This document shows positions 1 through 64,000 of a DNA stretch of 64,000 nucleotides, piece by piece (positions within the stretch are counted from its first letter, which is position 1; each line of letters starts with the position of its first letter). Location: contig NZ_KB891217.1 in the NCBI RefSeq assembly GCF_000373365.1, positions 1-64,000 on the forward strand, in the 5' to 3' direction. This DNA is from Parafrankia discariae (GTDB lineage Bacteria; Actinomycetota; Actinomycetes; Frankiales; Frankiaceae). The notes under the pieces were generated by a model. That model saw nothing but the letters and a program-made list of their open reading frames with translations. It searched no databases and was not told the origin of the DNA. A program made the position numbers and the translations under genes.

Positions 1-258
1 GTAGTCCCGGACGTCGTCACGGACCCCGTCCACGTCCCAGTCCGCACGGCGCAGCAACCGCTGCATCCCGTCCGGGGACCGTTCACCGGCCCGTTCCGCC
101 AGCGTCCACCCGTTCTTGCGGTCCAAACCGGCGACCAGCCCGGACACATACTCACTGGCCCGCCGGCGTGGCTCCGCCCGACCGAACCGGCCCCCGATCC
201 GCCCACACAGCCCGTCCAGCTCGCCAGCCCACGCCTCCACCACCACAACGCAGATCAT
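1..258 (-). CDS. IS701-family DDE transposase, N-terminal fragment
   Basis: Reading leftward from an ATG at 258, the frame stays open to the window edge (86 codons). It contains the hallmark N-terminal block of IS701-type transposases: EPRRRASEYVSGL, then DRKNGWTLAERAGE, then DGMQRLLRRADWDVD and VRDDVRDY. In the family this region precedes the RNase H-like DDE catalytic core, which is not visible here. The product would cut and paste its own element. The gene is truncated only by the window, so whether it is intact cannot be judged. It is unrelated to the surrounding phage genes. Confidence 0.82.
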   Translation of the reverse strand, partial: MICVVVVEAWAGELDGLCGRIGGRFGRAEPRRRASEYVSGLVAGLDRKNGWTLAERAGERSPDGMQRLLRRADWDVDGVRDDVRDY

Positions 259-292
259 CCACCACGACCACCAAGTGCCGTTGCAGTACTAA
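1..292 (-). mobile_element. End of an IS701-family insertion sequence (continues past the left edge)
   Basis: The leftmost bases hold the 5' end of a transposase reading leftward out of the window, preceded by about 35 bases before the first phage-like gene (stop at 309). The right boundary of the element is not resolved; about 275-300 is inferred from where the phage operon ends. The partner inverted repeat and target duplication would lie outside the window. Insertion just behind the last gene of the operon suggests a neutral landing site. Confidence 0.6.
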
Positions 293-308
293 CGCGGCGG
301 CTGAACGG

Positions 309-572
309 TCACGGCTCGTGGTGGTAGATCAGATGGCCGTGGTCCTGGACCGGCTGCCCGCCCTCGCTGTCCTGCCGGCGGTAGGTCACCGTGCTGCCCG
401 GAGCGACCGCGTCCGGGACCAGACCAGAACCCCCCTGGCCGTGCGGCGTGAGCGGCGCCAGGTAGAACGCGAGGCGGAAGCCGGCGTGCGCGGTGGCGAC
501 CACCCGGCCGCCGAGGGGGCCGTCGACCAGGCGGACGACGTACCTCTCCACGGCCTGCGGCGGGCGGCTCAC
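309..572 (-). CDS. Small phage protein, paralogue of the upstream gene
   Basis: This 87-residue protein of unknown function starts at a GTG overlapping the previous stop (GTGA), so it is translationally coupled. It shares RLVDGPL near the N-terminus, a central hydrophobic FYL/FHL patch and a YR-rich C-terminus ending in HEP with the gene at 569-769, so the two are tandem paralogues. It is the last gene of the 9.4-0.3 kb leftward operon. No catalytic motif or membrane segment is visible. Confidence 0.75.
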   Translation of the reverse strand: MSRPPQAVERYVVRLVDGPLGGRVVATAHAGFRLAFYLAPLTPHGQGGSGLVPDAVAPGSTVTYRRQDSEGGQPVQDHGHLIYHHEP

Positions 573-769
573 GGCTCGTGCCGGTAGACCAGGTCATCCC
601 CGTCCACCGCCGGGTGCCCGGCCTCGGTGGTCTCCTGTCGGTAGCTGACCGGGCCGTCGGCGAGGTGGAACACGAGGCGACTGTCGAGGCTGGGCACGGT
701 CACGCGGATGCCGTTGAGAGGACCATCGACCAGGCGCGCGCCCGGCCCGTCGGCCGGGTTCACGGTCAC
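569..769 (-). CDS. Small phage protein, paralogue of the downstream gene
   Basis: The 66-residue product starts at a GTG at 769 that overlaps the upstream stop codon (GTGA). A longer frame with an ATG at 823 exists but would overlap the upstream gene by 58 bases. It shares the LVDGPL...YR...Y.HEP layout with its downstream neighbour and probably arose by tandem duplication. The function is unknown. Confidence 0.7.
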   Translation of the reverse strand: MTVNPADGPGARLVDGPLNGIRVTVPSLDSRLVFHLADGPVSYRQETTEAGHPAVDGDDLVYRHEP

Positions 770-1098
770 GGGTTGTACCAGGGGATCGCGCAGTGGACAC
801 CGAGCGTCTCGCCGTGCGTGCACCGCATGTGGAGCTGGATGCCCGCCGCCGGTGCCAGCTTGGTCAGGCCCTCGCCGGTGCCGGTGCCGCGCCTGCCAGA
901 TGCCGGGGTGCCTTTCGCGGTCAGCCGCTTCGCGCGCCCGGAGAAGAACACGCGGACGAGCGGCTCGGCGCTGTCGGGTAGGCCAGCCTGGTCGCAGCGG
1001 CCGAGGAAGTCCCGGAGGTCAGCGAGGGTGAGCGGCTTCCCGGTGTGGGTGGTGACCTCGGCGCTGATCTGCGCGCCGGGCCTCATGGTGCCGCTCAC
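766..1098 (-). CDS. Hypothetical phage protein
   Basis: A 110-residue protein from a GTG coupled to the upstream stop (GTGA at 1098-1095); an in-frame ATG lies at 1086. It is rich in Gly, Thr and Arg and has a C-terminal stretch with two Cys and two His (MRCTHGETLGVHC), possibly a metal site. The family was not recognised. It belongs to the coupled leftward operon of small proteins. Confidence 0.7.
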   Translation of the reverse strand: MSGTMRPGAQISAEVTTHTGKPLTLADLRDFLGRCDQAGLPDSAEPLVRVFFSGRAKRLTAKGTPASGRRGTGTGEGLTKLAPAAGIQLHMRCTHGETLGVHCAIPWYNP

Positions 1099-1364
1099 CG
1101 GCCTGCGCTCCGGACGCGAAGCCCGAACCCGTAGCCGGCCCAGAGAGCGTCATCCCCGAATGCTGCGACCATGCGGGAAAAGAGATAGAGCGCCTCATGC
1201 GCGGTGAGCTGGTCGCGTGGGGTGGCTTCCAACCGGGCCAGCTCCGCGGCGGCCTCGGCGCGTTCGCGCCGGTCGGCGATGTCGGAGTCGACGGCTTGGG
1301 CGCGCTCGTTGGAGGCGGCCATCCGGGTGACGCGACGGGCCGCGGCGGTGCTGGGCTTACACAT
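1095..1364 (-). CDS. Hypothetical small helical protein
   Basis: An 89-residue Ala/Arg/Glu-rich protein, predicted to be mostly helical, from an ATG at 1364 that overlaps the upstream stop by 8 bases. The middle (about residues 30-60) has the heptad look of a short coiled coil. The N-terminus CKPSTAAARRVTR is basic. The function was not recognised. Confidence 0.7.
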   Translation of the reverse strand: MCKPSTAAARRVTRMAASNERAQAVDSDIADRRERAEAAAELARLEATPRDQLTAHEALYLFSRMVAAFGDDALWAGYGFGLRVRSAGR

Positions 1365-1569
1365 CGCCGGCCCCCTCGTCGAGCGGGCGGTACATCCCCG
1401 GCCGCAGGGTGGGCGGGTTGTCGCTGATGAACCTTTTGAACTCGTCGGCTATCTGCGGCCAGGCCGTTCCACCGTCGTGGTCGAGCGGACTGCCGTGGTC
1501 GTAGTAGTCGAGGCCGTCGGTGGACGGGACGGCCTGCCCGCCGGGGTAGAGGTTCTCGCTGGGTGTCAC
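1357..1569 (-). CDS. Hypothetical 70-residue protein
   Basis: It starts at a GTG overlapping the HNH gene's stop (GTGA at 1569-1566). The open frame extends further upstream, but that part lies inside the HNH gene and looks like out-of-frame Arg/Pro shadow sequence, so the short form is preferred. The product is acidic, with many Asp, Tyr and Pro (DGLDYYDHGSPLDHDGG). No family was recognised. Confidence 0.65.
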   Translation of the reverse strand: MTPSENLYPGGQAVPSTDGLDYYDHGSPLDHDGGTAWPQIADEFKRFISDNPPTLRPGMYRPLDEGAGDV

Positions 1570-2132
1570 GGCCACACCTCCGGTTGGCGATCTTCCTGCT
1601 GGTGCCAGTATCGCCGGACCGCGCGCACTGGCCAGCGCGAACCGACCACGATCCACGTCGCGGCGCGCAGTGTCACTCCTGCTCCGCGGAGCCACCGGTC
1701 CCACCGGTGCACCGTGGTGTGGCAGCGGTAGCAGATCGGCATCAGGTCCCGGTCCGGTTCGGTGCCGCCGCCGGCCTGCGCGTAGTCGAGGTGGTGGGCG
1801 TGGAACTGCCCGCCGCCGGCCTGCCAGGGTCGGGCGCAGACCCGGCACGGCCGGCGGCCGAGCTCACGTAGCCAGCGTGCTCGGCGGGCCCGCCACTGCG
1901 GGCCGCGGATGTACTCCTGGTGGGAGCGGTAGCCGTGCGCGCGCAGGGTCCGGGCGAACCGGTGCCGCTCGATCCGCCTGTCGACCCGGCCGGCGGTGGG
2001 GGCCAGGGCGACGGCGACGAGGACCACCCCAGCCAGGGTGACCCGCCCTTCGGCGAGCGCAGCCCCTCCGTGGACGAGCCAGCCGGCGGCGGTGAAGACG
2101 GCGAGCACGGCGCCGAAGGGCAGGTCACCCAC
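1566..2132 (-). CDS. HNH endonuclease with N-terminal membrane segments
   Basis: This HNH-type nuclease has, counted from an upstream GTG at 2189, Cys115-x2-Cys118, an HAHHLDY block (residues 130-136) and a CYRCHTTVH block (residues 153-161). These supply the structural Zn ligands and the catalytic beta-beta-alpha-metal His. HNH proteins of this kind are common in actinophages, either near terminases or as free-standing nucleases. Unusually, two hydrophobic segments (about residues 24-42 and 48-65) precede the nuclease. The start chosen is a GTG at 2132, giving an 8-bp overlap with the upstream stop and a GAGGTG ribosome site; the GTG at 2189 has no clear site. Confidence 0.8.
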   Translation of the reverse strand: MGDLPFGAVLAVFTAAGWLVHGGAALAEGRVTLAGVVLVAVALAPTAGRVDRRIERHRFARTLRAHGYRSHQEYIRGPQWRARRARWLRELGRRPCRVCARPWQAGGGQFHAHHLDYAQAGGGTEPDRDLMPICYRCHTTVHRWDRWLRGAGVTLRAATWIVVGSRWPVRAVRRYWHQQEDRQPEVWP

Positions 2133-2541
2133 GGCCAGCACCTCGGCCGGCCGGCGGCGGGCAGGACGGGTTCCACTGGGGGCCGTCACGCACCCACAGG
2201 CACTGGCCAGCCTGCCGGGCCTGCTCGACGGTCCAGCGGGTGCCGTCTGCCATCGTCGCGTCGACTGCGACCGCGCCGTCCGGGGACAGCGCGGTGAGTC
2301 GGCCGCAGCGGCACCGGGCTCCGGTCAGGAGCCGGCGCGCGAGTCCTTCCGCAGCGGCTTCGGGGGTGGGGTGGTCGTCCGCGATGATGCGGGCGCTTTT
2401 GTATTCGGCGCTGGCCCACCAGCGGGGGTTGGTCGGGTCGTCGTCGAGGTGGCCGACCTCGAAGCCGCGGGCGCCGGTGCGTCCGACGAGGTTCGCGGTG
2501 GCGAGAATGATGTCTCGCTGTATGGCGGGGGTGTTAGGCAC
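2125..2541 (-). CDS. Hypothetical phage protein with CxC motif
   Basis: A 138-residue protein whose start overlaps the upstream stop by 8 bases. It contains a central ARCRCGRLT motif (about residues 75-83) and a C-terminal Trp-containing segment with ARQAGQCLWVRDGPQWNPS, reminiscent of small phage proteins carrying domain fragments. The N-terminal half (IILATANLVGRTGARGFEVGHLDDD) looks folded and acidic. The function is unknown. Confidence 0.7.
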   Translation of the reverse strand: MPNTPAIQRDIILATANLVGRTGARGFEVGHLDDDPTNPRWWASAEYKSARIIADDHPTPEAAAEGLARRLLTGARCRCGRLTALSPDGAVAVDATMADGTRWTVEQARQAGQCLWVRDGPQWNPSCPPPAGRGAGRG

Positions 2542-2848
2542 GGTCGCCGCCGGCTGCGGCTCGTGCGGCGAGTTTCGACCCGGCGATGATCCCGTTGGTG
2601 CCGGAGATGTTCCCGGTTGGGATGTCGTCGAGCGACTGCCCGGTGGCCGTGTCCTGGATGCGGGTCGTGGGCTGGCCGCTGCCGGGGCACGTCGTGTCGC
2701 CAGCGGTGGTGCTGTGGCGGCTGACCCTGTTCCCGCGCGAGTGGTCCGCTCGGCCTCGGCCGAACGTCGGTGAGCGGGACATCAGCCCCACGAGCCGCTG
2801 GCACGTGGGGCACTCGCCCTTGATCCTGGTCTTGCGTGAGTTCGTCAT
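2534..2848 (-). CDS. Zinc-ribbon phage protein
   Basis: A 104-residue protein with GECPTCQRLV near the N-terminus and a later H..TTAGDTTCPGSGQP, giving a Cys-x2-Cys ... His ... Cys pattern typical of small actinophage zinc-binding proteins. The C-terminal half is low in complexity (Gly, Ala, Thr). Its start overlaps the YkgJ-like gene by 4 bases and its end overlaps the next gene by 8. A nucleic-acid or metal-binding role is inferred only from the motif. Confidence 0.72.
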   Translation of the reverse strand: MTNSRKTRIKGECPTCQRLVGLMSRSPTFGRGRADHSRGNRVSRHSTTAGDTTCPGSGQPTTRIQDTATGQSLDDIPTGNISGTNGIIAGSKLAARAAAGGDRA

Positions 2849-3237
2849 CGGCGCTGCTCCTTGTTGATCTGTTCGACGTCGAGCATCACGACGGCGGCGT
2901 TCCTGGCGGGCATCAGTCCGCCGGCTGGGGTGCAGCCGTGCTCACAGGGCAAGACCTCCGAGGAGCCGAACAGCCGGCACACAGCCGGCCGGGCCTGGTA
3001 GACCGAGCACCGGCCGGCCTGGTCCAACGCCGAGCACGGCCGTTCGGGGTCGGCGAACTTGAGTGGGAGCCGGCGGCCGGTCTCCCGGTAGATCCGCTGC
3101 TGTTCGGCGCGGGTCATGCCCATGCTGTGGCAGCCGTCCTGGCACAGGCCCTTGCAGCCGGCGTCCGGGACCCGCGCGTATACGGCGTCGAGCTGCTCAG
3201 CGACGGATGGTGGCCGGCGCTGACGGTGGCGACTCAT
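2845..3237 (-). CDS. YkgJ-family cysteine-cluster protein
   Basis: A 130-residue protein with the spaced cysteines of the YkgJ/CxxCxxCC (UPF0153) family: GCKGLCQDGCHSMG early on, then CSALDQAGRCSVYQARPAVCRLFG, then CEHGC. Members are thought to chelate zinc or an Fe-S cluster; the biochemical role is not established. The start is an ATG at 3237 overlapping the upstream stop (ATGA). A longer frame upstream is judged to be shadow sequence. It sits in the coupled operon of small metal-binding proteins. Confidence 0.8.
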   Translation of the reverse strand: MSRHRQRRPPSVAEQLDAVYARVPDAGCKGLCQDGCHSMGMTRAEQQRIYRETGRRLPLKFADPERPCSALDQAGRCSVYQARPAVCRLFGSSEVLPCEHGCTPAGGLMPARNAAVVMLDVEQINKEQRR

Positions 3238-3665
3238 GGGCGCACTGGCCGGGTGGGCCGCGCGGGGCGGATGTGCCCGTAGACGCGCCACCCCGAGTCG
3301 ACGGCGTTCGTCAGTTCCCGATCGAGGACGGCCTGCCGGTCGCCGGCCGTCACGGTGGTGCGGTCCGCGGCCGGCACCGGGCGCCTGACCGGCCGGCTTC
3401 TACGGGCCGGCGGTACCGGCCGGCTGGCGGCTTCCCGTAGCTGGGCCAGTTCGGCCGTAGCCCGGTCGAGCGCCGCGCGGGCTTCCGCGATGCACCTGCC
3501 GGCCTGGTCCAAGCGGTCGGCGGGGGTGGTGTTCTGCGCGGTGCCGATGACGTGGGCGATGGCCCGGTCGATGGGGGGCTGCGCGGCCCGTAGCGCGTCG
3601 TACGCGGAGACCGCGGCTATGGCGCTGCCGTACCGGCCGGGGGTCTCGGGCGCGGTGCCGTTCAC
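3234..3665 (-). CDS. Hypothetical helical, basic-tailed phage protein
   Basis: A 143-residue protein from a GTG coupled to the upstream stop (GTGA at 3665). Residues 15-85 are Ala-rich and likely helical (IAEARAALDRATAELAQLRE); a basic, Pro-rich linker follows (RPVPPARRSRPVRRPVP), and the C-terminus is compact. The open frame continues upstream only as Arg-rich shadow of the neighbouring gene. No family was recognised; nucleic-acid binding is conceivable from the charge. Confidence 0.65.
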   Translation of the reverse strand: MNGTAPETPGRYGSAIAAVSAYDALRAAQPPIDRAIAHVIGTAQNTTPADRLDQAGRCIAEARAALDRATAELAQLREAASRPVPPARRSRPVRRPVPAADRTTVTAGDRQAVLDRELTNAVDSGWRVYGHIRPARPTRPVRP

Positions 3666-4033
3666 CGCTGGCCTGCTATCTGGGGCTGGCCGGCGGCGGC
3701 CTCGTAGGCGGCGAGCATCTCGGCGAAGGAGGGCCACAGGTCGAGGCCGTCGCAGGCGTCCCGGATCGCGGCGGCTGGGATGCGGCCGGTCGAGTTCGCG
3801 AACCTGACCCGGATGTTGGAGAAGCCCTCGACGGCGATGTAGCCGCGGCACGCAGTCTCGGCGCCCTCGGTGGAGTGATGGCAGGCCATGATCGGCCGGA
3901 AGTCGTCGCCGGGCCCGACGGTGCTGACCAGGCCGCGCATCAGCTCCAGGTCGAACCGGGGGATGTCCGCGCCGCCGACGGTGCTCGACCGGCGCCACGG
4001 GCAGGTCCCGCACGGGGTGAGCGGCTCAGCCAT
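3662..4033 (-). CDS. DUF6283-like phage protein
   Basis: A 123-residue protein starting at an ATG at 4033 (8-bp overlap with the upstream stop). It has the signature CGTCPWRR at the N-terminus and later ACHHSTEGAETACRGYIAV, the Cys-x2-CPWR ... C-H ... E ... C-x-GY arrangement seen in DUF6283-type actinophage proteins. The conserved Cys and His probably bind a metal. No enzymatic role is known to me. An upstream extension of this frame was rejected as shadow. Confidence 0.78.
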   Translation of the reverse strand: MAEPLTPCGTCPWRRSSTVGGADIPRFDLELMRGLVSTVGPGDDFRPIMACHHSTEGAETACRGYIAVEGFSNIRVRFANSTGRIPAAAIRDACDGLDLWPSFAEMLAAYEAAAGQPQIAGQR

Positions 4034-4760
4034 CGTGGCCCGCCCCCGGCGTGGTGACGGACGCTGGTGGCCAGTTGTCGGCGGGTGGGTAGTCCTCGTG
4101 TTCGTGGGGGCCGTCGTGGCCCGCGTTGTAGGTGCAGACGAACACGTGGCCCCGGATACGGGTATTGCCGCCGCAGAGCCGGCGCGGGGCGAGGCGTGCG
4201 CCGCCGGACGGCGGGGCCTCCCCGGGGGTGGCGTTAATGGCCTCGCGGATGCGGGCCGCGGCGTGGCCGAGGACGGCGCGCTCACTAGTCATCGCCGCGT
4301 TGATCCCTGATTTGTCAGCGGCGATCCGTTCCAGCTCGGCTGCCACATCCTGCACTGCTCGTACCCGCGCCTCGGCGCGGTCCGCGCGGCGCTGGTAGGA
4401 GAACGCGGCCCGTGCGTTGAGTCCGGTCCAGCGTTCATGTGTAGCGGCGTCGTTGCGCGCGGCCACGAGTTCCGCCTGTAGCTCAGCGACCTGGGCGCGG
4501 AGCCGGCCGGCTTCCTCGATGGCGCCGCGCCATGGGTTGTTGCCGGTGGTGTGTTCGCCGATGACCTCTCGGGGGGCGATGGCGTAGGCCATGCGGTCGG
4601 CCCACTCGTGGTAGCGGTCGCGGTCCTCGATGGCGAGTTCCTCGGCGCGTTCCGCTTTCGTGACCTGGGAGCGGAGTCGGCGCACTTCGGCGATCAGGCG
4701 GCGGGTCATGTCCAACATGGCGATCCGCCGGTCGATCGCGTCGAGATCTAGTTCAGGCAC
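4026..4760 (-). CDS. Coiled-coil phage protein with C-terminal Cys/His tail
   Basis: A 244-residue protein from a GTG at 4760 (GTGCCTGA, 8-bp overlap). Residues about 10-60 and 75-175 are long charged helices (VRRLRSQVTKAERAEELAIED; RLRAQVAELQAELVAARND) typical of coiled coils. The last 50 residues contain RLCGGNTRIRGHVFVCTYNAGHDGPHEH, a Cys/His motif that recurs in actinophage proteins and may bind zinc. The function is unknown; it could be a structural adaptor or a regulator. Confidence 0.72.
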   Translation of the reverse strand: MPELDLDAIDRRIAMLDMTRRLIAEVRRLRSQVTKAERAEELAIEDRDRYHEWADRMAYAIAPREVIGEHTTGNNPWRGAIEEAGRLRAQVAELQAELVAARNDAATHERWTGLNARAAFSYQRRADRAEARVRAVQDVAAELERIAADKSGINAAMTSERAVLGHAAARIREAINATPGEAPPSGGARLAPRRLCGGNTRIRGHVFVCTYNAGHDGPHEHEDYPPADNWPPASVTTPGAGHDG

Positions 4761-5043
4761 CGTCTGTCTCCTTGGCCGCTGGCGGGTCCAGCGCGGTGAC
4801 AAGGTGCGCGGGGAGCTGCCGCCAGTGGTCGACGGTCACCACCTCGTAGCCGTCGGGGTAACGCTGGTCAAGCGTGTCGCGCCGGTTCTCGAAGCTGGTC
4901 GTCAGGTCGGCGCGGAGCCACTCCGCGGAGGACGAGACGTGTCCCCAGAGCACGGTTCCGTCTTCGGTGATCAGACCTCCGATGATGTCGCCGTGGGGCC
5001 AGGCGCCGAACGGGGCGACGTAGACCTTGGGTAGGTCAGCCAC
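4753..5043 (-). CDS. Hypothetical 96-residue phage protein
   Basis: This small acidic protein begins MADLPKVYVAPFGAWPHGDIIGG and carries a WGHVSSSAEWLRADL segment. The composition suggests a small globular alpha/beta fold, with no Cys cluster or membrane segment. Both ends overlap neighbours by 8 bases, fixing it in the coupled operon. No family was recognised. Confidence 0.68.
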   Translation of the reverse strand: MADLPKVYVAPFGAWPHGDIIGGLITEDGTVLWGHVSSSAEWLRADLTTSFENRRDTLDQRYPDGYEVVTVDHWRQLPAHLVTALDPPAAKETDGA

Positions 5044-5611
5044 GCTCGCTCCCCTCGGCGGGAAGGGCCGGGCCCTCGGCCCGCACCCGGCGCCAGGTCT
5101 TCACAACGTTGCTGACCTGGCCCGGGTGCATCCACCGCGAAGACCGGGCGAGGATCGGATCGGCCTGCCGGGCGTCCTTCTCGTCGCCTTCCGCGGCGGG
5201 GGCGATCGCGCGGACATGAGCCATGCTGATCTGACCGGCCCGGAACGTCTTCGCGGTGACGGGGAGAACACGCAGCGCCCGGACGAGGCGGTGCACGTCC
5301 CCGGCCTCGCGGGCAGTGAGGCGGCATTCCTGCTGGAGCCAGCGGGCGAGCGTCGGCGCAGGCCCGTCGATGGCCCACCGTTCCCGTTGGTCGAACTCGT
5401 CGACGAGCGCGAGCCAGCGGGCCGCGGCGGCGTTGGCGATCTGGTGGGCGTCGACGACGAGCTGCGCGAGTTCGTCGTTCGTGACGGTGAGGGGGTCGTC
5501 TTTGGCGAGCTCGGCGACCAGGTCGTTAACGTCGGGCAGGTCGGCTGGTTCTTCCTCTGCGGTCTGGACTCGGTAGGTCCCGGTGCCGGCGCAGCGTGTG
5601 CGGTCAGACAT
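5036..5611 (-). CDS. DUF222/13E12-like helical protein
   Basis: A 191-residue protein starting at an ATG at 5611 (8-bp overlap). The central part (ARWLALVDEFDQRERWAIDG ... WLQQECRLTAREAGDVHRLVRAL ... GQISMAHVRAI) resembles the helical N-terminal DUF222 region of actinobacterial 13E12-repeat proteins, which usually also carry a C-terminal HNH domain; none is present here. It could be a DNA-associated or regulatory protein. The resemblance is by eye. Confidence 0.6.
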   Translation of the reverse strand: MSDRTRCAGTGTYRVQTAEEEPADLPDVNDLVAELAKDDPLTVTNDELAQLVVDAHQIANAAAARWLALVDEFDQRERWAIDGPAPTLARWLQQECRLTAREAGDVHRLVRALRVLPVTAKTFRAGQISMAHVRAIAPAAEGDEKDARQADPILARSSRWMHPGQVSNVVKTWRRVRAEGPALPAEGSERG

Positions 5612-7508
5612 TGCTGGGTCCTTCCTCAGCGCCGGCCGGTCCGTGTGTGAGGCGCCAGGCGGCGGCATGTTGGATCTCGACCCAGCCGAGCGGGGTCAGC
5701 TCCTTGACGGGGGTGTCCGGGGACCCGGCGGCGTTATGGCGGTCCCAGCCCCTGGGGCCTACGTGCCACCAGGCGCCTTCGGGCTGGCGGGCCCAGACGA
5801 TGGCGGGGTGGTCGCCGGTCTCGGCGTACAGCCGGGTGCGGGTGACGGGCTCGTCCTGCGCGGCGGCTGTCGGGCCGGGGAGGGCCTCGATGAGCAGGGC
5901 GGCGAGGTTGGCCAGGTCGTCCAGGTCGGACGGGTCGAAGTCGGTCCACTCGACGTCTTCGCGGAGCACCTTGACGACCGGGTGGATCTCGGGTTTCCAG
6001 GTGGCGTGCTCGCTGGTGCCCGGATCGGGGGCCTGGCGGGCCAGGTGCCCCGGCGAGCCGTCAGCGTCGTTGATCGCCTTGCGGATGCGCTGCGCCGAGC
6101 TGGTGAGCGCTGCTGCCGCCTCGGTGACTCCCAGTGCGTTCGGGTAGGCGCGGGCCTCGGCGTCGAGCTTGTCAGCGAGCGCGCTGAGGCTGCGGCGGAT
6201 TCGGCTGATGCCTTCCTCGGCGACTTCAGCGCGGACCTGCTCCTCGCTGGACCACTCGCGGGCGGGGGCGCTGGGGTCGAGCAAGCTGCGGACCGCGGTG
6301 CGGAGCTGGTCGACGTAGCTCCGTAGCGTCCAGACGTCGGGGTTGTGGGGGGCGTCCGCGCTTTCGGAGTCCGTCAAGGTGGAGGTCTCTTCCAGCAGGT
6401 CGCGGATCGCGAGCTTGCTGGTTCGTGCGTCCTCCGCGATGGCGCGGAAGATGGCGTCGTCCCCGGGGGTGAGGGGCTCCTCGACGACCAGCAGGACAGC
6501 GGGCGGCTGTTCCTGCGGGGCGGTGTCGCCGATGGCCTTGTAGAGGCGGTGTACGACCTGGCGGACCGTGATGGCCTCGGCGCCGGTCATCCCGTGGTGA
6601 CGCGCGACGGCTTCGGCGTCGAGTTGCGCGGCAAGGTCACGCACGCGGCCGAGTGCCGTCTCCGCGGTGTCGCGTTCCTCGCGGGACACCCCGTCGAACG
6701 CGCGCCAGGTCCGGACCGCCCGGGTGGCCAGGCTCTGGAGCTGGGCGAGTTCCCGCGCAGCGTCGGCGGCCCGGCGCTCGGCGTCGGCTGCGCGCTGACG
6801 TAGGCAGGTGGGGCACTCGTCGCGCACGTCGGGCAGGGGCCGGCCAGTGACGGCGGCGTCGAGTTCGGCGGGGCTGATGTCGCCGAGGGTCAGGCCGCAG
6901 CCGTTGCACGCGCGCTTGACGGTGATGCGCTGGGCGCCGGTCGGGGTGGTGGTGTCTTCGGTCCACGGGCGTGGCCGGTACTCGGCGGCTACGGGGGCGG
7001 GGGCCTGTCTGCTGCCGCCGTCGGGGGCGGGGGCGCCGCGTGCGCCGGCCAGCACCCAGCCGGCAATCAGTTCGATGTCGGCCTTGACGGGGGCCGACAG
7101 GTTGTTCTCGACCCACAGCAGCCTCCGGGCGGCCACCTCGATCTCGGCTGGCGGGGCCGGCAGGTCGGCGGTGGCCCGGGGCGTGCTGGTGGTGATGGCG
7201 TTCCGGACGGTGTGGGTCAGGACCGAGCTGATCGCACGGGCGGCAGCTGCCTGCGCGGCGGCGGTGACATGCTCGTGGTCGAGGCGGGCCAGCGCGCCGG
7301 TCACCATCTCGATGAAGTCGCGGGCCCAGATGCCGATGTCGTCGCCGCCGGGTGGGCCGGTGTATCCGCGGGCCTTCCAGTTCGCGGACCCGTCGATGAC
7401 GTCGATGAGCTTGTCGCGGATGTTGCGGTCGAGATCGCCGAGCGGGGGCAAAGGGTGACGGTGGTCGAGTAGGGCGCGCTCGACGTCGGGATCGAAGATG
7501 CCTCTCAA
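5604..7508 (-). CDS. Large multi-helix phage protein with zinc-ribbon knuckles
   Basis: The longest gene of the left operon (634 residues). The start is a TTG at 7508 overlapping the upstream stop (TTGA). Visible parts are an acidic N-terminal helical region; CNGCGLTLGD ... DECPTCLRQR, a Cys-x2-Cys pair repeated about 40 residues apart that looks like a zinc ribbon; long Ala/Arg/Glu helices; two segments each of the form RIR(R/K) ... (LGDTAPQE/INDAD); and a C-terminal domain rich in Trp (HPAIVWARQPEGAWWHVG). The last part resembles WW-rich phage domains of unknown role. No enzyme motif was found. It may act as a scaffold or DNA-binding factor. Confidence 0.65.
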   Translation of the reverse strand: MRGIFDPDVERALLDHRHPLPPLGDLDRNIRDKLIDVIDGSANWKARGYTGPPGGDDIGIWARDFIEMVTGALARLDHEHVTAAAQAAAARAISSVLTHTVRNAITTSTPRATADLPAPPAEIEVAARRLLWVENNLSAPVKADIELIAGWVLAGARGAPAPDGGSRQAPAPVAAEYRPRPWTEDTTTPTGAQRITVKRACNGCGLTLGDISPAELDAAVTGRPLPDVRDECPTCLRQRAADAERRAADAARELAQLQSLATRAVRTWRAFDGVSREERDTAETALGRVRDLAAQLDAEAVARHHGMTGAEAITVRQVVHRLYKAIGDTAPQEQPPAVLLVVEEPLTPGDDAIFRAIAEDARTSKLAIRDLLEETSTLTDSESADAPHNPDVWTLRSYVDQLRTAVRSLLDPSAPAREWSSEEQVRAEVAEEGISRIRRSLSALADKLDAEARAYPNALGVTEAAAALTSSAQRIRKAINDADGSPGHLARQAPDPGTSEHATWKPEIHPVVKVLREDVEWTDFDPSDLDDLANLAALLIEALPGPTAAAQDEPVTRTRLYAETGDHPAIVWARQPEGAWWHVGPRGWDRHNAAGSPDTPVKELTPLGWVEIQHAAAWRLTHGPAGAEEGPSNV

Positions 7509-7876
7509 CGGGTCTCCTTCGGTGCGGGCTGGTAGTCGGTGCAGGCCGGCCACGACAGTCGGATGTCGGTGGCCGCGCCGCGGCTGAGGTTCCGGCCGCA
7601 TTTCCAGTAGTGGCCGGCGGTGTCCCCTTGCCGGCCGATGTGGTTGCAGGTGCGGCAGGTCAGACTCCGGTCGGCCGAGAGGAGGGGTAGGCCGGTGACG
7701 GGGTGGGTGCCGGCGGCGATCTGGGCGCGGCGGCGGGCGGTGAGCCTGGCTCCGGGCGACAGGGTCATGTCCTGCTCGGGGGGTGTGGCCAGGACGGGCC
7801 CGCAGTCGTCGAGGGCGAACAGCGCCCCACCGTCGGCGGGTGGGGCGCTGTCCTCGGGGCTGACGGTCAGATCCAC
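7505..7876 (-). CDS. Zinc-finger phage protein
   Basis: A 123-residue protein whose C-terminal half carries LTCRTCNHIGRQGDTAGHYWKC, a Cys-x2-Cys-x9-His-x3-Cys zinc knuckle common in actinophage small proteins. A basic segment precedes it (TARRRAQIAAGTHPVTGLPLL). The start overlaps the upstream stop by 10 bases. Nucleic-acid binding is inferred only from the knuckle and charge. Confidence 0.72.
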   Translation of the reverse strand: MDLTVSPEDSAPPADGGALFALDDCGPVLATPPEQDMTLSPGARLTARRRAQIAAGTHPVTGLPLLSADRSLTCRTCNHIGRQGDTAGHYWKCGRNLSRGAATDIRLSWPACTDYQPAPKETR

Positions 7877-8319
7877 AGCTCAGCGGGGAGCGTGATCGTG
7901 AACCGCTGGATGAGTTCCTCGGTGTCCACGGTGAGGACCTCGTACGCGATGGTGACCTCGTCGCCGTCGCGGGTCTCGGTCCCCGGGCGGGTCTTGACGG
8001 GACGGAACCGGGGCCGGCCGCCGGGGGTGGTCGGGTCGAGGAGGGCGTATCCGGTGTGGGCGCGCTGACCGGTGAGCCGGTCGAGGAGCGTCACTTCCGC
8101 GATCCGGTCGAGGTCGACGAGCTGATACCGGCCGCCGCCCCAGGCGAGGTACTGGCGGGGGGCGCGGTCTGGGTAGACCGACACGTCGGAGCCGTCGCAC
8201 TCGATCGCAGCGTGTTCCAGGTACTCGGCGAGGGATGACGCCGCCTCCCTGCTCGTCGGCTCGGAGATGTGCACGGTCAGGGTGGTGACCGTCTCGGCGC
8301 TGGTGTTGTCGGCGCTCAT
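7867..8319 (-). CDS. Hypothetical 150-residue phage protein
   Basis: The start is an ATG at 8319 overlapping the upstream stop (ATGA). The protein has alternating hydrophobic strands (VTTLTVHISEPTSREAASSLAEYLEHAAIECDG) and a C-terminus of beta type ending ELWI. No Cys cluster or membrane segment is seen. The upstream in-frame extension is Arg-rich shadow and was dropped. The function is unknown. Confidence 0.68.
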   Translation of the reverse strand: MSADNTSAETVTTLTVHISEPTSREAASSLAEYLEHAAIECDGSDVSVYPDRAPRQYLAWGGGRYQLVDLDRIAEVTLLDRLTGQRAHTGYALLDPTTPGGRPRFRPVKTRPGTETRDGDEVTIAYEVLTVDTEELIQRFTITLPAELWI

Positions 8320-8795
8320 CGGGTGCGGGGCTCCTTCTGTCCGCTGGCGGCGATCAGTGCGGCGATGAACAGGCACAGCTCGTGGGCGGCCTGGTCGGCG
8401 GCGTAGACGCCGGCTGCCCACGCGGGCCGGCTGCTGGTGTCGGTGAGTCGGAGGTCGGCGAACTCCGCGCTGCCGGTGCGGCGCATGAACCCGACGAGCG
8501 GGGTGCGGGTGTCGAGCACGGCGTGGGTGATCGCGTTGAACGCCAGCGCGGCGGCGAGCCGGCCGGTTCGGGGCCGGGTGCCGGTGGTGCGGATGGTGGC
8601 GGCGACGGTGGCGATGATCGGGGCGTGGACGGCGGCGACGTGCACGGCGAGCGCCTTTGGCCAGCCGGGGGCGCCGTACGCCTTGCCGCGGGCCTGCCAG
8701 TCGGTCTGGAACAGGTGGTCACCGGCGCTGTGCCCGGCGCGGAACGCTGCGTACAACGCGGCGAGCAGCGCCGGGCGGCTGGCTGGGGCGGTCAT
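8316..8795 (-). CDS. DUF3307-like membrane protein
   Basis: A 159-residue protein from an ATG at 8795 (ATGA overlap). It has FRAGHSAGDHLFQTDWQARGK, the His-x3-Asp ... Gln-Thr-Asp-Trp-x-Ala ... Lys pattern of DUF3307 proteins, followed by a hydrophobic segment (KALAVHVAAVHAPIIATVAAT), a second one around FNAITHAVLDTRTPLVGF and a third at the C-terminus (LCLFIAALIAASG). It is probably an inner-membrane protein. The family function is not established. Confidence 0.7.
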   Translation of the reverse strand: MTAPASRPALLAALYAAFRAGHSAGDHLFQTDWQARGKAYGAPGWPKALAVHVAAVHAPIIATVAATIRTTGTRPRTGRLAAALAFNAITHAVLDTRTPLVGFMRRTGSAEFADLRLTDTSSRPAWAAGVYAADQAAHELCLFIAALIAASGQKEPRTR

Positions 8796-9409
8796 ACGAC
8801 GGCGAGGGTCGGCGCGGCGGCGGTGCAGGTGAGGGTGTCGCAGGCGCCGCACCGGGTGGTCGCGGCGGTGGCGGTGAGGAGGTCGGCCTCGGGGACGGCG
8901 GCGAGGGTGGGGTCCCAGTCGAATGCGGCGGCGAGGGTGGGGCCGTGCCAGGCGCAGCCGGCTGCGGTTGGGGTGGTGGCGCCGAGGGTGATCTGGTTGT
9001 GGGGGTGGAGGGCGACGGGGACGGTGATGGTCGGGGTGGTGGTGGCTATCGGGATGAGGCGGGTAGCGGCCTCGGGGGTGAATCGGGGGTGGCCTGGGGT
9101 GGTGGTGTCGGCGTACTCGGTGAGGGTCAGGGGGAGCGCCGGGCCGCTGATCGGGTCGTAGTAGCCGACGGTGCGGCGGGTGCCGCCGTAGACGGCGATG
9201 AGCGCGGTGGGGGCGGGGCTGTGGGTGGGGGTGATGTGCCAGCCGGCGAGGAGGAGGGGGCGCAGGCCGCCGATCCAACGGAGGTGTTCGCTGCTGGTGA
9301 TGGATGGGTTACCGAGCCAGGTGCCGAGTTCGGTGGCGGTGGTGGGGAGGTGGATGGCGGTGCGGCCGTCGGGGAGCGGGAGGTGGAGGTGGAGGTGGGT
9401 GGGGTTCAT
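8792..9409 (-). CDS. Hypothetical first protein of the left operon
   Basis: A 205-residue Thr/Pro/His-rich protein starting MNPTHLHLHLPLPDG, with a clear GAGAGGA ribosome site 8 bases upstream. The C-terminus has two Cys pairs (AGCAWHG; TRCGACDTLTC) that may bind zinc. It opens the coupled leftward operon running to position 309; the 21-bp motif at 9451-9471 lies just upstream. No family was recognised. Confidence 0.68.
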   Translation of the reverse strand: MNPTHLHLHLPLPDGRTAIHLPTTATELGTWLGNPSITSSEHLRWIGGLRPLLLAGWHITPTHSPAPTALIAVYGGTRRTVGYYDPISGPALPLTLTEYADTTTPGHPRFTPEAATRLIPIATTTPTITVPVALHPHNQITLGATTPTAAGCAWHGPTLAAAFDWDPTLAAVPEADLLTATAATTRCGACDTLTCTAAAPTLAVV

Positions 9410-9450
9410 GGTGGGGGTCCTCTCCGGGGATACTGCACATCTTGCGTCGT

Positions 9451-9471
9451 GATGTTGCTTTGTGATGCAAC
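9451..9471. promoter_or_regulatory. Putative operator, GATGTTGC-N8-GCAAC motif
   Basis: A 21-bp imperfect inverted repeat (GATGTTGC, 8 bases, GCAAC) lies 42-62 bases upstream of the start at 9409. An identically spaced site is found at 19583-19603 upstream of another leftward operon. This suggests a shared regulator, which is not identified. Confidence 0.5.
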
Positions 9472-9485
9472 CGAGCGGGCATGCG

Positions 9486-9809
9486 TTAGGCGGCGTGGCG
9501 CCAGCGACGCCATTCCTGTTCGGCGAGGCGGGTGTTGCCGGGGTGGTTGAACCAGTCGCCGAGCGGGACGGCCATGGCGCGGAGGAGGTAGGGGGCGTCG
9601 TCGGGGTTGATGTTGGGGTGCTCGAATTCGGGATCTTCGATGTGGTCGGCGGTGCCGCCGTCGCAGGTGGCGTCGCCGACGGCGAGGGCGTAGGTGGCGA
9701 GGGTGAGCTGGTCGGTGGCGCTGAGCTCGTCGAACGAGGGGAGCGCGAGGAGTCCGAGCAGGTCGGCGAGGAGCCGGGTGGCCTGCGGTTCGGGCTGGGT
9801 GGTGGTCAT
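9486..9809 (-). CDS. Hypothetical acidic phage protein
   Basis: A 107-residue acidic protein starting at an ATG at 9809 with an AAGGGAG ribosome site 9 bases upstream. It has a leucine-rich helix (ATRLLADLLGLLALPSFDELS) and a C-terminal basic end (LAEQEWRRWRHAA). It is transcribed from the operator-bearing promoter at 9851-9882. The function was not recognised. Confidence 0.68.
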   Translation of the reverse strand: MTTTQPEPQATRLLADLLGLLALPSFDELSATDQLTLATYALAVGDATCDGGTADHIEDPEFEHPNINPDDAPYLLRAMAVPLGDWFNHPGNTRLAEQEWRRWRHAA

Positions 9810-9850
9810 GGTGTGGGGCTCCCTTGCGGTGTGTGCTCGTTCGACTACCC

Positions 9851-9882
9851 GCAACTTACAGTGCTAGGCACGTTAAATTCAA
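9851..9882. promoter_or_regulatory. Palindromic operator, family 1
   Basis: The sequence AACTTACAGTGC-TA-GGCACGTTAA, flanked by AT-rich ends, matches the ~31-bp palindrome that is perfect at 17567-17597. It lies about 45 bases upstream of the start at 9809, in promoter position. Probably bound by one of the two GntR regulators (inference). Confidence 0.6.
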
Positions 9883-9914
9883 GGGATGGGTGGGGTGTGT
9901 CGCCACCACCAACG

Positions 9915-9954
9915 ACGAAGGCCCGGCGCCCCACCAGGGACACCGGGCCTTCGT
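9915..9954. terminator. Stem-loop terminator
   Basis: ACGAAGGCCCGG (9915-9926) pairs perfectly with CCGGGCCTTCGT (9943-9954) around a 16-base loop. It lies directly behind the leftward gene ending at 9965 and separates it from the operator at 9851. Confidence 0.7.
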
Positions 9955-9964
9955 TCCGTACCGC

Positions 9965-10132
9965 TCACCACCCACCCGGCGGCGCGGCCTGCCCCACCTC
10001 CGCCCGACGGCGCTGCGCTGACCGGCGGCGCGCAACCGCCTCGTCGAGCGCGAGCCCAGCCATGCCCAGTCCGCCGGCTGTCATCGCGACGTCTCGTACG
10101 ACGTGGAGGACGAGTAGCGCGCGGCGGTTCAC
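9965..10132 (-). CDS. Small membrane-associated protein
   Basis: A 55-residue protein from a GTG overlapping the upstream stop (GTGA at 10132). It has one hydrophobic stretch (ALLVLHVVRDVAMTAGGLGMAGLAL) and an Arg-rich C-terminus (ARRRSAQRRRAE). It is coupled to the membrane protein upstream and ends at the terminator at 9915-9954. It may be a conjugation accessory protein; no family was recognised. Confidence 0.62.
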   Translation of the reverse strand: MNRRALLVLHVVRDVAMTAGGLGMAGLALDEAVARRRSAQRRRAEVGQAAPPGGW

Positions 10133-10440
10133 CAGCGCCGCCCCGGGCCGTACGCCTGCCACAGCAGGACGGCATGCCGGACCATGCTGACCGCCACGAC
10201 GGCGGCGACCAGTCCGACGGCCAGGGCGGGGGCGGCGTCCCACCTGGCCAGCAGGAACAGAAGTGGGAGGCCGAACAGCAGGGTGCGCAGCCGCGGCCCT
10301 CGTTCCCGTGGCCCCTTCTGGTGTCGGGTCCAGTGGAGGTGCAGCGGCCCGGCCCAGGTGCCGGCCGACCAGGTGCCGGCCTGGTTGCGGCGGATGGTGA
10401 CGGGGCCGAGTTGCTGTGCGCCGGAGATCCTGACCGTCAT
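10129..10440 (-). CDS. Two-TM membrane protein of the transfer region
   Basis: A 103-residue protein: a soluble N-terminal half with Trp-rich beta strands (TWSAGTWAGPLHLHWTRHQ), then two hydrophobic segments (RTLLFGLPLLFLLARW; ALAVGLVAAVVAVSMV). It lies downstream of the TraB-like translocase on the same strand, with about 170 bp of repeats between them. Spd-like (spread) proteins of actinobacterial conjugative plasmids are often small membrane proteins in this position, but no specific homology was seen. Confidence 0.62.
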   Translation of the reverse strand: MTVRISGAQQLGPVTIRRNQAGTWSAGTWAGPLHLHWTRHQKGPRERGPRLRTLLFGLPLLFLLARWDAAPALAVGLVAAVVAVSMVRHAVLLWQAYGPGRRW

Positions 10441-10479
10441 GTCGTGTTGTCCGTTTCTGTGTGGCTGGTGGGGTTCGGA

Positions 10480-10506
10480 GCGTGCGTGGCGTGCGTGGCG
10501 TGCGGC
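10480..10506. repeat. Three 9-bp direct repeats
   Basis: GCGTGCGTG occurs at 10480-10488 and 10489-10497, followed by the variant GCGTGCGGC at 10498-10506. The array is in the untranslated gap behind the translocase gene and could be part of a transfer locus. Confidence 0.6.
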
Positions 10507-10555
10507 CGGCTCTTTTCGCCTAGCCGTTGCTGGGGCTTTGGGTAGTGCACGGCGT

Positions 10556-10615
10556 GCACGCTGATCAACGCACGCACTGCACGTTGATCAACGCACGCCG
10601 CGCACGCTGATCAAC
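10556..10615. repeat. 23-bp tandem direct repeats at the 3' end of the translocase gene (clt-like)
   Basis: The unit GCACG(C/T)TGATCAACGCACG begins at 10556, 10579 and 10602 (the third copy is partial and overlaps the last codons of the translocase gene). Each unit contains the palindrome TTGATCAA or CTGATCAA. In Streptomyces plasmids the TraB-binding transfer locus (clt) consists of short direct repeats next to traB; the position here fits but the sequence is different. Confidence 0.6.
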
Positions 10616-12695
10616 TAGCCGGGGCGGTGCGGTACGTTCCGTCCCCGTTGTCGGTCACCACGCCTTCCCGGGCCAGACGGTCCAACAGCCGGCTCATCGT
10701 CGACCGGTGCCGGGCCGCGTGGTCCGGCAACGCCTCCGCCAGGTCCGTCGGACCGAACCGAGTCCCCGCCGGCCAGGCGGCGAACAGCTCCCGCACCTCG
10801 GCCTCGACCTGCTCGGCCGACGCGCGGGGCCGCGGGGGCGGCGGGGCGAGCGAGAACGACGCCCCGCCCGGCACCTGGTCGTCCACGCCAGGCTGGATGT
10901 CGGGGTCCTCGTCGGGCTCCCCCTTGTAGTAGGCGGCCCGGTCGAACTGCTCGTCGGCCTCGACCGTGCCGGCGGCCGGCTCGGCGGGGTCGTCGTCGCT
11001 GGTGGTCACGGTGACCACGGTCGTCGGCATAGCGGGTTTCGTCTCCTCTGTGGTGTCGGTGGGTGTGCTGGCGGTTGCGGCTTCTGCGGTGACGCCGCCC
11101 TTCGGCCAGATCGGCCGGTTCGTCCACACGTCACCCAGTGCCTCCTTGTAGAAGTCGGGCATCTCGACGTGGATGTAGTGGGGGCGGGCCCGCCGGTGCA
11201 GGTCGATCGGCTCGACGCAGAGTGTCCGGGCAGGCGTGAGCGCACGCGCGTCGTCGATGTTCGGTAGCCGGGCGTACAGCCGGCCAGGGTGGCGGTTACC
11301 CCACGCGGCCGGGTCGGCGCCCTGCTCGACCAGGTCCTCCAACAGGTAGCCGGCGTCGCCATCCGCGCAACCGAACTGGAGCGCGGGGCCGATCTCCGCG
11401 CGGGCGCTGGTAGGCATCCCGTCGTAGGTCCACCGCTGCCCGGAGACCTTCACGTTGAGCCCCCAGGATCGGCCCTGCCGCAACAGGTCCACGATGATCC
11501 GCTTGTGCTCGGCGGGGAGGGCGGTTGCCTCCTCGACGATGAGGAGGACCGCGGGGATTCCCCGGCCTGGCGCCCAGTCCTTGTACCCGCGGTCGCCGAG
11601 GTAGTTGCCCATCGCCGGGCCCAGGCGGTCACGGATAGCGGTCAGCAGGTCGAGCGCACGCGCCTCGTCGGTGACGAACAGGGTCAGCAAGTCCGCGACC
11701 GGGCCGAACGTCTGCTTCTGCTTGACCGTGTCAATGACGATCACCAGACCTTCGCGGCGGCATAGCCAGTCCGCCGCCACGATCAGAGCCGGGCCCGACT
11801 TCCCCGCACCGTTCTTCCCGCCAATGCCGACGTGCTGCGCGTTCTGCCCCGGCCGGTCGGCTGTCTGCGCGACGGCGGTAAGGGTCAGCTCCAGTGGCTC
11901 CCCGTCCTCGTAGATCCCGAGGAGGTGCGGGTCAGTGGGCAGACCTCCGATGTGGGTGGGCCCCTCCCACCGGGTGACGACGTTCAGAAGGTCCCGGCGC
12001 ACCAGGGTGACCAGCGCCTTGCTCGCGTCCTCACTGTCCGGGGCGATCCGTACCCCGGTCGGCGGAACCCCCGCCAGCGCGGCGATCGTGTCCCGCGCCC
12101 GGACCAGGTCGCCGACGGTCTGCCCCTCGGCGAGCTCCACCGCGGCGATACCCCGGTCCTCGCCGACCTCCAGGGTGCGCATCGTTGATCCCTCCAGCCC
12201 GGCCTTCCCGGCCTTGGTCGCCCACCAGCCGCGCAGGTGGTCGACCGGGCCGCCGGTGTCCCCGGTCGCGTGGACGCCGAGGCGGATGTTCTGCGCAAAG
12301 CAGCCGGCGAAAGCTCCGAGTACCCACACGTATATGGCGGGCCGGGTGATGCCGGTGATGGTCGCCGCGGTGACCCAGGCCAGCGGGGCAAACATCATCG
12401 CCGTGGTCAGGGCCCGCGCGAACGCCGCCCGGGTGTGGGAGAGCTTCCAGGTCAGGGCGGTCAGACCGGTGGTGGTCAGGGTCATCGCGCAGACCGCCCA
12501 GGGCAGGGTGGTCGGCGCGGACCACAGCAGGTGGCAGAGGGCGGCGAGGCCGGGCAGGGCGGCTGCCGCGATCCACGGGGGGAGGTGGCGGATCCACCGG
12601 CCCGCGATGTCTGAGGTGGCAGCGTGGGCACCGTGGTGCGCGCCGCGGATGGCGTCCTTTCCGGCACCTGCGACTGCGAGTGCTTTCCCTGCCAT
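10611..12695 (-). CDS. TraB/FtsK-type DNA translocase
   Basis: A 694-residue membrane-anchored motor. Residues about 40-135 hold four hydrophobic segments. The ATPase core has a Walker A GKNGAGKS (293-300), a Walker B hydrophobic run ending in Glu-Glu (AVLLIVEEA, 382-390) and a GRSWGLNVKVSGQRW stretch of the FtsK/HerA type. An acidic linker and a C-terminal winged-helix-like domain (about 620-690, STMSRLLDRLAREGVV) follow, as in TraB and FtsK, where that domain recognises DNA repeats. In actinobacterial plasmids and integrative elements TraB alone moves double-stranded DNA between mycelia. It starts at an ATG with a GAAGGAGA site. Alternatives are a chromosome-partition FtsK or a packaging motor, which is less likely because a separate terminase is present. 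Confidence 0.82.
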   Translation of the reverse strand: MAGKALAVAGAGKDAIRGAHHGAHAATSDIAGRWIRHLPPWIAAAALPGLAALCHLLWSAPTTLPWAVCAMTLTTTGLTALTWKLSHTRAAFARALTTAMMFAPLAWVTAATITGITRPAIYVWVLGAFAGCFAQNIRLGVHATGDTGGPVDHLRGWWATKAGKAGLEGSTMRTLEVGEDRGIAAVELAEGQTVGDLVRARDTIAALAGVPPTGVRIAPDSEDASKALVTLVRRDLLNVVTRWEGPTHIGGLPTDPHLLGIYEDGEPLELTLTAVAQTADRPGQNAQHVGIGGKNGAGKSGPALIVAADWLCRREGLVIVIDTVKQKQTFGPVADLLTLFVTDEARALDLLTAIRDRLGPAMGNYLGDRGYKDWAPGRGIPAVLLIVEEATALPAEHKRIIVDLLRQGRSWGLNVKVSGQRWTYDGMPTSARAEIGPALQFGCADGDAGYLLEDLVEQGADPAAWGNRHPGRLYARLPNIDDARALTPARTLCVEPIDLHRRARPHYIHVEMPDFYKEALGDVWTNRPIWPKGGVTAEAATASTPTDTTEETKPAMPTTVVTVTTSDDDPAEPAAGTVEADEQFDRAAYYKGEPDEDPDIQPGVDDQVPGGASFSLAPPPPRPRASAEQVEAEVRELFAAWPAGTRFGPTDLAEALPDHAARHRSTMSRLLDRLAREGVVTDNGDGTYRTAPAS

Positions 12696-12740
12696 GACGG
12701 TGGTTCTCCTTCGGGCGTAGGTGGGGGCGGCCAGGTGGGG

Positions 12741-13094
12741 TTAGAACTTGACGGTCTTGGCGGGGGTCTTGGCGCCGCCGCGGGCCTCGAACGGGTCGCC
12801 GAAGTTCACCTGGAACAGGATTCCGGACTTGACCGCATCCACGGTGATCGTTTCGAGTCCGCCGACCATGCGCCGCAGCGGGGCGGTGGTCCGCCTGGCG
12901 AGCATCCGGGCGTGCGGCTTCGGCCAGCCGAAGATCGTGTCAGCGGTTGCCAGCGCGGCGCGGATCGCCTCTGAGCCGATCGCGGTCTCTCGGGTGAGGT
13001 CCCGGGAGAGGCCCGCGAGCGTGGAGCAGTACTCCCGGATTCCGTCCGCTTCCCACAGGTCGATGTTGGCGAGTTCGTCGATACGGCTGCCCAT
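12741..13094 (-). CDS. Hypothetical protein upstream of the translocase
   Basis: A 117-residue protein starting at an ATG at 13094 with an AAGGAG site. The N-terminus is acidic and helical (GSRIDELANIDLWEADGIREY); the rest is mixed, with a basic C-terminus. It is cotranscribed with the translocase (46 bp apart). The function is unknown, and a transfer accessory role is only suggested by position. Confidence 0.62.
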   Translation of the reverse strand: MGSRIDELANIDLWEADGIREYCSTLAGLSRDLTRETAIGSEAIRAALATADTIFGWPKPHARMLARRTTAPLRRMVGGLETITVDAVKSGILFQVNFGDPFEARGGAKTPAKTVKF

Positions 13095-13111
13095 GATCAC
13101 TCCTTGGTTGG

Positions 13112-13435
13112 TCAGTGGTGGTCGGGGTCGGTCCACGCGGCGAGGACAGTCGCGCCGCGCTCGGCACCGAGGTCGGCGAGCCGGGCGAGGACAGCGCCCA
13201 GGCGCGCGGACCCGGCGAGGACGAGAACGAGGAGGACACCCGGCGCGCAGGCGGTCCGGAGGGGGCCGACGCGGTGGGCGTACCTACGGACGCGCCGGTA
13301 CCAGGTACGGGGGTGGCTGCCGAACGCTGCGGGGCGCAGGCAGCAGGGCCCGGTGATGAGCCGGTCGTCGGCATCGGGGAGGACACCGTGAACGAGCCCG
13401 AGGACGATGCCGAGGAGGAGCAGGGACAGGTTCAT
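13112..13435 (-). CDS. Membrane protein of the transfer region
   Basis: A 107-residue protein with a hydrophobic N-terminus (MNLSLLLLGIVLGLVHG), an Arg-rich middle (TWYRRVRRYAHR) and a second hydrophobic segment (ACAPGVLLVLVLAGSARLG). The start overlaps the upstream stop (ATGA). It probably spans the membrane twice and sits in the translocase operon. No family was recognised. Confidence 0.62.
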   Translation of the reverse strand: MNLSLLLLGIVLGLVHGVLPDADDRLITGPCCLRPAAFGSHPRTWYRRVRRYAHRVGPLRTACAPGVLLVLVLAGSARLGAVLARLADLGAERGATVLAAWTDPDHH

Positions 13436-14232
13436 CAGCCGGCCGCCGCGGTGCGGGGACGGGCGAGGCCGTGTGCGGTGAGGATGCGCTGGGCCCGGTC
13501 CTTGCCGCAGCCCATGGCGGTGGCGGCGCGACGTACGGAGATGTAGCCGTCCTGGTCGCGGGGGACGTCGGCGAGGAGGGTGTACAGGTCGCCGTCGGTG
13601 CGGTCGGTGTCCTCGCTGGCTGGAGGTGTGTGGGTGTCCTCGCTGGTGGGGGTGTCCCCGGCTGGGCGGGGGACGAGGGCGAGGGGGGCGGGGGCATGGT
13701 CGGCCGGGGTGTCCTCGGGGGTGCTGTCCTCGACCGCGGGGACAGGGACAGCGGTCGGGGTGTCCTCGGGGACGGGGGCGCTGTCTGGGGTTGCTGCCGG
13801 CGTGGCGGCAGGGACGGGGACGGCCGGGCGGAACCAGTGCAGCGACCCCGCCAACGCGAAGGCGATCACAACCCAGACGGCGATGATCGGCCGCCAGGCT
13901 CCGGCGTCCCCGGTGAGCTGGCCGGCGCTGTCCCGGCCGATCACCGCGGCGGCCACGTTCATCACCCCGGAGAAACCGATGGAAGCGGCGAGGACTGCGA
14001 CGGCACCGCGGGTGCTGACGCCAGTGCGGCGACGGTGGCGGATCTCCAGGAACGCTCTCGTCGCCATCGCTTCACCGGTGCCGGCGACGACGTAGGCGGC
14101 CCAGCGTGCCTGGCCGGCCCAGACCGCGAGCTCGATGGTGTGGACGGCCGCGACCGCGAACATTCCTGTGCAGAGAAGGGTGAGGAGTGCCGCGGCGGCG
14201 GCGTGCTCGGCGCGGTGCAGGTTCAGGGCCAC
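13435..14232 (-). CDS. SpdB/DUF2637-like membrane protein with C-terminal HTH
   Basis: A 265-residue protein from a GTG at 14232 with an AGGAG site 7 bases upstream. Four hydrophobic segments fill residues 5-150, followed by a long Pro/Thr/Glu/Asp-rich linker and a C-terminal helix-turn-helix (YISVRRAATAMGCGKDRAQRIL). This layout matches DUF2637/SpdB-type proteins that accompany TraB in actinobacterial mobile elements and help plasmid spread along the mycelium. The assignment is by architecture and context, not by a diagnostic motif. Confidence 0.6.
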   Translation of the reverse strand: MALNLHRAEHAAAAALLTLLCTGMFAVAAVHTIELAVWAGQARWAAYVVAGTGEAMATRAFLEIRHRRRTGVSTRGAVAVLAASIGFSGVMNVAAAVIGRDSAGQLTGDAGAWRPIIAVWVVIAFALAGSLHWFRPAVPVPAATPAATPDSAPVPEDTPTAVPVPAVEDSTPEDTPADHAPAPLALVPRPAGDTPTSEDTHTPPASEDTDRTDGDLYTLLADVPRDQDGYISVRRAATAMGCGKDRAQRILTAHGLARPRTAAAG

Positions 14233-14266
14233 GGTGGATCTCCTTTCTGTCTGGTGGGTGGGGTGG

Positions 14267-14455
14267 TCAGGGGGCGGTGGGGGTGGACTGGTCGAGGAGG
14301 GCATCGACGGTCTCGGCGATGTAGCGCCGCTGGCCGCCGGGGAGGCGCTTGGCGCTGATCAGGCCCTGCCTGGCGTAGCGAACGAGGGTGGTGTCGCTGA
14401 CGCGCAGGCGTGCGCGGGCTTCGTGGGGCTTGAGGAGCGCGGGGTTGCCGATCAT
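14267..14455 (-). CDS. BldC/excisionase-type HTH protein
   Basis: A 62-residue MerR-like winged-helix protein: LKPHEARARLRVSDTTLVRYARQGLISAKRLPGGQRRYI, the pattern of BldC and of small recombination-directionality factors (Xis) in actinobacterial integrative elements. It starts at an ATG with an AAGGA site. It is transcribed divergently from the GntR gene and leads the transfer operon. No integrase is seen nearby, so a transcriptional role is as likely as an excisionase role. Confidence 0.78.
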   Translation of the reverse strand: MIGNPALLKPHEARARLRVSDTTLVRYARQGLISAKRLPGGQRRYIAETVDALLDQSTPTAP

Positions 14456-14594
14456 TCGGGGGTCCTTCCTGGTGGCGGGTTTGGTGGAGGTGATGAAGGC
14501 GGGGGCTCAGCCGTGTCTGTCCGGTTTCACTGGGCGTAACGTAGGCGTGACGTTGGGGAGTGTCAATTCCTTACGGCGTGCCGGCGCGGCGGAG

Positions 14595-14613
14595 CGTGAC
14601 AATCGGTGTCACG
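14595..14613. promoter_or_regulatory. Inverted repeat in the divergent GntR/HTH promoter region
   Basis: CGTGACA (14595-14601) and TGTCACG (14607-14613) form a perfect 7-bp inverted repeat around 5 bases. It lies 58 bases upstream of the GntR start and 140 bases from the divergent HTH gene. It is a plausible autoregulatory operator, distinct from operator family 1. Confidence 0.5.
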
Positions 14614-14670
14614 ATCGCCACGCACGATTTCCCTACGCAAGCCGCGCTCACCCCGGGAGGACCGACCACC

Positions 14671-15381
14671 GTGCCCCGCCAGCCGGCAGTTGCCGAGCAG
14701 CTCGCCGCGACGCTCCGCGGGCAGATCGCCGCCGGCCAGCCCCCGCCCGGGACGTGGCTGCCGTCGCTGGCGGCCCTCGCCGAGCAGCACCAGGTGGCAC
14801 AGAGCACGGTCACCAGGGCGCTACGCCTGCTCGCCGTCGCTGGGCTCCTCGACCTGGTCGAGGGGCGCGGCGCGCGGGTCCGCGGTGCGGTCGACCCGGC
14901 GGGTAACTGGGACGGGTCGGCGGTCGAGGTGCCTGGCCTGCCCGGTGAGCCGTACACCCGCGGTGACACGGTCGCCCTGGCGGCCGGCGTCGACCTCGCG
15001 GCACGGCTCGGGGTCGCGGTCGGCACGGTCGTGCCCGCGTGGCAGGGCTCCCGCGGCCAGCTCTTGGACGTCGTCGAGGAGCCCGGCGAGCTGCTGACCA
15101 TCGCGACGGTGCCAGACCTGGCCGGCCGGGTAGCGCTCGACGGCGGGCCGCGGGCGCTCGCCGCCGCGCTGGTCGCGGCCGGGTTGTCGCTGCGGTGGGA
15201 AGACACGATCAGCGGGTGGGCGCCGTCTCCGGAGGAGCGTGCCCGCCTCGACCTGGACCGGGCTCCGGTGCCGCCGGTGCTGGTGTGGCGGCGTGGCTAT
15301 GACGGGGCGGGCCGGGTGGTGCTGGTGGTCCGCCGGCTGGTGCGGACGGACCGGGTGCCGCTGGTGTACCAGTACGGCTGA
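14671..15381 (+). CDS. GntR-family transcriptional regulator (KorSA-like context)
   Basis: A 236-residue regulator starting at a GTG with GGGAGGA 9 bases upstream; earlier in-frame ATGs lack a site. The N-terminus is a GntR winged helix: LAATLRGQIAAGQPPPGTWLPSLAALAEQHQVAQSTVTRALRLLAVAGLLDLVEGRGARVR. The C-terminal half is a ligand-binding-type domain with WRRGYDGAGRVVLVVRR near the end, as in the UTRA/HutC subfamily. Divergent to the transfer operon, it probably represses transfer genes, as KorSA does in pSAM2 (established for that element, inferred here). It is followed by a strong terminator. Confidence 0.85.
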   Translation: MPRQPAVAEQLAATLRGQIAAGQPPPGTWLPSLAALAEQHQVAQSTVTRALRLLAVAGLLDLVEGRGARVRGAVDPAGNWDGSAVEVPGLPGEPYTRGDTVALAAGVDLAARLGVAVGTVVPAWQGSRGQLLDVVEEPGELLTIATVPDLAGRVALDGGPRALAAALVAAGLSLRWEDTISGWAPSPEERARLDLDRAPVPPVLVWRRGYDGAGRVVLVVRRLVRTDRVPLVYQYG

Positions 15382-15416
15382 GCAGGGCCGGGCCAGCCCG
15401 GGACGCTCGTGCAACG

Positions 15417-15450
15417 CGAAGAGGCGGACCCGCCCGGGTCCGCCTCTTCG
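15417..15450. terminator. Strong stem-loop terminator behind the GntR gene
   Basis: CGAAGAGGCGGACCC (15417-15431) pairs with GGGTCCGCCTCTTCG (15436-15450) with a 4-base loop, followed by TTTG. It ends rightward transcription of the GntR gene. Confidence 0.85.
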
Positions 15451-15460
15451 TTTGCTGGGG

Positions 15461-15497
15461 GGGGCGCCGGTCCAACGGGGGGATGTCCCGGCGCCCC
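15461..15497. terminator. GC-rich stem-loop behind the PL7 gene
   Basis: GGGCGCCGG and CCGGCGCCC form a stem around a long loop between the converging GntR and alginate-lyase genes. It probably ends leftward transcription of the lyase, although the gene's stop is 80 bases away. Confidence 0.45.
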
Positions 15498-15578
15498 ACC
15501 CAGTGTAGCCAGGCGACCGCGTAACGGTCCGGCCTTGGATCTTGTGTCCTGCCGTGGCGCGGATGCCTGCCGGCGGCC

Positions 15579-16229
15579 TCAGCTGTGGGTGATGGTCAGT
15601 GCGGAGATCTCCACCTCGCCGTACGCGGCCGGGAGATCGTAGGTCAAGTTCGACTGGAGATAGCAGCCGGCTTTGAAATAACAGCCGGTCTGATTCATTG
15701 TGGTTGTTGCTTTGAGAACTCCGTTGTGGTAGATCTTCAGGCTTCCGTTTATCACCTCGACCTTGTGGTCGAACCAGGTTCCTGGTTGATAATTGGTGTC
15801 GAGATTACCGATCTCGGTGTCGATGAATTTTGCGTAGAGGCGGGTCCCGTCGAGGACGGTCAGATACAGATAGTCAGGCGTGTTGTGGATTTGCCCACAC
15901 ACTAGCCTCGGCCTGACCGTCGGCAGGTGATTGATCCGCTGGGTTACCTCCATGACGTGCGTGCCGGAGGCAGAGTTCCACGCCGCGTTGGTCGTGCCAC
16001 CCGGGTTCATCTCTCGCAGCTCAGAGCGTGGGTAGCTAGCGCCGGGCTGCACCCAGCCGTCGGCGCGCACGTTGAATGTCACAGTGGAAGTGAAAACAAC
16101 CTGAGAGTAGGTCGAGAAGTCCCGCGATTGATACGTTGCCAGCGCGGGTTGCTGGATTTGGTCTATCTCCTCGACGGGAACATTGAGTTTCCATTTGCTG
16201 AGGTCTAGCACCTTGGCAGGCTCTGGCAT
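15579..16229 (-). CDS. PL7-family polysaccharide (alginate-type) lyase
   Basis: A 216-residue single-domain enzyme with all three PL7 signature strands: RSELR (68-72), QIH (113-115) and YFKAGCYLQ (184-192). In the family, the Arg, Gln, His and Tyr of these motifs neutralise the uronate carboxylate and carry out beta-elimination in a jelly-roll cleft. The N-terminus (KVLDLSKWKLNVP) is also typical. There is no signal peptide and no virion-anchoring domain. The start is an ATG at 16229 with a TACAGT -10 box 6 bases upstream, which implies a leaderless message. Base composition is visibly lower in GC than both neighbours, and it is a single-gene unit flanked by terminators, both signs of recent acquisition. 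Substrate specificity (alginate or another polyuronate) cannot be read from sequence. Confidence 0.88.
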   Translation of the reverse strand: MPEPAKVLDLSKWKLNVPVEEIDQIQQPALATYQSRDFSTYSQVVFTSTVTFNVRADGWVQPGASYPRSELREMNPGGTTNAAWNSASGTHVMEVTQRINHLPTVRPRLVCGQIHNTPDYLYLTVLDGTRLYAKFIDTEIGNLDTNYQPGTWFDHKVEVINGSLKIYHNGVLKATTTMNQTGCYFKAGCYLQSNLTYDLPAAYGEVEISALTITHS

Positions 16230-16235
16230 GACGAG

Positions 16236-16241
16236 ACTGTA
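16236..16241 (-). promoter_or_regulatory. -10 box for a leaderless PL7 transcript
   Basis: TACAGT on the minus strand ends 6 bases before the ATG of the lyase gene, fitting the TAnnnT consensus and a transcript starting at the ATG. No good -35 element is seen at the usual distance. Confidence 0.5.
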
Positions 16242-16271
16242 GCAGCGGAACAACCGTGCGCAGAGAAATGA

Positions 16272-16299
16272 AAAGCGGGGCCGGTACAGGCCCCGCTTT
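16272..16299. terminator. Stem-loop terminator
   Basis: AAAGCGGGGCC (16272-16282) and GGCCCCGCTTT (16289-16299) form a perfect 11-bp stem with a 6-base loop. It ends the leftward operon 17530-16350 and insulates the lyase gene. Confidence 0.82.
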
Positions 16300-16349
16300 G
16301 GTCAGACTGCTGGGTCAGGTTGGGCGAGCGCGCGGAGGCGGCTGCCCTG

Positions 16350-16676
16350 CTACGCGCCCATCGCGCTGAGCTTCTCAGCGCACCGGGCGCAGATGGGGAC
16401 CTGGCCGAGGATGGGGTGCGGGCGGTACCGGTCGGCCGGGTGGTCGCACAACGCGAACCACTCGCACGGACCAGCGGGGGCCTCGTCGAGGGCGGCACGC
16501 AGGACGTCCAGGCCAACGACCTCGATCGGCTCGACGGCCGGGTTGACGACGTCTCCGCAGCACTCGCAGTGGTGGATGCCGTTGTAGACGCGGGTGGCCG
16601 CGTCATCCTGGGCGGCCGGGCAGTAGACGAGGGCGGTGCCGTCCTCGTACTTCTTGATCAGGTCGTGGCTGGCCAT
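16350..16676 (-). CDS. Zinc-ribbon phage protein
   Basis: A 108-residue protein with HHCECCGDVV and, about 40 residues later, CEWFALCDHPAD and ICARCAEKL: three Cys pairs that could form two zinc sites. It starts at an ATG with a GGAGGA site and ends just before a terminator. It probably binds nucleic acid or acts as a small adaptor; no family was recognised. Confidence 0.7.
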   Translation of the reverse strand: MASHDLIKKYEDGTALVYCPAAQDDAATRVYNGIHHCECCGDVVNPAVEPIEVVGLDVLRAALDEAPAGPCEWFALCDHPADRYRPHPILGQVPICARCAEKLSAMGA

Positions 16677-16715
16677 GGCGCGGTCCTCCGGGGTGGCGGG
16701 GCTGGTGGGTGGGGG

Positions 16716-16913
16716 CTACTCGAAGAGCGGGATGCCGAGCAGGTCGGCGGCCTCGCCGGGGGTCATCGGCTGGCCGTCGATGACGTACTGGAGCCGGCTC
16801 TCGGTCGGGTGCATGCGGGTGTCGAACGTCCGGCCGGTCTGCTCGGCGGCCTCGCGGGCGCGGTCGGGCAGGGCGCGGCGGGTGATGGTGAAGCGGGCGG
16901 GACGGCCGGTCAT
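16716..16913 (-). CDS. Hypothetical 65-residue protein
   Basis: This small protein has a basic N-terminus (TGRPARFTITRRALPDRARE) and a C-terminal helix PMTPGEAADLLGIPLFE that resembles the second half of a helix-turn-helix. A GAGAGGAA site precedes the ATG. It is cotranscribed with both neighbours. The function is unknown. Confidence 0.66.
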   Translation of the reverse strand: MTGRPARFTITRRALPDRAREAAEQTGRTFDTRMHPTESRLQYVIDGQPMTPGEAADLLGIPLFE

Positions 16914-16969
16914 GATCGTTCCTCTCGAGGTGCCGGGCCGCCCCGGTGTGGGGCGGCCCGGTCAGGTGG

Positions 16970-17530
16970 TCAGCGGCTGGCAGTGGCTAGGACGCGGGCG
17001 GCGTACTCGTCGGGGGTCTCGTTGTCGGCGGGGCAGGAACCGTCTCCGGCTGCGGCGGCGACCTGCGCGAGGGCCTGGCGGGCGTGCGGGTCGGCGTCGG
17101 CGTAGATCCAGGTGTTGAGGGTGAGGTGGGTCACGGCGTCGAGGAGCGCGGCTTCGGCGAACGCGGGGATGCGAATCGGGGCGATCTCGTAGGTGCTGCG
17201 GGCCTGCGCGGCCTTCTGGAGAGCAGCACGGCAAGCGGCCTCGTGGGCGGCGCGGGCGGCGAGGGTGCGTGCGGCCACGGAGAAGAAGATCCAATTGTGC
17301 TGGGTGATCTCGCGGTTGGTGACGAACTGGGCGGCCTCGGCCTCGGCAAGGGTGGGGGTCCAGCCGGTAAAGCGGCTGGCGCACTTCCGGCCGACGATCA
17401 TCTCGGCGCCGGCGGCGTCGGTGATGACGATCCGGTGGGTGAGACGGGCGTCGCAGTGGTCGCAGCCGCCGCGGCCGGGGGCGGTGCCGGTGAGGCGGTG
17501 CGTGGCGCCGGTGCGGATGTTCGCGATCAC
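16970..17530 (-). CDS. Hypothetical phage protein with C-x2-C and KC motifs
   Basis: A 186-residue protein from a GTG at 17530 with AAGGAG upstream. The N-terminus holds GGCDHCDARLTHRIVITDAAG and VGRKCASRFTGW, a Cys-x2-Cys ... Lys-Cys pattern found in actinophage proteins of unknown role. A long Ala-rich helix follows (RTLAARAAHEAACRAALQKAAQ). It is the first gene behind the perfect palindrome at 17567-17597, so probably under the operator family 1 regulator. Confidence 0.7.
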   Translation of the reverse strand: MIANIRTGATHRLTGTAPGRGGCDHCDARLTHRIVITDAAGAEMIVGRKCASRFTGWTPTLAEAEAAQFVTNREITQHNWIFFSVAARTLAARAAHEAACRAALQKAAQARSTYEIAPIRIPAFAEAALLDAVTHLTLNTWIYADADPHARQALAQVAAAAGDGSCPADNETPDEYAARVLATASR

Positions 17531-17566
17531 TGTGACTCCTTGGTGTGTGGCCCGTTCGGTGTGACA

Positions 17567-17597
17567 CCAACTTAACGTGCCTGGCACGTTAAGTTGG
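17567..17597. promoter_or_regulatory. Perfect 31-bp palindromic operator, family 1
   Basis: CCAACTTAACGTGCC (17567-17581), one central T and GGCACGTTAAGTTGG (17583-17597) are exact reverse complements. It lies about 40-65 bases upstream of the leftward start at 17530, and the stop codon of the preceding gene (17589-17591) is part of it. It is the reference copy for the sites at 9851, 19611, 19678 and 22570. Confidence 0.8.
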
Positions 17598-17828
17598 GGA
17601 GGTGGGGTCGCCGAGCCGCGGCGTGTCGCCCGGTCCGCTCGCACACGGACAGCCACACAGCCCAAACGGGATCGGACCCTCCCCATTCAGCCGGTGCCAG
17701 TGCGCCTCGTCGGCCGGGTCCATCCACGAGTGCGGCTCGCGGGGGCAGGCGGCCGGGTCGTCCAGGCTGCCGTACTCGCACGACCCGCACCGCGCGAACG
17801 ACAGCAGGACCATCGCCTCGCCGGTCAA
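17589..17828 (-). CDS. Cysteine-rich small phage protein
   Basis: A 79-residue protein from a TTG overlapping the RusA stop (TTGA at 17828). It carries FARCGSCEYGSLDDPAACPREPHSWMD and GLCGCPCASG, with at least seven Cys, so probably metal-binding. It ends inside the operator palindrome. The function is unknown. A longer ATG start at 17852 would overlap RusA by 28 bases. Confidence 0.66.
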   Translation of the reverse strand: MTGEAMVLLSFARCGSCEYGSLDDPAACPREPHSWMDPADEAHWHRLNGEGPIPFGLCGCPCASGPGDTPRLGDPTSPT

Positions 17829-18478
17829 GGCATCTCCCCGCAGCGCGGGCACCCACCGTTGCCCGGGAGCGCCGCCACAGACGAGGCAAGAGCGTCCAGG
17901 GCGATGAGCCGACCGTGGGTGTGCTCGATGTTCTCGTGGAGGCGCCAGACCCTGATGAGCGCGCCCGGCTGGTCGAGTGCCCCCGGCTCGCCGACCAGCA
18001 CTTTGGCCGTGTTGATCGCGACGACGCGCCCGTCATCAACCCAGACCCTGGCGTCGGTCAGCGCGTCGCCGGTCGAGCGCAGATATTTGTCCAGGTCGGG
18101 TGACGTCGCAGCCCAGGCCCGGCGCCGTTTCGGCGCGGAGGCGGGGCGGCGCCGAGTGAACAGGACGTCCAACCTGATGGGGCCGTCGAGTGGTGTCCAG
18201 GGGCTACCCATCGCTTCCTCGGCGGCGGCCTTGACGGCAGCGCGCCACGGGCGGACGGCCTTCGATTGCTCGATGAGTCGGCCGTGGCCGATGTGTCGTT
18301 TGCTGCCCTGCGCGGCCGGGATGCCGTAGGCAGTGATCTCAAGGGCGAGGGTTGAGACGGCGAAGGTCTGGAACATGTTCGCGAGGAGACGAGCGCTCTC
18401 AGCGGGGGTGAGGCCACCAGCCTGGGTCCCCTCGCCTGCCCAGGTCGGATGCGGGCGGCCGGCGGCGGTGATCGTCAT
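17825..18478 (-). CDS. rusA: RusA-family Holliday-junction resolvase
   Basis: A 217-residue protein. The RusA fold spans about residues 47-165: EITAYGIPAAQGSKRHIGHGRLIEQSK, IRLDVLFTRRRP, then SPDLDKYLRSTGDALTDARVWVDDGRVV, which supplies the conserved acidic residues (Asp-x-Asp-Lys and the Asp-Asp pair) that bind metal and cut four-way junctions. The C-terminus has an added CPRCGEMP zinc-like end. It starts at an ATG with AGGAAGG upstream and overlaps the previous gene by 80 bases. Phage RusA proteins resolve recombination intermediates before packaging. Confidence 0.85.
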   Translation of the reverse strand: MTITAAGRPHPTWAGEGTQAGGLTPAESARLLANMFQTFAVSTLALEITAYGIPAAQGSKRHIGHGRLIEQSKAVRPWRAAVKAAAEEAMGSPWTPLDGPIRLDVLFTRRRPASAPKRRRAWAATSPDLDKYLRSTGDALTDARVWVDDGRVVAINTAKVLVGEPGALDQPGALIRVWRLHENIEHTHGRLIALDALASSVAALPGNGGCPRCGEMP

Positions 18479-18725
18479 TGGGGGCGCCTTCCTTCTGGCG
18501 GGTTGGGGTGTGGGTCCAGCAGGTGAGGAGCGCCGCGGCGTCGGCGTCGATCTCGTCGCCGCGTAGGGCGCGGGCCGCGTCGCGGGGGGTGACTCCGGCC
18601 TGCTCTGCGATCGCAGTGGGAGAGAGGTCGCCTTGCCGGGCGTGGAGGCGGCCGGCGAGGCGTGCGGCGCGGAGCCGCGCCACGGGGTCGCGGCGGGGCC
18701 GGCGGCGGAGGGTGATGCGGCGCAT
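18399..18725 (-). CDS. Helix-turn-helix phage protein
   Basis: A 108-residue protein, Arg-rich at the N-terminus (RRITLRRRPRRDPVARLRAARLAG), followed by an HTH, LSPTAIAEQAGVTPRDAARALRGDEIDADAAALL, resembling small phage DNA-binding proteins. It starts at an ATG two bases after the upstream stop and overlaps RusA by 80 bases. It may regulate its operon. The C-terminal 30 residues are low-complexity and could be dispensable. Confidence 0.65.
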   Translation of the reverse strand: MRRITLRRRPRRDPVARLRAARLAGRLHARQGDLSPTAIAEQAGVTPRDAARALRGDEIDADAAALLTCWTHTPTRQKEGAPNDDHRRRPPASDLGRRGDPGWWPHPR

Positions 18726-18727
18726 GA

Positions 18728-19180
18728 TCAGTCCCGGGTGTGGAGGTAGAAACCGGCGACGGTCAGGCGGCGCAGGGCCTCGGCGGCGGTGAACGTGTCG
18801 GGGTCGGGCAGGACCAGGCCGAGCCGGTCGGCGGCGACCTGTCCGCACGGGTGGACGACGAGCCGGTCGGAGTCCAGTCGGGTGACGGCTTCGGGTTGGC
18901 CGGAGCGTCCGCAGCTGGTGTGCTGGTCGCGGGCCTCGCCGGCTCCGGCGTTGCCGTGGGGGCCGGGGGCGCAGGCGACGTGCGCGGCGCCGGACCGGTC
19001 GAGGATGTAGCCGATCTGTTCGGGGTGGGTGGTGTAGACGGTCCGGCGCCCGGCGGTGTGTGCGGTGGTGATGGTGGGGGTGGGGTGCTGGTTGAGGATC
19101 AGTCCCCATCCGGTCGCGGCGGACCAGGTGGGGATGATCGGCTGGCCGCATCCGGGGCATGGCGCGGCCTGAGCGGTCAT
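18728..19180 (-). CDS. Zinc-ribbon phage protein
   Basis: A 150-residue protein starting at an ATG at 19180 overlapping the upstream stop (ATGA). The N-terminus is APCPGCGQPIIPTW, a Cys-x2-Cys knuckle. The middle has several His and Cys residues (AAHVACAPGPHG; QHTSCGRSG), and the C-terminal HTRD segment follows a helix (AAEALRRLTVAGFYLH). It is a small actinophage zinc protein of unknown role. Confidence 0.7.
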   Translation of the reverse strand: MTAQAAPCPGCGQPIIPTWSAATGWGLILNQHPTPTITTAHTAGRRTVYTTHPEQIGYILDRSGAAHVACAPGPHGNAGAGEARDQHTSCGRSGQPEAVTRLDSDRLVVHPCGQVAADRLGLVLPDPDTFTAAEALRRLTVAGFYLHTRD

Positions 19181-19545
19181 CCGTCTGTGGGGGGCTTGCG
19201 GATCTCGCCGGTGATGGGGTCGACGCCGCTGAACATGCTGTTCGGGTCGTCGTCGGGGTCGGCGTCGCGTGCGATGGTGCGCTGTTCGCAGGCGGTTTCG
19301 AGGAGGCGGCGGGCGGCGTCTTCGTCGGCGGCGCCGTCCATGGTGGTGCCGATGGGCTCGAATGCTCGGATACGGATGGTGGGGGTGACCTCTCCGGTGT
19401 CCCTGGTCGTGGTGACCTTCGAGCAGTCGAATCTGATCACTGCGTAGAAGTTGGCTTCTTCCTCTTCGACCAGGCGGCGGCGGATGATTTCGATCCCGTT
19501 TTCCGACCAGTCCGGGAGCTTGCTTTCGACTCTGATGTCTGCCAT
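19177..19545 (-). CDS. Hypothetical phage protein
   Basis: A 122-residue acidic protein starting MADIRVESKLPDW with a GGAGG site. The middle (YAVIRFDCSKVTTTRDTGEVTPTIRIRAFEPIG) reads as a small beta-sheet domain, and the C-terminus contains DADPDDDPNSMFSG. Similar layouts occur in actinophage early proteins. It is the first gene of the operon that includes RusA, below the operators at 19583 and 19611. Confidence 0.7.
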   Translation of the reverse strand: MADIRVESKLPDWSENGIEIIRRRLVEEEEANFYAVIRFDCSKVTTTRDTGEVTPTIRIRAFEPIGTTMDGAADEDAARRLLETACEQRTIARDADPDDDPNSMFSGVDPITGEIRKPPTDG

Positions 19546-19582
19546 GGGGGCCTCCCGGATGGGGTTGTGTGATGAGCATCTT

Positions 19583-19603
19583 GATGTTGCATCTTGTTGC
19601 AAC
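19583..19603. promoter_or_regulatory. Putative operator, GATGTTGC-N8-GCAAC motif
   Basis: The same 21-bp arrangement as at 9451-9471 (GATGTTGC, 8 bases, GCAAC). It is 38-58 bases upstream of the start at 19545 and next to a family 1 operator. Confidence 0.5.
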
Positions 19604-19610
19604 ACTCTAC

Positions 19611-19643
19611 CCGGCACTTACAGTGCTGGGTACGTGAAGTGGC
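19611..19643. promoter_or_regulatory. Palindromic operator, family 1
   Basis: CACTTACAGTGCT-G-GGTACGTGAAGTG, an imperfect palindrome centred at 19628, matches the family at 9851 (shared CTTACAGTGCT). It controls the leftward operon starting at 19545 and possibly the divergent GntR gene. Confidence 0.6.
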
Positions 19644-19677
19644 GGCGTGTCGCGTCGGACCACGGCCGGGGGCCCGT

Positions 19678-19697
19678 ACTGTCAGTGCCGAGCACCT
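19678..19697. promoter_or_regulatory. Partial family 1 operator at the second GntR gene
   Basis: ACTGTCAGTGCC-G-AGCACCT, a half-conserved copy of the palindrome, lies 11 bases before the GntR start, where it could mediate autorepression. Confidence 0.45.
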
Positions 19698-19707
19698 AAG
19701 GAGAGCA

Positions 19708-20154
19708 ATGATGGACGACGACGAGCCCACGAAGATCTTCGAGAAGATCGTTCACGACATAACGAGCCGCATCAAATCCGGGGAACTCGGACCCGGAGAC
19801 CGGCTACCGTCCGAGGCCGACCTGATGAGGGACTACGGATGCTCACATCAGCCCGTGCGCAATGCCCGGCGGCACCTCGTCGAGAAACTGCGGCTCGCGA
19901 CCAGCCGGCAGGGATCAGGCTGGTTCGTCCGTGGCGGCCCGATCGACCCCGCCGGCCCGGCGGCGTTCCTCCGGCACCGCATCGCGGAACTGCACAACAT
20001 TGCCCCCGCCCCTGCTCGGGCGCTCCAGACGGTTGTGGACCTGCTGACTGCCGCGGACGAGGGCGGTCGGAAGGCCGACCCGGCGGAGCTGCTCGGGGCG
20101 CTGGCCGGCGCGTTCCCGAACGCCATCGGGTTCGATCCGGACTGGGCTGCCTGA
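19708..20154 (+). CDS. GntR-family transcriptional regulator (short form)
   Basis: A 148-residue regulator starting at an ATG at 19708 (a second ATG follows at once) behind AGGAG. The GntR winged helix occupies residues 8-75: IFEKIVHDITSRIKSGELGPGDRLPSEADLMRDYGCSHQPVRNARRHLVEKLRLATSRQGSGWFVR. The remaining 70 residues are helical and shorter than the usual effector domains, as in phage and plasmid repressors. Family 1 operators lie just upstream of it and at four other promoters, making it the best candidate for the master repressor of the 9-23 kb regulon (inference). Confidence 0.86.
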   Translation: MMDDDEPTKIFEKIVHDITSRIKSGELGPGDRLPSEADLMRDYGCSHQPVRNARRHLVEKLRLATSRQGSGWFVRGGPIDPAGPAAFLRHRIAELHNIAPAPARALQTVVDLLTAADEGGRKADPAELLGALAGAFPNAIGFDPDWAA

Positions 20155-20166
20155 CTGGCCCTGCTC

Positions 20167-20210
20167 ATGCGTGTGGGCCCGGACGAATCAGCGTCCGGGC
20201 CCACACGCAT
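20167..20210. terminator. Bidirectional terminator
   Basis: ATGCGTGTGGGCCCGGACG (20167-20185) and its exact complement (20192-20210) form a 19-bp stem with a 6-base loop between the converging GntR gene and the gene ending at 20213. Confidence 0.85.
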
Positions 20211-20212
20211 AT

Positions 20213-20461
20213 TCAGGGACGTTCAGACTCGTCGTTTTCGTCGTCGCACAGCTCGCACTCGTCGGCGGGCTGCTCGTCGTCGCGGTGGTCGGGACACAGC
20301 GCGCGCACCCGGTGCTCGGCTCGGGCCTGGGCTCGGTCGGCGGCCGGGAGCTGGTCGACGATGGCGCTGATTTGTAGCTCGGCCGAGGTGCGGCTCCAGC
20401 ACTGAGCGGAGACGAACGCGCCGTCCGGGTCGAACCAGACCCCATACTCGACGCTCATCAC
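20213..20461 (-). CDS. Acidic cysteine-containing phage protein
   Basis: An 82-residue protein with VEYGVWFDPDGAFVSAQCWSR at the start and a strongly acidic, Cys-containing end (ALCPDHRDDEQPADECELCDDENDESE). It starts at one of two adjacent ATGs behind GGAGCAGG. The C-terminal CPDH ... CELC suggests zinc binding. The function is unknown. Confidence 0.66.
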   Translation of the reverse strand: MMSVEYGVWFDPDGAFVSAQCWSRTSAELQISAIVDQLPAADRAQARAEHRVRALCPDHRDDEQPADECELCDDENDESERP

Positions 20462-20495
20462 GCCTGCTCCGGGTTAAGGTCTTCGGGAGTGGTGA

Positions 20496-20903
20496 TCACA
20501 GGGCGCCGCCTATCCATCGGGCCTTGCGCCACGCTGCGTGCTGCCGCCGTGTGCCTGTCCACCGGTCCCGCGTCCGCTCTGCCCGCTGGATGGCCAGATC
20601 CGCAGTGAAGCGGGCCACGAGCGGGATGCGGATCTCGTCGAACGTGTCGACCACGAGGTGATCCTCACCGGGCTCCAGCTCGACGCCGGCTGCGGTGAAC
20701 GCCGAGCGGACGTCGGCCACGGTCAGGCACGGGTCAGCGCCCAAGCGCTCCGCTATGGCACCCATGACCTGCGGGTCGCGGCGCATCGCCCGCCGGTAGG
20801 CGGTGGACCTGCGCATCTCCTCGTCGTGACCGGCTCGCCCTGTGTAGTCGAGGGCGGTGAGCCACGGCAGCCGGGACGGGTGGATCACGGGCGGGGCGGT
20901 CAT
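20496..20903 (-). CDS. Hypothetical 135-residue phage protein
   Basis: It starts at an ATG overlapping the upstream stop (ATGA at 20903). The N-terminus is TAPPVIHPSRLPWLTALDYTG; an acidic middle (VELEPGEDHLVVDTFDEIRIP) and a basic, Trp-containing C-terminus (RDRWTGTRRQHAAWRKARW) follow. No motif was recognised. A much longer in-frame extension is shadow of the upstream gene. Confidence 0.64.
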   Translation of the reverse strand: MTAPPVIHPSRLPWLTALDYTGRAGHDEEMRRSTAYRRAMRRDPQVMGAIAERLGADPCLTVADVRSAFTAAGVELEPGEDHLVVDTFDEIRIPLVARFTADLAIQRAERTRDRWTGTRRQHAAWRKARWIGGAL

Positions 20904-21583
20904 CGGGTGGCCTTCTCGACCAGCGCGGTGGCACCACCGATGAACCGTCGAGCATCGGCCAGGAAGCTGGCGACGTCTCTGCCGTACCCCTCGACGAACT
21001 CGACGTCGTACAGGCTGCCGGTCAGCGCGTCGAGGTTCCTGATCCCGTCGGCAATCGCGCCGTACGCAGTGTCCAGGTTGCCGGCGAGCACGGCCCGGCG
21101 CTCGTCCACCTCGGCGTCTCGGTCCGCCCACGGGTCTTCGGTGTCGGGGTCCTCTCCGGCGTGGGCGGCGGCGAGCTCGCGGCCGATCTGCTGCCCCATC
21201 GCGTAGTAGTCGATGCCGCTGGCCGTGCTGGTGGTCTCGGGCTTCAGCGGTTCGAGGGAGTGCCTCACCACCGCCTCCATCTTGACGATCTCCCAGGTGT
21301 CGTAACGGGCGTTCTCCGGGTCCGTGCGGAACACGGCGAGCTGCACGCGGGCATCCTCGGCTGAGTCGGCGGCAGGGAACGTGCAGGAGGCGCCGGCCTG
21401 ATCCCCGGTGGTCTGCGTGCCTTGGACGCGCCACCAGCGCACCGGGCCAGTGTTGGTGCCGAGCGGGCCGATGCTGAGGTAGTAGCCGGCGCCCGGATCG
21501 CCGAGTTCCTCGATGGCGCGGGCGGTAGTTCCGTGGGGGGCGGGTGGTACCGCGGGTTCGGTGGCGTGCGGGTTGGGGTTCAT
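20900..21583 (-). CDS. Hypothetical 227-residue phage protein
   Basis: An acidic protein starting at an ATG with GAGGAAA upstream. It has a Trp-rich beta segment (GPVRWWRVQGTQTTGDQAGASC) and long helices (GQQIGRELAAAHAGEDPDTEDPW; NLDTAYGAIADGIRNLDAL). The C-terminal VEGYGRDVASFLADARRFIGGATAL looks amphipathic. No family was recognised. Confidence 0.66.
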   Translation of the reverse strand: MNPNPHATEPAVPPAPHGTTARAIEELGDPGAGYYLSIGPLGTNTGPVRWWRVQGTQTTGDQAGASCTFPAADSAEDARVQLAVFRTDPENARYDTWEIVKMEAVVRHSLEPLKPETTSTASGIDYYAMGQQIGRELAAAHAGEDPDTEDPWADRDAEVDERRAVLAGNLDTAYGAIADGIRNLDALTGSLYDVEFVEGYGRDVASFLADARRFIGGATALVEKATR

Positions 21584-21619
21584 GGCGTGGGTTTCCTCGC
21601 GGTTCGGGTGGGCTGGTGG

Positions 21620-21832
21620 TCAGCGGACGCAGAGCCAGGCGCGGGGGTTCTCCCGGGCGTCGCGCAGGTCCTCGTACAGCTGGTCCAGCCACGGCCGGTC
21701 ACGCAGGCCCTTGGGCTTCGCCAGCTCGTAGGCGATGTCCTCCTCGATGGAGCGGATGAGGTCGGCCGCGGTGATCCCGACGGTGGGGGTCGGGGTCGGC
21801 TGGTCGAGGGGCGGGGCGGTGAGGCTGAGCAC
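21620..21832 (-). CDS. Hypothetical 70-residue protein
   Basis: A small acidic helical protein from a GTG at 21832 with AAGGA 7 bases upstream. The Pro/Thr-rich N-terminus is followed by ITAADLIRSIEEDIAYELAKPKGLRDRPWLDQLYEDL. The family is unknown. A strong hairpin at 21871-21904 separates it from the upstream operon, so it may have its own weak promoter or depend on readthrough. Confidence 0.62.
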   Translation of the reverse strand: MLSLTAPPLDQPTPTPTVGITAADLIRSIEEDIAYELAKPKGLRDRPWLDQLYEDLRDARENPRAWLCVR

Positions 21833-21870
21833 GGCGGGTCCTTCCGGGGCTGGACTCTGGGGATCGGCGG

Positions 21871-21904
21871 GGTCCTGCGGGCCGGGTGCTCGGCCCGCAG
21901 GACC
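21871..21904. terminator. Stem-loop terminator
   Basis: GGTCCTGCGGGCC (21871-21883) pairs perfectly with GGCCCGCAGGACC (21892-21904). It ends the short operon 22533-21911. Confidence 0.82.
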
Positions 21905-21910
21905 TGGGGG

Positions 21911-22180
21911 CTACGGGGTGGCGGGCTCGGCGGCTACGACCTCGTACGCGGTGCGGATCTTGTGTGTGAGGGCAGGCTTGGGAAGCGTGTTGATGAACTC
22001 GGCGCGGACCCTGGTTCGGTTGAGGGTGGCGGCGGTGCGGGTCAGCTGCTCGGCGTCCGGGTCCGTGACAGCGATGTCGGCCAGGAGGCGGCGGGCGATC
22101 TCGTGGAGCACCTCATCGATCAGTGCTTCTACCTGCGCGACGGTGCGGCGGGCGTCGGTGATCTGCTGGGCGGTCGGCAT
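21911..22180 (-). CDS. Hypothetical helical protein
   Basis: An 89-residue protein from an ATG at 22180 with a GGGAG site. It is nearly all helical (TAQQITDARRTVAQVEALIDEVLHEIARRLLADIAV), with a basic middle (LNRTRVRAEFINTLPKPALTHKI). It pairs with the similar-sized helical protein upstream in a two-gene operon under the family 1 operator. No function was recognised. Confidence 0.66.
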   Translation of the reverse strand: MPTAQQITDARRTVAQVEALIDEVLHEIARRLLADIAVTDPDAEQLTRTAATLNRTRVRAEFINTLPKPALTHKIRTAYEVVAAEPATP

Positions 22181-22215
22181 CGGGGCTCCCGTCGCGTTCG
22201 TGGGGTGGGGGTTGG

Positions 22216-22533
22216 TCAGGCGTTGGCGGCGGGGAAGGCCGCCAGCAGGGTGTTCCACGCCTGGCGGTGCGCCTCGTAGGTGGCGAGGTCGAGCGCGGCT
22301 CCGTTCAGGGCCTGCGGGGTCACCCAGCTACCTTCGAGCGACTCGCCTGCGCGGACCTTGTTCGCGGCGTCGGCGATGTGTGCGGCGAGCCGGTCCAGGA
22401 CCGCGGCGGCGCGGTTTGTGGCGGCTGCGGCGTCGCTGCCGATCGCGTAGGTGAAGCGGCCGGCGTCCGTGGGCACGCTGTTCGCGACCTTCATGGCGGC
22501 GGCGTAGGTGATCGCGGTGGTGGTGGCGTTCAT
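22216..22533 (-). CDS. Hypothetical Ala-rich helical protein
   Basis: A 105-residue protein starting MNATTTAITYAAAMKVANSVP with an AAGGAG site. It is alanine-rich and helical (AAAATNRAAAVLDRLAAHIADAANKV) and ends in AAFPAANA. It is the first gene behind the operator at 22570-22601. No family was recognised. Confidence 0.68.
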   Translation of the reverse strand: MNATTTAITYAAAMKVANSVPTDAGRFTYAIGSDAAAATNRAAAVLDRLAAHIADAANKVRAGESLEGSWVTPQALNGAALDLATYEAHRQAWNTLLAAFPAANA

Positions 22534-22569
22534 GGTGTCGGCTCCTTCGGTTACTCCCTGCGGTGTGAC

Positions 22570-22601
22570 ATCAACTTAACGTGCCAGGCACTTTAAGTTG
22601 G
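22570..22601. promoter_or_regulatory. Near-perfect palindromic operator, family 1
   Basis: TCAACTTAACGTGCC-A-GGCACTTTAAGTTGG is almost identical to the perfect copy at 17567-17597; the preceding bases (GGTGTGACA) are also shared. It lies about 40 bases upstream of the start at 22533. Confidence 0.75.
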
Positions 22602-22712
22602 GGAGGCGAGACCGGCGTGTTGCGCTACGCAGTCGCGGCACGCGGCATCGCGATGCAACCAACGGGCCGCGCGGCGCAACCGGCGGCCCTCACGTCCACG
22701 CACACGGCCGAA

Positions 22713-22735
22713 CCCCGCCCCCCGAAGGGGACGGG
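22713..22735. terminator. Possible weak stem-loop behind the replication operon
   Basis: CCCGCCCC and GGGGACGGG can pair 36 bases behind the stop at 22771. The rest of 22602-22770 shows no gene. Confidence 0.35.
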
Positions 22736-22770
22736 CACCCCCCACCCGACGGCGGGCCGCACGGGCGCTC

Positions 22771-23658
22771 TCACGCTGTCGCCGCGTTCGGACCCGGAAG
22801 GGGCTCGCCCTGCGCAGCCGCCCACTCGCGGAGAGCGTTGATCTGACGCGCACGCTCGAGGTCCGGCACCCCGCCGTCCGCCACCGGCTCAGGAATCGGG
22901 CCGGCCAGCCCCCGCCACCCACCCACCGGGCGCACCTCGCCGCGCGCCGCCGGCCGGGCCCGGCCCAGCAGCGCACGGAGTTCGGCGACCGCGGCGCGCT
23001 TCTCCTCGGTGTCAAGCCGCACCGGCGGCCCGGCCGGCAGCGCCTTCCGGCCATCGGCCGGGCGGGGCTTCTCGTCGGCGGCTCGCGGCAACGCCCGTGC
23101 CTCCCACGCCGGACCCGTCTCGGCGAGCTGCCGGCGCGCCGAGTCGATCCCGCCCGGCCGGCTCAGCACCTGTTGCCGGGACCGGTCGGCCGCCTGGGTG
23201 TACTCCGCGCGCCAGGCCGCGCGGACCACGCCCTCGGGGGCGGTCTCCATCCACGACAGGCCCAGGGTGTCAGCGACCCGGCGGGTGAGGGGGTGCACCT
23301 TCGGCTCGCGCCCCTCGCCGTCCTCGCGGTCGGTGTCGTGCGGCCGCGGGCTGCCCGTCGGGCCCCGCCAGGCCAGCCAGCGGCGGATCTGCCGGTAAGC
23401 GGCGTCGCTCGTCGGGGGCAGCGCGTCCCCCACCGTCGCGACGTACTCGACGATGTGGCCCGGGGTGATGCGCGGCCCGGTGCTCCGGTAGTGCGCCATC
23501 ACGGCCTCGTCCGCGAGGTGCAGGGGGATGTCGGCGAGGAGCCGCGCCCACAGCGCGGCGGTGTGCGGCCGGCCGTCCCCGGGGTCGGGCGTGACCGTGA
23601 TCCTCGCGTCGAGTTCGGTGATGATCGCGAGGAGGGCGACGGTCTCGGGGAGGTTCAC
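22771..23658 (-). CDS. Replication-associated protein (helicase-loader-like candidate)
   Basis: A 295-residue protein from a GTG overlapping the initiator stop (GTGA at 23658). The N-terminal domain (NLPETVALLAIITELDARITV ... WARLLADIPLHLADEAVMAHYRSTGPRITPGHIVEYV) matches the layout of actinophage proteins encoded just after an HTH replication protein, which may act as a helicase loader. A Trp-rich middle and a long basic, Pro-rich tail follow. No Walker motif is present. The role is inferred from coupling to the origin-bearing gene. Confidence 0.6.
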   Translation of the reverse strand: MNLPETVALLAIITELDARITVTPDPGDGRPHTAALWARLLADIPLHLADEAVMAHYRSTGPRITPGHIVEYVATVGDALPPTSDAAYRQIRRWLAWRGPTGSPRPHDTDREDGEGREPKVHPLTRRVADTLGLSWMETAPEGVVRAAWRAEYTQAADRSRQQVLSRPGGIDSARRQLAETGPAWEARALPRAADEKPRPADGRKALPAGPPVRLDTEEKRAAVAELRALLGRARPAARGEVRPVGGWRGLAGPIPEPVADGGVPDLERARQINALREWAAAQGEPLPGPNAATA

Positions 23659-24869
23659 GACGCCACCTCGCCGGTGATCACTGTGAACGGTCGGCGGACC
23701 GCGTGCGGATCGTCGAACGGGCCAGGCTGCCCCGACCAGTCCTGCCCGGCTGGCTGGGCGGCCACAGCCGATGGCCATAGCCCAAACGAATTGGGGCGGC
23801 CAGCGCCTTCGGTGGCCTGGCCAGCCGCCACCCGAGCGTTGTGCATCGCCGCGGTCTGCGCGAGCGCGTCGCGGTTCGCCTGCTGCCGGTCGACGTAGCC
23901 ACCGGAACGCGCCGAGCCGGGAGCCGGGGCGGTCGCGGCCTGGAGCGCATAGTCGGCGATCTTCTTCGGGCCGAAGCGGGGCTTCGCCCGGTACTCCGCG
24001 AGCCCGGCCCGGATGTGCTCGGCGGACGTTCCTCCATCGACGAGTTCACCGATGACGGCCAGTGTCTCCGCGATCACCCGCTTGGTGGGGCGGGCGGGCA
24101 GCATCTGGGCGAGGTGCTCATCGAGGAGGGCCTGTGAGACGGCGGCGTTCTCCCGGGCCTTGGGGCTGACCGGCGTGTCAGGCTGGCCCGGCCTGCCCTT
24201 GCGGGGTACTCGCGTACGTGCGCCTGCGCTCGCGCCCGTCTTGCTTCCCGTAGGGAAGCAAGTAGTTCTTGGTTCTGTTTTTGGTTTGGCTACCGTCGAG
24301 GGTAGGTCACGGGAACCGTCGAAGGTAGGCCGCTGCTCGTCCTGACCAACCGTCGAAGGTAGGCCGTCGAGGTCGACCAGCGCCGGCTGCACCGGCGCCG
24401 GGGGACCTTCGACGGTAGGCCGCTCCTCGGCAGGATCGCTGTCTGTCGAAGGGTTCTCCGTGCCAAGGGCGCGCCCGCCTGCGACGTCGCGGCCTACCTT
24501 CGACGGTCGGCCACCACGAGCTACCTTCGACGGTAGGTCAGCCGTGTCGGCGGCCGAACGCACCTGGTCCATGCACAGGTTCCACACCACCGGCCGGTGA
24601 CCCCCGGGGATGTGCTCGACCAGGCTCTGATCACCGCGCACGATCAGCCCGTCCGATTCCAGTAGGGCGAGGTACGCGCGGATCTTCGACACGTGCATGC
24701 CCAACGTCGCGGCCATCGTCGCCGCGGCCTGCCACGCCCCGCAGCCACGGCTGTCGGCGCGCTCGGCGAGTTCGAGCAGCACGAGCCGCGCGGAGTGCGC
24801 CGTCCGGCCCGGAGCCGACCGGCCAACCGGCGCGCTCCGGAGCGCCCACACCATCGCGTCGACACTCAC
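23655..24869 (-). CDS. Winged-helix replication initiator containing the origin
   Basis: A 404-residue protein from a GTG overlapping the upstream stop (GTGA at 24869). The N-terminal 100 residues are a winged helix (MVWALRSAPVGRSAPGRTAHS ... MAATLGMHVSKIRAYLALLESDGLIVRG) that is paralogous to the 133-residue gene upstream. The middle (about 115-215) is low-complexity, with repeated PSKV/PTVEG/PSTV/PTFDG motifs that are the translation of DNA iterons. The C-terminal part is helical (RPTKRVIAETLAVIGELVDGG ... FGPKKIADYALQA). The order (DNA-binding head, iteron-encoding middle, loader-binding tail) parallels lambda O, in which ori lies within the gene. No primase or polymerase motif is seen. 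Confidence 0.72.
   Translation of the reverse strand: MSVDAMVWALRSAPVGRSAPGRTAHSARLVLLELAERADSRGCGAWQAAATMAATLGMHVSKIRAYLALLESDGLIVRGDQSLVEHIPGGHRPVVWNLCMDQVRSAADTADLPSKVARGGRPSKVGRDVAGGRALGTENPSTDSDPAEERPTVEGPPAPVQPALVDLDGLPSTVGQDEQRPTFDGSRDLPSTVAKPKTEPRTTCFPTGSKTGASAGARTRVPRKGRPGQPDTPVSPKARENAAVSQALLDEHLAQMLPARPTKRVIAETLAVIGELVDGGTSAEHIRAGLAEYRAKPRFGPKKIADYALQAATAPAPGSARSGGYVDRQQANRDALAQTAAMHNARVAAGQATEGAGRPNSFGLWPSAVAAQPAGQDWSGQPGPFDDPHAVRRPFTVITGEVAS
24241..24536. other. Candidate replication origin: hairpin, T-rich tract and six iterons inside the initiator gene
   Basis: Six 16-bp near-palindromic iterons of the form CTACC-(G/T)TCGA-(A/C/G)GGTAG lie at 24290-24305, 24313-24328, 24347-24362, 24403-24418, 24494-24509 and 24521-24536; a degenerate copy sits near 24443. 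Immediately to one side is a 36-base tract (24255-24290) with 21 A/T bases in an otherwise very GC-rich context, overlapping a perfect hairpin TTGCTTCCC-GTA-GGGAAGCAA (24241-24261). Iterons next to an AT-rich unwinding element within the initiator gene are the classic lambdoid origin design. Confidence 0.72.
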
Positions 24870-25267
24870 TGCGCACCGGCTGTGCTGATGCCCATGCCCA
24901 GGTCCCACACGGACGGACGCCGGTTCGCCGGCAGATCCTCGACCAGCTTCTGATCGCCGGCCGAGATCAGGCCGGCGGCGCGGAGGTCCGCGAGGATGGT
25001 CCGCACCGCGCGGATCTTCAGCCCCAACGTCTCGGCGATCGCGCCGCCGGTGATGACGGCGCCGCGGCCGTTGGCGTCGGCGTGGTCGGCGAGCAGGGCG
25101 AGGACGCAGCGCGCGGACGGGTCGAGCTGCGCCGGGTGGCGCAGCGCCCAGCGCGTGGGGGTAGTGCCCGGCCGGGCGGCGCCGCCCGCCCGGCGGACGG
25201 TGTGGGTGGTGTAGCTCACCCCGCGCGGCGCGTGGCGCGTCTGCGTAGCCGAAGGCATGATTGCCAT
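24866..25267 (-). CDS. Winged-helix protein, paralogue of the initiator N-terminus
   Basis: A 133-residue protein starting at an ATG at 25267 with GGGAG upstream. RWALRHPAQLDPSARCVLALLADHADANGRGAVI ... ETLGLKIRAVRTILADLRAAGLI ... LVEDLPANRRPSVWDL aligns along its length with the first 100 residues of the next gene. It may bind the same iterons as an activator or competitor (copy control), or be a DNA-binding partner in initiation. Confidence 0.7.
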   Translation of the reverse strand: MAIMPSATQTRHAPRGVSYTTHTVRRAGGAARPGTTPTRWALRHPAQLDPSARCVLALLADHADANGRGAVITGGAIAETLGLKIRAVRTILADLRAAGLISAGDQKLVEDLPANRRPSVWDLGMGISTAGAQ

Positions 25268-25592
25268 AAGTCGATCTCCCTGTGTCTGGTTCGGGATTTC
25301 GATCTAGGCCCGGCCTCGGCGGCTCTCCCAAGTACGCCAGGCTGGGCCGATCTAATTGTGGCGTGCGGTGTCACCCTGCAACATCAAGTCGCTGTGTGAC
25401 GCATCTCGAATCATGCCCTGGACGACGCCAGCCGCGCACGCGCCGTGACTGGCGTGTCGCGGACCGCACCACCAGTCGGGCGTGCCGGCCCGCAGCGACA
25501 CACCAGATGATCACAGTTTGCGTGACCGGCCAGTGGCACACACGGCGAGCCTCACCCGCCCCCACCACCAGCAGCCCTCACGATCCCGCCCC
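25268..25592. other. Promoter region between replication operon and lipoprotein gene
   Basis: No convincing gene is seen in these 325 bases. The region must hold the divergent promoters of the replication operon and the lipoprotein gene. It contains GATGTTGC on the minus strand (25378-25385), the half-site shared with the operators at 9451 and 19583, and a short AT-rich stretch TCTAATTGTG (25350-25359). Confidence 0.5.
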
Positions 25593-26165
25593 ATGACCTG
25601 CACATGCCCCAACCGGGCCGTCCTCGCCGCCGCCGGACTGCTACTCGCCGTAGCCGCCGGACTGCTCATCACAGCCGCCGCCGGCTGCGCGCCCGTCCCC
25701 AACCCGCCCGGCGGCCCGCCCGCACCCACCGCCACCGCGGCCACACCCCCGGCCCCTCTCGCAGATGAGCAGGGCCAGGCCCTGCTCGACGAGTACACGA
25801 CCCGCCTGCGGACCCTCGCCGGAGACGACGCGACCACCAGCCCGCTCGCCCCGCCACCGCACGCCGGCTGGGCACGAACCCTCACCCCGGCCGACGGCTC
25901 CGCGCTCCACAGCCCCACCGAGATCCTGATCTTCCCGACGGTGGGGGAGCGGGACGCCTACCGCTGGACGGCCGGGCAGACACCAGCCGGGTCGGGCTGC
26001 TGGGCGATCGCGGCCGGCGTCGACCTGTGGGCCGTCCGGATCGTGGACGCGCCCACGAACTGCGCCGACGCCGACCTGATCGCCGCGCACCTCGGCGGCG
26101 AACTCTTCCCGGAGCTGCCAGCGTCAGCGCCCGAGACCGCGGCCCGAACACCACTCGTGGTGTAG
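25593..26165 (+). CDS. Predicted lipoprotein
   Basis: A 190-residue protein with a signal peptide (NRAVLAAAGLLLAVAAGLLIT) and a lipobox AAAGC at residues 29-33, so the mature N-terminal Cys would be lipid-anchored on the outer face of the membrane. A Pro/Thr linker is followed by a small globular domain with two Cys (TPAGSGCWAIAAGVDLW ... APTNCADADL). A phage-encoded surface lipoprotein could modify or block receptors (superinfection exclusion). That is inference; no family was recognised. The ATG start has no evident ribosome site. Confidence 0.7.
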   Translation: MTCTCPNRAVLAAAGLLLAVAAGLLITAAAGCAPVPNPPGGPPAPTATAATPPAPLADEQGQALLDEYTTRLRTLAGDDATTSPLAPPPHAGWARTLTPADGSALHSPTEILIFPTVGERDAYRWTAGQTPAGSGCWAIAAGVDLWAVRIVDAPTNCADADLIAAHLGGELFPELPASAPETAARTPLVV

Positions 26166-26277
26166 GGGGTCTGGCCGTCCGGGCGCGAGGGATCATCGCG
26201 GCCCGGACGGCCATCGGCCCGGCGGCCGGCCGTCAGCGTACCTACCGGCCTGGCGAAGCCACCTGACACAAAAAAGC

Positions 26278-26311
26278 GGGCCGCCCCGGTGGTGAGACAC
26301 CGGAACGGCCC
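26278..26311. terminator. Bidirectional terminator
   Basis: GGGCCGCCCCGGTG (26278-26291) and CACCGGAACGGCCC (26298-26311) form a stem with one internal mismatch pair, preceded by a run of A on the left, between converging genes. Confidence 0.7.
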
Positions 26312-26404
26312 TTGATCAAAATCCCCGGGCTACGAAGAAAGTGATCTATGTCCAGCGTACGTTCTTCCTACGCGGCGCGTCGGGCGTGACACGCGGGCAG
26401 AGCG

Positions 26405-26749
26405 TCACCGGCCCCCGACCGGCAGCACCACCACCACACCCGCACGCGCGAGCCCGACCAGCACACGAGGCAGCGCCCACACCGGGCCGGTCAGCCGGCC
26501 CGCGAGCGCCCGCAGGACCAGCGGCCGAGCAGTGCCCTGTGGGCGAACTTCGACCTGGTCACCGGCCACGGTGAGCACTGCGACCGGCGCGTTACGGGTG
26601 CACTCGTGAACCGTCCGAGAGAACAGGTCATCGGCCGGCTCCTGCCAGTACTCGCCGGAAACCAGCGACATCGCCCGCTCCACCTCACGGCCGCACCGGC
26701 TACAGGCGAAACGAGGACGGGACCGAGACCGAGCCAGGACCGCGCTCAC
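26405..26749 (-). CDS. Small zinc-knuckle protein
   Basis: A 114-residue protein, basic at the start, with FACSRCGREVERAMSLVSGEYW (Cys-x2-Cys) and a single further Cys (VHECTRN). The C-terminus is hydrophobic and Arg-rich. The start is a GTG at 26749, 8 bases behind AAGGGG. It is driven by a good promoter at 26778-26805. The function is unknown. Confidence 0.66.
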   Translation of the reverse strand: MSAVLARSRSRPRFACSRCGREVERAMSLVSGEYWQEPADDLFSRTVHECTRNAPVAVLTVAGDQVEVRPQGTARPLVLRALAGRLTGPVWALPRVLVGLARAGVVVVLPVGGR

Positions 26750-26777
26750 GGCGGCCACCCCTTTCCAAAGCTGCCCG

Positions 26778-26805
26778 ATTATGACCGGGATACGGACAGT
26801 GTCAG
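26778..26805 (-). promoter_or_regulatory. Sigma70-type promoter
   Basis: On the minus strand CTGACA and CATAAT are separated by 16 bases, each one mismatch from consensus, about 30 bases upstream of the gene starting at 26749. It is one of the clearest promoters in the window. Confidence 0.65.
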
Positions 26806-26877
26806 ATGCGGGGAGGGGGCCACGTCAATCCACGCACAGATATCAGTGTGATCTACCAGTGGTCTACCTTCCAGAAT

Positions 26878-27891
26878 TCAGATCTGCGTCGAATCCCCCG
26901 GCCGCCGAGGCAACCCCAACCACCCCTGCGCGGTAACCGCCGCATCAACCGCACCACCCCCACCAGCACGAATCAACCCGGCGACTTCGAGCACCTCACG
27001 AGCCAGCCACGTCCGCGCATCCGGGCAGATCGTCACAGCCTCGTTCAGGGCCTGTGACGCCGCGTCGAAATCCCGCCGGTTCACCGCGTCCCGCGCGGAC
27101 ACGATCCGCACAGCCGCGCGCATCGCGTGCGCCCCCGACGAATCAGCGTCAGCCTGCGCGACCTCCAGCCACTCACCGACCGGCTCTCGGGCGGCAGCGA
27201 GCGCACCCGCAGCCGACAGCGCGAGGTCACCGGGGTGTATCCCGTCGTCGAGGAACGACCAGCCGCGCGGCGGGTCGCGCTGCTCACCGGACCGGGCGAA
27301 CGCCCGGTCTCCCGCACGGATCGCTACTGCGATCTCCGACGTCCGGTAGGTGCTCGACAGGGCCCCCGCCTCGTACTTGATCGCAAGCATTGCTTCCATC
27401 GGGCTGTTCCTCGGCGCGACCCGCCGACCCTGCCGTGCCAGCTCGACGGCAGCTTTCCGGTGCCCGGCCTTGTCCGCGATCCGCGCCGACAACGCGAGGA
27501 CATGAGCCCTGGTGTGGATATCGCCGATGGCCTGGGCTTCCTGCCCGGCGGCGAACAGGGCCTGCCGTGCTCGCTCGGTCCGACCGGTGTGGGTGAACGC
27601 CTGCCCGGCGAGAAGATGCCCGCGCGCCGCCAGCCGCGTATACGCGGACCGTCGCCCGGCGGACCGTGTTTGCCGGGCCCCCAGCACGGCGCCGCGAGCG
27701 AGCGGGAGCACCACGGCCAGCGTGTCAGCGGGTGGCCGATGGTCGTACGCCAGCCCGGCAGTCTTGATGCGTTCGTCGAGGGTGTCGATCGGCAACACCT
27801 CGATGGCGCCGGCTGTCACCCCGAACGCTCCCAGGATGGGCACGGCGAGCATGGCCCGCCGTGACGTCCCCGCGCTGTTTGCGATGCCCAT
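26878..27891 (-). CDS. TPR-type protein with twin-arginine-like N-terminus
   Basis: A 337-residue protein with helical tandem repeats (AGQAFTHTGRTERARQALFAAGQEAQ; VLALSARIADKAGHRKAAVELARQG; NRRDFDAASQALNEAVTICP), resembling the TPR half of Streptomyces XRE-TPR regulators but without the HTH head. The N-terminus MGIANSAGTSRRAMLAVPILGAFGVTAG looks like a twin-arginine or membrane signal. An upstream GTG at 28020, touching the WhiB stop, would add 43 unlikely residues. It might be a partner of a host or phage regulator. Confidence 0.65.
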   Translation of the reverse strand: MGIANSAGTSRRAMLAVPILGAFGVTAGAIEVLPIDTLDERIKTAGLAYDHRPPADTLAVVLPLARGAVLGARQTRSAGRRSAYTRLAARGHLLAGQAFTHTGRTERARQALFAAGQEAQAIGDIHTRAHVLALSARIADKAGHRKAAVELARQGRRVAPRNSPMEAMLAIKYEAGALSSTYRTSEIAVAIRAGDRAFARSGEQRDPPRGWSFLDDGIHPGDLALSAAGALAAAREPVGEWLEVAQADADSSGAHAMRAAVRIVSARDAVNRRDFDAASQALNEAVTICPDARTWLAREVLEVAGLIRAGGGGAVDAAVTAQGWLGLPRRPGDSTQI

Positions 27892-28019
27892 AGCACGATG
27901 GTCCCCCTGCACATGCGCAAAGTGAACAAGCGGAAAGGTGAAAGGAAGGCTAGAACCCGGCACGCCCTTGCCGGGAGAAAGCGGCTGAACACCCGGCCCC
28001 CGCACCCACGCAAAGACCA

Positions 28020-28379
28020 CTAGCCTCGGTCTTCACGCGCCGCCCGCAACTCGGCAACCCGCGCCGCCACCGCCCCCCTCCGGCTCCGCTGCGTGTGCGT
28101 CATCCCACCGAACGTCCCCGACCGGGCGCTCGGCGGCTCGGCCGCCGCCCGCTCGACCAGGCACTCCAACTCCACCGCGCAGCCAGCACACACAGCCAAC
28201 GCCAGCGTCTGCCGTCGCCTGTTCTCCGCCCGCTCACCGAGGGCCCGCTGGCCCTTCCGGCCCGGCAGCACCTCCGACACCGCAACGTCGGCGTCTTCCC
28301 ACCACTCCGTCGGGTACTCCAGACATGCCCCCCGCGCCTGCCAGTACGGCCCGTCCTCCGCGCTATCAGCGCCCACCAC
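28020..28379 (-). CDS. WhiB-family iron-sulfur transcription factor
   Basis: About 119 residues from a GTG at 28379 behind AGGAAGGGG. It shows the WhiB signature: a first Cys in GACLEYPTEWW, then AVCAGCAVELECL (Cys-x2-Cys-x5-Cys) to ligate a 4Fe-4S cluster, a GTFGGMT turn in place of the usual GVWGG, and a basic C-terminal tail (HTQRSRRGAVAARVAELR) for DNA contact. WhiB proteins are restricted to Actinobacteria and their phages, where phage copies (for example TM4 gp49 type) can interfere with host WhiB2 and block superinfection. That is known for the family; the role here is open. Confidence 0.88.
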   Translation of the reverse strand: MVGADSAEDGPYWQARGACLEYPTEWWEDADVAVSEVLPGRKGQRALGERAENRRRQTLALAVCAGCAVELECLVERAAAEPPSARSGTFGGMTHTQRSRRGAVAARVAELRAAREDRG

Positions 28380-28404
28380 GCCACCCCTTCCTGCTCCTGA
28401 CACA

Positions 28405-28446
28405 CCGATGCCGGCACACCCCACGCGCGGGATGTGCCGGCATCGG
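28405..28446. terminator. Perfect stem-loop terminator
   Basis: CCGATGCCGGCACA (28405-28418) and TGTGCCGGCATCGG (28433-28446) pair over 14 bases around a 14-base loop. It ends the leftward operon 29664-28467 and isolates the WhiB gene. Confidence 0.82.
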
Positions 28447-28466
28447 CCTCGGTCCTTCTGTTCAGA

Positions 28467-28901
28467 TCACAGGGCGGTGTACTTCCGCGACGCGGTGACC
28501 CGGCCGCCCACGCGAATCTCGGTCCTTCTCACGCCTCCCCGCTCGGCCAGTTCGGCCACAGTCGGCAACCAGCCCGGCCACGGGTTGGCCCTCCTATCCG
28601 CCGACGACACGCCGAACAGGTAGCCAAGGCCGCCCTGCTCGACCAGACCCGGCACCACACCGCGGTGCTCCCACCGCCAGGTCTTCTGCCGGTTGTGCGC
28701 GGGACGCCCAGCGCCGATCAATCGCGCACCGGCAGCGACCTCCCGGGACAGCCGCTCCAGGGACCAGCCCAACCACATGCGCAGTTCGGTCAGCGGATGA
28801 GCGGCCCCGTCATGCGCGCGCCGCTGCGTGCACGTCGGGCAGGTGCACAGCGGGCAGTAGAAGAGGAGCTTCTCGGTGGCGGGCACGATCTCGGTCGTCA
28901 C
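28467..28901 (-). CDS. HTH-like regulator with N-terminal cysteine knuckles
   Basis: A 144-residue protein from a GTG overlapping the upstream stop (GTGA). The N-terminus FYCPLCTCPTCTQRR forms two Cys-x2-Cys pairs. The segment LTELRMWLGWSLERLSREVAAGARLIGAGRPAHNRQKTWRWEHRG resembles an XRE-type helix-turn-helix, including the Trp-x-x-G end. It may be a phage regulator coupling metal binding and DNA binding; assigned by eye. Confidence 0.62.
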   Translation of the reverse strand: MTTEIVPATEKLLFYCPLCTCPTCTQRRAHDGAAHPLTELRMWLGWSLERLSREVAAGARLIGAGRPAHNRQKTWRWEHRGVVPGLVEQGGLGYLFGVSSADRRANPWPGWLPTVAELAERGGVRRTEIRVGGRVTASRKYTAL

Positions 28902-29308
28902 ACGACACCCGCCGGATATGCGTCCAGCACGGCCGGCCGCTCAGCGAGCAACGCTCGCAGCCCCGCCCGCCGCTCTTCCAACTCGCTGATCCGCCACGCG
29001 ACCTCGTCGAGCTCGTCGGCCGCGAACGCCCGGTCAACCGCCAGGGCGTGCACGGTGATCCACTGGTACATCCGGTTCCGGCTGGCCACCTGAGCAGGCA
29101 CGCCGGCCCACCGCGACGTCTGGGGCCGGTCGAGCAGAGCCAGGACCCCGGCCGCGTCCAAGCCGAACGGGTCGACCGGGCCGACCCCGAACAACATCAC
29201 CGGCACCGGCGCCCCGTCCACGCCCTGCACCGAGACGACGACGTTCCCACCGCCGATCGGTCCGGGCCGGTTCTCCACCTGCACCCGCAACCGCAGGTCC
29301 TCGCTCAC
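28898..29308 (-). CDS. Hypothetical phage protein (DUF5990-like layout)
   Basis: A 136-residue protein from a GTG overlapping the upstream stop (GTGA at 29308). The N-terminal half is a small beta domain (EDLRLRVQVENRPGPIGGGNVVVSVQGVDG ... LFGVGPVDPFGLDAAGVLALLD), recalling DUF5990-type proteins. It ends in coiled-coil helices (DELDEVAWRISELEERRAGLRAL). An unassigned small actinobacterial protein. Confidence 0.6.
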   Translation of the reverse strand: MSEDLRLRVQVENRPGPIGGGNVVVSVQGVDGAPVPVMLFGVGPVDPFGLDAAGVLALLDRPQTSRWAGVPAQVASRNRMYQWITVHALAVDRAFAADELDEVAWRISELEERRAGLRALLAERPAVLDAYPAGVV

Positions 29309-29664
29309 CGCGCGCCCGCCAGAACCCGCGGCGCCCCGGTGGTCACAGGCAGCTCGATGCGGATCGGCGCCGCCGCGGCCAGGAGCGCCTGCACCTCGGG
29401 ACGCAGCGCGGCTGCGATGTCCGTGACCCACCTCAGATCGTCGTCGGGGAGGGCATCGCCCCAGGCGTGCACGGGGACCAGGTCGAACCAGGCATCGACC
29501 GCGGCGGCGCCTACGGGCTGCTCGTCCGCCTCCTCGTGGATCACGTCCAGAACTGCCCGGGGCCCCTCGCGGAGCGCCACGTACTCGTGTGCGTACGAGG
29601 TGTCTTCGAGCGATGCGAGACCGAGTCCGTGCAGGTGCTCGGTGTAGTCCTCGTTGTGCAACAT
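29305..29664 (-). CDS. Acidic hypothetical protein
   Basis: A 119-residue protein starting at an ATG at 29664 with AGGGAGA upstream. It is acidic and helical (HNEDYTEHLHGLGLASLEDTSYAHEYVALREG) with a Trp-containing middle (DAWFDLVPVHAWGDALPDDD). It is the first gene of a three-gene coupled operon. The role is unknown. Confidence 0.64.
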   Translation of the reverse strand: MLHNEDYTEHLHGLGLASLEDTSYAHEYVALREGPRAVLDVIHEEADEQPVGAAAVDAWFDLVPVHAWGDALPDDDLRWVTDIAAALRPEVQALLAAAAPIRIELPVTTGAPRVLAGAR

Positions 29665-29736
29665 GTCCTGTCTCCCTTGCGGTTCGCGGCGCTCTCCCTC
29701 GCCGCTGCGTAGGGAAACAGTACGGCGGCGTTGCGT

Positions 29737-29755
29737 CGTGTTGCATCTCATCGTT
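29737..29755. promoter_or_regulatory. GTTGC-rich motif in the promoter of the 29664 operon
   Basis: GTTGCGTCGTGTTGCATC, followed by a third GTTGC, contains the GTTGCAT half-site seen at 9451, 19583 and 25378, but not the full 21-bp arrangement. Confidence 0.35.
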
Positions 29756-29819
29756 GCGTGTCGCGGTAACCGCGCGTCACGATGGGGACGGGCGCGGCAA
29801 CCCGACCAGGGGGGAACCG

Positions 29820-30944
29820 TTGCCCGACTCGCAGGACAAACCAGCTCAGCCAGCCGACGCGGCCACGGGCCCGGCAGACCAGCCCGACAGCGCCAGCGCA
29901 CCCGTGACCGACGTCCAGATGCGCCGCGCTATCTTCACGCTGATCACCGTTGCGATCACGGCCCTCGTCGCGCTCACCACGTACCTCGGCCAGAACATCG
30001 CCGAGGGCCCCGGGCCCGACGCCCCCGCGCCGACGCCGACAACCAGCCCGACCAGCGCGCGACCACCCGCGACCTGGCTATCCGGCGTCTACCCCGAACC
30101 AGTCCAGAACGCTGCCAACGTCACCGCGTTCGGGACCTGGCGCGGAGACCCCACCGACATCGCGCTCACGTTCGTCACCCGCAACCAGGGCTGGCAACAC
30201 ATCGTCGGCAGCGAATCATTCATCTGGGGAAACTTCCGCGGCTGGCCCGGAAAACTCATCATCTCCGTACCACCCTGGCCCGAGAACACCGGCGGAACCT
30301 ACACAGCCTGCGCGCGCGGCGACTACGACACCCAATGGCGCACCTTCGGGACCACCCTGAAAACCCAGAACCGGGCCGGGTCCATAATCCGGATCGCGTG
30401 GGAAGCGAACGGGAACTGGTTCCAGTGGTCAGCGACCAACCCAGCCCTGTACAAAACCTGCTGGCAGCACATTGCAGCGGCGATCAAATCAACGGACTCC
30501 GCCGCGCAGATGGACTGGGCGATCAACGCCCACTACTCGCAGAACCCCCCGAGCCACAACCCGCTCGACCTCTACCCCGGTGACACAACGGTCGACATCG
30601 TCAGCATCGACGCCTACGACCACTACCCGCCGTCACCATCCGGTGTCGCCTTCGACACCCAGTGCAACGCCCAGGGTGGTGCCTGCTGGCTCGCCGCGTT
30701 CGCCCGCGGCCACAGCAAGCTGTTCGCCGTAGGGGAGTGGGGTGTCGTGTCCGGCCGGGGACCCGACGGCGGTGGAGATAACCCGCTCTACATCGAGAAG
30801 ATGCGCAAGCTATTCGCCGACAACGCTGACATCCTCGCCTACGAGGTGTATTTCTCCGACACCGACGAACGCAATGTCAAATCAGATATTTGGCGTGTCC
30901 CTCAGAACCCGCGCTCCGGCGCCGCGTACCGGGAGCTTTGGTGA
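29820..30944 (+). CDS. Membrane-anchored GH26-like glycoside hydrolase
   Basis: A 374-residue protein from a TTG at 29820 with AGGGGGGAA upstream. A charged N-terminus is followed by one hydrophobic segment (AIFTLITVAITALVALTTYL, about 37-56), a Pro/Thr linker and a TIM-barrel domain. The barrel shows a GH26-type acid/base Glu195 in RIAWEANGNWFQWSA, DAYDHYP (about 264-270) and a nucleophile candidate Glu306 in AVGEWGV. The GH26 family cuts beta-mannans and related glycans. The type II anchor would place the enzyme outside the membrane. Its barrel is clearly paralogous to the tail protein at 37876-39339. It precedes the lysis genes, suggesting a role in clearing wall or sheath glycans at release. 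Confidence 0.8.
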   Translation: MPDSQDKPAQPADAATGPADQPDSASAPVTDVQMRRAIFTLITVAITALVALTTYLGQNIAEGPGPDAPAPTPTTSPTSARPPATWLSGVYPEPVQNAANVTAFGTWRGDPTDIALTFVTRNQGWQHIVGSESFIWGNFRGWPGKLIISVPPWPENTGGTYTACARGDYDTQWRTFGTTLKTQNRAGSIIRIAWEANGNWFQWSATNPALYKTCWQHIAAAIKSTDSAAQMDWAINAHYSQNPPSHNPLDLYPGDTTVDIVSIDAYDHYPPSPSGVAFDTQCNAQGGACWLAAFARGHSKLFAVGEWGVVSGRGPDGGGDNPLYIEKMRKLFADNADILAYEVYFSDTDERNVKSDIWRVPQNPRSGAAYRELW

Positions 30945-30953
30945 TCGGCGGAG

Positions 30954-31202
30954 ATGAGAACGTGGTCCAACGCCGCGATACAGAGCTGGCTGGCATTCCT
31001 GGTAGGGACCAGCGGCTTCATCCACGAGATCTGGATTTCAGGACTGGACCGGCCCTGGCTACTCGCCGGCCTGGTGGCGCTGATGGGCCTCCCCGGACCG
31101 CTGGCCCTAGACCGGCGCCGAACCGACCCGCCCACCACACCCGACCCCCCGCCGCCGGCCGGGGGGTCGCCTCCCGGTACCGGTGGACCTTCACCTACCT
31201 GA
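30954..31202 (+). CDS. Holin candidate
   Basis: An 82-residue protein with two hydrophobic segments (SWLAFLVGTSGFIHEIW; WLLAGLVALMGLPGPLAL) and a Pro/Gly/Thr-rich C-terminal tail, the general build of small actinophage holins. It lies just upstream of the endolysin. The assignment is from topology and position only. A GGAG sits directly before the ATG. Confidence 0.6.
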   Translation: MRTWSNAAIQSWLAFLVGTSGFIHEIWISGLDRPWLLAGLVALMGLPGPLALDRRRTDPPTTPDPPPPAGGSPPGTGGPSPT

Positions 31203-31245
31203 CGATCGCCGTCCTCGCCGTCCTCGCGCTGCTGGCGGTCAGCCG

Positions 31246-31656
31246 GTGACCCCGACCCCGCCGCCCGACAAACACGGCCCAGCCCAGCCTGCGCCCGGCC
31301 AGGGCCCCCGACGGTGCCGCCACCGCGCACCCGTCGATCGGCCGCTGCGCTTCGCCGCCGCCGTGTCAGTCCTCGCAATCGCCGCGATCATCGTCGGGTT
31401 CGTCTCCACCCAGCTCCGTGACGTCCGCGCAGCCCAGCGGCGCATCGAGCAGCAGCAGACCGACATCAACCGGCAGCAGACCGAGCTGCACCGCGCGCAG
31501 GCAGACCTGGCTACCCTCGCCCGCGCCGGCTGCCGGTTCTGGGTGGCGCTCTCCGAACTCGACCCGGCAGACGCGAAGACCCTCTTCGGTCGCACCCTCG
31601 CGCTCTCAGGCGCCGACGCCGCCACGATCCTCAACTGCCCGGGGGCCCGCCGATGA
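31246..31656 (+). CDS. Membrane protein with coiled coil in the lysis cassette
   Basis: A 136-residue protein from a GTG at 31246. A basic, Pro-rich N-terminus precedes one membrane segment (LRFAAAVSVLAIAAIIVGFVS), then a Gln-rich coiled coil (RDVRAAQRRIEQQQTDINRQQTELHRAQADLATL) and a small C-terminal domain with two Cys (AGCRFW; TILNCPG). It overlaps the endolysin start by 4 bases. It could be a second holin or a spanin-like lysis factor; the coiled coil outside the membrane fits a spacer. Confidence 0.68.
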   Translation: MTPTPPPDKHGPAQPAPGQGPRRCRHRAPVDRPLRFAAAVSVLAIAAIIVGFVSTQLRDVRAAQRRIEQQQTDINRQQTELHRAQADLATLARAGCRFWVALSELDPADAKTLFGRTLALSGADAATILNCPGARR

Positions 31657-32438
31657 GCACCCTTCCAACCCTCTACCCGCCCGCCGAATACCGCCCGGTC
31701 CGCAACGTCAACCAGGACCGGGCGATGGTCACCCCCACCCGCGGCCTGATCCCGCACCTTCAGGTCGGCAACGGCAGCCTGTTCCGCTGGTTCGACAACC
31801 CGGACAGCGGCGTCAGCACCCACCTGTGGCTCTCCAAAGCCGGCGGGTTCGAGCAGTACGTACCGCTGAACCTTCAGGCGTGGGCGCAGGCCGCTGGCAA
31901 CCCCTACTGGATCAGCGTTGAAACCGAGGGCTACGAAACCGAGGGCTACACGGCCATCCAAATTCGCCGCCTCGCCGAGCTGTTCGCCTGGGGAATGCAG
32001 CACTTCGGCTGGGCTGCGGCCGTCACCGACCAGCCTGCCGGCGGCGGCATCGGCACCCACCGCATGGGCGGCGTCCCCTACGGCGGCCCCCGCACCTGCC
32101 CCGGAGACCTCCGCGCCGCCGCCCGCGGTGAGATTCTCGCCGCCGCCCAGCGGATCACCAGCCCGCCCGGCGTCGTCAACCTCACCGCCGGCCGGTACGC
32201 CGACCGGCCCACCCTGCGCGCCGGTTCCACCGGCCCGCACGTCGCCGAGCTGCAACGGGCCCTCAACCTCGCCGCCACGAAACCCCCGCTCACCGCCGAC
32301 GGCGACTACGGGCCACGCACCACCGGCGCGGTGAAGGTCTTCCAGCTCAGCGCCGCGCTCAGCGCCGACGGGATCTGCGGACCCCGCACCTGGGCGGCGC
32401 TCGGCGCCCGCCTCACCGCCCTGGGCCGGCACACCTGA
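31653..32438 (+). CDS. Endolysin: N-acetylmuramoyl-L-alanine amidase with peptidoglycan-binding domain
   Basis: A 261-residue protein starting at an ATG overlapping the upstream stop. Residues 10-155 form an amidase_2-type zinc domain: ligands His57 (STHLWLS), His136 (GTHRMGG) and Cys149 (RTCPGDL), with Glu90 as catalytic candidate. Residues about 180-255 are a PGRP-associated binding domain (LRAGSTGPHVAELQRALN ... DGDYGPRTTGAVKVFQ ... DGICGPRTWAAL). It cleaves the bond between muramic acid and L-Ala at the end of infection. There is no signal peptide, so export would depend on the holin. Confidence 0.88.
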   Translation: MSTLPTLYPPAEYRPVRNVNQDRAMVTPTRGLIPHLQVGNGSLFRWFDNPDSGVSTHLWLSKAGGFEQYVPLNLQAWAQAAGNPYWISVETEGYETEGYTAIQIRRLAELFAWGMQHFGWAAAVTDQPAGGGIGTHRMGGVPYGGPRTCPGDLRAAARGEILAAAQRITSPPGVVNLTAGRYADRPTLRAGSTGPHVAELQRALNLAATKPPLTADGDYGPRTTGAVKVFQLSAALSADGICGPRTWAALGARLTALGRHT

Positions 32439-32440
32439 CC

Positions 32441-33016
32441 ATGACGATCCCCCGGGACCACGCCGACACCGCGATCCGCCAGCACCTCACCGCGATCACG
32501 CACCGGCTCCGGACCCGATGGAGGATCAGCCCGAGCGACACCCGGTACGACGACCTGTACTCGGATGCCCAGCTCGCTCTCTGGCGGGCGCTGGCCAGCG
32601 ACCCGCACGCCACCAGCCGCGCCGACGACCCGGCGGCACTCCGCCGCTGGGTCAACCGGCGCATCGACTGGGTGGTGGTCGACTACCTGCGCCACACCAC
32701 CATCGCGGCGATCCCTGGACGCCGCCTGGCACAGCCCCACGTCGACATCACCGACGACATCACCAGCGCGGCCGACGCCGCGGCCCCGGCCGCACCTGAC
32801 ATCGCGGACGACGTCGCCCAGGCCGACGCCGTCCGGACCCTCCTCGCGCGCCTCCGCGCGATCGACCCCCGGCTGCCCGGGGTCGTCGTCGGCCTGGCCG
32901 CCGGCCACACCCAAGCCGATGCCGCTCTCCGGATCGGCGTCGGTCGCACCCGCGTCGGCCAGCTCCTCGCCGACGCCCGCATCATCCTCGCCCGCGCAGA
33001 ACAGGACCACGATTGA
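32441..33016 (+). CDS. RNA polymerase sigma factor-like protein
   Basis: A 191-residue protein starting 3 bases after the endolysin stop. A region 2-like part (DDLYSDAQLALWRALASDP ... RRWVNRRIDWVVVDYLRHTT) is followed by a linker and a region 4-like HTH (LPGVVVGLAAGHTQADAALRIGVGRTRVGQLLADARIIL). This is the compact two-domain form of ECF-type sigma factors. Placed between lysis and glycan genes, it may direct late or accessory transcription; that is inference. Confidence 0.76.
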   Translation: MTIPRDHADTAIRQHLTAITHRLRTRWRISPSDTRYDDLYSDAQLALWRALASDPHATSRADDPAALRRWVNRRIDWVVVDYLRHTTIAAIPGRRLAQPHVDITDDITSAADAAAPAAPDIADDVAQADAVRTLLARLRAIDPRLPGVVVGLAAGHTQADAALRIGVGRTRVGQLLADARIILARAEQDHD

Positions 33017-34011
33017 AGATCTTCGGATGGGCTGCGGATAACGGCGGCTGCTACTTCTACCGCCTCGGCCTGCCCCTCGGAACGCTCGCCGAACACGGCC
33101 ACGACACCCACACATCCGCCGTCCTCACACCAGACTGGCGCCGAGATGCCGACATCATCATCGGCCAGCGAGTCACCAACCCCGGCCCGTCCGTCACCTG
33201 GCAGGACCTCGCAGCCGAAGGCCGCACCACCCTGATCTACGAGATCGACGACGACCTCACCGAGGTCGATAGCTCATCCCCACTGGCACACGGGGTGTTC
33301 AGCGACCCGGAGACCCAGGCCCGCATCCGGACGAACATCGCCGTCGCCTCCTGGGTCGTCTGCTCCACCGAGGCCCTCGCCGAGAAACTCCGCCGCTGGA
33401 ACCCGGACGTGCGTGTCGTCCCGAACACGATCCCCGCGTCGCTGCTCACCCTGACCCGGCCACGTCGTGCCGCGCTCACCGTCGGCTGGGCCGGGTCCGC
33501 CACCCACGCCATGGACTGGGCGGAGATCCGCAACCCGGTCCGCCAGTACCTACGCCGCAACCAGGCCAGCCGCCTCCACACCATCGGCGCCGACTACGGC
33601 ACCGCGGTCGGCCTGCCCGAGCAGACCCAGCACACCATCTGGCAACACGAGATGGCCAGCTACTACCGGGCGATCGATTTCGATATCGGCCTGGCGCCGC
33701 TGCGCCCCCACCTGTTCAACAGGTCGAAGTCCTACATCAAATGCCTGGAGTACGCCGCGCTCGGTATCCCGGTCATCGCGTCGAACACCGGCCCCTACCC
33801 CGGATTCGTCCGCGACGGCGAGACCGGGTTCCTCGTCGACCGGCCCCACGAGTGGACCCGCCGCCTACGGCAGCTCACCGAGGACCCCGACCTCCGCGAA
33901 CGCATGGGCACGGCCGCCCGCGAACTCGCCGCCGATCACACCATCGAAGGCGCCGCCGGCCAGTGGGCCGCCGCCTACGGCCTGCCCGCCCTGACCCCTG
34001 TACCAGCATGA
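33013..34011 (+). CDS. GT4-like glycosyltransferase
   Basis: A 332-residue protein from a TTG overlapping the sigma-factor stop (TTGA). It has the two-Rossmann GT-B layout with the conserved C-terminal half of group 1 transferases: VGWAGSATHAMDW, FDIGLAPLRP, FNRSKSYIKCLEYAALGIPVIASNTGPYPGFVRDGETGFLVD and a terminal RLRQLTEDPDLRERMG. The Lys and the Glu/Gly motifs would bind the nucleotide-sugar donor. The N-terminal half contains YEIDDDLTEV, as in phage and surface-polysaccharide transferases. It probably adds sugar to virion protein, DNA or a host surface glycan. Confidence 0.85.
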   Translation: MKIFGWAADNGGCYFYRLGLPLGTLAEHGHDTHTSAVLTPDWRRDADIIIGQRVTNPGPSVTWQDLAAEGRTTLIYEIDDDLTEVDSSSPLAHGVFSDPETQARIRTNIAVASWVVCSTEALAEKLRRWNPDVRVVPNTIPASLLTLTRPRRAALTVGWAGSATHAMDWAEIRNPVRQYLRRNQASRLHTIGADYGTAVGLPEQTQHTIWQHEMASYYRAIDFDIGLAPLRPHLFNRSKSYIKCLEYAALGIPVIASNTGPYPGFVRDGETGFLVDRPHEWTRRLRQLTEDPDLRERMGTAARELAADHTIEGAAGQWAAAYGLPALTPVPA

Positions 34012-34253
34012 CCACGCCCCGCACCTGGCTACGAACCGCCGACGATGGCGTGCTCTGCGCGGACGCCGTCCGCTACATCGGCATTCGGGAGCACGGCGAC
34101 GGCTGGGCGCTCTGGGCCAAGGCCCCCGGAGTCATGGCATTCGACACCCGCCTCGCCGGCCACCACCCCAATCGTCACGCCGCGGCACAGGCCCTCGACC
34201 AACTACTCGATGCGATCGACGGTCCCAACCTCGAGGAGGACAGCACACCGTGA
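34008..34253 (+). CDS. Small protein in the glycan cassette
   Basis: An 81-residue protein from an ATG overlapping both neighbours (ATGA at the front, GTGA at the end). Small alpha/beta look: RTWLRTADDGVLCADAVRYIG, ALWAKAPGVMAFDTRLAG, then an acidic helix. No family was recognised. Tight coupling suggests it works with the flanking transferase and epimerase. Confidence 0.66.
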   Translation: MTTPRTWLRTADDGVLCADAVRYIGIREHGDGWALWAKAPGVMAFDTRLAGHHPNRHAAAQALDQLLDAIDGPNLEEDSTP

Positions 34254-35203
34254 CCACCACCCTAATCACCGGCGGCGCCGGGTTCATCGGGCAGCACCTC
34301 ACCGCACACCTCACCGCCGCCGGCCGCCAAGTCCTCGTGCTCGACCGCACCGGCCAGGCCACCTTCGACGACCCGGCGGTCAGCGTCATCCTCGGCGACA
34401 TCCGCGACCCCACCGCCGTCACCGAAGCCATGTCCCACGCCGACTCGTGGGTCCACCTCGCCGGCGTACTCGGCACCCAGGAGACCGTGACCAACCCGCG
34501 GCCGGCTGCGGAGACGAACGTCCTCGGCGGCCTCAACGTCCTGGAAGCCGCCGCGCAGTACCGGCTGCCCGGCGTGAACATCGCCGTGGGGAATTGGTGG
34601 ATGCTCAACACTTACGCCATCACCAAGACCACGGTCGAGAAGTTCGCCGCGATGTACCGCGACGAGCGCCACATCGCGGTGAGCGTCGTCCGCGCGCTCA
34701 ACGCCTACGGCCCCGGCCAGTCGATCGCCGCACCCTACGGCCCGTCCAAGGTCCGGAAGATCATGCCGTCGTTCATCTGCCGCGCGCTCACCGGGAACCC
34801 CATCGAGATCTACGGCGACGGCCAGCAGATCATGGACATGATCCACGTCTCCGACGTCGCGTGGGCCCTCGCCGCCACGCTCACCTACACCGAGGAGCAC
34901 GGCGCCCTGAGCCAGCCGATCGAAGCTGGCACCGGCCGGCGGACCACCGTCCGCGAGATCGCCGAAACCATTGTGGCCGCCGCTGGCTCCACCAGCGTCA
35001 TCCACCACCTACCCATGCGCCCCGGGGAGACGCCCGGCGCCGAAGTCCTCGCCGACACCTCCACCCTCCTCGGCATCGCCAACCCGGCTCTCTTCACCAC
35101 CCTCGAAACGGGGGCCGCCAACACCGTCGCCTGGTACGCCCAGCACTGGCTCCCCAGCTGGCTGGCCGACCACCCGGCCCCCACAGAGACCGCCGGCCGA
35201 TGA
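34250..35203 (+). CDS. NAD-dependent epimerase/dehydratase
   Basis: A 317-residue extended short-chain dehydrogenase. The nucleotide-binding TGGAGFIG is at 7-14, the catalytic Tyr122-x3-Lys126 in NTYAITK, and VRALNAYGPGQ and the C-terminal IHVSDVAWAL match the sugar-nucleotide epimerase/4,6-dehydratase class. The usual catalytic Ser/Thr ahead of Tyr is not obvious (NWWMLN region). It should convert an NDP-sugar used by the neighbouring transferases. The start is a GTG coupled to the upstream stop. Confidence 0.85.
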   Translation: MTTTLITGGAGFIGQHLTAHLTAAGRQVLVLDRTGQATFDDPAVSVILGDIRDPTAVTEAMSHADSWVHLAGVLGTQETVTNPRPAAETNVLGGLNVLEAAAQYRLPGVNIAVGNWWMLNTYAITKTTVEKFAAMYRDERHIAVSVVRALNAYGPGQSIAAPYGPSKVRKIMPSFICRALTGNPIEIYGDGQQIMDMIHVSDVAWALAATLTYTEEHGALSQPIEAGTGRRTTVREIAETIVAAAGSTSVIHHLPMRPGETPGAEVLADTSTLLGIANPALFTTLETGAANTVAWYAQHWLPSWLADHPAPTETAGR

Positions 35204-35856
35204 ACCTCTGGGCCATGGCCTGCTGCCACCGCCCCGACATCCCCCAGATGGCGGCCACCCTCGCGCACATGGGCATGCCCGCCGACCGGGTCGTCATCGT
35301 CGCGAACGGCCCCCACCCACCCGCCGCCGCGGACTTCCCCAGCGCACGGGTCGTGCACTACCGCAGCCCCGGCTACAACATGAGCCGCTGGTGGAATACC
35401 GGCTTCGACACCATCGCCGAACTCGACCCCGGCCCGCGCGAGATCTTCGTGTTCAACGCCGACACCACCGCCGACCTCGACACCGTGACCCGGCTCGCCA
35501 CCGCCCTCCGCGAACACGACCTCACCGCGGCCGGCCCCGACCAGCACGGCCAGTTCCCCAACGGGGAGGTGTTCATCAACCGGCAGCCCGCCCCAATCGA
35601 CCTGTACCGGCGGCTCCCCGGCTATGCCTTCGTCATCGCCGGGGAGCACGATCTACGCTGCGACCCGCAGTTCCGCCACTGGTGGCTCGACGACGACCTC
35701 GAGTGGCAGGCCCGCAGCCGCCGCGGCACCGGGATCGTCGGCGGGACCCGCGTCGCCCACCCCCCGAACGGCAACCCGCTCTCCCCGACGCTCACCCGCT
35801 GGGCCGACGAGGACCGGAAGAAATTCCTGAAGAAGTGGGGAGCCACATCCTGGTGA
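35200..35856 (+). CDS. GT-A-type glycosyltransferase-like protein
   Basis: A 218-residue protein starting at an ATG overlapping the epimerase stop. It begins NLWAMACCHRPDIPQMAATL and carries YNMSRWWNTGFDTI and FVFNADTTADLDT, a short form of the GT2 donor site with Asn-Ala-Asp in the DxD position. HDLRCDPQFRHWWLDDDLEWQARSRRGTGIVGG matches the acceptor-side Asp-Asp-Asp motif. A glycosyltransferase acting in the same cassette, probably soluble. Confidence 0.74.
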   Translation: MNLWAMACCHRPDIPQMAATLAHMGMPADRVVIVANGPHPPAAADFPSARVVHYRSPGYNMSRWWNTGFDTIAELDPGPREIFVFNADTTADLDTVTRLATALREHDLTAAGPDQHGQFPNGEVFINRQPAPIDLYRRLPGYAFVIAGEHDLRCDPQFRHWWLDDDLEWQARSRRGTGIVGGTRVAHPPNGNPLSPTLTRWADEDRKKFLKKWGATSW

Positions 35857-35941
35857 ACCCAGCGGCGTGCCTTCCGCTCCCAGCCCCCGGCCGTTGCCAC
35901 CATCACCACACCCACACCCACACCCGACCGGAAAGGCACCG

Positions 35942-36517
35942 ATGACCAGCGGCGTCACCGTCGTCATCCCCACCATCCCGCCACGCGCCGGCCTGCTCGC
36001 CCGCGCCGTTGCCTCCGCCTCCGCGCAGACCCTGCCCCCCGACGCCCTGTCGGTCGCCGTCGACACCGACCGCCAAGGCGCGTGGGCGACCCGGCAACGC
36101 GCGCTCGACGCCGTCACCACCGAGTGGACGGCGTTCCTCGACGACGATGACGAGCTCGGCCCGCACCACATCGCGATCCTGCGCGAGCACGCGGAGAGCA
36201 GCGGCGCCGACTACCTGTACCCCTGGTTCGTCGTGGCCGGCGGCACCGACCCGCTCGCGCAGTACTTCGGCCAGCCGTGGGACGACGACGCCCCCCACCA
36301 GACAACGATCGTGACCCTGGTCCGCACCGAGCTCGCGAAGGCCGTCGGGTTCCGCGAGCCCGGAGACGGCACCGTCGAAGGACAGCGCGCCGGTGAGGAC
36401 TGGCTGTTCACCCTCGGGTGCATCAAAGCCGGAGCGAAGATCTACCACGTGCCGGAACGCACCTGGACGTGGCACCACCACGGGCGGAACACCAGCGGCC
36501 TCCCGGACCGCTGGTGA
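35942..36517 (+). CDS. GT2-family glycosyltransferase, first tandem copy
   Basis: A 191-residue compact GT-A protein from an ATG at 35942 with GGAAAGG upstream. VTVVIPTIPPRAGLLARAVASASAQT begins the Rossmann half; AFLDDDDELGPHH carries the metal-binding DxD; AGEDWLFTLGCIKAGAKIYHVPERTWTWHHHG provides the C-terminal Glu-Asp-Trp motif. About 60% of its positions match the next gene by eye. It may act on the same glycan with different donors. Confidence 0.84.
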   Translation: MTSGVTVVIPTIPPRAGLLARAVASASAQTLPPDALSVAVDTDRQGAWATRQRALDAVTTEWTAFLDDDDELGPHHIAILREHAESSGADYLYPWFVVAGGTDPLAQYFGQPWDDDAPHQTTIVTLVRTELAKAVGFREPGDGTVEGQRAGEDWLFTLGCIKAGAKIYHVPERTWTWHHHGRNTSGLPDRW

Positions 36518-37080
36518 AACGCGACGTCACCGCGATCATCCCGAGCATCCCCCCGCGAGCCGGGATGCTCGTCCGCGCCGTCGCGTCCGTCACCGCGCAG
36601 ACGGCACCACCGGCCGCCCTATCGATCGCCATCGACACCCAGCGGGAAGGCGCCCCGGCCACCCGGGACCGGGCGCTCCGTGCCGCCCGCACGACCTGGG
36701 TGGCCACCCTCGACGATGACGACGAGTGGATGCCGCAGCACCTCGAACGGCTCCTGGACTGCGCCGAGGAGACCGGCGCCGACTTCGTCTACAGCTGGTA
36801 CCAGCTCGAACCGCCCGGCCGGGACCCGCTGCCGCACTTCGGGAAACCGTTCGACCCGGCCAACCCGATCCTGACCACGATCGTCACCCTGGTCCGGACC
36901 GAGCTCGCGCAGCAGGTGGGCTACCTGAAGTGCACGCCCGACGAGGTGTTCATGCAGGAAGACTGGATGTTCGTCCTCGGCTGCGTCGCCGCCGGAGCGA
37001 AGATCGTGCACCTGCCGGAGCACACCTGGACCTGGCACCACCACGGCGGCAACACGTCCGGCCGGCCGGACCGCTGGTAG
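36514..37080 (+). CDS. GT2-family glycosyltransferase, second tandem copy
   Basis: A 188-residue protein from a GTG overlapping the previous stop (GTGA). It repeats the layout of its neighbour: VTAIIPSIPPRAGMLVRAVASVTAQT, ATLDDDDEWMPQH, then MQEDWMFVLGCVAAGAKIVHLPEHTWTWHHHG. The ends are almost identical (NTSGRPDRW in place of NTSGLPDRW), and the middle has diverged, where acceptor choice is expected. Probably a duplication followed by specialisation. Confidence 0.84.
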   Translation: MKRDVTAIIPSIPPRAGMLVRAVASVTAQTAPPAALSIAIDTQREGAPATRDRALRAARTTWVATLDDDDEWMPQHLERLLDCAEETGADFVYSWYQLEPPGRDPLPHFGKPFDPANPILTTIVTLVRTELAQQVGYLKCTPDEVFMQEDWMFVLGCVAAGAKIVHLPEHTWTWHHHGGNTSGRPDRW

Positions 37081-37090
37081 GAAGGCGGCC

Positions 37091-37336
37091 ATGAACGGCG
37101 ACGAATTCGGCGGACTCCTCCGCGTGTTGGAAACCCTGCGCCAGGAACTGGCAAAGACCTGGGACGCGATCATCACGACCGTCCGCGCCGTGTACCGGTA
37201 CGTGTCCACCTGGCGCCAGCGCCTCGCGCGTGCTGAGTGGAAGTGGGCAGGTCGGTGCGCGCGGATGCTGTCCCGACACCCGGACCTGGTCACGCTCGAC
37301 GGGTGGATGGACCGCATGTACCCGGGCCTACCCTGA
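37091..37336 (+). CDS. Hypothetical small basic helical protein
   Basis: An 81-residue protein 10 bases after the GT2 stop, with a GAAGG site. Helical and basic, with many Trp and Arg (LAKTWDAIITTVRAVYRYVSTWRQRLARAEWKWAGR). It may be a peripheral membrane or nucleic-acid-binding protein. No family was recognised. Confidence 0.62.
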   Translation: MNGDEFGGLLRVLETLRQELAKTWDAIITTVRAVYRYVSTWRQRLARAEWKWAGRCARMLSRHPDLVTLDGWMDRMYPGLP

Positions 37337-37492
37337 TGCTCATGTGTGCCAAGAGTAATCGTTCGGTGTTAGCTTGTGACCTGGTGGGGGCACCTGGACC
37401 GACCCGCCGTGCCCGGGGCCGCGCGGGTCGGCTCCACCCTCCCCGCCGCCGCGGAAGGCTGGCGGCGCCGCCCCGTCGAGAGGACGCCCCCG

Positions 37493-37834
37493 GTGGCTGA
37501 CGGCAAGCTCCTGCAATGCGAGATCATCAACCGGCCGGACGGCACAGCGGGGCCGGGCGTCGTCTTCGCTGCCGTGCTGGAGTCGTACAGCTTCGTCCCG
37601 CGGACCCTCGGCGAGACCGTGTTCTTTCAGATCATCGGCTACGGCAAGGACGGAACGAGGTACACCCTGACCGGTCTCCACCCCACGGAGGACGCCGCCC
37701 TCTTCGTGATCACCGAGGCTATCGGCCCCGACCGGGCTTTCAACCCGTCGCCAGCAGGCAGCGGCGACTGGGCGCCATCTCCCATGCCACCGGCTTCGTT
37801 CTCAGGATCAAGCTCCGCCTCCGTCGGGCAGTAG
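37493..37834 (+). CDS. Hypothetical beta-rich protein
   Basis: A 113-residue protein from a GTG with GAGAGGA upstream; a longer frame starting at 37376 looks like shadow. It reads as a beta domain (GKLLQCEIINRPDG ... VVFAAVLESYSFVPRTLGETVFFQIIGYGKDGTRYTLTGL) with a Ser/Pro-rich tail. It is the last rightward gene before the convergent terminator. No function was recognised. Confidence 0.62.
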   Translation: MADGKLLQCEIINRPDGTAGPGVVFAAVLESYSFVPRTLGETVFFQIIGYGKDGTRYTLTGLHPTEDAALFVITEAIGPDRAFNPSPAGSGDWAPSPMPPASFSGSSSASVGQ

Positions 37835-37845
37835 CGGACCGGAGG

Positions 37846-37869
37846 CCGCCGGGCAGCTTCGCCCGGCGG
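37846..37869. terminator. Bidirectional terminator
   Basis: CCGCCGGGC (37846-37854) and GCCCGGCGG (37861-37869) form a stem with a 6-base loop between the convergent rightward glycan operon and the leftward structural operon. Confidence 0.75.
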
Positions 37870-37875
37870 GCCGGG

Positions 37876-39339
37876 TCACGTCGGGACCCGCCACAGCTCC
37901 CGGTACTTCAAACTTGACTGCGGGTTACGTGAACCGAGCAAGTCGGACCAGACGTTGTTCGGGTCGACGTCGTTGAAGTATGACTCGGCGTGGACCAGAT
38001 TGATGCTCTTCAGGTGTTGCAGCCATTCGTAAACCCACTGAATAAACCCCGGATTATCGTGGCCGCCAAACGCCTGCTTATTTACCGCGTTGTTCAATCC
38101 CCACTCGCACAGAACAATCTTCTTGCCCTGCGCAAGCGCGAATGTTTCCCAGAACTTTGCCCGGCCAACATTGGTGGATTCGCGGGTGTTGACCGCGGCG
38201 TACCCGATCGCCTGCGGATAGTGGTCGTAAAGGTCGATGCCAATATAGTTGACGTAGGCGGGACCGGGCCAGGAGTTCCGTGCGTCCCCGCCAGAGGTTT
38301 GAGACGCCCCAGCGTTTACCGTCCATGCGAACTCCGCAGTCGGACGCGTCTCCCTTGTGAGGCTGACAATACGGCGATACGCCTGGATGAACGCAGTCGG
38401 GTTTACGGACGACCAGGGGAACCAGTTCCCGTTAAACTCAAACGCCAGGTTCGTGACCGGCTCCGGCATCCCCCGGGCAACAAAGGCATTCAACGTATCG
38501 CCCCAGCGCCGCCATTGCGAGTCGTACGCCCCACTGTTGATCGCATTTGCCTGCGCGCCGTTCGCCGCCGACCCGATCAGGTTCGGACCCAACGGCTGCC
38601 CGATCAACGGAACGAAATTTGTACGGGTCCAGTTGTTGACCACGTACGTCGGGCCGACTAGCTGGTCCCACCCACCTGTTCTCTGGCTGTATGTCAGACC
38701 GGATGTGGTCTGCCGCCCACGCCAGGTACCCCACTCGTCCACCGACTGCTGGGTGTACTGCGCCTGCCCACCCGGACGTGCCACACCCGACAGCCAGAAA
38801 CTGGGCGGCGGAGGCGGAGGAGGAGGCGGCGGATCAGGGTCGGGATCGGGGTCGGGGTTTCCCGGGCCCGGATCTGGTTCCTCAGGGTCCGGGTTCGGCG
38901 GGTCCGGCGGGTCCGGGTTCCCCGGATCAGGATCGGGATTGGGGTTCCCCGGGTCTGGATCTGGGGTCGGCGGCGGGTCCGGATCGGGCTCCGGCTCGGA
39001 AGGCAGCGGAGGAGGAGGCGAGTTCAGGCCCACCGCCGGACCGATGATCAAATAATCCTCGCCCAGCGGGGTGACATACACCCGATCACCCGGCGCGGGG
39101 GTGTACCCGCTGAGATATGGCATCTGGCGCGGGTGCAGCACAGACGACCCATCCAGAGTGATCCGCGGCAGGCCGAGTTCAGCCGGGTTGTACTCCAGAT
39201 CAATCGTCGCCACACGCGGATACAGGGTGTTATCAGGATGAGCACGGATCGTGCGGTGCTCCAGAACCCGCAACCGGGCCAGCGCGTCTCGGATCTGCGC
39301 TGCTGCCTGCTCCTCCAACGGCGGCCGGTACTGGCTCAC
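37876..39339 (-). CDS. Tail protein with GH26-like glycoside hydrolase domain
   Basis: A 487-residue protein from a GTG overlapping the upstream stop (GTGA at 39339). Residues 1-105 are a virion-attachment domain (helix EEQAAAQIRDALARLRVLE, then strands ending YVTPLGEDYLIIG). Residues about 108-180 are a very long Pro/Asp linker, and 181-487 a GH26-like barrel with acid/base Glu301 (AFEFNGNWFPWS), IDLYDHYP and nucleophile candidate Glu412 (LCEWGLNN). Paralogous to the anchored enzyme at 29820-30944, including the C-terminal KYRELW. It is probably a tail-tip depolymerase acting on a host surface glycan during adsorption. Confidence 0.82.
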   Translation of the reverse strand: MSQYRPPLEEQAAAQIRDALARLRVLEHRTIRAHPDNTLYPRVATIDLEYNPAELGLPRITLDGSSVLHPRQMPYLSGYTPAPGDRVYVTPLGEDYLIIGPAVGLNSPPPPLPSEPEPDPDPPPTPDPDPGNPNPDPDPGNPDPPDPPNPDPEEPDPGPGNPDPDPDPDPPPPPPPPPPSFWLSGVARPGGQAQYTQQSVDEWGTWRGRQTTSGLTYSQRTGGWDQLVGPTYVVNNWTRTNFVPLIGQPLGPNLIGSAANGAQANAINSGAYDSQWRRWGDTLNAFVARGMPEPVTNLAFEFNGNWFPWSSVNPTAFIQAYRRIVSLTRETRPTAEFAWTVNAGASQTSGGDARNSWPGPAYVNYIGIDLYDHYPQAIGYAAVNTRESTNVGRAKFWETFALAQGKKIVLCEWGLNNAVNKQAFGGHDNPGFIQWVYEWLQHLKSINLVHAESYFNDVDPNNVWSDLLGSRNPQSSLKYRELWRVPT

Positions 39340-40478
39340 GAATCGTCCTCGACTTCGCCGAGGTGCAACTTCGTTGTCTCCTCGCGGCCCTCGCCCGGAG
39401 GCGTCACCGTCCAGCCGATAATCCGAACCCGTGTCGCCAGACCCGGCTGCCCGGTCTCCGGGTCCTCCGGATGCAGGGGCGAGCTCGCGACCAGCCACGC
39501 CCATGATCCCAACGGGATGTCCTGCACCCGCGGATACACCGGCCCGGGAACCGTCACCGTCGGCACGGTGACGGTCCGAGCCCGACGCCGCTGCATGGTG
39601 TCAGCGAAAGTATCGACTTGCGACTGGTATTGGACAATGCCGCCGGGGAACTGCCCGGAATCCTCAAGGACCGGGAACCCGGCCGCGATGTCGACGAAGT
39701 CACGGCCTCGCGCGGAGTCCGACACCCAGCTCATCTGCATGCCGTCCGTCGATGACGATGTGGCCGTTGCGCGGAAAGAATTCACGCTGTCCGAGCCGAC
39801 CCGCGGGAACGAGTAGTCGACGACGTTCCCGGGAAACTGCAACACGATCGGCGTTGTCTCGGCGGACAGACCAAGCTGAGGCCGACCGAGCCGGAGAAAC
39901 AATGCGGACATGTGCTCGTCGCTGAATCCTGGCTCGAAGGTGAACTCAAAGTTCTCGCTGCTGGCCAGACCCTGGAGGACGTCAAGAATTTTCCGGTTCT
40001 CGGCGCCCACGTAGGTCGTGCTCCGCGTGGCACCGCTCATCGTCTGAGGCAAGACCAGGCCGGCAATGTTCTTACCGGTTCCGGTCGTTCCCCGGGTGAC
40101 GAGTCCTCGGGCGATGTCGAAGAGATCTATGCTGGTGAACTGGAGATCCGCGCGGATCTCCCGCTTCCCGAATAGGCTTTCGATCGAGCTGGCCCGAATC
40201 GGCAGCGAATAATCCAGGATCGAGCTGTGAGGCCAATCCCAGACGATCCCTGCCCAGATCGGTGCGCCGTCCTGCCCGACCCACAGCATGGTCCGGCGCG
40301 GTTCCAAGGCATCGAGGTAGGCCCGGTTCTGCGTCGCACTGGCCCGCAGATCGAGCGTGGCCGTCAGGTCCCCGGACGCGCACAACCGGCGTGAGAATGA
40401 ATTGCAGTCGAGCGGCAGCCAGTCCGCCAGCACCGCGCCGGTTCGGACGTGCGTCGCCCAGTACCTGTATTCGGCCAT
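39336..40478 (-). CDS. Minor tail protein (Gp37-like)
   Basis: A 380-residue protein resembling the siphophage Gp37/ReqiPepy6-type minor tail protein: an N-terminal beta domain (RYWATHVRTGAVLADWLPLDCNSFSRRLCASGD) with TMLWVGQDGAPIWAGIVWDWPHS, a helical middle (DLFDIARGLVTRG) and a C-terminal beta-sandwich. It lies between the tail-tip proteins and the GH26 tail enzyme and overlaps the latter by 4 bases. It presumably forms the baseplate hub or shaft. Confidence 0.78.
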   Translation of the reverse strand: MAEYRYWATHVRTGAVLADWLPLDCNSFSRRLCASGDLTATLDLRASATQNRAYLDALEPRRTMLWVGQDGAPIWAGIVWDWPHSSILDYSLPIRASSIESLFGKREIRADLQFTSIDLFDIARGLVTRGTTGTGKNIAGLVLPQTMSGATRSTTYVGAENRKILDVLQGLASSENFEFTFEPGFSDEHMSALFLRLGRPQLGLSAETTPIVLQFPGNVVDYSFPRVGSDSVNSFRATATSSSTDGMQMSWVSDSARGRDFVDIAAGFPVLEDSGQFPGGIVQYQSQVDTFADTMQRRRARTVTVPTVTVPGPVYPRVQDIPLGSWAWLVASSPLHPEDPETGQPGLATRVRIIGWTVTPPGEGREETTKLHLGEVEDDS

Positions 40479-40483
40479 CCGCG

Positions 40484-41569
40484 CTACACCAGAGACCCGA
40501 GGTCTTCGACGTAGAACACGCAGCGGATACCGCCCCCGGCGATGATCTGGTGATAGCCAGTGCCGGAAAGATTAACCGCATCTAGAGTGCAGTTCTGTGA
40601 TCCAGTCGTCACATCGTCGACCAGCGTCTCGTACGTCATGCAATCCGGGGTCAGGCCCTGGAGTGCCGGCGACGTGACGAACTCATACTGAGACTTCCGA
40701 ACACCGCCGATCTTGTGGGAGAGCACCACGAAATCGCCAGGGGTATTCGCGCCGCCGGCACTGCCGATCCGCAGATTACTCACCATCCGATAACGGCGGC
40801 CCGCTACGAACGGAACGAACGATAGGAACTGCTGAGAGACCTCCGGGCCGTTCCGCCAGCCGACCGTACCGATGGTGTTGTATGCCTTGGCGATGATCCC
40901 TCGGGGTGCGCTGGGCGCTCCGACGTACTGCCAGTTAGCCCCGTCGAAGACTCGCAACGTGTCCGTGTCCGTGTCGTAGCGAGCCATCCCGTCGTACGGG
41001 TTGCTCACGGTCGCACCGAACAGGGTCGGCAGGATTCCGCCCGTCGCCACAGTGAAAACGCGCAGGTCTGTGATCGCTGTTGCGGGGATCGAGGTGACAC
41101 CGGCCCCGACCGTGACCCGGGCGAGGATCAGGGAACTGGCTGGGATCGCTGGGTCGGCCGGCACCGGGGCCGGTGTACCGGCGATCAGACGGATGCGGGA
41201 GCGGCTGTTCTCGTCTCCGGTGTCCTCGACCTGGAGCACCACCAGGTCACGCCGCGGGTTCGTGGCATTGCTCGTCGGGATCGCGAGGGTGCCGTTAGTC
41301 GCCAGCCCTGTCCGGTACGCCCCCTGGTCCGCGGTGGTTGTCCCTTGGACGGTCGCGAACCCCGCGTGAACGTAGACGTTCATGCCGGTCGACGTGGTCA
41401 CCGCCAACGGCTCCCCGTACCCAGGGTGCACGCCCGACCGGACGACGATCGGCCCAGCGCCACCAATCAGCGGCTGATCCGCTGACACGGCGAGATGCCG
41501 CAGCAGCTTCGCGTCGTATGTGGCACCATTCGCCCACAGCGGCGGTTCGCCTGTCAGTTCAGTCGCCAC
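40484..41569 (-). CDS. Minor tail / receptor-binding protein candidate
   Basis: A 361-residue protein. The first half is a phage baseplate-like beta domain (GEPPLWANGATYDAKLLRHLAVSADQPLIGG ... GMNVYVHAGFATVQG, NPRRDLVVLQVEDTGDENS), common in actinophage minor tail proteins. The second half is a jelly-roll-like domain (APRGIIAKAYNTIGTVGW ... FVPFVAGRRYRMVSNLRIG) that could bind a receptor. It is cotranscribed within the tail-tip block. Confidence 0.74.
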   Translation of the reverse strand: MATELTGEPPLWANGATYDAKLLRHLAVSADQPLIGGAGPIVVRSGVHPGYGEPLAVTTSTGMNVYVHAGFATVQGTTTADQGAYRTGLATNGTLAIPTSNATNPRRDLVVLQVEDTGDENSRSRIRLIAGTPAPVPADPAIPASSLILARVTVGAGVTSIPATAITDLRVFTVATGGILPTLFGATVSNPYDGMARYDTDTDTLRVFDGANWQYVGAPSAPRGIIAKAYNTIGTVGWRNGPEVSQQFLSFVPFVAGRRYRMVSNLRIGSAGGANTPGDFVVLSHKIGGVRKSQYEFVTSPALQGLTPDCMTYETLVDDVTTGSQNCTLDAVNLSGTGYHQIIAGGGIRCVFYVEDLGSLV

Positions 41570-41581
41570 AGGTTCCCTCCC

Positions 41582-42685
41582 TCATATCCACGCATCCCGC
41601 CACTCGATGATCATCCGAGCAGTTCCATTCGAGGAGCCGCCAAGCTGAACGGTGTTCTCACCCGGTTCCAACGACCACCACGCAGACAACGGATCGGCAG
41701 ACCGGAAAGCCCCATTGAGAAACCCCTGACGGGTATCCATGTTCACGACAAGCTCATCCGTCGATGAAAGCCGAAGTGACTCATAGGTCACCTGCCGGCC
41801 CGTCCGCAGATTCGCAATAGACGGGCTCGCGATCGGACCAATGATCCGCACCGTCGGACGGGTCTCCATGTTCCCTGCGTTCACCAGATCCGTGGAGCTC
41901 GTCGCCTGCTGCGCTGCCAAAGTCAGGGGGGGAATCAATGGGGGAGTCAATCCGCCAGTGACGGCCGCCGCCGCGGCGACGGTCACGGTGTGCAGCGCCT
42001 CGGAATACTTACGCGGGTCGGGTGCAACAAGACCGATCGTGAAATCGCAGGAGACAAGGTTCACGCACGATTCCGTGAGAGTCCCGGACCTGCGGACCAA
42101 TACCCGTTTCGATGCGGTCGGTTCGTCATACCGCAACACGGCCAGGTCAGAGACAGGCAGAATCCGCTGGAGCTGCTCGCGGGCCCGGTCCCGAGCGAGC
42201 TGCGTCGGCGCATCAACACTCACCCGCAGCGTCAACGGCCGCGGAGCCCAGAACTGCGGCCCGGCCCACCCGCCGTGGTCACCAGCTCGCTGCTGCACGC
42301 TCCCGGACACTGGCGGGCTGTCCCACCCATCGATCCCACGCCAGATCCAGGCACACTCTGTGATCGCATCGATCACCCCGAAATTGCGGACCATGCCTCC
42401 GTACGACAACGCGCCCGTCCAGAACCCCCCACCGGCCGGCGCGACCGGCTGGACCTCCGCGTCCTTCTCCGGTGGCGGCGGGTCCGGCTCAGCGGTCGCC
42501 CCACCGATGCCGTAGACACCGGCGCCGTAGACACCGATGCCGTACGTGCTCGGCGGGGGGCCGGTGATGTCACCGATCCCATACGAGCCAAGGCCGTACA
42601 GACCAAGACCGAAAGCCTCGAGGAGGTTGTCCACCCCGATGCCGTAGTGGCCTTCGCCGTACTCGCCTCTGCCGTACTCGGACAT
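41582..42685 (-). CDS. Distal tail protein (Dit-like) with Tyr-Gly repeat N-terminus
   Basis: A 367-residue protein. The first 65 residues are a Tyr-Gly-rich repeat (YGRGEYGEGHYGIG ... LGLYGLGSYGIGD ... YGIGVYGAGVYGIGG), followed by an acidic Pro linker and a Dit-type domain (ECAWIWRGIDGWDSPPVSG, RPLTLRVSVDAPTQLARDRAREQLQRILPV, SCDFTIGLVAPDPRKYSE ... RPTVRIIGPIASPSI ... WRDAWI). Dit forms the ring between the tail tube and the tip. The YG repeats are an unusual flexible addition. Confidence 0.78.
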   Translation of the reverse strand: MSEYGRGEYGEGHYGIGVDNLLEAFGLGLYGLGSYGIGDITGPPPSTYGIGVYGAGVYGIGGATAEPDPPPPEKDAEVQPVAPAGGGFWTGALSYGGMVRNFGVIDAITECAWIWRGIDGWDSPPVSGSVQQRAGDHGGWAGPQFWAPRPLTLRVSVDAPTQLARDRAREQLQRILPVSDLAVLRYDEPTASKRVLVRRSGTLTESCVNLVSCDFTIGLVAPDPRKYSEALHTVTVAAAAAVTGGLTPPLIPPLTLAAQQATSSTDLVNAGNMETRPTVRIIGPIASPSIANLRTGRQVTYESLRLSSTDELVVNMDTRQGFLNGAFRSADPLSAWWSLEPGENTVQLGGSSNGTARMIIEWRDAWI

Positions 42686-42695
42686 GGGCTGCTGC

Positions 42696-43949
42696 TCAGT
42701 TCGGGGCGACGGTAGTAATGGTCCCGGCCGGCGACTTGTATTTCAGTGCTCCGGACTCCATGTAGAGCCGGCCCGGGGTGCTCCCCGGGTTTCCAAGGAA
42801 GATCTGGGGGAAGCGATCATTGTGGAAGATTCGGGGATCTGCGGTGAGCGGTTCGAAGTCGCTGGTGGTGCTGGTGGTCCGGAGATTCTGAAGCCAGACG
42901 CGGGCAGTTGTCAGGTCAGCCGAACCGAAGATCAGCGGAATGGTGAATCCGCTCTGCACGGTGAAGTCGCGTTGCGACAGTCCATGGACCTCAAGCTGAA
43001 CACCGTTGTCAATCTTGATGAGGGCGAACAGGTCGGGGATGTTCGCCGTCAGCAGATGGCAGAACACTATGGTGAGGCCGTGGATCGCCACGGTAGAGCC
43101 GACGCCGTACACGGCCACGAATGCGTTGTAGTTCTGAACCGGAGTGATCTGCTCCAGGTGTAGGCCGCTCACGGTCAGATTCTCAACGGTCGAGAAGACG
43201 ACCGGCGGCCCACTCATCTGACTGTGCTCTACGTTGATCACAGCCATGAAGGCATCAGAATGCGCGGTCATCCGCAGACCACTGAACGCCATCAACGGCG
43301 TGCCGGCTGGATTGTTGTGAATGTAAATGTTGTAGAAGATGGAGCCCGTCGAAATTGAAGCGGCCGAGGTCAGGTCCATCCCATAGCCGGAGAATCCGTT
43401 CACCTCGATGTTCGTGACTGAGCACGAAGCCATGAACGTCGCAGCCTCAGTCCTGGCGAGACTCACCCCAGTCTGAGAATTGATGATGTGAAGCTGGTCG
43501 AGGATCGTAGCGAAGGCGTCATGCAAAAGGACCGCGCAGCCGTTCTCCTGTCCGCTCGTCTGCGCGGTCTGGTAGCGCAGCGACATGTTCCGCAGACTGT
43601 TGTATCCATCGTTCAGCCGGAAAATTGCAACGTTCGGTCCGGTCTGCAAAACCGTCGTCGTCGATCGCGAGTCGCCGGTGACATGCACAGTCGCCGGGAT
43701 TGTGAGCTGGGCAGAGATCAGAAACGTCCCCTTGCCCAGGTGCACTGTCCCACCCGTGGCCGCAGCCGCAGCGTTGATCGCAGTCTGGATCGCGTTCGTG
43801 TCATCGCCACCCGATGGGGTCAGCCGCCACGTCGGCACCGCCCGCTCAATCGAGTTCCCGAAGTCCCGAAGCGCGATCAGAATGTTATTGAGCACCGCCC
43901 CCCAGATATCGTTTGGGGAGATCGTCGGTGGGTTAAAGCTGATGGGCAT
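42696..43949 (-). CDS. Right-handed beta-helix tail spike (pectate-lyase fold)
   Basis: A 417-residue protein. A helical attachment region (PNDIWGAVLNNILIALRDFGN) is followed by the start of a pectate-lyase-like coil, DDTNAIQTAINAAAAATGGTVHLGKGTFLIS, which is characteristic of phage spikes, and then some 10 rungs of beta-helix to about residue 350. The C-terminus (PGRLYMESGALKYKSPAGTITTVAP) resembles a phage trimerisation or tail-needle segment. It probably binds or cuts a surface polysaccharide; no catalytic residues can be assigned. Base composition is less GC-rich than neighbours. Confidence 0.8.
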   Translation of the reverse strand: MPISFNPPTISPNDIWGAVLNNILIALRDFGNSIERAVPTWRLTPSGGDDTNAIQTAINAAAAATGGTVHLGKGTFLISAQLTIPATVHVTGDSRSTTTVLQTGPNVAIFRLNDGYNSLRNMSLRYQTAQTSGQENGCAVLLHDAFATILDQLHIINSQTGVSLARTEAATFMASCSVTNIEVNGFSGYGMDLTSAASISTGSIFYNIYIHNNPAGTPLMAFSGLRMTAHSDAFMAVINVEHSQMSGPPVVFSTVENLTVSGLHLEQITPVQNYNAFVAVYGVGSTVAIHGLTIVFCHLLTANIPDLFALIKIDNGVQLEVHGLSQRDFTVQSGFTIPLIFGSADLTTARVWLQNLRTTSTTSDFEPLTADPRIFHNDRFPQIFLGNPGSTPGRLYMESGALKYKSPAGTITTVAPN

Positions 43950-43975
43950 GTGACTCCCTCACATCCTCTGGACGG

Positions 43976-46900
43976 TCAGCCGGCCATGGCCAGCGCGAGC
44001 TTGCGTTGCATCTCCGCGATAACCTCCGGTGTGCTCATCGACCGATCCATGTGGAAGTTGTTCGTGATGTTGTGGACAGGAGGGGTGAGGGCCTCGTTCG
44101 GATAGATCCGCCCCGGCGTCCCATCCACACGAACCTCGGGTCCGTTCTCCCCGACCAGGTAAGGCTTCCCGAGCGGTGGGATACCGCCGTCCACGTAGCC
44201 ACCTGGCCGCGACCATGCTTCCAAAGTCCCGTAACGGGACTTCGTGTATTTGGTCGCCGCATAGATGTTCGCCAACGGATCAAGAATTCCCCGGCCTCGA
44301 TACGGGCCGGCGTAGGCGTTGAACGTCGGCGGGATAACCTGCATCAACCCCTGAGACGGGGTTCCGTTCCTGGCGTTGATATCCCAGTTGTTGACCGCGC
44401 TCGGGTTACCGCCCGACTCCTGGTTCATCCGCCGCAACAGAAGGTTGATCCACGACGAGGATTCACCGGCCGCTTCGAGGGCCTGCAAAGCGACGCCGCG
44501 CCACTGCTCGACGTTCCCACCACCACCCGAGGCGGCGACCTCCGCGGCGACCCTCGCCATCTCGCTGTCTTCTCGCCCGCGGATCGTCGCGACGATCCGA
44601 TCGAGCGGGTATTCCGCCATCTTCCCGACGGCCCCGCGCCAGTCGCCCCCGTTTCCAAGCGTGGCGTGGATCGCCGCGCGCAGCGGGACGAACGCTGCCT
44701 CGGCCGTCATCGCGAGCATGCCGAGCGCAACATCCTTGAGACCTGACAGGGCCCGGCCTCCGGTGGCGTCCCAGACCGAGCCGAGGCCGGAAGCGATCGC
44801 CCCGGGGATGCCACCGTCGGCCATGCCCACACCGCTCGCCTGACCCCCACCGCCGAGCGCCCGGCGCCAAGCGAAGATGTTCCCGTGGCCGCCGGCTCGG
44901 TTGACCTCTTCCGTGGTGAGGACGTGCTCGCCCGGCATGAGCCAGCGCAGCACTGAATCCTTACCGGGAATCCCGCCTCTGATCGGCCCGCCGGACTTGA
45001 GTCCTGGTACAACCTGTAGATCAGGAAGACCCACATTCCCGGCGGTGGCATTCCAGACCCTGCGGATGCCGTTGTTGTAAACGGTATTAATGACAAAGTT
45101 GACGGGCGCCTTGGTCTTTTCTTGAATCCCGCCCCAGATCTGCCCGATCGAATCCACGCCACGCTGGAAGGCGCCCTGAACCGCGGACATGATTTCGTTG
45201 ACCTTGTTCCGCACCGCGTTCATCGCGTTGGACACGACAGACTCGACACTCGAATAGGTCGACTGGCTCTTCTGAAGCACTCCATCCCAAGCGCCAGCCA
45301 GCGCGCTGCCCGCCGCGGACGTCCCCGACCGCACGGAATTCGTGACAGCCTGTACGCGCGCCGAAATAAAAGACTCGACACTGGACCAGGTGCTCTGGCT
45401 CTTCTGGTAGGCCGCGTCCCACGCGCCGGCCAGGGCGCTACCCGCCGCCGACGTCCCACGCTGCACCGCGCTCGCCACGCCCTGCGCCCGCGCCGACACG
45501 AAGGACTCGACACCTGACCAGGTGGCCTGGCTCTTCGCGGAGACCGCGTCCCACGCGCTGGCCAGGGCGCTGCCGGCGGCTGACGCCTTCGTCTGTACGG
45601 CGGTGGCAACTCCCTGCGCCCGCGCCGACACAAAGGACTCGACGCCAGACCAGATAGTCTGGCTCTTCAGGAAGATCGAATCCCACGCCCCGGAGAGCGC
45701 ACTACCGGCCGCCGACGCCTTCATTTGCACGGCAGTCGCGACGCCCTGCGCCCGCGCCGACACGAATGACTCGACCGTCGACCAGGCGCTCTGGCTCTTC
45801 GCGAGCGCCGAATCCCAGGCGGAAGACAAAGCGGTTCCGGCAGCCGACGTCCCGCGCTGCACCGCGGTCGCGACGCCCTGCGCCCGAGTCGAGACAAAGG
45901 ACTCGACGCCGGACCAGACCGACTGCGTCTTCAGGAACGCGCTATCCCAGGCAGACGCCAGGGCGCTGCCGGCGGCCGAGGCGCTCGTCTGGACGCCGCT
46001 GGAGATCGACCGCGCACTCGCGGAAACGGTCGACGTGATACCCGACCAGACGGTCTGCGTCTTCTGCCAGGTCGAATCCCACGCGGTGGAAACGCCATCT
46101 CGGACGGAGGCCGCTGCGCTACTGATGCCAGAAAACGCAGTAGACACCTTGCTGCCGACGTCCCGGGCGCCATCGGAAAGAAGCCGAAATCCGGTACCCA
46201 GGCCCGCGAGAATGCTGATCAGCACCTCGACCGACTCGCCGGCTAGCTGGATCGCCCCACGGAAATACTGATTCAGACCGAACTCGGCGACCCGAATCGC
46301 CACCTGGCCGATCTTGTCGAGAGCTGCTGCGAGAGACTGAAGGCCAGGCTTGTTATCCTCGACCTTCTGCCAGATCTCCCGCAACTGCGGGATCATCTTG
46401 TCGCGGAAGCTGTCCCCGACCCGCTCGACCGCTGGGAGAACATGATCCTGAATCCAGCCGGAGAGTGACCGGAATACTGGAACGACATCGTCCCGAAGGA
46501 TCGGCACCAGCCCGTCCCGTGCGATCGGGACGAGATCATTCCGAATGAGACGGAGCAGCGTCGACAGCGCCGACTGGGTCAGCAGAGTGACCTCGGTGCC
46601 AAGTTCGGCAACTGGCCTACCCATGTGATCGAACAGGTCGTACAGCGAAACAAGGGTGGGAGCGACCTCTGTTCTGGCGAGGTTTGCGAACCCTCGGGCC
46701 TTAATGCCGAGACCCTCAAAGATCGCGGACAGCCCGTTTCCCGAGATTGTTCCCGTCTGATAGCCGGCAGCGATGTCCCCGGCCGCAGAGACGACAGCGC
46801 CCCCAGCCTCGCCGGCCGCCATTCGCATCGTGCGGAACGCCGACGACACGCCATTGATAACAGGCTCAGACTCCGCCCACCTCCGGAACGAGGCGGACCC

Positions 46901-49018
46901 GCGCTCCAACACGTCGACGAAAGGCGTAGCCCCGTCGTTCACCGCACTGAATAGGGACGCGACACCGAGCGTAATATCCCGGATAGAGTTCCACCAGGAA
47001 CGTAGTTCGGAAATCCCTTCGATCATCCACCGGCGAAGCTCACCCGATTCACGCTTCGCGGAAACCCATGCTGCCGTGTTCTCCGCTGCGGCGCGCGCCG
47101 AATAAGAAAGCACCTCCACAATGGGCGCCCCTACAGCGACCACATCCCACAGGGCGCGAGCGAAAGAAACCCCGGCCATGCCGGCGTTCTCCATCGTCAC
47201 AGCATTCGACTGCATGACGTTCCCGAGATCGGCCCGGAACGCTGGCCCGGAGAACGCCCTACCGGCTGTCTCTGCGACCCGCCCGAAACCGAGCGCGGTC
47301 CGCTCCAGGCCGCCCTCGACAATGCCCAGGTTGGTCATCAGAGCGCGGAGACCGGTCTCGATCCCCGGGAACATGTTCGAGCTGGCGACCTTCAGCCGAT
47401 CAAACTCCGGCATGATCGACGTCAGGTAGCCGACGAACTCGCGCGTCAGCGGCGGCAACTTCGCAAGCGCCTGCGCGTAGGCATCGGCGCCGGCAACGCC
47501 CTGCGCCGCGGCTGCGGCCTGCGCGTCAGCCTGGGCCTCAACCGCCCGAGTCAGCGACCGCTGGGCGTCCTCGATCCTCTGCGCGCCGTCACGCTGAGCT
47601 TGGGTAACACCGGCCTGCGCCTCGGCAACACCACGCTGCGCGTCGCCCACACCGACCGTTGCATCCCGCACCCCACGCTGTGCGGCAACGACCTGCGAGC
47701 TACCGTCAACCCCCTTCGCAGCCAGCTCCGCGTATTCGTCTTTCTGCTCCTGAATGCGGATCGTGGTGTCTTGGAGGTTGTTCTTCGACTCCTCGTAGCT
47801 GATCCGCGCGGCCTCGCGTTGCAGCTCCGTCGCCGAGGTGTCCGCCATGACCTCGTCGAGGCGCTGCTTCGCCTCCGCGACGTCGAGCTGCGCCTTGCGC
47901 ATGGTCAGGCCGTGGCGTTCGGTCTCTCGGCCGAGTTCCTCGAGGTCGCGGCGGGCGTCGCGGCGGGCCTCTGTCAGGTCCTCCTGCGCGCGGGTCAGGT
48001 CCTCATGTGAGCGGAGTAGGGTCCGCTCCGCGCTCTGGAGGCGCTGGTTTGCCTGGGTGACCTGGCGGTCGGCGTCCTCGTAGGCGTCCGCCACCCGGCG
48101 CCGGGCATCTGCCACCGCGTCGTTCGCTGAGCGGATCGACGCGGCCGACACCCGCTGCGATGCGGCGGACGCGGCGGACTTCGCCCCGGCCTGGTCCTGG
48201 GCCGTGCCGTACGCCTTGATGGCGTCGCTGACACCAGAGAAGCCGAGCTTGATCGCCCCAAGCCCCTGGCCGGCAGCCGACAGCATCGCGGGCAGGGTGC
48301 CGAGCGCCCCGGACGCGGTTGCGATCGACGCGACGAGCCCGGCCGCGAACTGGGCGCCGACCATGGCACCGCCAGACCCCAGCACCCCAGCCGCGGCATA
48401 GAGGAATGCGCGGCTCCACTGGAGGCCGTGTCCGCTCCCGTCGCCGCCCAGCCTCGACATCGACGCGCGCAGCGGCGACATGTCGCCTTCCACCCGGACG
48501 CGCAGCGGGTCAGGCTCGGCGTACACCCGCACCGGGTTTGCCGCGATGACCCGGACCCGCAGCGGGTTCGGGTCGGCAACCACCCGGACCTTGATGGGCC
48601 GGCTGCCCAGGCCCAAGCCCTGCCGGCTCGGGTCAATGAACGGCTGGATCTCCACCCGGTAGGGGGACAGCCGGCCCAGCTCCCGGCGGGCAGCCGTGGT
48701 GTTGACCTGCACGTCGAGACGGACCGGACCGACCTGGGCCAGGGACCGGCGCAACGCAGTGGTGTCACCGTCGACCCGGACCCGTACAGGCGGCATCGTC
48801 GACATCGAGCGCCGCAGCGGAGACAGATCCCCGTCGACCTTGACCCGAACGGATGGGAGCGACGCGAGAGACCGGCGCAGCGGGGACAGGTCCCCGTCGA
48901 CCTGCACCGAGTAGGGCCGTAGCCGGGACAGCGACGTGCGCAACTCCCGATCGAACCCGGACGTATCCGGTTCGACCTCAACCCATGCCTTCGCGATCGT
49001 GAAGCCGCCGGCGGACAT
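43976..49018 (-). CDS. Tape measure protein with lytic transglycosylase domain
   Basis: A 1680-residue protein that sets tail length. Its ATG overlaps the chaperone stop by one base. Residues about 10-190 contain tandem ~21-residue repeats (VKVDGDLSPLRRSLASLPS type). A long coiled coil with ALA/ARG/GLU repeats and hydrophobic stretches follows. Seven 44-residue repeats (QSVWSGVESFVSTRAQGVAT ... SALASAWDS) occupy roughly the nucleotides 45140-46060. A C-terminal SLT-type lysozyme domain (WINLLLRRMNQESGGNPSAV ... SQGLMQVIPPTFNAYAGPY) has Glu in the catalytic ES motif; it opens the peptidoglycan at injection. The size implies a long tail. Confidence 0.9.
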   Translation of the reverse strand: MSAGGFTIAKAWVEVEPDTSGFDRELRTSLSRLRPYSVQVDGDLSPLRRSLASLPSVRVKVDGDLSPLRRSMSTMPPVRVRVDGDTTALRRSLAQVGPVRLDVQVNTTAARRELGRLSPYRVEIQPFIDPSRQGLGLGSRPIKVRVVADPNPLRVRVIAANPVRVYAEPDPLRVRVEGDMSPLRASMSRLGGDGSGHGLQWSRAFLYAAAGVLGSGGAMVGAQFAAGLVASIATASGALGTLPAMLSAAGQGLGAIKLGFSGVSDAIKAYGTAQDQAGAKSAASAASQRVSAASIRSANDAVADARRRVADAYEDADRQVTQANQRLQSAERTLLRSHEDLTRAQEDLTEARRDARRDLEELGRETERHGLTMRKAQLDVAEAKQRLDEVMADTSATELQREAARISYEESKNNLQDTTIRIQEQKDEYAELAAKGVDGSSQVVAAQRGVRDATVGVGDAQRGVAEAQAGVTQAQRDGAQRIEDAQRSLTRAVEAQADAQAAAAAQGVAGADAYAQALAKLPPLTREFVGYLTSIMPEFDRLKVASSNMFPGIETGLRALMTNLGIVEGGLERTALGFGRVAETAGRAFSGPAFRADLGNVMQSNAVTMENAGMAGVSFARALWDVVAVGAPIVEVLSYSARAAAENTAAWVSAKRESGELRRWMIEGISELRSWWNSIRDITLGVASLFSAVNDGATPFVDVLERGSASFRRWAESEPVINGVSSAFRTMRMAAGEAGGAVVSAAGDIAAGYQTGTISGNGLSAIFEGLGIKARGFANLARTEVAPTLVSLYDLFDHMGRPVAELGTEVTLLTQSALSTLLRLIRNDLVPIARDGLVPILRDDVVPVFRSLSGWIQDHVLPAVERVGDSFRDKMIPQLREIWQKVEDNKPGLQSLAAALDKIGQVAIRVAEFGLNQYFRGAIQLAGESVEVLISILAGLGTGFRLLSDGARDVGSKVSTAFSGISSAAASVRDGVSTAWDSTWQKTQTVWSGITSTVSASARSISSGVQTSASAAGSALASAWDSAFLKTQSVWSGVESFVSTRAQGVATAVQRGTSAAGTALSSAWDSALAKSQSAWSTVESFVSARAQGVATAVQMKASAAGSALSGAWDSIFLKSQTIWSGVESFVSARAQGVATAVQTKASAAGSALASAWDAVSAKSQATWSGVESFVSARAQGVASAVQRGTSAAGSALAGAWDAAYQKSQSTWSSVESFISARVQAVTNSVRSGTSAAGSALAGAWDGVLQKSQSTYSSVESVVSNAMNAVRNKVNEIMSAVQGAFQRGVDSIGQIWGGIQEKTKAPVNFVINTVYNNGIRRVWNATAGNVGLPDLQVVPGLKSGGPIRGGIPGKDSVLRWLMPGEHVLTTEEVNRAGGHGNIFAWRRALGGGGQASGVGMADGGIPGAIASGLGSVWDATGGRALSGLKDVALGMLAMTAEAAFVPLRAAIHATLGNGGDWRGAVGKMAEYPLDRIVATIRGREDSEMARVAAEVAASGGGGNVEQWRGVALQALEAAGESSSWINLLLRRMNQESGGNPSAVNNWDINARNGTPSQGLMQVIPPTFNAYAGPYRGRGILDPLANIYAATKYTKSRYGTLEAWSRPGGYVDGGIPPLGKPYLVGENGPEVRVDGTPGRIYPNEALTPPVHNITNNFHMDRSMSTPEVIAEMQRKLALAMAG

Positions 49019-49715
49019 CAGCCGCTGCTCCAGTCCGCGAGCCCAGCGAACTCCGAAGAGTGCCGAAGTTCGACCGCCTCCACCCGGCGGGGCGCCCCGG
49101 AGCTACCAGCACGGTCATACTGCGGCGGCGATGAAGGTCCGCTCTCCGCCCTTTCCTTCTCCGCTTGTTCGGCTTCGAAGCGCAACCTCATCACCCCCTT
49201 GTAGGCCGGCAGCCGGTTGACGAGTCGCATGAACCTGGGCCCGCTCAAGGTCCGCATGTCGTCGATCCGGTGAAAAACTGAAAGGTCAGATTCGATATCG
49301 GCTAGGTGGTTCAGGACCCAGCCGATCCGAGTCAGGCGGCCAGGGCCTTCCTTTTCGCACCCGGGGTAGAACCCGGCTTCGCTTTTCCCTCGTCGGGTTC
49401 CGCCCTGCCAGCCGCGATGTTCTGCACCCGAACGCAGATATCGGTGTACTGATCGGCGGTCAGGCTCGCGTATCCGAGCAGCGCCTCGTGGGCCTCCTCG
49501 CCGAGGAGCTCGCGCATCATCCACGCCTCCGCCGGCCCGTCGCCCTGGGCCTGGGCGAGGTAGGCAGCGCGGAGCAGCACGTTGACCCTGACCAGCGCAG
49601 GCACGGAGTAGACGACCCCACCGAGGCGGAAGATCTCGACCCGGGCCGGCTCGGTGTCGTCGCCGATGGAGGTGGTGTTGTCGAGTACGGCGTCGAGATC
49701 GATCAACTCGCTCAT
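49018..49715 (-). CDS. Long tail assembly chaperone, produced by -1 frameshift
   Basis: The second reading frame (49018 to about 49389) has no good start of its own and continues, after a shift at GGGAAAA (49389-49383), from the shorter chaperone. The joint product is the 127-residue frame up to EPDEGK, continued by SEAGFYPGCEKEGPGRLTRIGWVLNHLADIESDL ... DDMRTLSGPRFMRLVNRLPAYKGVM and an acidic, Ser-rich end. This is the G-T fusion made by most long-tailed phages to load the tape measure protein; the fixed ratio depends on the slippage frequency. Confidence 0.85.
49332..49715 (-). CDS. Short tail assembly chaperone
   Basis: A 127-residue protein starting at an ATG overlapping the major-tail stop (ATGA at 49715). 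SELIDLDAVLDNTTSIGDDTEPARVEIFRLGGVVYSVP and a helical middle (VRVNVLLRAAYLAQAQ) match tail-chaperone layout, and the last residues (EGKAKPGSTPGAKRKALAA) contain the slippery site. It coats the tape measure protein during tail assembly. It occupies the invariant position between the major tail protein and the tape measure gene. Confidence 0.85.
   Translation of the reverse strand: MSELIDLDAVLDNTTSIGDDTEPARVEIFRLGGVVYSVPALVRVNVLLRAAYLAQAQGDGPAEAWMMRELLGEEAHEALLGYASLTADQYTDICVRVQNIAAGRAEPDEGKAKPGSTPGAKRKALAA
49383..49389 (-). promoter_or_regulatory. Programmed -1 ribosomal frameshift heptamer GGGAAAA
   Basis: On the minus strand the zero frame reads GAG GGA AAA GCG, so G-GGA-AAA fits X-XXY-YYZ exactly. 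A shift of -1 gives GGG AAA AGC GAA, which is the open second frame. The heptamer is within the chaperone overlap where lambda-type phages shift. Confidence 0.85.
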
Positions 49716-50272
49716 GCGGTCTGGTCGATCACTCGGAACGGCGGGATGCTCGGCGACACATAGTGCGCGGAGAAACTCGCCGTGAACACAGATTGGTTGT
49801 CCTTGCTGTACGCCAGGGAGATCCCCTCTACGGAAAGTGTCTTCCGGAGAATCACGCGGCGCCGGAACCCGCCCGGTGCGATTCCGTCGAAACACAGCGC
49901 GGCGTACCGGGGCTGCGACGCGGACGTGTCATTGCCCGGGGTGTACGTCGAATAGTTCGCCCCGGACATCGGCGTGCCGGCGTTGAGTACGAGCGAGAGG
50001 TTGGCGAGCGTCGGCTCGGCCAGCTTCGTCTCGATCGTCGCCTCACGCTTCGTGAGACGCCGACCGGGAATGTCCACGATCTGATCGACTTCCAGCTCTT
50101 TGTAGGTCTGGTCGACCTTGAGCTGGATACCGTCCGTCGTGCCACCGACGTCGGTCCACCCCGACGATGCCGGGGTGGTGTTGATGTCCGCGTCCGCCGG
50201 CTCTGCTGTGCCGAACGGCGCGTGATAGAGCGTTCCCGGACCCATGGTCAGGTTGCTCGCGCTGACCCCCAT
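49712..50272 (-). CDS. Major tail (tube) protein
   Basis: A 186-residue protein: GVSASNLTMGPGTLYHAPFGTAEP at the N-terminus, WTDVGGTTDGIQLKVDQTYKELEVDQIVDIPGRR in the middle and YSKDNQSVFTASFSAHYVSP near the end, the typical layout of siphophage tube subunits (Ig-like beta barrel). It is immediately upstream of the chaperones. It polymerises into hexameric rings to form the tail tube. Confidence 0.85.
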   Translation of the reverse strand: MGVSASNLTMGPGTLYHAPFGTAEPADADINTTPASSGWTDVGGTTDGIQLKVDQTYKELEVDQIVDIPGRRLTKREATIETKLAEPTLANLSLVLNAGTPMSGANYSTYTPGNDTSASQPRYAALCFDGIAPGGFRRRVILRKTLSVEGISLAYSKDNQSVFTASFSAHYVSPSIPPFRVIDQTA

Positions 50273-50275
50273 AGC

Positions 50276-50569
50276 TCAGCTCCTCCTTCTGCCGCTGCTG
50301 GTCTTCGGTTCCGCGTGGTTGCTGCCGCCCGCCGTCGGCGCCGGCTCGTCCCGCGCGGGGGTCTGGGTGTCCTCGACCCGGTCCGTGGCCGGGGAAGGCG
50401 ATGCCGGTTCGGGCGTGAACGGCCAGGCGCCAGCCGGCCCGGCGGGCGGCGGGCCTTCGTCCTGGACCTCTTCGAGGACCAGGCCCTGCCGGTGCAGGTC
50501 GAGGTACTCGGCGGCCTCGACCTCGACCACGTCATCGGGCCGGAGCGTGGTGCGGACACGTCGTGTCAT
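50276..50569 (-). CDS. Small virion-region protein sharing a module with the SGNH hydrolase
   Basis: A 97-residue protein. Its first 35 residues (RRVRTTLRPDDVVEVEAAEYLDLHRQGLVLEEVQ) align with the start of the SGNH hydrolase at 51688-53238 (IRTTMQPTVWVFVDEAEYRDLLRQGLVAEVQ). The rest is a Pro/Asp/Ala-rich disordered tail. It occupies the slot between the major tail protein and tail terminator, where head-tail phages often have a small decoration protein. The shared module may bind the virion. Confidence 0.7.
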   Translation of the reverse strand: MTRRVRTTLRPDDVVEVEAAEYLDLHRQGLVLEEVQDEGPPPAGPAGAWPFTPEPASPSPATDRVEDTQTPARDEPAPTAGGSNHAEPKTSSGRRRS

Positions 50570-50787
50570 CGGAAATCGGACCTCCGTAGCGGGAAGCGGA
50601 CATGCGCCATGTCCGGGTGATCGGCGATCGGCATGCCGCCCACCGCGTCGGCTACCGGGCAGGCCACGACCCGCGCGCCGGGGAACAGGAACTCCAGCTC
50701 GGCCCGGTCGGAGTGCACGAGCACACGGCCGCCCAGCGACAGCAGCTCTCCGGACCGGGCGCCGGCCAGCGCGTAAAGGCCGGTCAC
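50566..50787 (-). CDS. Small protein of the connector region
   Basis: A 73-residue protein from a GTG overlapping the upstream stop (GTGA at 50787). It has a compact alpha/beta pattern (TGLYALAGARSGELLSLGGRVLVHSDRAELEFLFPGARVVACPVADAVGGMPIAD), with MAHVRFPL near the C-terminus. Unknown; probably a minor neck or tail component or accessory protein. A longer upstream frame is shadow. Confidence 0.62.
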   Translation of the reverse strand: MTGLYALAGARSGELLSLGGRVLVHSDRAELEFLFPGARVVACPVADAVGGMPIADHPDMAHVRFPLRRSDFR

Positions 50788-51236
50788 AGGTGCGTCCAGT
50801 GCAGAGCGAGATCGAACTGGTACCGGGCGTACGACCCCTCGTCGTCCGGCACCCGCCGCGGTTCCGCCATCGGGTACACGGACAGGACCCGGGCGGCCAG
50901 GCCCACCGCCGGCAGCGCGACGACCCGGCCGACGTTCCCGTAGCAGCCCATCCGCGCGTGCTCGGCGAGCGACGCCGCCTTCCCCCACGGCGGCCGGCCC
51001 GACGTCGGGTTCACCGCCCACAGGTCTACGGAGACCACCGGCCGGCGCATCGGGACGTCGATGTCCGGCTCGCCGCCTACCGCGGTGACCTGCACGAACC
51101 CGGTCCCCGCCCACACCGACACGTCGGCGGGGACCTTCGTCGCGATCCGATCTGCGGGCAGACCCGGGACGCCACGCAGCCAGGCGACGGCGACGAGATC
51201 TGTGGTCGGGGTGACGACCGGCGGCGGGCTCGTCAT
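50784..51236 (-). CDS. Tail terminator-like protein
   Basis: A 150-residue protein starting at an ATG overlapping the upstream stop (ATGA). LVAVAWLRGVPGLPADRIATKVPADVSVWAGTGFVQVTAVGG and RPVVSVDLWAVNPTSGRPPWGKAASLAEHARM match the small neck/tail-terminator proteins (gpU-like or DUF3168-like) found between HK97 gp10-like and the major tail protein. It caps the tail tube and joins it to the head. Confidence 0.76.
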   Translation of the reverse strand: MTSPPPVVTPTTDLVAVAWLRGVPGLPADRIATKVPADVSVWAGTGFVQVTAVGGEPDIDVPMRRPVVSVDLWAVNPTSGRPPWGKAASLAEHARMGCYGNVGRVVALPAVGLAARVLSVYPMAEPRRVPDDEGSYARYQFDLALHWTHL

Positions 51237-51550
51237 CCCGACCTCGGCCGGTACAGCGCCGGACGCAGGAACGGCTGCGGAGCGCGGTGCATGAACCACA
51301 CCCGGCCGGAGTGACCGACCATCCGCGAGATCCCCAGCTCGACCACCGCGGCGTACGGCAGGTCCGAGCCGATCCGCAGGACGGCCCGGTACGTCTCGAT
51401 CCGCAGCGACGTCCGCAGCGCGCCGGTGAGGACGGGCACCATCCGGCGGGCGTCGTCGAGGATCGCCGGGCCCAGCTCGCGGCCCATCCAGTCGTCGAGC
51501 TGGTCAGTCAGCCAGGCACCGGCCGAGGGGCTGAGGGTGACTCGGGGCAT
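51233..51550 (-). CDS. HK97 gp10-like neck protein
   Basis: A 105-residue protein: a helix LTDQLDDWMGRELGPAILDDARRMVPVLTGALRTSLRIE, then RIGSDLPYAAVVELG and WFMHRAPQPFLRPAL. The VP-x-LTG-x-L and Y-A-x-x-x-E-x-G motifs are classic for the gp10/HK97 minor capsid or neck family. It participates in the head-tail connection. Confidence 0.82.
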   Translation of the reverse strand: MPRVTLSPSAGAWLTDQLDDWMGRELGPAILDDARRMVPVLTGALRTSLRIETYRAVLRIGSDLPYAAVVELGISRMVGHSGRVWFMHRAPQPFLRPALYRPRSG

Positions 51551-51619
51551 GCCGCGCCGGCCCTCCCTCCCCTTGACGGGTGCGGATCGGGGAAGGCCCG
51601 GCCGGTTGACCCGACAGAA

Positions 51620-51662
51620 AAAGGCCCGCCCTCACCTGTTAGTTCGGTGAGGGCGGGCCTTT
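51620..51662. terminator. Strong stem-loop terminator
   Basis: AAAGGCCCGCCCTCACC (51620-51636) and GGTGAGGGCGGGCCTTT (51646-51662) form a perfect 17-bp stem with a 9-base loop. It sits behind the first SGNH hydrolase gene, inside the late operon, so the downstream tail genes need readthrough or their own promoter. Confidence 0.85.
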
Positions 51663-51687
51663 GCGACAGCAAGCCGGCGCGCTGCGG

Positions 51688-53238
51688 CTACCCGACCGGA
51701 GTGCCGAAGAGCTGGATCGCCTGCACCGACTGGGCGATCGCGATGTGCGCTGCTGCGGTGGGGTGGATGCCGTCGATGGTGAACCCGTTGCGCCAGACGA
51801 GCCCGGTGGCCGTGTCGACCGTGGCTGCGGCGGCGTCGATCACCCCGGCCAGCGGGGAAGGGACCGTACGAACCCAGGTGTTGTACTGCGCCCACGCGGA
51901 CCCGGACCCGAAGTTCGCGGCCGGGGTCTGGTTCGCTTCCGTCGCCCACGAGTCGGTCGAGGTGGTGCGTGGGACGCACGTCGAGGCGTAGACGATCAGA
52001 CCCATCCGCGCGAACGCCCGCCACCGGTCGAGCGCGGCGGCCTGCACCTGCGCGAACGTCCGCGGTGCCGCGATGTCGTTGGTGGCCCACTCGTCGATGA
52101 CGTGGGTGCAGCCGGCGGCGAGCGCCAGACGCCGCTGCCAGCCGGGCCCGTACTGGTAGTGACCGCGCGAGCTGCCCCGCGCCGAACGCAGGTGCGGGTA
52201 CAGATACTTCGTCGGCGTGGCCGGGTCGTCAGCGAGGAGTCGCACCCCCCACCCGCCGAGCTCGCTCCCGAGGACGAAATCGTCCCCGGTCCCGTTCATG
52301 ATGCTGTCGCCGCAGAGATACACGACCGCTGTTGCCGCTGATGGCTGGCCGACGATGGCCATCGGCGCGTACCCGGGCGACCCGTCACCGCTGATCGTGT
52401 TCGGTGTTGTCGTCGTCACGTCGGTCACGCTCGCACTGCCTAGCGCGACGTGGGCCTCGTACTCGCCGGCCGCGACCTTGTGGGTGTGACCGCCGCGCGG
52501 GAACGAGCCCTGGTTCATCGTGGACCCGGACATGGGCTGCACGATGTTGTTGATGTAGAACGCGGAGCCCTTCGGGATCGACGGGCTGATCCCGATCGGT
52601 TCGGAAACGACGACGTGCCCAGGCGCGATCGTCACATCAGCGCTCGAGGCCCCCCGGAAAAAGGCCGGGTAGAACTGGACCTGCGCCCAGTACGCCGAGT
52701 CGAGCGCGGGCGTCTGGTTCGTACTCGACGCGATCGCGACCCACGAGAAGCCCCCGCTGGTGACCTGGTCACCTGCCACGTAGGAACCCGACGACGCCCA
52801 CGTGACGTTGCTGTTGGCGTTGAGCTTCGGCACGCCGGCTGGGTACTCCACGCTGGCCCGGACCACGATCGGGTTCGGGCCAGCGAGTTCGGACGGAGCA
52901 ACCGTCCCCTGATCGTGGAAGTTCCCGAAGACCACCCGAAGGGTCGCGATGTCCGTCAGCGCGAGCGCCTTCGTGCGCGACGCCCCGGCCCCGTACGCCA
53001 GCCACTGCGACGACCCACCCGGGTAGGTGTAGGTGCCTGACCCGACCGGGACCATCCCCGTGCCGTAGATCCCGCCACGGCCTGTACCGGCCGGGACCGA
53101 CCCAGAGCCCGGCCCAGGCCCCGGGCCGCCGCCCCCCTGAACTTCCGCGACGAGGCCCTGACGTAGCAGGTCGCGGTACTCAGCCTCGTCGACGAAGACC
53201 CATACGGTGGGCTGCATCGTGGTCCGGATGGTAGGCAC
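51688..53238 (-). CDS. SGNH/GDSL hydrolase with virion-type N-terminus, copy 1
   Basis: A 516-residue protein. The start chosen is a GTG at 53238, 10 bases behind AGGAG. The N-terminal module (IRTTMQPTVWVFVDEAEYRDLLRQGLVAEVQ) matches the small protein at 50276-50569; a Gly-Pro linker follows. The C-terminal region contains a carbohydrate-facing beta domain and the SGNH catalytic domain: CGDSIMNGTGDDF (Ser nucleophile), DEWATNDIAAPRTF (block III Asn) and DGIHPTAAAH (Asp-His pair). The family removes acetyl or other ester groups from surface glycans. The C-terminal three quarters is very similar to the gene at 54266-55906. Confidence 0.85.
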   Translation of the reverse strand: MPTIRTTMQPTVWVFVDEAEYRDLLRQGLVAEVQGGGGPGPGPGSGSVPAGTGRGGIYGTGMVPVGSGTYTYPGGSSQWLAYGAGASRTKALALTDIATLRVVFGNFHDQGTVAPSELAGPNPIVVRASVEYPAGVPKLNANSNVTWASSGSYVAGDQVTSGGFSWVAIASSTNQTPALDSAYWAQVQFYPAFFRGASSADVTIAPGHVVVSEPIGISPSIPKGSAFYINNIVQPMSGSTMNQGSFPRGGHTHKVAAGEYEAHVALGSASVTDVTTTTPNTISGDGSPGYAPMAIVGQPSAATAVVYLCGDSIMNGTGDDFVLGSELGGWGVRLLADDPATPTKYLYPHLRSARGSSRGHYQYGPGWQRRLALAAGCTHVIDEWATNDIAAPRTFAQVQAAALDRWRAFARMGLIVYASTCVPRTTSTDSWATEANQTPAANFGSGSAWAQYNTWVRTVPSPLAGVIDAAAATVDTATGLVWRNGFTIDGIHPTAAAHIAIAQSVQAIQLFGTPVG

Positions 53239-53254
53239 TGCACGCACGCTCCTG

Positions 53255-53590
53255 TCAGGTGATCCGCTTCAGGTCCACGACGATGTCCGCCGCCGCGTAA
53301 AGATCCGTTCGGTCCGACACGCCTTCGACCTGCCACACCGCGAGCGACCGGACGTCACGCCACCGATCCCCATCCCGCACATCGGTCTGTGGCCGAGCCC
53401 GGCCGCGGGCGTACCGGATGCTGCGCGGGGTGCCCGACACCGGTTCCTGCTCGCGGCGCACCGTCTCCACGATCGACACCGGCACCGCCGCAGCGATCAC
53501 GGTGTCCGTGTCGGCTGCGTCGCCGTAGGCATCCGTGGTCTGCCCGCGCAACACGTCGACCTCGTGCGTCGGCACGAACACGCTGGTCAC
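53255..53590 (-). CDS. Head-tail connector / stopper protein
   Basis: A 111-residue protein from a GTG overlapping the upstream stop (GTGA). VFVPTHEVDVLRGQTTDAYGDAADTDTVIAAAVPVSIVE, SIRYARGRARPQTDVRDGDRWRDVRSLAVWQVEGVSDRTD is the pattern of the small beta-barrel stoppers (SPP1 gp16/HK97 gp7-like). It seals the portal after packaging and docks the tail. Confidence 0.72.
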   Translation of the reverse strand: MTSVFVPTHEVDVLRGQTTDAYGDAADTDTVIAAAVPVSIVETVRREQEPVSGTPRSIRYARGRARPQTDVRDGDRWRDVRSLAVWQVEGVSDRTDLYAAADIVVDLKRIT

Positions 53591-54030
53591 AGCGGAGTCC
53601 AGCCGGCGGCGTCGCCATCGCCGTAGTCGTCAGCGTCGACCAGATCCGAGACCGGCGCCGGCTCAGTCGGCCGCCGCGGCCGGACCCGCACCGACCGGGA
53701 CCGCCGCCACGAGAGCCGGCGTAGCGACCGACGAGCCAGCGGCGCGAGCACCATCGCGTCCTCGTGCCCGGGGGAATACTGCATGCCGTCCTGGTTGACG
53801 GCGGTCACCTCGGTCCGCGAAAACAGATCGATCTGCGCGGCCATCCACGCCGCCTGGTAGGCGACGGCGAGCGCGAGCCACGAACGATCCCGGTCCCCGA
53901 CGCGCGTCAGGTCGTCGGCCCAGGTCCGGCCAGCGTGGATGTCGATGACGCCCTGGGCCTGCGCGAGCAGGGCATCGGTGACCGTGACGCCGGTGAGCGC
54001 GGCGACGTCAGCAGTGGTGGCCCAGGACAT
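53587..54030 (-). CDS. Head-tail connector / adaptor protein
   Basis: A 147-residue protein of helical type: SWATTADVAALTGVTVTDALLAQAQGVIDIHAG and RTWADDLTRVGDRDRSWLALAVAYQAAWMAAQID match the gp6/gp15-like adaptor family that sits below the portal. It ends in an acidic, disordered tail. It is in the usual position between the capsid and the stopper. Confidence 0.76.
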   Translation of the reverse strand: MSWATTADVAALTGVTVTDALLAQAQGVIDIHAGRTWADDLTRVGDRDRSWLALAVAYQAAWMAAQIDLFSRTEVTAVNQDGMQYSPGHEDAMVLAPLARRSLRRLSWRRSRSVRVRPRRPTEPAPVSDLVDADDYGDGDAAGWTPL

Positions 54031-54039
54031 CGCGCGCTC

Positions 54040-54252
54040 CTACTCGTCCGGGTCCGGGTCCGGGTCGGGTGCGGGGGCGGGTGCCGGCCGCACCTCGCCG
54101 GCCGCGATCCGGTCGAGGTCTCGCTCGATCAGCTCGTAGTCCCCCCACTCCTCGCCGGAGTCACCGTGCACCGGCCCCCAGTGGCCCTCGTCCATGTCGC
54201 AGGCCAGGGACCGGCCATCAGCCGTCCCGGTCGTCGCACCACACGCCGCCAC
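54040..54252 (-). CDS. Small Cys-containing protein
   Basis: A 70-residue protein from a GTG. It has two Cys (AACGATTG, SLACDMDEGHWGPVHG), an acidic middle and an Asp-Pro repeat tail. Its CxxxH pattern resembles the short actinophage proteins with a C..H..G...H motif seen in the left operon. Lies between the SGNH gene and the connector; function unknown. Confidence 0.62.
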   Translation of the reverse strand: MAACGATTGTADGRSLACDMDEGHWGPVHGDSGEEWGDYELIERDLDRIAAGEVRPAPAPAPDPDPDPDE

Positions 54253-54265
54253 AGCAGCACCTCTC

Positions 54266-55906
54266 TCAGATCGGCTTGCCGAAGAAGCGGACCGCCTGCA
54301 CCGACTGGGCGATCGCGATGTGCGCCGCCGCCGTCGGGTGCGTGCCGTCCGCGGTGTAGCTCGCGCGCCACACCGTCCCGGTGGCCACGTCCGCCGTCGC
54401 CGCGGCGGCGTCGATCACCCCGGTCAGCGGGGAGGGGACCGTACGAACCCAGGCGTTGTAAGCGGACCAGGCCGAATTCGGGCCGAAGTTCGCGGCCGGG
54501 GTCTGGTTCGCTTCCGTCGCCCACGAGTCGGTCGACGTAGTCCGCGGCACGCACGTTGAGGCGTAGACGATCAGACCCATGCGGGCGAGGGCGGTCCAGC
54601 GGGCGAGCGCGTCCGCCTGCATAAGCGCGAACGTCCGCGGTGCCGCGACGTCGTTCGTCGCCCAGTTGTCGATGACGTGAGTGCAGCCGGCGGCGAGCGC
54701 CAGACGCCGCTGCCAGCCGGGCCCGTACTGGAACATGCCCCGGCTGCTGCCCCGCGCGGACCGAAGGTGCGCGTACAGGTACCTCGTCGGTGCGGCCGGG
54801 TTGTCAGTCAGGAGCCGCACGCCCCACCCACCGAACTCGGACCCGAGGACGAAATCGTCCCCGGTCCCGTTCATGATCGAGTCGCCGCAGAGATACACGA
54901 CCGGCGTGTTGGCCTGCGCGGGAACACCAAGGATCGCGACGGGCGCGTACCCGGGCGACCCGTCACCGGTGACCGTGCTCGCCGTCGCCGTCGTGATGTC
55001 CGGGACGTTGTTGTTCCCCACCGCCACGTGGGCCTCGTACTCGCCGGCTGAGACCTTGGTGGTGTGACCAGAGCGGGGGAACGAGCCCTGGTTCATCACC
55101 CCACCGGACATCGGCTGCACCACGTTGTTGATGTAGAACGCGGAGCCCTTCGGGATCGACGGGTTGATGCCGATCGGCTCGGACACCGCGACGTGCCCCG
55201 GCTGGATCGTCACGTCCGTGGCCGTCCCGCCCCGGAAGTACGCCGGGTAGAACTGGACCTGCGCCCAGTACGCCGAGTCGAGCGCGGGGGTCTGGTTCGT
55301 GCTCGACGCGGTCGCGACCCACGACGACCCGCCGTTCGTGACCTGGTCACCGATCGTGTAGTCCCCGGATGCCGCCCATGACGTGTTGCTGTTGGCGTTG
55401 AGCTTCGGCACGCCGGCTGGGTACTCCACGCTGGCCCGGACCACGATCGGGTAGGGCCCGGCGAGTTCGGACGGGACCACGGTGCCCTGATCATGGAAGT
55501 TCCCGTAAACCAGCCGAATCGAGGAGATGTCAACGAGGGCGGTGCTTTTCGTACGCGACGCTCCGGCGCCGTACACCAGCCACTGCGACGACGACCCCGG
55601 GTTGGTGTACGTCCCTGACCCGACCGGGATCATTCCAGTTCCGTGAACCCCGTCCCGGCTCCCGACACTCACCCCTACCTCCGGTAGCGGAATCCCGATC
55701 ATCTCGACCGAGTAGGAAAGGCGCGTCGACACCCCGTCCGGGAGATCCGTCGCGCCATCGAAGGTGACCGCGTTTTCCCCGGGCCGGTAGCCGGCCATCA
55801 CCGCGGCGCGGGTCGTACCCTCCATGTTCGGAACATGGTTCCAGATAGAACCGTTGCCGTAGAGAGCTTTCGGGACAACATAGTCACGGACGAAACGTGC
55901 CACCAC
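54266..55906 (-). CDS. SGNH/GDSL hydrolase, copy 2, with a different N-terminus
   Basis: A 546-residue protein. Residues 1-75 (VARFVRDYVVPKALYGNGSIW ... TFDGATDLPDGVSTRLSYSVEMIG) are unrelated to copy 1 and presumably bind another virion site. From about residue 80 the two proteins share an HGTGMIPVGSGTYT start and stay closely similar to the end. The SGNH triad is Ser343 in LCGDSIMNGTGDD, Asn418 in NWATNDV, and Asp520/His523 in DGTHPTAAAH. It sits between the major capsid gene and the connectors, an unusual place for a depolymerase, suggesting a head or neck fibre. Confidence 0.85.
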   Translation of the reverse strand: MVARFVRDYVVPKALYGNGSIWNHVPNMEGTTRAAVMAGYRPGENAVTFDGATDLPDGVSTRLSYSVEMIGIPLPEVGVSVGSRDGVHGTGMIPVGSGTYTNPGSSSQWLVYGAGASRTKSTALVDISSIRLVYGNFHDQGTVVPSELAGPYPIVVRASVEYPAGVPKLNANSNTSWAASGDYTIGDQVTNGGSSWVATASSTNQTPALDSAYWAQVQFYPAYFRGGTATDVTIQPGHVAVSEPIGINPSIPKGSAFYINNVVQPMSGGVMNQGSFPRSGHTTKVSAGEYEAHVAVGNNNVPDITTATASTVTGDGSPGYAPVAILGVPAQANTPVVYLCGDSIMNGTGDDFVLGSEFGGWGVRLLTDNPAAPTRYLYAHLRSARGSSRGMFQYGPGWQRRLALAAGCTHVIDNWATNDVAAPRTFALMQADALARWTALARMGLIVYASTCVPRTTSTDSWATEANQTPAANFGPNSAWSAYNAWVRTVPSPLTGVIDAAAATADVATGTVWRASYTADGTHPTAAAHIAIAQSVQAVRFFGKPI

Positions 55907-55929
55907 CTACCGCCCTTTCCGAGTCGGCG

Positions 55930-55966
55930 CCGCCCCCCACCCCTTGCCCAGGGGAGTGGGAGGCGG
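55930..55966. terminator. Stem-loop behind the major capsid gene
   Basis: CCGCC-CCCCAC-CCCTT and AGGGGA-GTGGG-AGGCGG pair with small mismatches between the stop of the capsid gene (55988) and the SGNH gene. It may attenuate late transcription, so that capsid message exceeds downstream messages. Confidence 0.6.
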
Positions 55967-55987
55967 TGGGTAACTACCGGCCGACTA

Positions 55988-56929
55988 TCAGCGGTTGTCT
56001 TCCAGGATGGCGAACGCCTTCTCGTGACCGATCGTGAACCCGCGCCGAGCGCGCATCTTCAGGATCGCCTCGTCCGACAGGAACGCGGCGCCGGTGTCCG
56101 CGCCGGCCACCATGCTCTCCGGCCCCGACCGCCGGCCCACGATCAGCAGGTCGGTGTTCACCACCACGAGCAGCGGCTTACCGGCCGGGCTCTTGCTCGC
56201 CGTGGCCGAGGTCTTGGCGCCGAGCGACCAGCGGACCGGCACGTCGAACAGGGTGTCCGGGGTGCCCGCCAGACCCGCGATGAAGATTGGCCGGCCCTGG
56301 CTGTCCTTCACGCCTCGGAACGCGCCACGGAACGCCGGATGCGCCAGGATCCGCATGACGCCCTGATCCCACCAGTCGCCGTTCTCGACCTTCGACAGGG
56401 TCGCAGAGAGGACGTCGTACGTCGGCCCACCAGAACCGGTCACGGTGTAGTTGTCATCGGCCGTGTACCCGGTGGCGGCGTTGGTGGTCCGCAGCGCCTT
56501 GTAAACGCTAGTGAACGGAACGGTGGTCCCGTTCTCCGTACCGCTGGTGCCCAGAGTGGCATTGTCGAAGAACTTCGCGTACCCAACCGCCCAGTCCTGC
56601 TGCTTGACCGCGATGATGTTCTCGGGCGCGTCCTTCAGATCCTCGTCCGCGATCCGAATAGCCTTACCGAACTTCCGCGCGGTGAGGAGAACCTCATCGT
56701 TCGCCGCGGTGTCCTCGCCGTACGGCGAACCCTTCGCGATCGTCTCCACGTCCACCGCGCCCGACCGGGGCACGTGCTTCGTGTCGGTCGTCATCGTCTC
56801 CGGCCGGCCCAGCGCCTCCACCGCGCTGGTCTGGTTGATGATCTGGATGACGTTGGATCCGAATTCTTCCGGAATCCATGCCTCGAACGTCTGCCGTGCC
56901 ACCGGCCCACCGCCGATCTCTATCCGCAA
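55988..56929 (-). CDS. Major capsid protein (HK97 fold)
   Basis: A 313-residue protein with the HK97-type layout: a helical N-arm region (GSNVIQIINQTSAVEALGR), an E-loop region (VPRSGAVDVETIAKGSPYGEDTAANDEVLLTARKFGKAIRIADEDLKDAP), the P-domain helix (DVLSATLSKVENGDWWDQGVMRILAHPAFRGAFRGVKDSQGRPIF) and a C-terminal A-domain strand (GFTIGHEKAFAILED). It builds the icosahedral shell. The scaffold is upstream. No Lys-Asn crosslink can be judged by eye. Confidence 0.88.
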   Translation of the reverse strand: MRIEIGGGPVARQTFEAWIPEEFGSNVIQIINQTSAVEALGRPETMTTDTKHVPRSGAVDVETIAKGSPYGEDTAANDEVLLTARKFGKAIRIADEDLKDAPENIIAVKQQDWAVGYAKFFDNATLGTSGTENGTTVPFTSVYKALRTTNAATGYTADDNYTVTGSGGPTYDVLSATLSKVENGDWWDQGVMRILAHPAFRGAFRGVKDSQGRPIFIAGLAGTPDTLFDVPVRWSLGAKTSATASKSPAGKPLLVVVNTDLLIVGRRSGPESMVAGADTGAAFLSDEAILKMRARRGFTIGHEKAFAILEDNR

Positions 56930-56992
56930 TCGCCCGTGATGGGCCCGTCACAGGTAGAGATCGGCGGCCGTGCATGATCATGCCAGTGTGGG

Positions 56993-57643
56993 TCAGCCAC
57001 CCAGCCGCGCCGCGAGCGCCGCCGCCGAGGACTTCGGCTTGTTCGGCTCCGGCCGCTTGTCCGCCCCGTCACCGCGCGGCCGGGAGACCTTCGGCTGCGC
57101 GAACAGCTCCGGGTAGTCCACCCTGATCTGGTTGATCTGGTCGTCGAGCCCGGTCACGTCGCCGTCCGGATCGACGTCGACCTGTTCCAGCTCGATCAGC
57201 CGCAGCAGCCGGGCGACCTTCTCCGCAGGAGCACCAGCCGCGACCAGCTCTGCGCGGGCCTGCGCCCGAATCGCGAGCGGCTTGTACCGAGCCGTAGCCG
57301 TCTGCTCGCCCTCATCGCGGGCCGCTTCCACCGCGGCGGCGTGCTCGTCCCCGGCCGTCCGCGTCGCCCGCTCCTGGCTCCGCTTCTCGTCGCGCAGAGT
57401 CCTGGCCTCCAGCCGGAACTTCCTCGCTTCCTCATTGGCCTTCGCCAGCGCGGCCTGAGTCCGCTTCCACTGGTCGGCGGTCGGACCCTTCGGCCTGCTG
57501 TCCCTGGCGTCGCCGTCATCACCGTCGCCCGCATCGCTGTTGTCGGGGCCGTCGTCCTGACCCTCGTCGTCCTGCGGGTCCTGACCCTCCTCGGTCTCCG
57601 GCGCCTCATCGTCCGGCCCGTTGTCCTCGCCAGCCATCACCAA
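56993..57643 (-). CDS. Scaffolding protein
   Basis: A 216-residue acidic protein: a very acidic N-terminus (DNGPDDEAPETEEGQDPQDDEGQDDG), a coiled coil (WKRTQAALAKANEEARKFRLEARTLRDEKRSQER) and a basic, Pro-rich C-terminus (VSRPRGDGADKRPEPNKPKSSAAAL) that should touch the capsid. This composition and its place before the capsid gene identify it as the internal scaffold. No protease gene is seen nearby, so removal may be by exit. Confidence 0.85.
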   Translation of the reverse strand: MVMAGEDNGPDDEAPETEEGQDPQDDEGQDDGPDNSDAGDGDDGDARDSRPKGPTADQWKRTQAALAKANEEARKFRLEARTLRDEKRSQERATRTAGDEHAAAVEAARDEGEQTATARYKPLAIRAQARAELVAAGAPAEKVARLLRLIELEQVDVDPDGDVTGLDDQINQIRVDYPELFAQPKVSRPRGDGADKRPEPNKPKSSAAALAARLGG

Positions 57644-57673
57644 TCACCTCTTCCTGTCTTCCTGATCTGTCGT

Positions 57674-58906
57674 TCACAGGCCCGCCGGGACCGGCGGGAA
57701 ACGTCCAGCGGCTACCGCCCGCTCGGCGGCGGCGAGCACGCTGCGAGGCAGCGGCGGGCCGGCGTCGAGCAGCCGGTCCGCCGCTCTGATCCGCGCGGAC
57801 CGCGGCTCCGAGGGCAGGGCATGACCGCGCAGGATCGATCGCTGTGCCTCACGGCGCAGCGCGGTCGGCATCGTGATCGACCCGTCCGGCGGGCGGGGCC
57901 AAGCCCACGACCACGGCGACGTCCGGCACCGGCAGTTCGGGTGCAACGGCGGCCCGTCCAGAGCGGCCGTCGAGAACGGACGGACGTCGAACGACAGGCC
58001 GCCCGGGAACTGCTCGCCCGGCTCGACGGTCTGCCCGGAGTAGGCCAGGCAGTGCCGGCACCCGGTACGCTCCGCGATCCACACCCGGCCGACACCGAGC
58101 GTCTCGGCGACCTGCTCGGCGCCTTGGCCGGCGGCGTCGTTCACCGCGGTCCGCACCACACGTTCGGTGCCTGCGCCAGCGGACTGCGCGTGCCGGACCG
58201 CGGCGGCGACCGCTGGGAACCCGACCGTGTCCGTGCCGCGCAGCGTCTCCCGCGCCTGCTCGGCCCGGTCGCGGTGCACCTCGTCGACCCGGCCGGCCAC
58301 CTCGTCGACGAGGTCATCGGGTGGGCTGTCGTCGATGTCGTCCAGGCCGTCGAGGACCGTGCGCGCCCAGACGTCGAGTCGCACGATCGTGTCCTCGGCT
58401 GGCGGGTCGTCGATGTCGACGTCAGGCAGCTCCCCGCCGCCGTCATCGTCATCGTGGGCGGCGGCCGGTTCCGGTGCGGGACGCGGCGGCCTGGCCGGCA
58501 CACGCGGCCGGTCAGGCCGTGGCGGCACCTGCACCGCCGGCACGTCCACCCGCACCCGAGCCGGCGTCAGCTCCGCGACCGCCGCCGTCACCTCCGCGCC
58601 GGCCTGCGCCACCCCCAGCCGGTACGCCTGCACCACACTGCCCGCCGCAACCAGGCGGGCCCGACGCCGCGACCCGTCCAACACCCGGGCCAGCTCTGCG
58701 CCGACCCGGCTGCCGATCGCCGCCGCCCGCGCCGGCGCCGCGAGCGCTGAGACGCTCTCGGCCGCCGTGACCCACGCCGCCGTCGCCGCGGCGAGGACCG
58801 CCGCCAGCTCCGCGCCGAGACCATCGGTCGCGTCCGTCGCCGCGTCCTCCTCGACCTGCGCCAACTGGTCGGCGTGCACACCGGCGGCGAGCTCGGCCTG
58901 ACTCAT
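57674..58906 (-). CDS. Head morphogenesis (MuF/SPP1 gp7-like) protein
   Basis: A 410-residue protein that overlaps the portal stop by 4 bases. Its C-terminal half has the MuF signature: VVRTAVNDAAGQGAEQVAETLGVGRVWIAERTGCRHCLAYSGQTVEPGEQFPG and PPLHPNCRCRT. The N-terminal half is Ala-rich helical and linked by an Asp/Pro-rich stretch. MuF proteins are carried inside the head and help genome ejection or head assembly. No toxin domain is fused. Confidence 0.85.
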   Translation of the reverse strand: MSQAELAAGVHADQLAQVEEDAATDATDGLGAELAAVLAAATAAWVTAAESVSALAAPARAAAIGSRVGAELARVLDGSRRRARLVAAGSVVQAYRLGVAQAGAEVTAAVAELTPARVRVDVPAVQVPPRPDRPRVPARPPRPAPEPAAAHDDDDGGGELPDVDIDDPPAEDTIVRLDVWARTVLDGLDDIDDSPPDDLVDEVAGRVDEVHRDRAEQARETLRGTDTVGFPAVAAAVRHAQSAGAGTERVVRTAVNDAAGQGAEQVAETLGVGRVWIAERTGCRHCLAYSGQTVEPGEQFPGGLSFDVRPFSTAALDGPPLHPNCRCRTSPWSWAWPRPPDGSITMPTALRREAQRSILRGHALPSEPRSARIRAADRLLDAGPPLPRSVLAAAERAVAAGRFPPVPAGL

Positions 58907-60396
58907 CCGCCAGTGCCTGCCTGCTCGGCGTCGCCGGCCTGCTGCCGGGCGATGACATGGGAGACCAGGCCGGCGATCTGATCTGTGTCCGCGACACCGA
59001 GCGCGGCCCCGGCGCCGAGCTTCTGGATCGCGTCGCCGAACAGAGCCAGGATTTCGATGTGCCGGCGGAGGTCGTCATCGGTCACACCCGACAGCCAGCC
59101 GTCGACCTGCTCCGTCGTGTACCCGGCTTCGAGCAGGGCCTGGCGGACCGGCACCCCAGCGCCGATCTTCTCCGAGATGGTCTTCCAACCCTCAAGGTCA
59201 TCCACCGTTGCTGCTGGCTCCCACCGCAACGCAGGAGCGGCCCCGCTCTGCCCGCCCGTCCTCAACGTCCCGGCGACGACCTGCGTCCACGTCACCCCGA
59301 ACGAGTCCTGAAGACGCTCCACGGAGCGGGTCAGCGGCATGTCCATCGCCCGGACCGACTGCCCAGACGGAGCGTCCCCGCGCGGCTCGAACTGGTGGAC
59401 CGGCGTTCCCGTCACGAACCCGAGCGCGCGGATGTAGAACGCGATCGGGTCGAGCGCGGCGGCGACGGAGCCGGCGGTGAACTGGCCGACGCTGGTCACG
59501 TTGCGGAGCTGCCAGAGCTCGCCGGCCCCAGCGCGCAGGTTCGACAGGCCGCCGCCGCCCTCACCGGTGACGCCGTCGTCTTCCTCGTCGTCGTCATAGT
59601 CGGCGCCGAGATCGTCGGTGGCCGCGTTCAGCAGGGCGTACCGCTGCGGGAACGCCTGATAGTCCGCGGTCTCCATCTGCGTCACGACCAGCTTGGTGAT
59701 CGCGTTCTGCGGGCCGTAGGCGTCGGCGTGCACCGGCCGCCCGTACGGCCGGCGGGTCCGGAAGTGGTAGACCGGCACCTCCCCGGCCTCGTGCTTCTCC
59801 GGCCAGGCGGCGCCTTCGTCGTCGGGGTCGATGTACGGCTCGAAATCCCCGGCTCCCGTCCCATCGGTCGTGCCCTTCTTCGACACGTACCGCTCGACCC
59901 GGTCCGGGTAGTAGAGGTTCGCGCGCAGCCGCTCACCCTCCGGCCAGATCTTCGCCGCGTACCGGCGAACCCGCGGGTTCTCCGCGTCGTAGAAAACCCG
60001 CGTGGTCAGCGGCGAGTTGAAGAAGATGTCGACGTCGCCCTCGACCTCACCCGGCCAGACGATCACATAGGCGTCGCCGAACACACACGCCGCCTCGTGC
60101 ACGTCGAGCGCGTCCAGGCCCATCGTGTTCCGGGCCCACTGCTCCTCCAGCCACGTCCCGGCCGCGTCCGGTTCCGCGGAGACCGCGGCGAGAGTCAGCC
60201 GGTCCAAGACGGCGGCCACGGGCCGCCGGGCCAGGTTCAGCCGGTACTGCGGCGCGGACTTCCGTAGCCGGTGAGCGACCGCCCGCGACGCGAACACCTC
60301 CCCGACCTTGCCCTCGTAGTACGCCAACGCCTCCTCGTACGCCGGCCGGGCCTCGCGGATCGCGGCGACGGCCTCGCTCAGGTCTGACACGTGCAC
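58903..60396 (-). CDS. Portal protein
   Basis: A 497-residue portal (SPP1/HK97 type): YYEGKVGEVFASRAVAHRLRKSAPQYRLNLARRPVAAVLDRL, VFGDAYVIVWPG, TKLVVTQMETADYQAFPQRYALL, then the long helix GRTVDQF-like region QFEPRGDAPSGQSVRAMDMPLTRSVERLQDSFGVTW. It forms the 12-subunit ring through which DNA enters and leaves. It starts at a GTG at 60396 (a second GTG at 60390). It is between the terminase and MuF genes. Confidence 0.88.
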   Translation of the reverse strand: MHVSDLSEAVAAIREARPAYEEALAYYEGKVGEVFASRAVAHRLRKSAPQYRLNLARRPVAAVLDRLTLAAVSAEPDAAGTWLEEQWARNTMGLDALDVHEAACVFGDAYVIVWPGEVEGDVDIFFNSPLTTRVFYDAENPRVRRYAAKIWPEGERLRANLYYPDRVERYVSKKGTTDGTGAGDFEPYIDPDDEGAAWPEKHEAGEVPVYHFRTRRPYGRPVHADAYGPQNAITKLVVTQMETADYQAFPQRYALLNAATDDLGADYDDDEEDDGVTGEGGGGLSNLRAGAGELWQLRNVTSVGQFTAGSVAAALDPIAFYIRALGFVTGTPVHQFEPRGDAPSGQSVRAMDMPLTRSVERLQDSFGVTWTQVVAGTLRTGGQSGAAPALRWEPAATVDDLEGWKTISEKIGAGVPVRQALLEAGYTTEQVDGWLSGVTDDDLRRHIEILALFGDAIQKLGAGAALGVADTDQIAGLVSHVIARQQAGDAEQAGTGG

Positions 60397-60650
60397 CCGC
60401 CCCCATCAGCGAAGATCGCCAGCGCCTCGGTGAGCAGGCCACGAAGCTGCCAATTCGACAACCCCCCCGGCGGGGTGTGCAGCAGCAGCGCCGCTGTCTC
60501 CTGCCCGTCCTCCATCCCGGTCCATGCCGAGATCGCGACCCACTGCGTGATGATCGACCGGTCAGCCGTGTCCGCGGCGTCGCTGTCGCCGTCCACCCGG
60601 TCCCGGGCGTCCGCGGTCAGCGCGGCCTCGATCGCCTTCTGGGTGCTCAC
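60378..60650 (-). CDS. Hypothetical small protein between terminase and portal
   Basis: A 90-residue protein from a GTG, acidic early (AALTADARDRVDGDSDAADTADRSI) with a Trp-containing hydrophobic middle (ITQWVAISAWTG) and a C-terminus ending GGGCTCQT. It overlaps the portal start by about 19 bases. The function is unknown, but its position is conserved in many actinophages. Confidence 0.68.
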   Translation of the reverse strand: MSTQKAIEAALTADARDRVDGDSDAADTADRSIITQWVAISAWTGMEDGQETAALLLHTPPGGLSNWQLRGLLTEALAIFADGGGCTCQT

Positions 60651-60937
60651 GGGTCGACCCGCCCGTCAGCGTCAAGCCACACGATCCGGGTCCGCCCGTT
60701 GTGGCCGTGGACCGTGTCGACCGCGCGAAGGCCATCCGGCCAGAAGACCGCTGACGCGTACCCGGCTGCGCCCGCCCGCCAGTAGACCGACGCCGTGCCG
60801 TCCGGCCACTCGACGCCGTGCGCGACGATCCCCACCCCGGACACCCCTGACACATCGGTGTCACGGTGCAGCTCGAACCGGCGCGACGTCGTACGGGTGC
60901 CCGCCGGCGCCACCTGGACCGTCGCCTCTTCGCTCAT
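60647..60937 (-). CDS. Hypothetical small protein behind the terminase
   Basis: A 96-residue protein from an ATG at 60937 with GAAGGAG 7 bases upstream; an ATG at 60952 overlapping the terminase stop is the alternative. It reads as a small beta-rich domain (VEWPDGTASVYWRAGAAGYASAVFWPDGLRAVDTVHGHNGRTRIVWLDADGRVDP). No family was recognised. Confidence 0.68.
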   Translation of the reverse strand: MSEEATVQVAPAGTRTTSRRFELHRDTDVSGVSGVGIVAHGVEWPDGTASVYWRAGAAGYASAVFWPDGLRAVDTVHGHNGRTRIVWLDADGRVDP

Positions 60938-60948
60938 CTGTGTCTCCT

Positions 60949-62469
60949 TCATGCGTAGGCCGTGCTCGACCCGGACGGCGCGGACGCGGGCCGGTCCAGG
61001 AACCACCAGACCCCGGTGCCGATCGCGTCGACCATGTCGTCATGGCGGCCCTTCGGGTACGACGTCATCTGCGCCTCGGCCGCCGGCAGCCGGTGCGGGT
61101 GCAGCACCCGGCCGCGCTGGTAGTGGTTCAGCGACCGGGCCGCCCGGACGTCCTTCGGCTCGGACTGGTGGACTGTGAGCAACCGGACCGGGAGCGGGCG
61201 GAGGAGCGCAGCCCACACCTCCCCGCCCTGGTTCGTCTCGACCAAGACCGCGCCGACCTTCGGATGCTGGTTCAGGACGTTGATGACGAGGGTGCGCAGG
61301 CCCGCGGGGGACAGCCGGACCCCGGCCGCGTAGGTCACCGCGCAGCGTTTCTCCGTGCGGTTGTAGCCCACGACCGCGAGCCCGTACGGGTCGCTGCTGG
61401 TCTTGGAGGTGGTCGCCGGGTCGATGGACAGCAGCTCACGATGCGTCGCAAGATCTGCGTAGGTGAAGTCTCCCGGCCCCCAGAAATCCCCATCCGCCGA
61501 CACGGGAAGGTTCGCGTAGTTCTTCGCGAACCCGCGCGTGTGCTCGATCGCTTCCAGGTAGGACAGCGGCCACTTCGCCGGCCAGATCGACCGCCGCGAC
61601 CCGTCCGACCGAGTGATGATCGGGTGGAAGTGATGGACCCGGAATCCTTCCTCGACCGGCCAGGTCTCCAGGTCTTCCGCGTGCGGCTCGGCCACCGTGC
61701 GAACAAGCTGGTGGACGATGCTGCCGGCCATCGTCGTCGTGCCGACCAGCACCACCCGAGCAAAGACGTTCAGCGGAAGGATCGCGTCCAGAAGAGTGAT
61801 CAGCCGCTTGGCAGCCTGATGCTCCGAGTAGGACCCCTCGTCCCGCTCGATGTCGTCGAGGAGCAGCAGGTCAGGTCGGTGCTCACCGACCTTCATCCCG
61901 AGGGTGCCGCTGTCGATACCACGCGCGGAGAACACGAACCCGGACTTCTGGTGGATCAGCATCTTCGTGTCCGCCAGCGTCCCGCCCCGCGCGTTCCGCC
62001 GCGGCTCGCACAGCGCGGGGAAGTCCTCCCGCAGAAGCGCGTTGGTGTCCAGCTCGTTCTTGAACGTCGCCAGGTGCGCCTCGGCCTGGTTCCCCGAGTT
62101 CGCGAACGCGGCCACGAACTGGATGTAGCCGTGGGCCGCCGCCCACAGAGGCAGCGCCAGGAAGAACAGCGTGCTCTTGCCGCTGTTACGGGGGGCCATC
62201 CAGGCATCCCGCTCCGACGCCGGCTGGGCCGGCCGGGCCACCCACCGGAGAGCGTGCCGGAATACCGCCAGGTGGAAGTCCGCGAACGTGAACCCGCCGC
62301 CCTCCGTCCGCATGTGGTGCGGCAGGTACAGCAGGGCGAACAGCAGGGGGTCCGTCGCGGTCAGCGCCCGCCGGCCGGCGGGGTCACCGAGTAGCCGCGC
62401 GTCGACCCCGGTCAGGTAGGCGTTGAGGTCGAAGGTGTCGGCGGTCGCCCGCTCGAGGTATCCGATCAT
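60949..62469 (-). CDS. Large terminase subunit
   Basis: A 506-residue packaging motor and nuclease from an ATG overlapping the small-subunit stop (ATGA at 62469). The ATPase has a Walker A-like APRNSGKST (92-100), a Walker B LLLLDDIE (201-208) and a coupling VLVGTTTM. The RNase H-like nuclease has SIDPA (first acid), VETNQGGEV and HDDMVDAIG (third acid). It packages DNA into the procapsid by the portal. A longer in-frame extension upstream is shadow of the small subunit. Confidence 0.9.
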   Translation of the reverse strand: MIGYLERATADTFDLNAYLTGVDARLLGDPAGRRALTATDPLLFALLYLPHHMRTEGGGFTFADFHLAVFRHALRWVARPAQPASERDAWMAPRNSGKSTLFFLALPLWAAAHGYIQFVAAFANSGNQAEAHLATFKNELDTNALLREDFPALCEPRRNARGGTLADTKMLIHQKSGFVFSARGIDSGTLGMKVGEHRPDLLLLDDIERDEGSYSEHQAAKRLITLLDAILPLNVFARVVLVGTTTMAGSIVHQLVRTVAEPHAEDLETWPVEEGFRVHHFHPIITRSDGSRRSIWPAKWPLSYLEAIEHTRGFAKNYANLPVSADGDFWGPGDFTYADLATHRELLSIDPATTSKTSSDPYGLAVVGYNRTEKRCAVTYAAGVRLSPAGLRTLVINVLNQHPKVGAVLVETNQGGEVWAALLRPLPVRLLTVHQSEPKDVRAARSLNHYQRGRVLHPHRLPAAEAQMTSYPKGRHDDMVDAIGTGVWWFLDRPASAPSGSSTAYA

Positions 62470-62987
62470 GCCTCGGCCTCGCCTTCGGCCAGGCCCTCGC
62501 TGTCGGTCGCGGCCGGGCCGGCGGTGTCGTCCAGCTCGCCGGCCGCCGCCGCCGCCCGCAGCGTCTCCACCTGCGCGGCGGCCTTCTCCTGCGCTGCCTG
62601 CACCGCCTTCACCAGGTCGATGTCTCCGGGCTCCACGCCCACGTTGACGACCGTCGTCCCCGGGCCCTTCTCGCCCCACCGGTCGGAGTGCCGGCGGCCG
62701 AGCCAAGCGAGCGCAGCCCGCCAGTCCCCGGCTGCCGCCGCCCGCTGAATTACCCCCAGCGCACCAACCACCGCCGTGGCCTCGGCCTGCTCGAACTCGG
62801 CGACCAGCCGCGCGTGAGCGGTATCCAGCCGCCCAGCGGCAATGTCGTCCCGGCCCCTGCGCAGCCACGTCGTCAAGGTGTTCTGGCCGATCCCCGCGAA
62901 CCGGGCCGCCTCGACCTGGTACGAGCCGACCCGCATCGCGGCGCAGAGCTTCGCCGCGACGTCGTCGGTAAGCAGGGAGGCCCGCAT
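62466..62987 (-). CDS. Small terminase subunit
   Basis: A 173-residue protein from an ATG overlapping the methyltransferase stop by one base. The N-terminal HTH (VGSYQVEAARFAGIGQNTLTTWLRRGRDDIAAG) recognises the packaging site, the middle is helical for ring formation (LVAEFEQAEATAVVGALGVIQRAAAAGDWRAALAWLGRRHSDRWGEK) and the C-terminus is acidic. The WLGRRHSDRWG block is typical of actinophage small terminases. Confidence 0.86.
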   Translation of the reverse strand: MRASLLTDDVAAKLCAAMRVGSYQVEAARFAGIGQNTLTTWLRRGRDDIAAGRLDTAHARLVAEFEQAEATAVVGALGVIQRAAAAGDWRAALAWLGRRHSDRWGEKGPGTTVVNVGVEPGDIDLVKAVQAAQEKAAAQVETLRAAAAAGELDDTAGPAATDSEGLAEGEAEA

Positions 62988-63703
62988 TAGACCGGCCCTG
63001 CCTCGCGGGCGTACGCCCCGTACAGCACCCACTGATGCCACCGCCACAGCACCGTGAGTCGGGTCCACCCGGCGGCGCTGATCGCAGCCCGGTTCTGCTC
63101 ATCCGTCCACGGCCGCAGCACCCCACGCAACGCCCGCTCCTTCGCGCGGATCTCCTCGGCGGGAACACCCCGGCCTGCCTTGTAGTCGTGCGACACCGCC
63201 ACCGCGGTCTCCGCCCAGCCGGCGTCAGGCAGGTGGAGCTTCTCCGCGACGACGAGCACCCCGTCGACAGCGGCGGCGTGCCGGGCCCGCATCAGCAGGT
63301 GCAACCGGCTGTCCGGGTCGAAGAACTGGAGCGTGAACAGGCAGAGCGTCATCCCCGCCGGAGGATGGTCAAGCTCTACGCCCCGCAGATCACCCGGGTG
63401 CAGGACCGCGCCCGGCAGACGCTCGGCGGCCAGGTCGAGCATCGCCGCGGACTCGTCGTACAGGTGCAGCCCCAGCGCCCGGCCCGGGTGCCGGCCCTGG
63501 ATCCGCGCGCAGGTCGTCCCCGTCGCCGCGCCCAGGTCCGCGACCGTCGCACCGTCCGGGGCATGCCAGTCAGCGAGCTGCGCCACCAGATCCTGCACCT
63601 GGTCGTAGTACGGCACGCTGTCGGTCACATGCCCGTCGAACTCGGCGGCCACCTCCGGGGTGAACTCCCACCCACCCGGAGCATCCGGCACGATCCCGCT
63701 CAT
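62987..63703 (-). CDS. CmoA-like class I SAM-dependent methyltransferase
   Basis: A 238-residue enzyme that starts at an ATG overlapping the synthase stop (ATGA). FDGHVTDSVPYYDQVQDLV, then the SAM loop VADLGAATGTTCARI, then GMTLCLFTLQFFDPDSRLHLLMRARHAAAVDGVLVVAEKL, and the C-terminal HDYKAGRGVPAEEIRAKERALRGVLRPWTDEQN match the layout of CmoA (carboxy-SAM synthase) better than other methyltransferases. Whether it makes carboxy-SAM or simply transfers methyl cannot be decided by eye. It is unusual at this position upstream of the terminase genes and coupled to an asparagine-synthase-like gene. Confidence 0.8.
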   Translation of the reverse strand: MSGIVPDAPGGWEFTPEVAAEFDGHVTDSVPYYDQVQDLVAQLADWHAPDGATVADLGAATGTTCARIQGRHPGRALGLHLYDESAAMLDLAAERLPGAVLHPGDLRGVELDHPPAGMTLCLFTLQFFDPDSRLHLLMRARHAAAVDGVLVVAEKLHLPDAGWAETAVAVSHDYKAGRGVPAEEIRAKERALRGVLRPWTDEQNRAAISAAGWTRLTVLWRWHQWVLYGAYAREAGPV

Positions 63704-64000
63704 GCGTACGCTGCCCGCAGCTCAGCCCGGTAGAACCGGACCGGCGCCGTCACCGCCCGACCCGCCGCCGTCTTGATCCCCATGCCGTCCTGGAACGCGA
63801 CCTTCGGCCGGCGCAGCACCTCACCTGGCAGGGCCCCGGCGTAGGCGTCCTGCAACACGGCCTTGGGCCGGGCCTTCCCGTCCTGCACTGCGTGCCGGGG
63901 CAGGCTCAGCGCGTACTCGACAACCGGCCGGTGCAGGAACGGCAACCGCATCTCCACCCCGTACGCCATGAACGCCTTGTTCGCTCGGGGGAAGTTCCGC
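63700..64000 (-). CDS. Asparagine synthase-like ATP-pyrophosphatase, C-terminal fragment
   Basis: The last 100 residues of a protein that continues beyond the right edge. The frame is open to the edge (RNFPRANKAFMAYGVEMRLPFLHRPVVEYALSLP...), so an internal ATG at 63969 is not a real start. In asparagine synthase family enzymes this motif (R-x-x-x-x-x-M-x-x-x-x-E-x-R-x-PFL) marks the C-terminal ATP-binding synthetase domain, which transfers ammonia to an activated acyl group. A glutaminase N-terminus cannot be checked. Coupled to the methyltransferase, it may belong to a modification pathway. Confidence 0.8.
   Translation of the reverse strand, partial: RNFPRANKAFMAYGVEMRLPFLHRPVVEYALSLPRHAVQDGKARPKAVLQDAYAGALPGEVLRRPKVAFQDGMGIKTAAGRAVTAPVRFYRAELRAAYA

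Follow-up and report, generated by a model that had tools for sequence, protein, structure and literature searches.

A putative theta-type replication origin within the initiator gene of a TraB-bearing, phage-like element of Parafrankia discariae

The DNA analysed here, referred to below as the window, comprises bases 1-64000 of a 69,514-bp contig (C116) from the 7.89-Mb draft genome of Parafrankia discariae. Three consecutive genes near its 24-kb position encode a stand-alone winged-helix (wHTH) protein, P0002, a replication initiator, P0001, and a protein found in the position of a helicase loader, P0003 (Table 1). The P0002 gene overlaps the start of P0001 by 4 bp and the start of P0003 overlaps the P0001 stop. 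Six near-palindromes of the form CTACC-N-TCGA-N-GGTAG are located at 24290-24536, inside the P0001 gene, where they occupy codons 112-194, ~330-580 bases into the reading frame. All six of the 16-bp iterons that the initial annotation had proposed for the initiator gene were recovered in place. An A-rich tract and a perfect hairpin follow them on the sense strand.

Table 1. Features of the window, with one related element for comparison (positions are those of the window unless another locus is named)
Feature	Position	Strand	Remarks
P0002, 133-aa stand-alone winged-helix protein, paralogue of the P0001 head	24866..25267	-	HTH_36, phrog_1032
P0001, 404-aa replication initiator, GTG start at 24869, holds the putative origin	23655..24869	-	phrog_1032, HTH_36
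P0001 wHTH domain, residues 25-76, likely iteron binder	24642..24797	-	HTH_36 stretch
Iteron 1, CTACCGTCGAAGGTAG	24521..24536	-	frame 0 (LPSKVA)
Iteron 2, CGACCGTCGAAGGTAG	24494..24509	-	frame 0 (RPSKVG)
Iteron 3, CTACCGTCGAAGGTCC	24403..24418	-	frame 1 (PTVEGP)
Iteron 4, CTACCTTCGACGGTTG	24347..24362	-	frame 0 (LPSTVG)
Iteron 5, CTACCTTCGACGGTTC	24313..24328	-	frame 1 (PTFDGS)
Iteron 6, CTACCCTCGACGGTAG	24290..24305	-	frame 0 (LPSTVA)
Putative unwinding element, A-rich sense strand	24263..24289	-	A 0.59, T 0.04
Perfect hairpin, 10-bp arms 24240-24249 / 24253-24262, 3-base loop	24240..24262	.	
P0001 C-terminal region, residues 217-319, common to the G020 initiator	23913..24221	-	27% identity
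P0003, 296 aa, candidate helicase loader from position only	22771..23661	-	phrog_10563, 3.6e-60
TraB-like translocase	10.6-12.7 kb		
The same TraB-like translocase (694 aa) with its weak TraA-like neighbour (4.7e-4)	10611-13136	-	
GntR-type regulator	14.6-15.4 kb		
Phage tape-measure and portal genes, weak terminase match	44-63 kb		
G020 element, initiator followed by P0003 homologue	3440-5181 of L179 (G020 C221)		

With up to 3 mismatches allowed, the six iterons are the sole matches to the 16-mer in the 64 kb (0, 2, 1, 2, 1 and 0 mismatches at 24290, 24313, 24347, 24403, 24494 and 24521, respectively). Their number by itself is weak evidence, because shuffles of the whole window give a mean of 2.4 matches and reach six in 2 of 100 cases; the evidence lies in the clustering and the exactness of the copies. 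The 15-base core has 6 exact sites in the entire 7.89-Mb genome, all of them in the array, and only three sites outside the array when 1 mismatch is permitted. Synonymous recoding of the gene with the protein held fixed yielded six 12-base cores in 0/5000 trials (mean 0.15, maximum 3), as did shuffling of the gene's own codons (0/5000), and the two perfect 16-mers alone were matched in 1/5000 codon-level shuffles. A motif-agnostic test, which counts how often any 14-mer recurs within 280 bp with no more than 2 mismatches, gave 6 copies for the window, a count reached by none of 300 shuffles. Four of the iterons are read in frame 0 (LPSKV, RPSKV, LPSTV, LPSTV) and two in frame 1 (PTVEG, PTFDG), so that the repeated PST(V)/PTFDG-type peptides attributed to them at the outset are indeed found, as PSK/PST-V and PTVEG/PTFDG. 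Iterons 1, 4 and 6 use CTA, the codon for 3.6% of leucines in 18 open reading frames of the window, and the spacing along the array is irregular (27, 91, 56, 34, 23). Since the repeats run through two reading frames and were never regenerated in 5000 synonymous recodings, the constraint acts on the DNA and not on the peptide; the plainest indication that the DNA itself is kept is its being read in two frames.

Directly after the last iteron, on the sense strand, lies CCAAACCAAAAACAGAACCAAGAACTA, made up of 59% A and 4% T, whereas A/T accounts for 29% of the gene as a whole. The 36-mer from 24257 contains 22 A/T, more than 99.98% of the 36-mers in 1-37 kb, and the tract overlaps the second least stable 36-bp place within the same interval. 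The T-rich tract initially described beside the iterons is real, at 22 instead of 21 A/T of 36. The hairpin is also present, with arms of 10 bp instead of 9, and is equalled in 2/40 synonymous shuffles; no consistent hairpin follows the tract in 25 initiators, and we rejected it as a conserved part of the origin.

P0001 matches phrog_1032 (replication initiation protein) at 1.6e-14 over residues 1-115, phrog_391 (O-like) at 4.7e-5 and Pfam HTH_36 at 26.1 bits (cut-off 25). The last is its sole Pfam match; Phage_rep_O (PF04492), which the lambda O control matches at 5.7e-36, gave no match to P0001 at E <= 1. By these profile comparisons P0001 is classed as an HTH_36-type phage initiator (phrog_1032) and not as a member of Phage_rep_O. 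P0001 occurs at 100% identity on a 63,946-bp viral contig in IMG/VR. No homologue covering 80% of the protein was found outside this element in plasmid or phage collections, scans of a genome-contig collection gave no relative and those of a viral-contig collection only the same element, and a PDB sequence search returned nothing useful. P0002 belongs to the same family as the P0001 head (HTH_36 at 29.1 bits, cut-off 25; phrog_1032 at 6.2e-10), in agreement with the separately coded upstream wHTH paralogue already proposed; its best match among the open reading frames of the loci compared is the wHTH of the initiator from genome G009 (43.6%). In Gordonia phage VanLee (L049), RepA-like initiators are annotated for two neighbouring genes, and locus L041 has a lone wHTH frame; because of these two cases, the pairing of a lone wHTH with an initiator may recur. 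P0003 matches a family of unknown function, phrog_10563, and is rare, being present in 1/296 genomes of the phylum, the window's own. It had no match in the phage collection and no recognised loader homology among Pfam, PHROG and NCBIfam profiles or in a PDB sequence search, where its sole match was a dipeptidase (E 0.075). An AlphaFold single-sequence model of P0003 (pLDDT 43) was unusable.

A protein search of 35 genomes of the family found relatives of P0001 only in the window's genome, in G009 and in G019, a genome of the same genus; in these 2 of the 34 other genomes the matches were partial. Iterons occur at the same place in the gene in both relatives, namely six copies of the palindrome ACCTGTCGTCCACGACAGGT in G019 (identified by eye) and five copies of GAACGGGGTGACAC in G009. 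The initiator of G020, another genome of the same genus, carries five copies of CTCAACCGGAAGAT exactly 22 bp apart, with frames rotating through all three, and is directly followed by a P0003 homologue (36%, 5e-14). The C-terminus of this initiator aligns with that of P0001 (27% over 107 aligned columns, E 6e-4 in a single comparison); its N-terminus gave no meaningful BLASTP match to that of P0001, and the protein has no HTH_36 match. All 4 of the Frankiaceae initiators examined, the window included, therefore have in-gene iterons, each with a sequence of its own. The expectation that homologues would share the iterons holds for their position in the gene and fails for their sequence, so that what is conserved is the architecture only. 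Because G020 keeps the C-terminus and the P0003-like gene while the N-terminus and the iterons differ, the sequences suggest that wHTH and iterons may travel together, as may the C-terminus and the next gene. Such module travel is known from lambdoid phages.

The same motif-agnostic test was applied to 24 initiators from phages and prophages, including those of the window, lambda and P335, and to 28 control genes picked by the analyst from the same genomes; L037 (a near-copy of L036), L042 (the same element as L016) and L040 (frame unresolved) were left out, and G020 was added after this main survey. An earlier, looser score (14-mers, 3 mismatches, whole gene) had been replaced by the clustered one because it separated initiators and controls poorly. 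At least three clustered copies were found in 19/24 initiators, window and lambda included, compared with 7/28 controls; when, in addition, at most 3/300 synonymous shuffles were allowed to reach the count, 7/24 initiators (window included) and 0/28 controls remained. Lambda O passes (3 copies, 1/300 shuffles), L036, Kuleana and P335 are matched by 14-22/300, TurkishDelight is at chance (222/300), and Leona, VanLee, Bolt007, Toulouse and the short L041 have 1-2 copies each, Leona having 2 clustered copies by the strict test. A second set, not selected for repeats, came from the 13/396 genomes of the phylum with a phrog_1032 match, of which 11, left out of the main survey, were scored afterwards besides the window (L027), L029 being cut by a contig end and omitted. 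Ten of these 11 have at least three copies, and in 8 of the ten at most 2/200 shuffles reach the count.

Many initiator genes contain a second repeat downstream of the iterons, consisting of GAACCGTCC units every 11-13 bp with shifting frames, as in RTVLEPSLNRPSEPS. RAACC occurs at least three times in 48 bp in 11/24 initiators and 0/28 controls, and at least twice in 17/24 and 3/28, respectively. For 6 of the 11 carriers the count is reached by at most 2/500 shuffles; these are four Arthrobacter phages and one metagenomic relative, which are closely related, and one Pseudomonas phage. In the set not selected for repeats, 5/11 have at least three RAACC, a count made without shuffle comparison. 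As many of the phages counted are related to one another, none of these counts represents independent events. A scan for GAACCRTCC-n-GAACCRTCC-n-GAACC, with gaps of 1-4, returned 25 viral and 95 genome stretches, of which 80 genome stretches were examined; the hit fell within a reading frame that matched a wHTH profile derived from 13 initiators (E <= 0.01) in 18/25 viral and 10/80 genome stretches. Hosts include Amycolatopsis, Corynebacterium, Nocardia, Jiangella, Halomonas and a Rhodobacteraceae MAG, and many of the other pattern matches are proline-rich coding repeats. The 28 loci (among L057-L157) with GAACCRTCC at 11-13 bp pitch in wHTH initiator frames are spread over Actinobacteria, Gammaproteobacteria and Alphaproteobacteria, and 20/28 have GAACC copies in more than one frame.

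Removal of duplicates left 25 such loci, six of them Arthrobacter-type relatives. Every one (25/25) has at least 3 repeat copies in the 170 bp upstream, 22/25 score higher than at least 95% of segments drawn at random from their own locus, and in 20/25 the distance from the end of the last upstream copy to the first GAACC is 8-16 bases. Copy number alone is not discriminating, because at least 3 copies are also seen in 30 of the 75 loci outside such frames (two further ones were omitted as too short); the pitch does discriminate, two or more gaps of 21-24 bp being present in 18/25 loci inside compared with 5/75 outside. In the window, the candidate GAACC repeat amounts to two relaxed RAACC units in the A-rich tract, 12 bp apart (24283-24287 and 24271-24275); 38/500 shuffles equal that, and the repeat is at most degenerate here. 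It is tempting to speculate that HTH_36 phage initiator genes across phyla share a two-part linker origin, in which element-specific iterons of ~22-bp pitch, matched to the local wHTH, would be followed 8-16 bp on by a largely shared, frame-shifting GAACCRTCC/RAACC repeat of 11-13 bp pitch, which a conserved partner would recognise in double- or single-stranded form. The window would then be a diverged member, with iterons and wHTH swapped and the C-terminal/loader module kept, in a TraB-bearing element. We give this general scheme an even chance of being correct.

The GC skew of the surrounding DNA does not favour an origin. In place of the GC-skew minimum anticipated near 24.3 kb, the cumulative skew reaches its maximum at 22.6 kb and stays near the top through 24.3-24.5 kb. 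The contig of the relative G003 begins close to dnaA; its right arm shows an excess of G in 7/8 sampled stretches and its left arm an excess of C in 8/8, and skew of the same sign surrounds dnaA in G000. A bidirectional origin should thus show the reverse of the sign seen at 24 kb. Within 1-37 kb the skew mostly tracks divergent genes, coding strands being mostly C-rich on both sides. Its opposite polarity rules out GC skew as support for the origin and argues, if weakly, against the origin being used in a single, fixed bidirectional mode.

The origin candidate shares its contig with genes of two kinds, a TraB-like translocase and phage structural genes. The former matches NCBIfam plasmid_TraB (NF041214) at 330 bits, below the cut-off of 800, and has the Walker A motif GKNGAGKS; it gave no match to Pfam FtsK at E <= 1 and none in the phage collection. 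A hybrid, either a conjugative phage-plasmid or an ICE-prophage, is possible. The Pfam scan covered 20 proteins of contig C116; the PF00589 profile found no integrase on this perhaps incomplete contig, and the contig ends show no exact overlap indicative of a circular form (16-2000 bases tested). The sequence GACCCGGA, which we take to be a TraB-recognition repeat motif, is found 19 times in the window, including three tandem copies near 54 kb and 0 within the iteron array. A PPK2 gene and a change of skew at 66.5-69.5 kb of the contig (L014) suggest a right-hand boundary of the element at around 66 kb. Elsewhere in the window are two glycosyl hydrolase family 26-like proteins, at 29589-30944 (+) and 37876-39504 (-), with an amidase/glycosyltransferase region between them; at 35867-37080, adjacent frames contain the similar stretches VTVVIPTIPPRAG and VTAIIPSIPPRAG, apparently a duplicated gene.

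We consider it likely that this stretch serves a TraB-bearing, phage-like element as a theta-type origin of replication located inside a gene. The observations comprise the repeats and the constraint on their DNA, the tract of low stability, the family to which the initiator belongs, the order of the genes and the recurrence of the layout with other iterons. From there we infer binding, melting, loading, direction and firing in the cell. The wHTH of P0001, perhaps with P0002, would bind the six iterons, which lie in the stretch that encodes the linker of P0001 itself; the resulting wrapping would promote melting of the adjoining A-rich tract, and the C-terminal half of P0001 together with P0003 might recruit the replicative helicase. 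By analogy, which is partly supported, the layout of wHTH, iterons, low-stability tract, C-terminal region and overlapping gene at the helicase-loader position may work like that of lambda O or SPP1 gp38. Against this stand the polarity of the skew, the irregular spacing as compared with a ~22-bp pitch, the degenerate RAACC, the missing match to Phage_rep_O, the lack of recognised loader homology in P0003 and the failure of the searches to return any close P0001 homologue outside this element.

Alternatively, the array may be an operator at which P0001 or P0002 acts as repressor of the operon, or a parS-like partition site, with the origin elsewhere. Near-palindromes of 16 bp would suit a dimeric repressor or a ParB-like protein, two wHTH proteins are encoded alongside, and the irregular spacing also speaks for such a role. 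However, the repeats lie about 330-580 bases into a gene and not ahead of the operon, iterons of other sequence take the same position in homologues as well as in lambda O, where they are the origin, and an unstable tract follows the array directly; we regard this explanation as unlikely. The window might also hold the relic of an origin in a degraded prophage, its array out of use, a reading that would fit the missing PF00589 match on the contig, the irregular spacing and the distance of the relatives. A relic is nevertheless unlikely to retain 12-base cores across two frames, and the initiator frame is open over 404 codons with all six cores intact, which makes decay quite unlikely.

Selection on the protein, acting on a repetitive disordered linker or following a recent duplication, could in principle generate similar DNA with no function of its own. 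Indeed, proline and glycine abound in the linker, which is prone to repeats, and PSTV-like peptides explain part of the DNA similarity. Yet the same DNA specifies unrelated peptides in the two frames (PST/PSK-V and PTFDG/PTVEG), synonymous recoding never regains the array, and the G020 iterons rotate through all three frames. This last explanation is very improbable.

A rule that locates origins in genes annotated 'helix-turn-helix' would provide many testable origins; to our knowledge, few origins of actinobacterial phages or prophages have been mapped. It would also offer replicons from which vectors might be built for Frankia and other hosts that are hard to manipulate. The second, shared repeat raises the question of what recognises GAACCRTCC after the element-specific iterons. 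A DNA code overlapping the initiator linker in several frames is moreover a clean case of dual coding. Leona gp45, an Arthrobacter phage homologue, matches 389/50,697 phage records, lactococcal P335-type replication proteins among them, and relatives of P0001 and Leona gp45 in Arthrobacter, Gordonia and Mycobacterium phages are annotated as replication initiation proteins or only as helix-turn-helix. The claim that the set is previously undescribed for an actinobacterial element was thus too strong, given these annotations and a repA origin already suggested in the accessible text of PMC7157519. A full-text search, in which few subscription journals are covered, returned no description of iterons or GAACC repeats inside such initiator genes in the portions of text it exposes, and searches with raw 9-mers and peptides gave none about phage origins among the matches listed.

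Among known systems, actinobacterial integrative and conjugative elements (AICEs) may resemble the window in their TraB-type translocase, the plasmid_TraB match of the window being below cut-off, and differ from it by the HTH_36-type initiator and the phage structural genes found here. As far as the accessible text of the AICE survey goes, these elements replicate through RepSA, RepAM or Prim-Pol, and a search for other families, Phage_rep_O included, added one Rep_2 case (PMC3218068). Given these three described types, finding an O-type origin alongside TraB would be unusual, provided that the entire stretch belongs to a single element. In the mycobacteriophage RepA-type prophages Miko and Jeeves, an origin in or just upstream of repA has been suggested and likened to lambda, and the accessible part of that work reports no repeated motifs between the tail genes and parS-L (PMC7157519). 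The likeness is that of an initiator-dependent origin in or beside its own gene, kinship of RepA with P0001 not being implied. Known relatives are the HTH_36-type initiators (phrog_1032, phrog_270) of the Arthrobacter phages Leona and LittleTokyo, Bifidobacterium phage Bbif-1 and lactococcal P335 (orf7), which have a related wHTH and in-gene repeats that, where present, begin from about nt 280-360. Unlike the window, they display other iteron sequences, mostly at 22-24 bp spacing, and several have GAACCRTCC; the RusA gene adjoins the initiator in Leona and LittleTokyo, is two genes on in P335 and lies 5 kb away in the window.

SPP1 and lambda are the models to which the proposed origin is best compared. 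In SPP1, oriL lies within gene 38 with the loader gene next to it, and a second origin, oriR, is described in the accessible text (PMC6316719); the window shares with gp38/gp39 a probable origin inside the initiator gene and a gene in loader position after it, and a PDB sequence search detected no relationship between P0003 and SPP1 G39P. For lambda, the accessible text of PMC5043065 records that iterons bind O dimers and that the A+T-rich tract has a strand asymmetry. The initial comparison with lambda O is sound for the layout and not for the protein family, as lambda O matches PF04492 and P0001 does not, and P0003 has no profile match to the lambda P family. The four annotated iterons of lambda are 18 bp long and 20-24 bp apart, compared with six of 16 bp at irregular distances here. 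In both, nonetheless, an initiator with an N-terminal DNA-binding domain contains iterons and an A-rich tract within its own gene, the sense strand of the tract is rich in A and poor in T, and a partner gene overlaps downstream.
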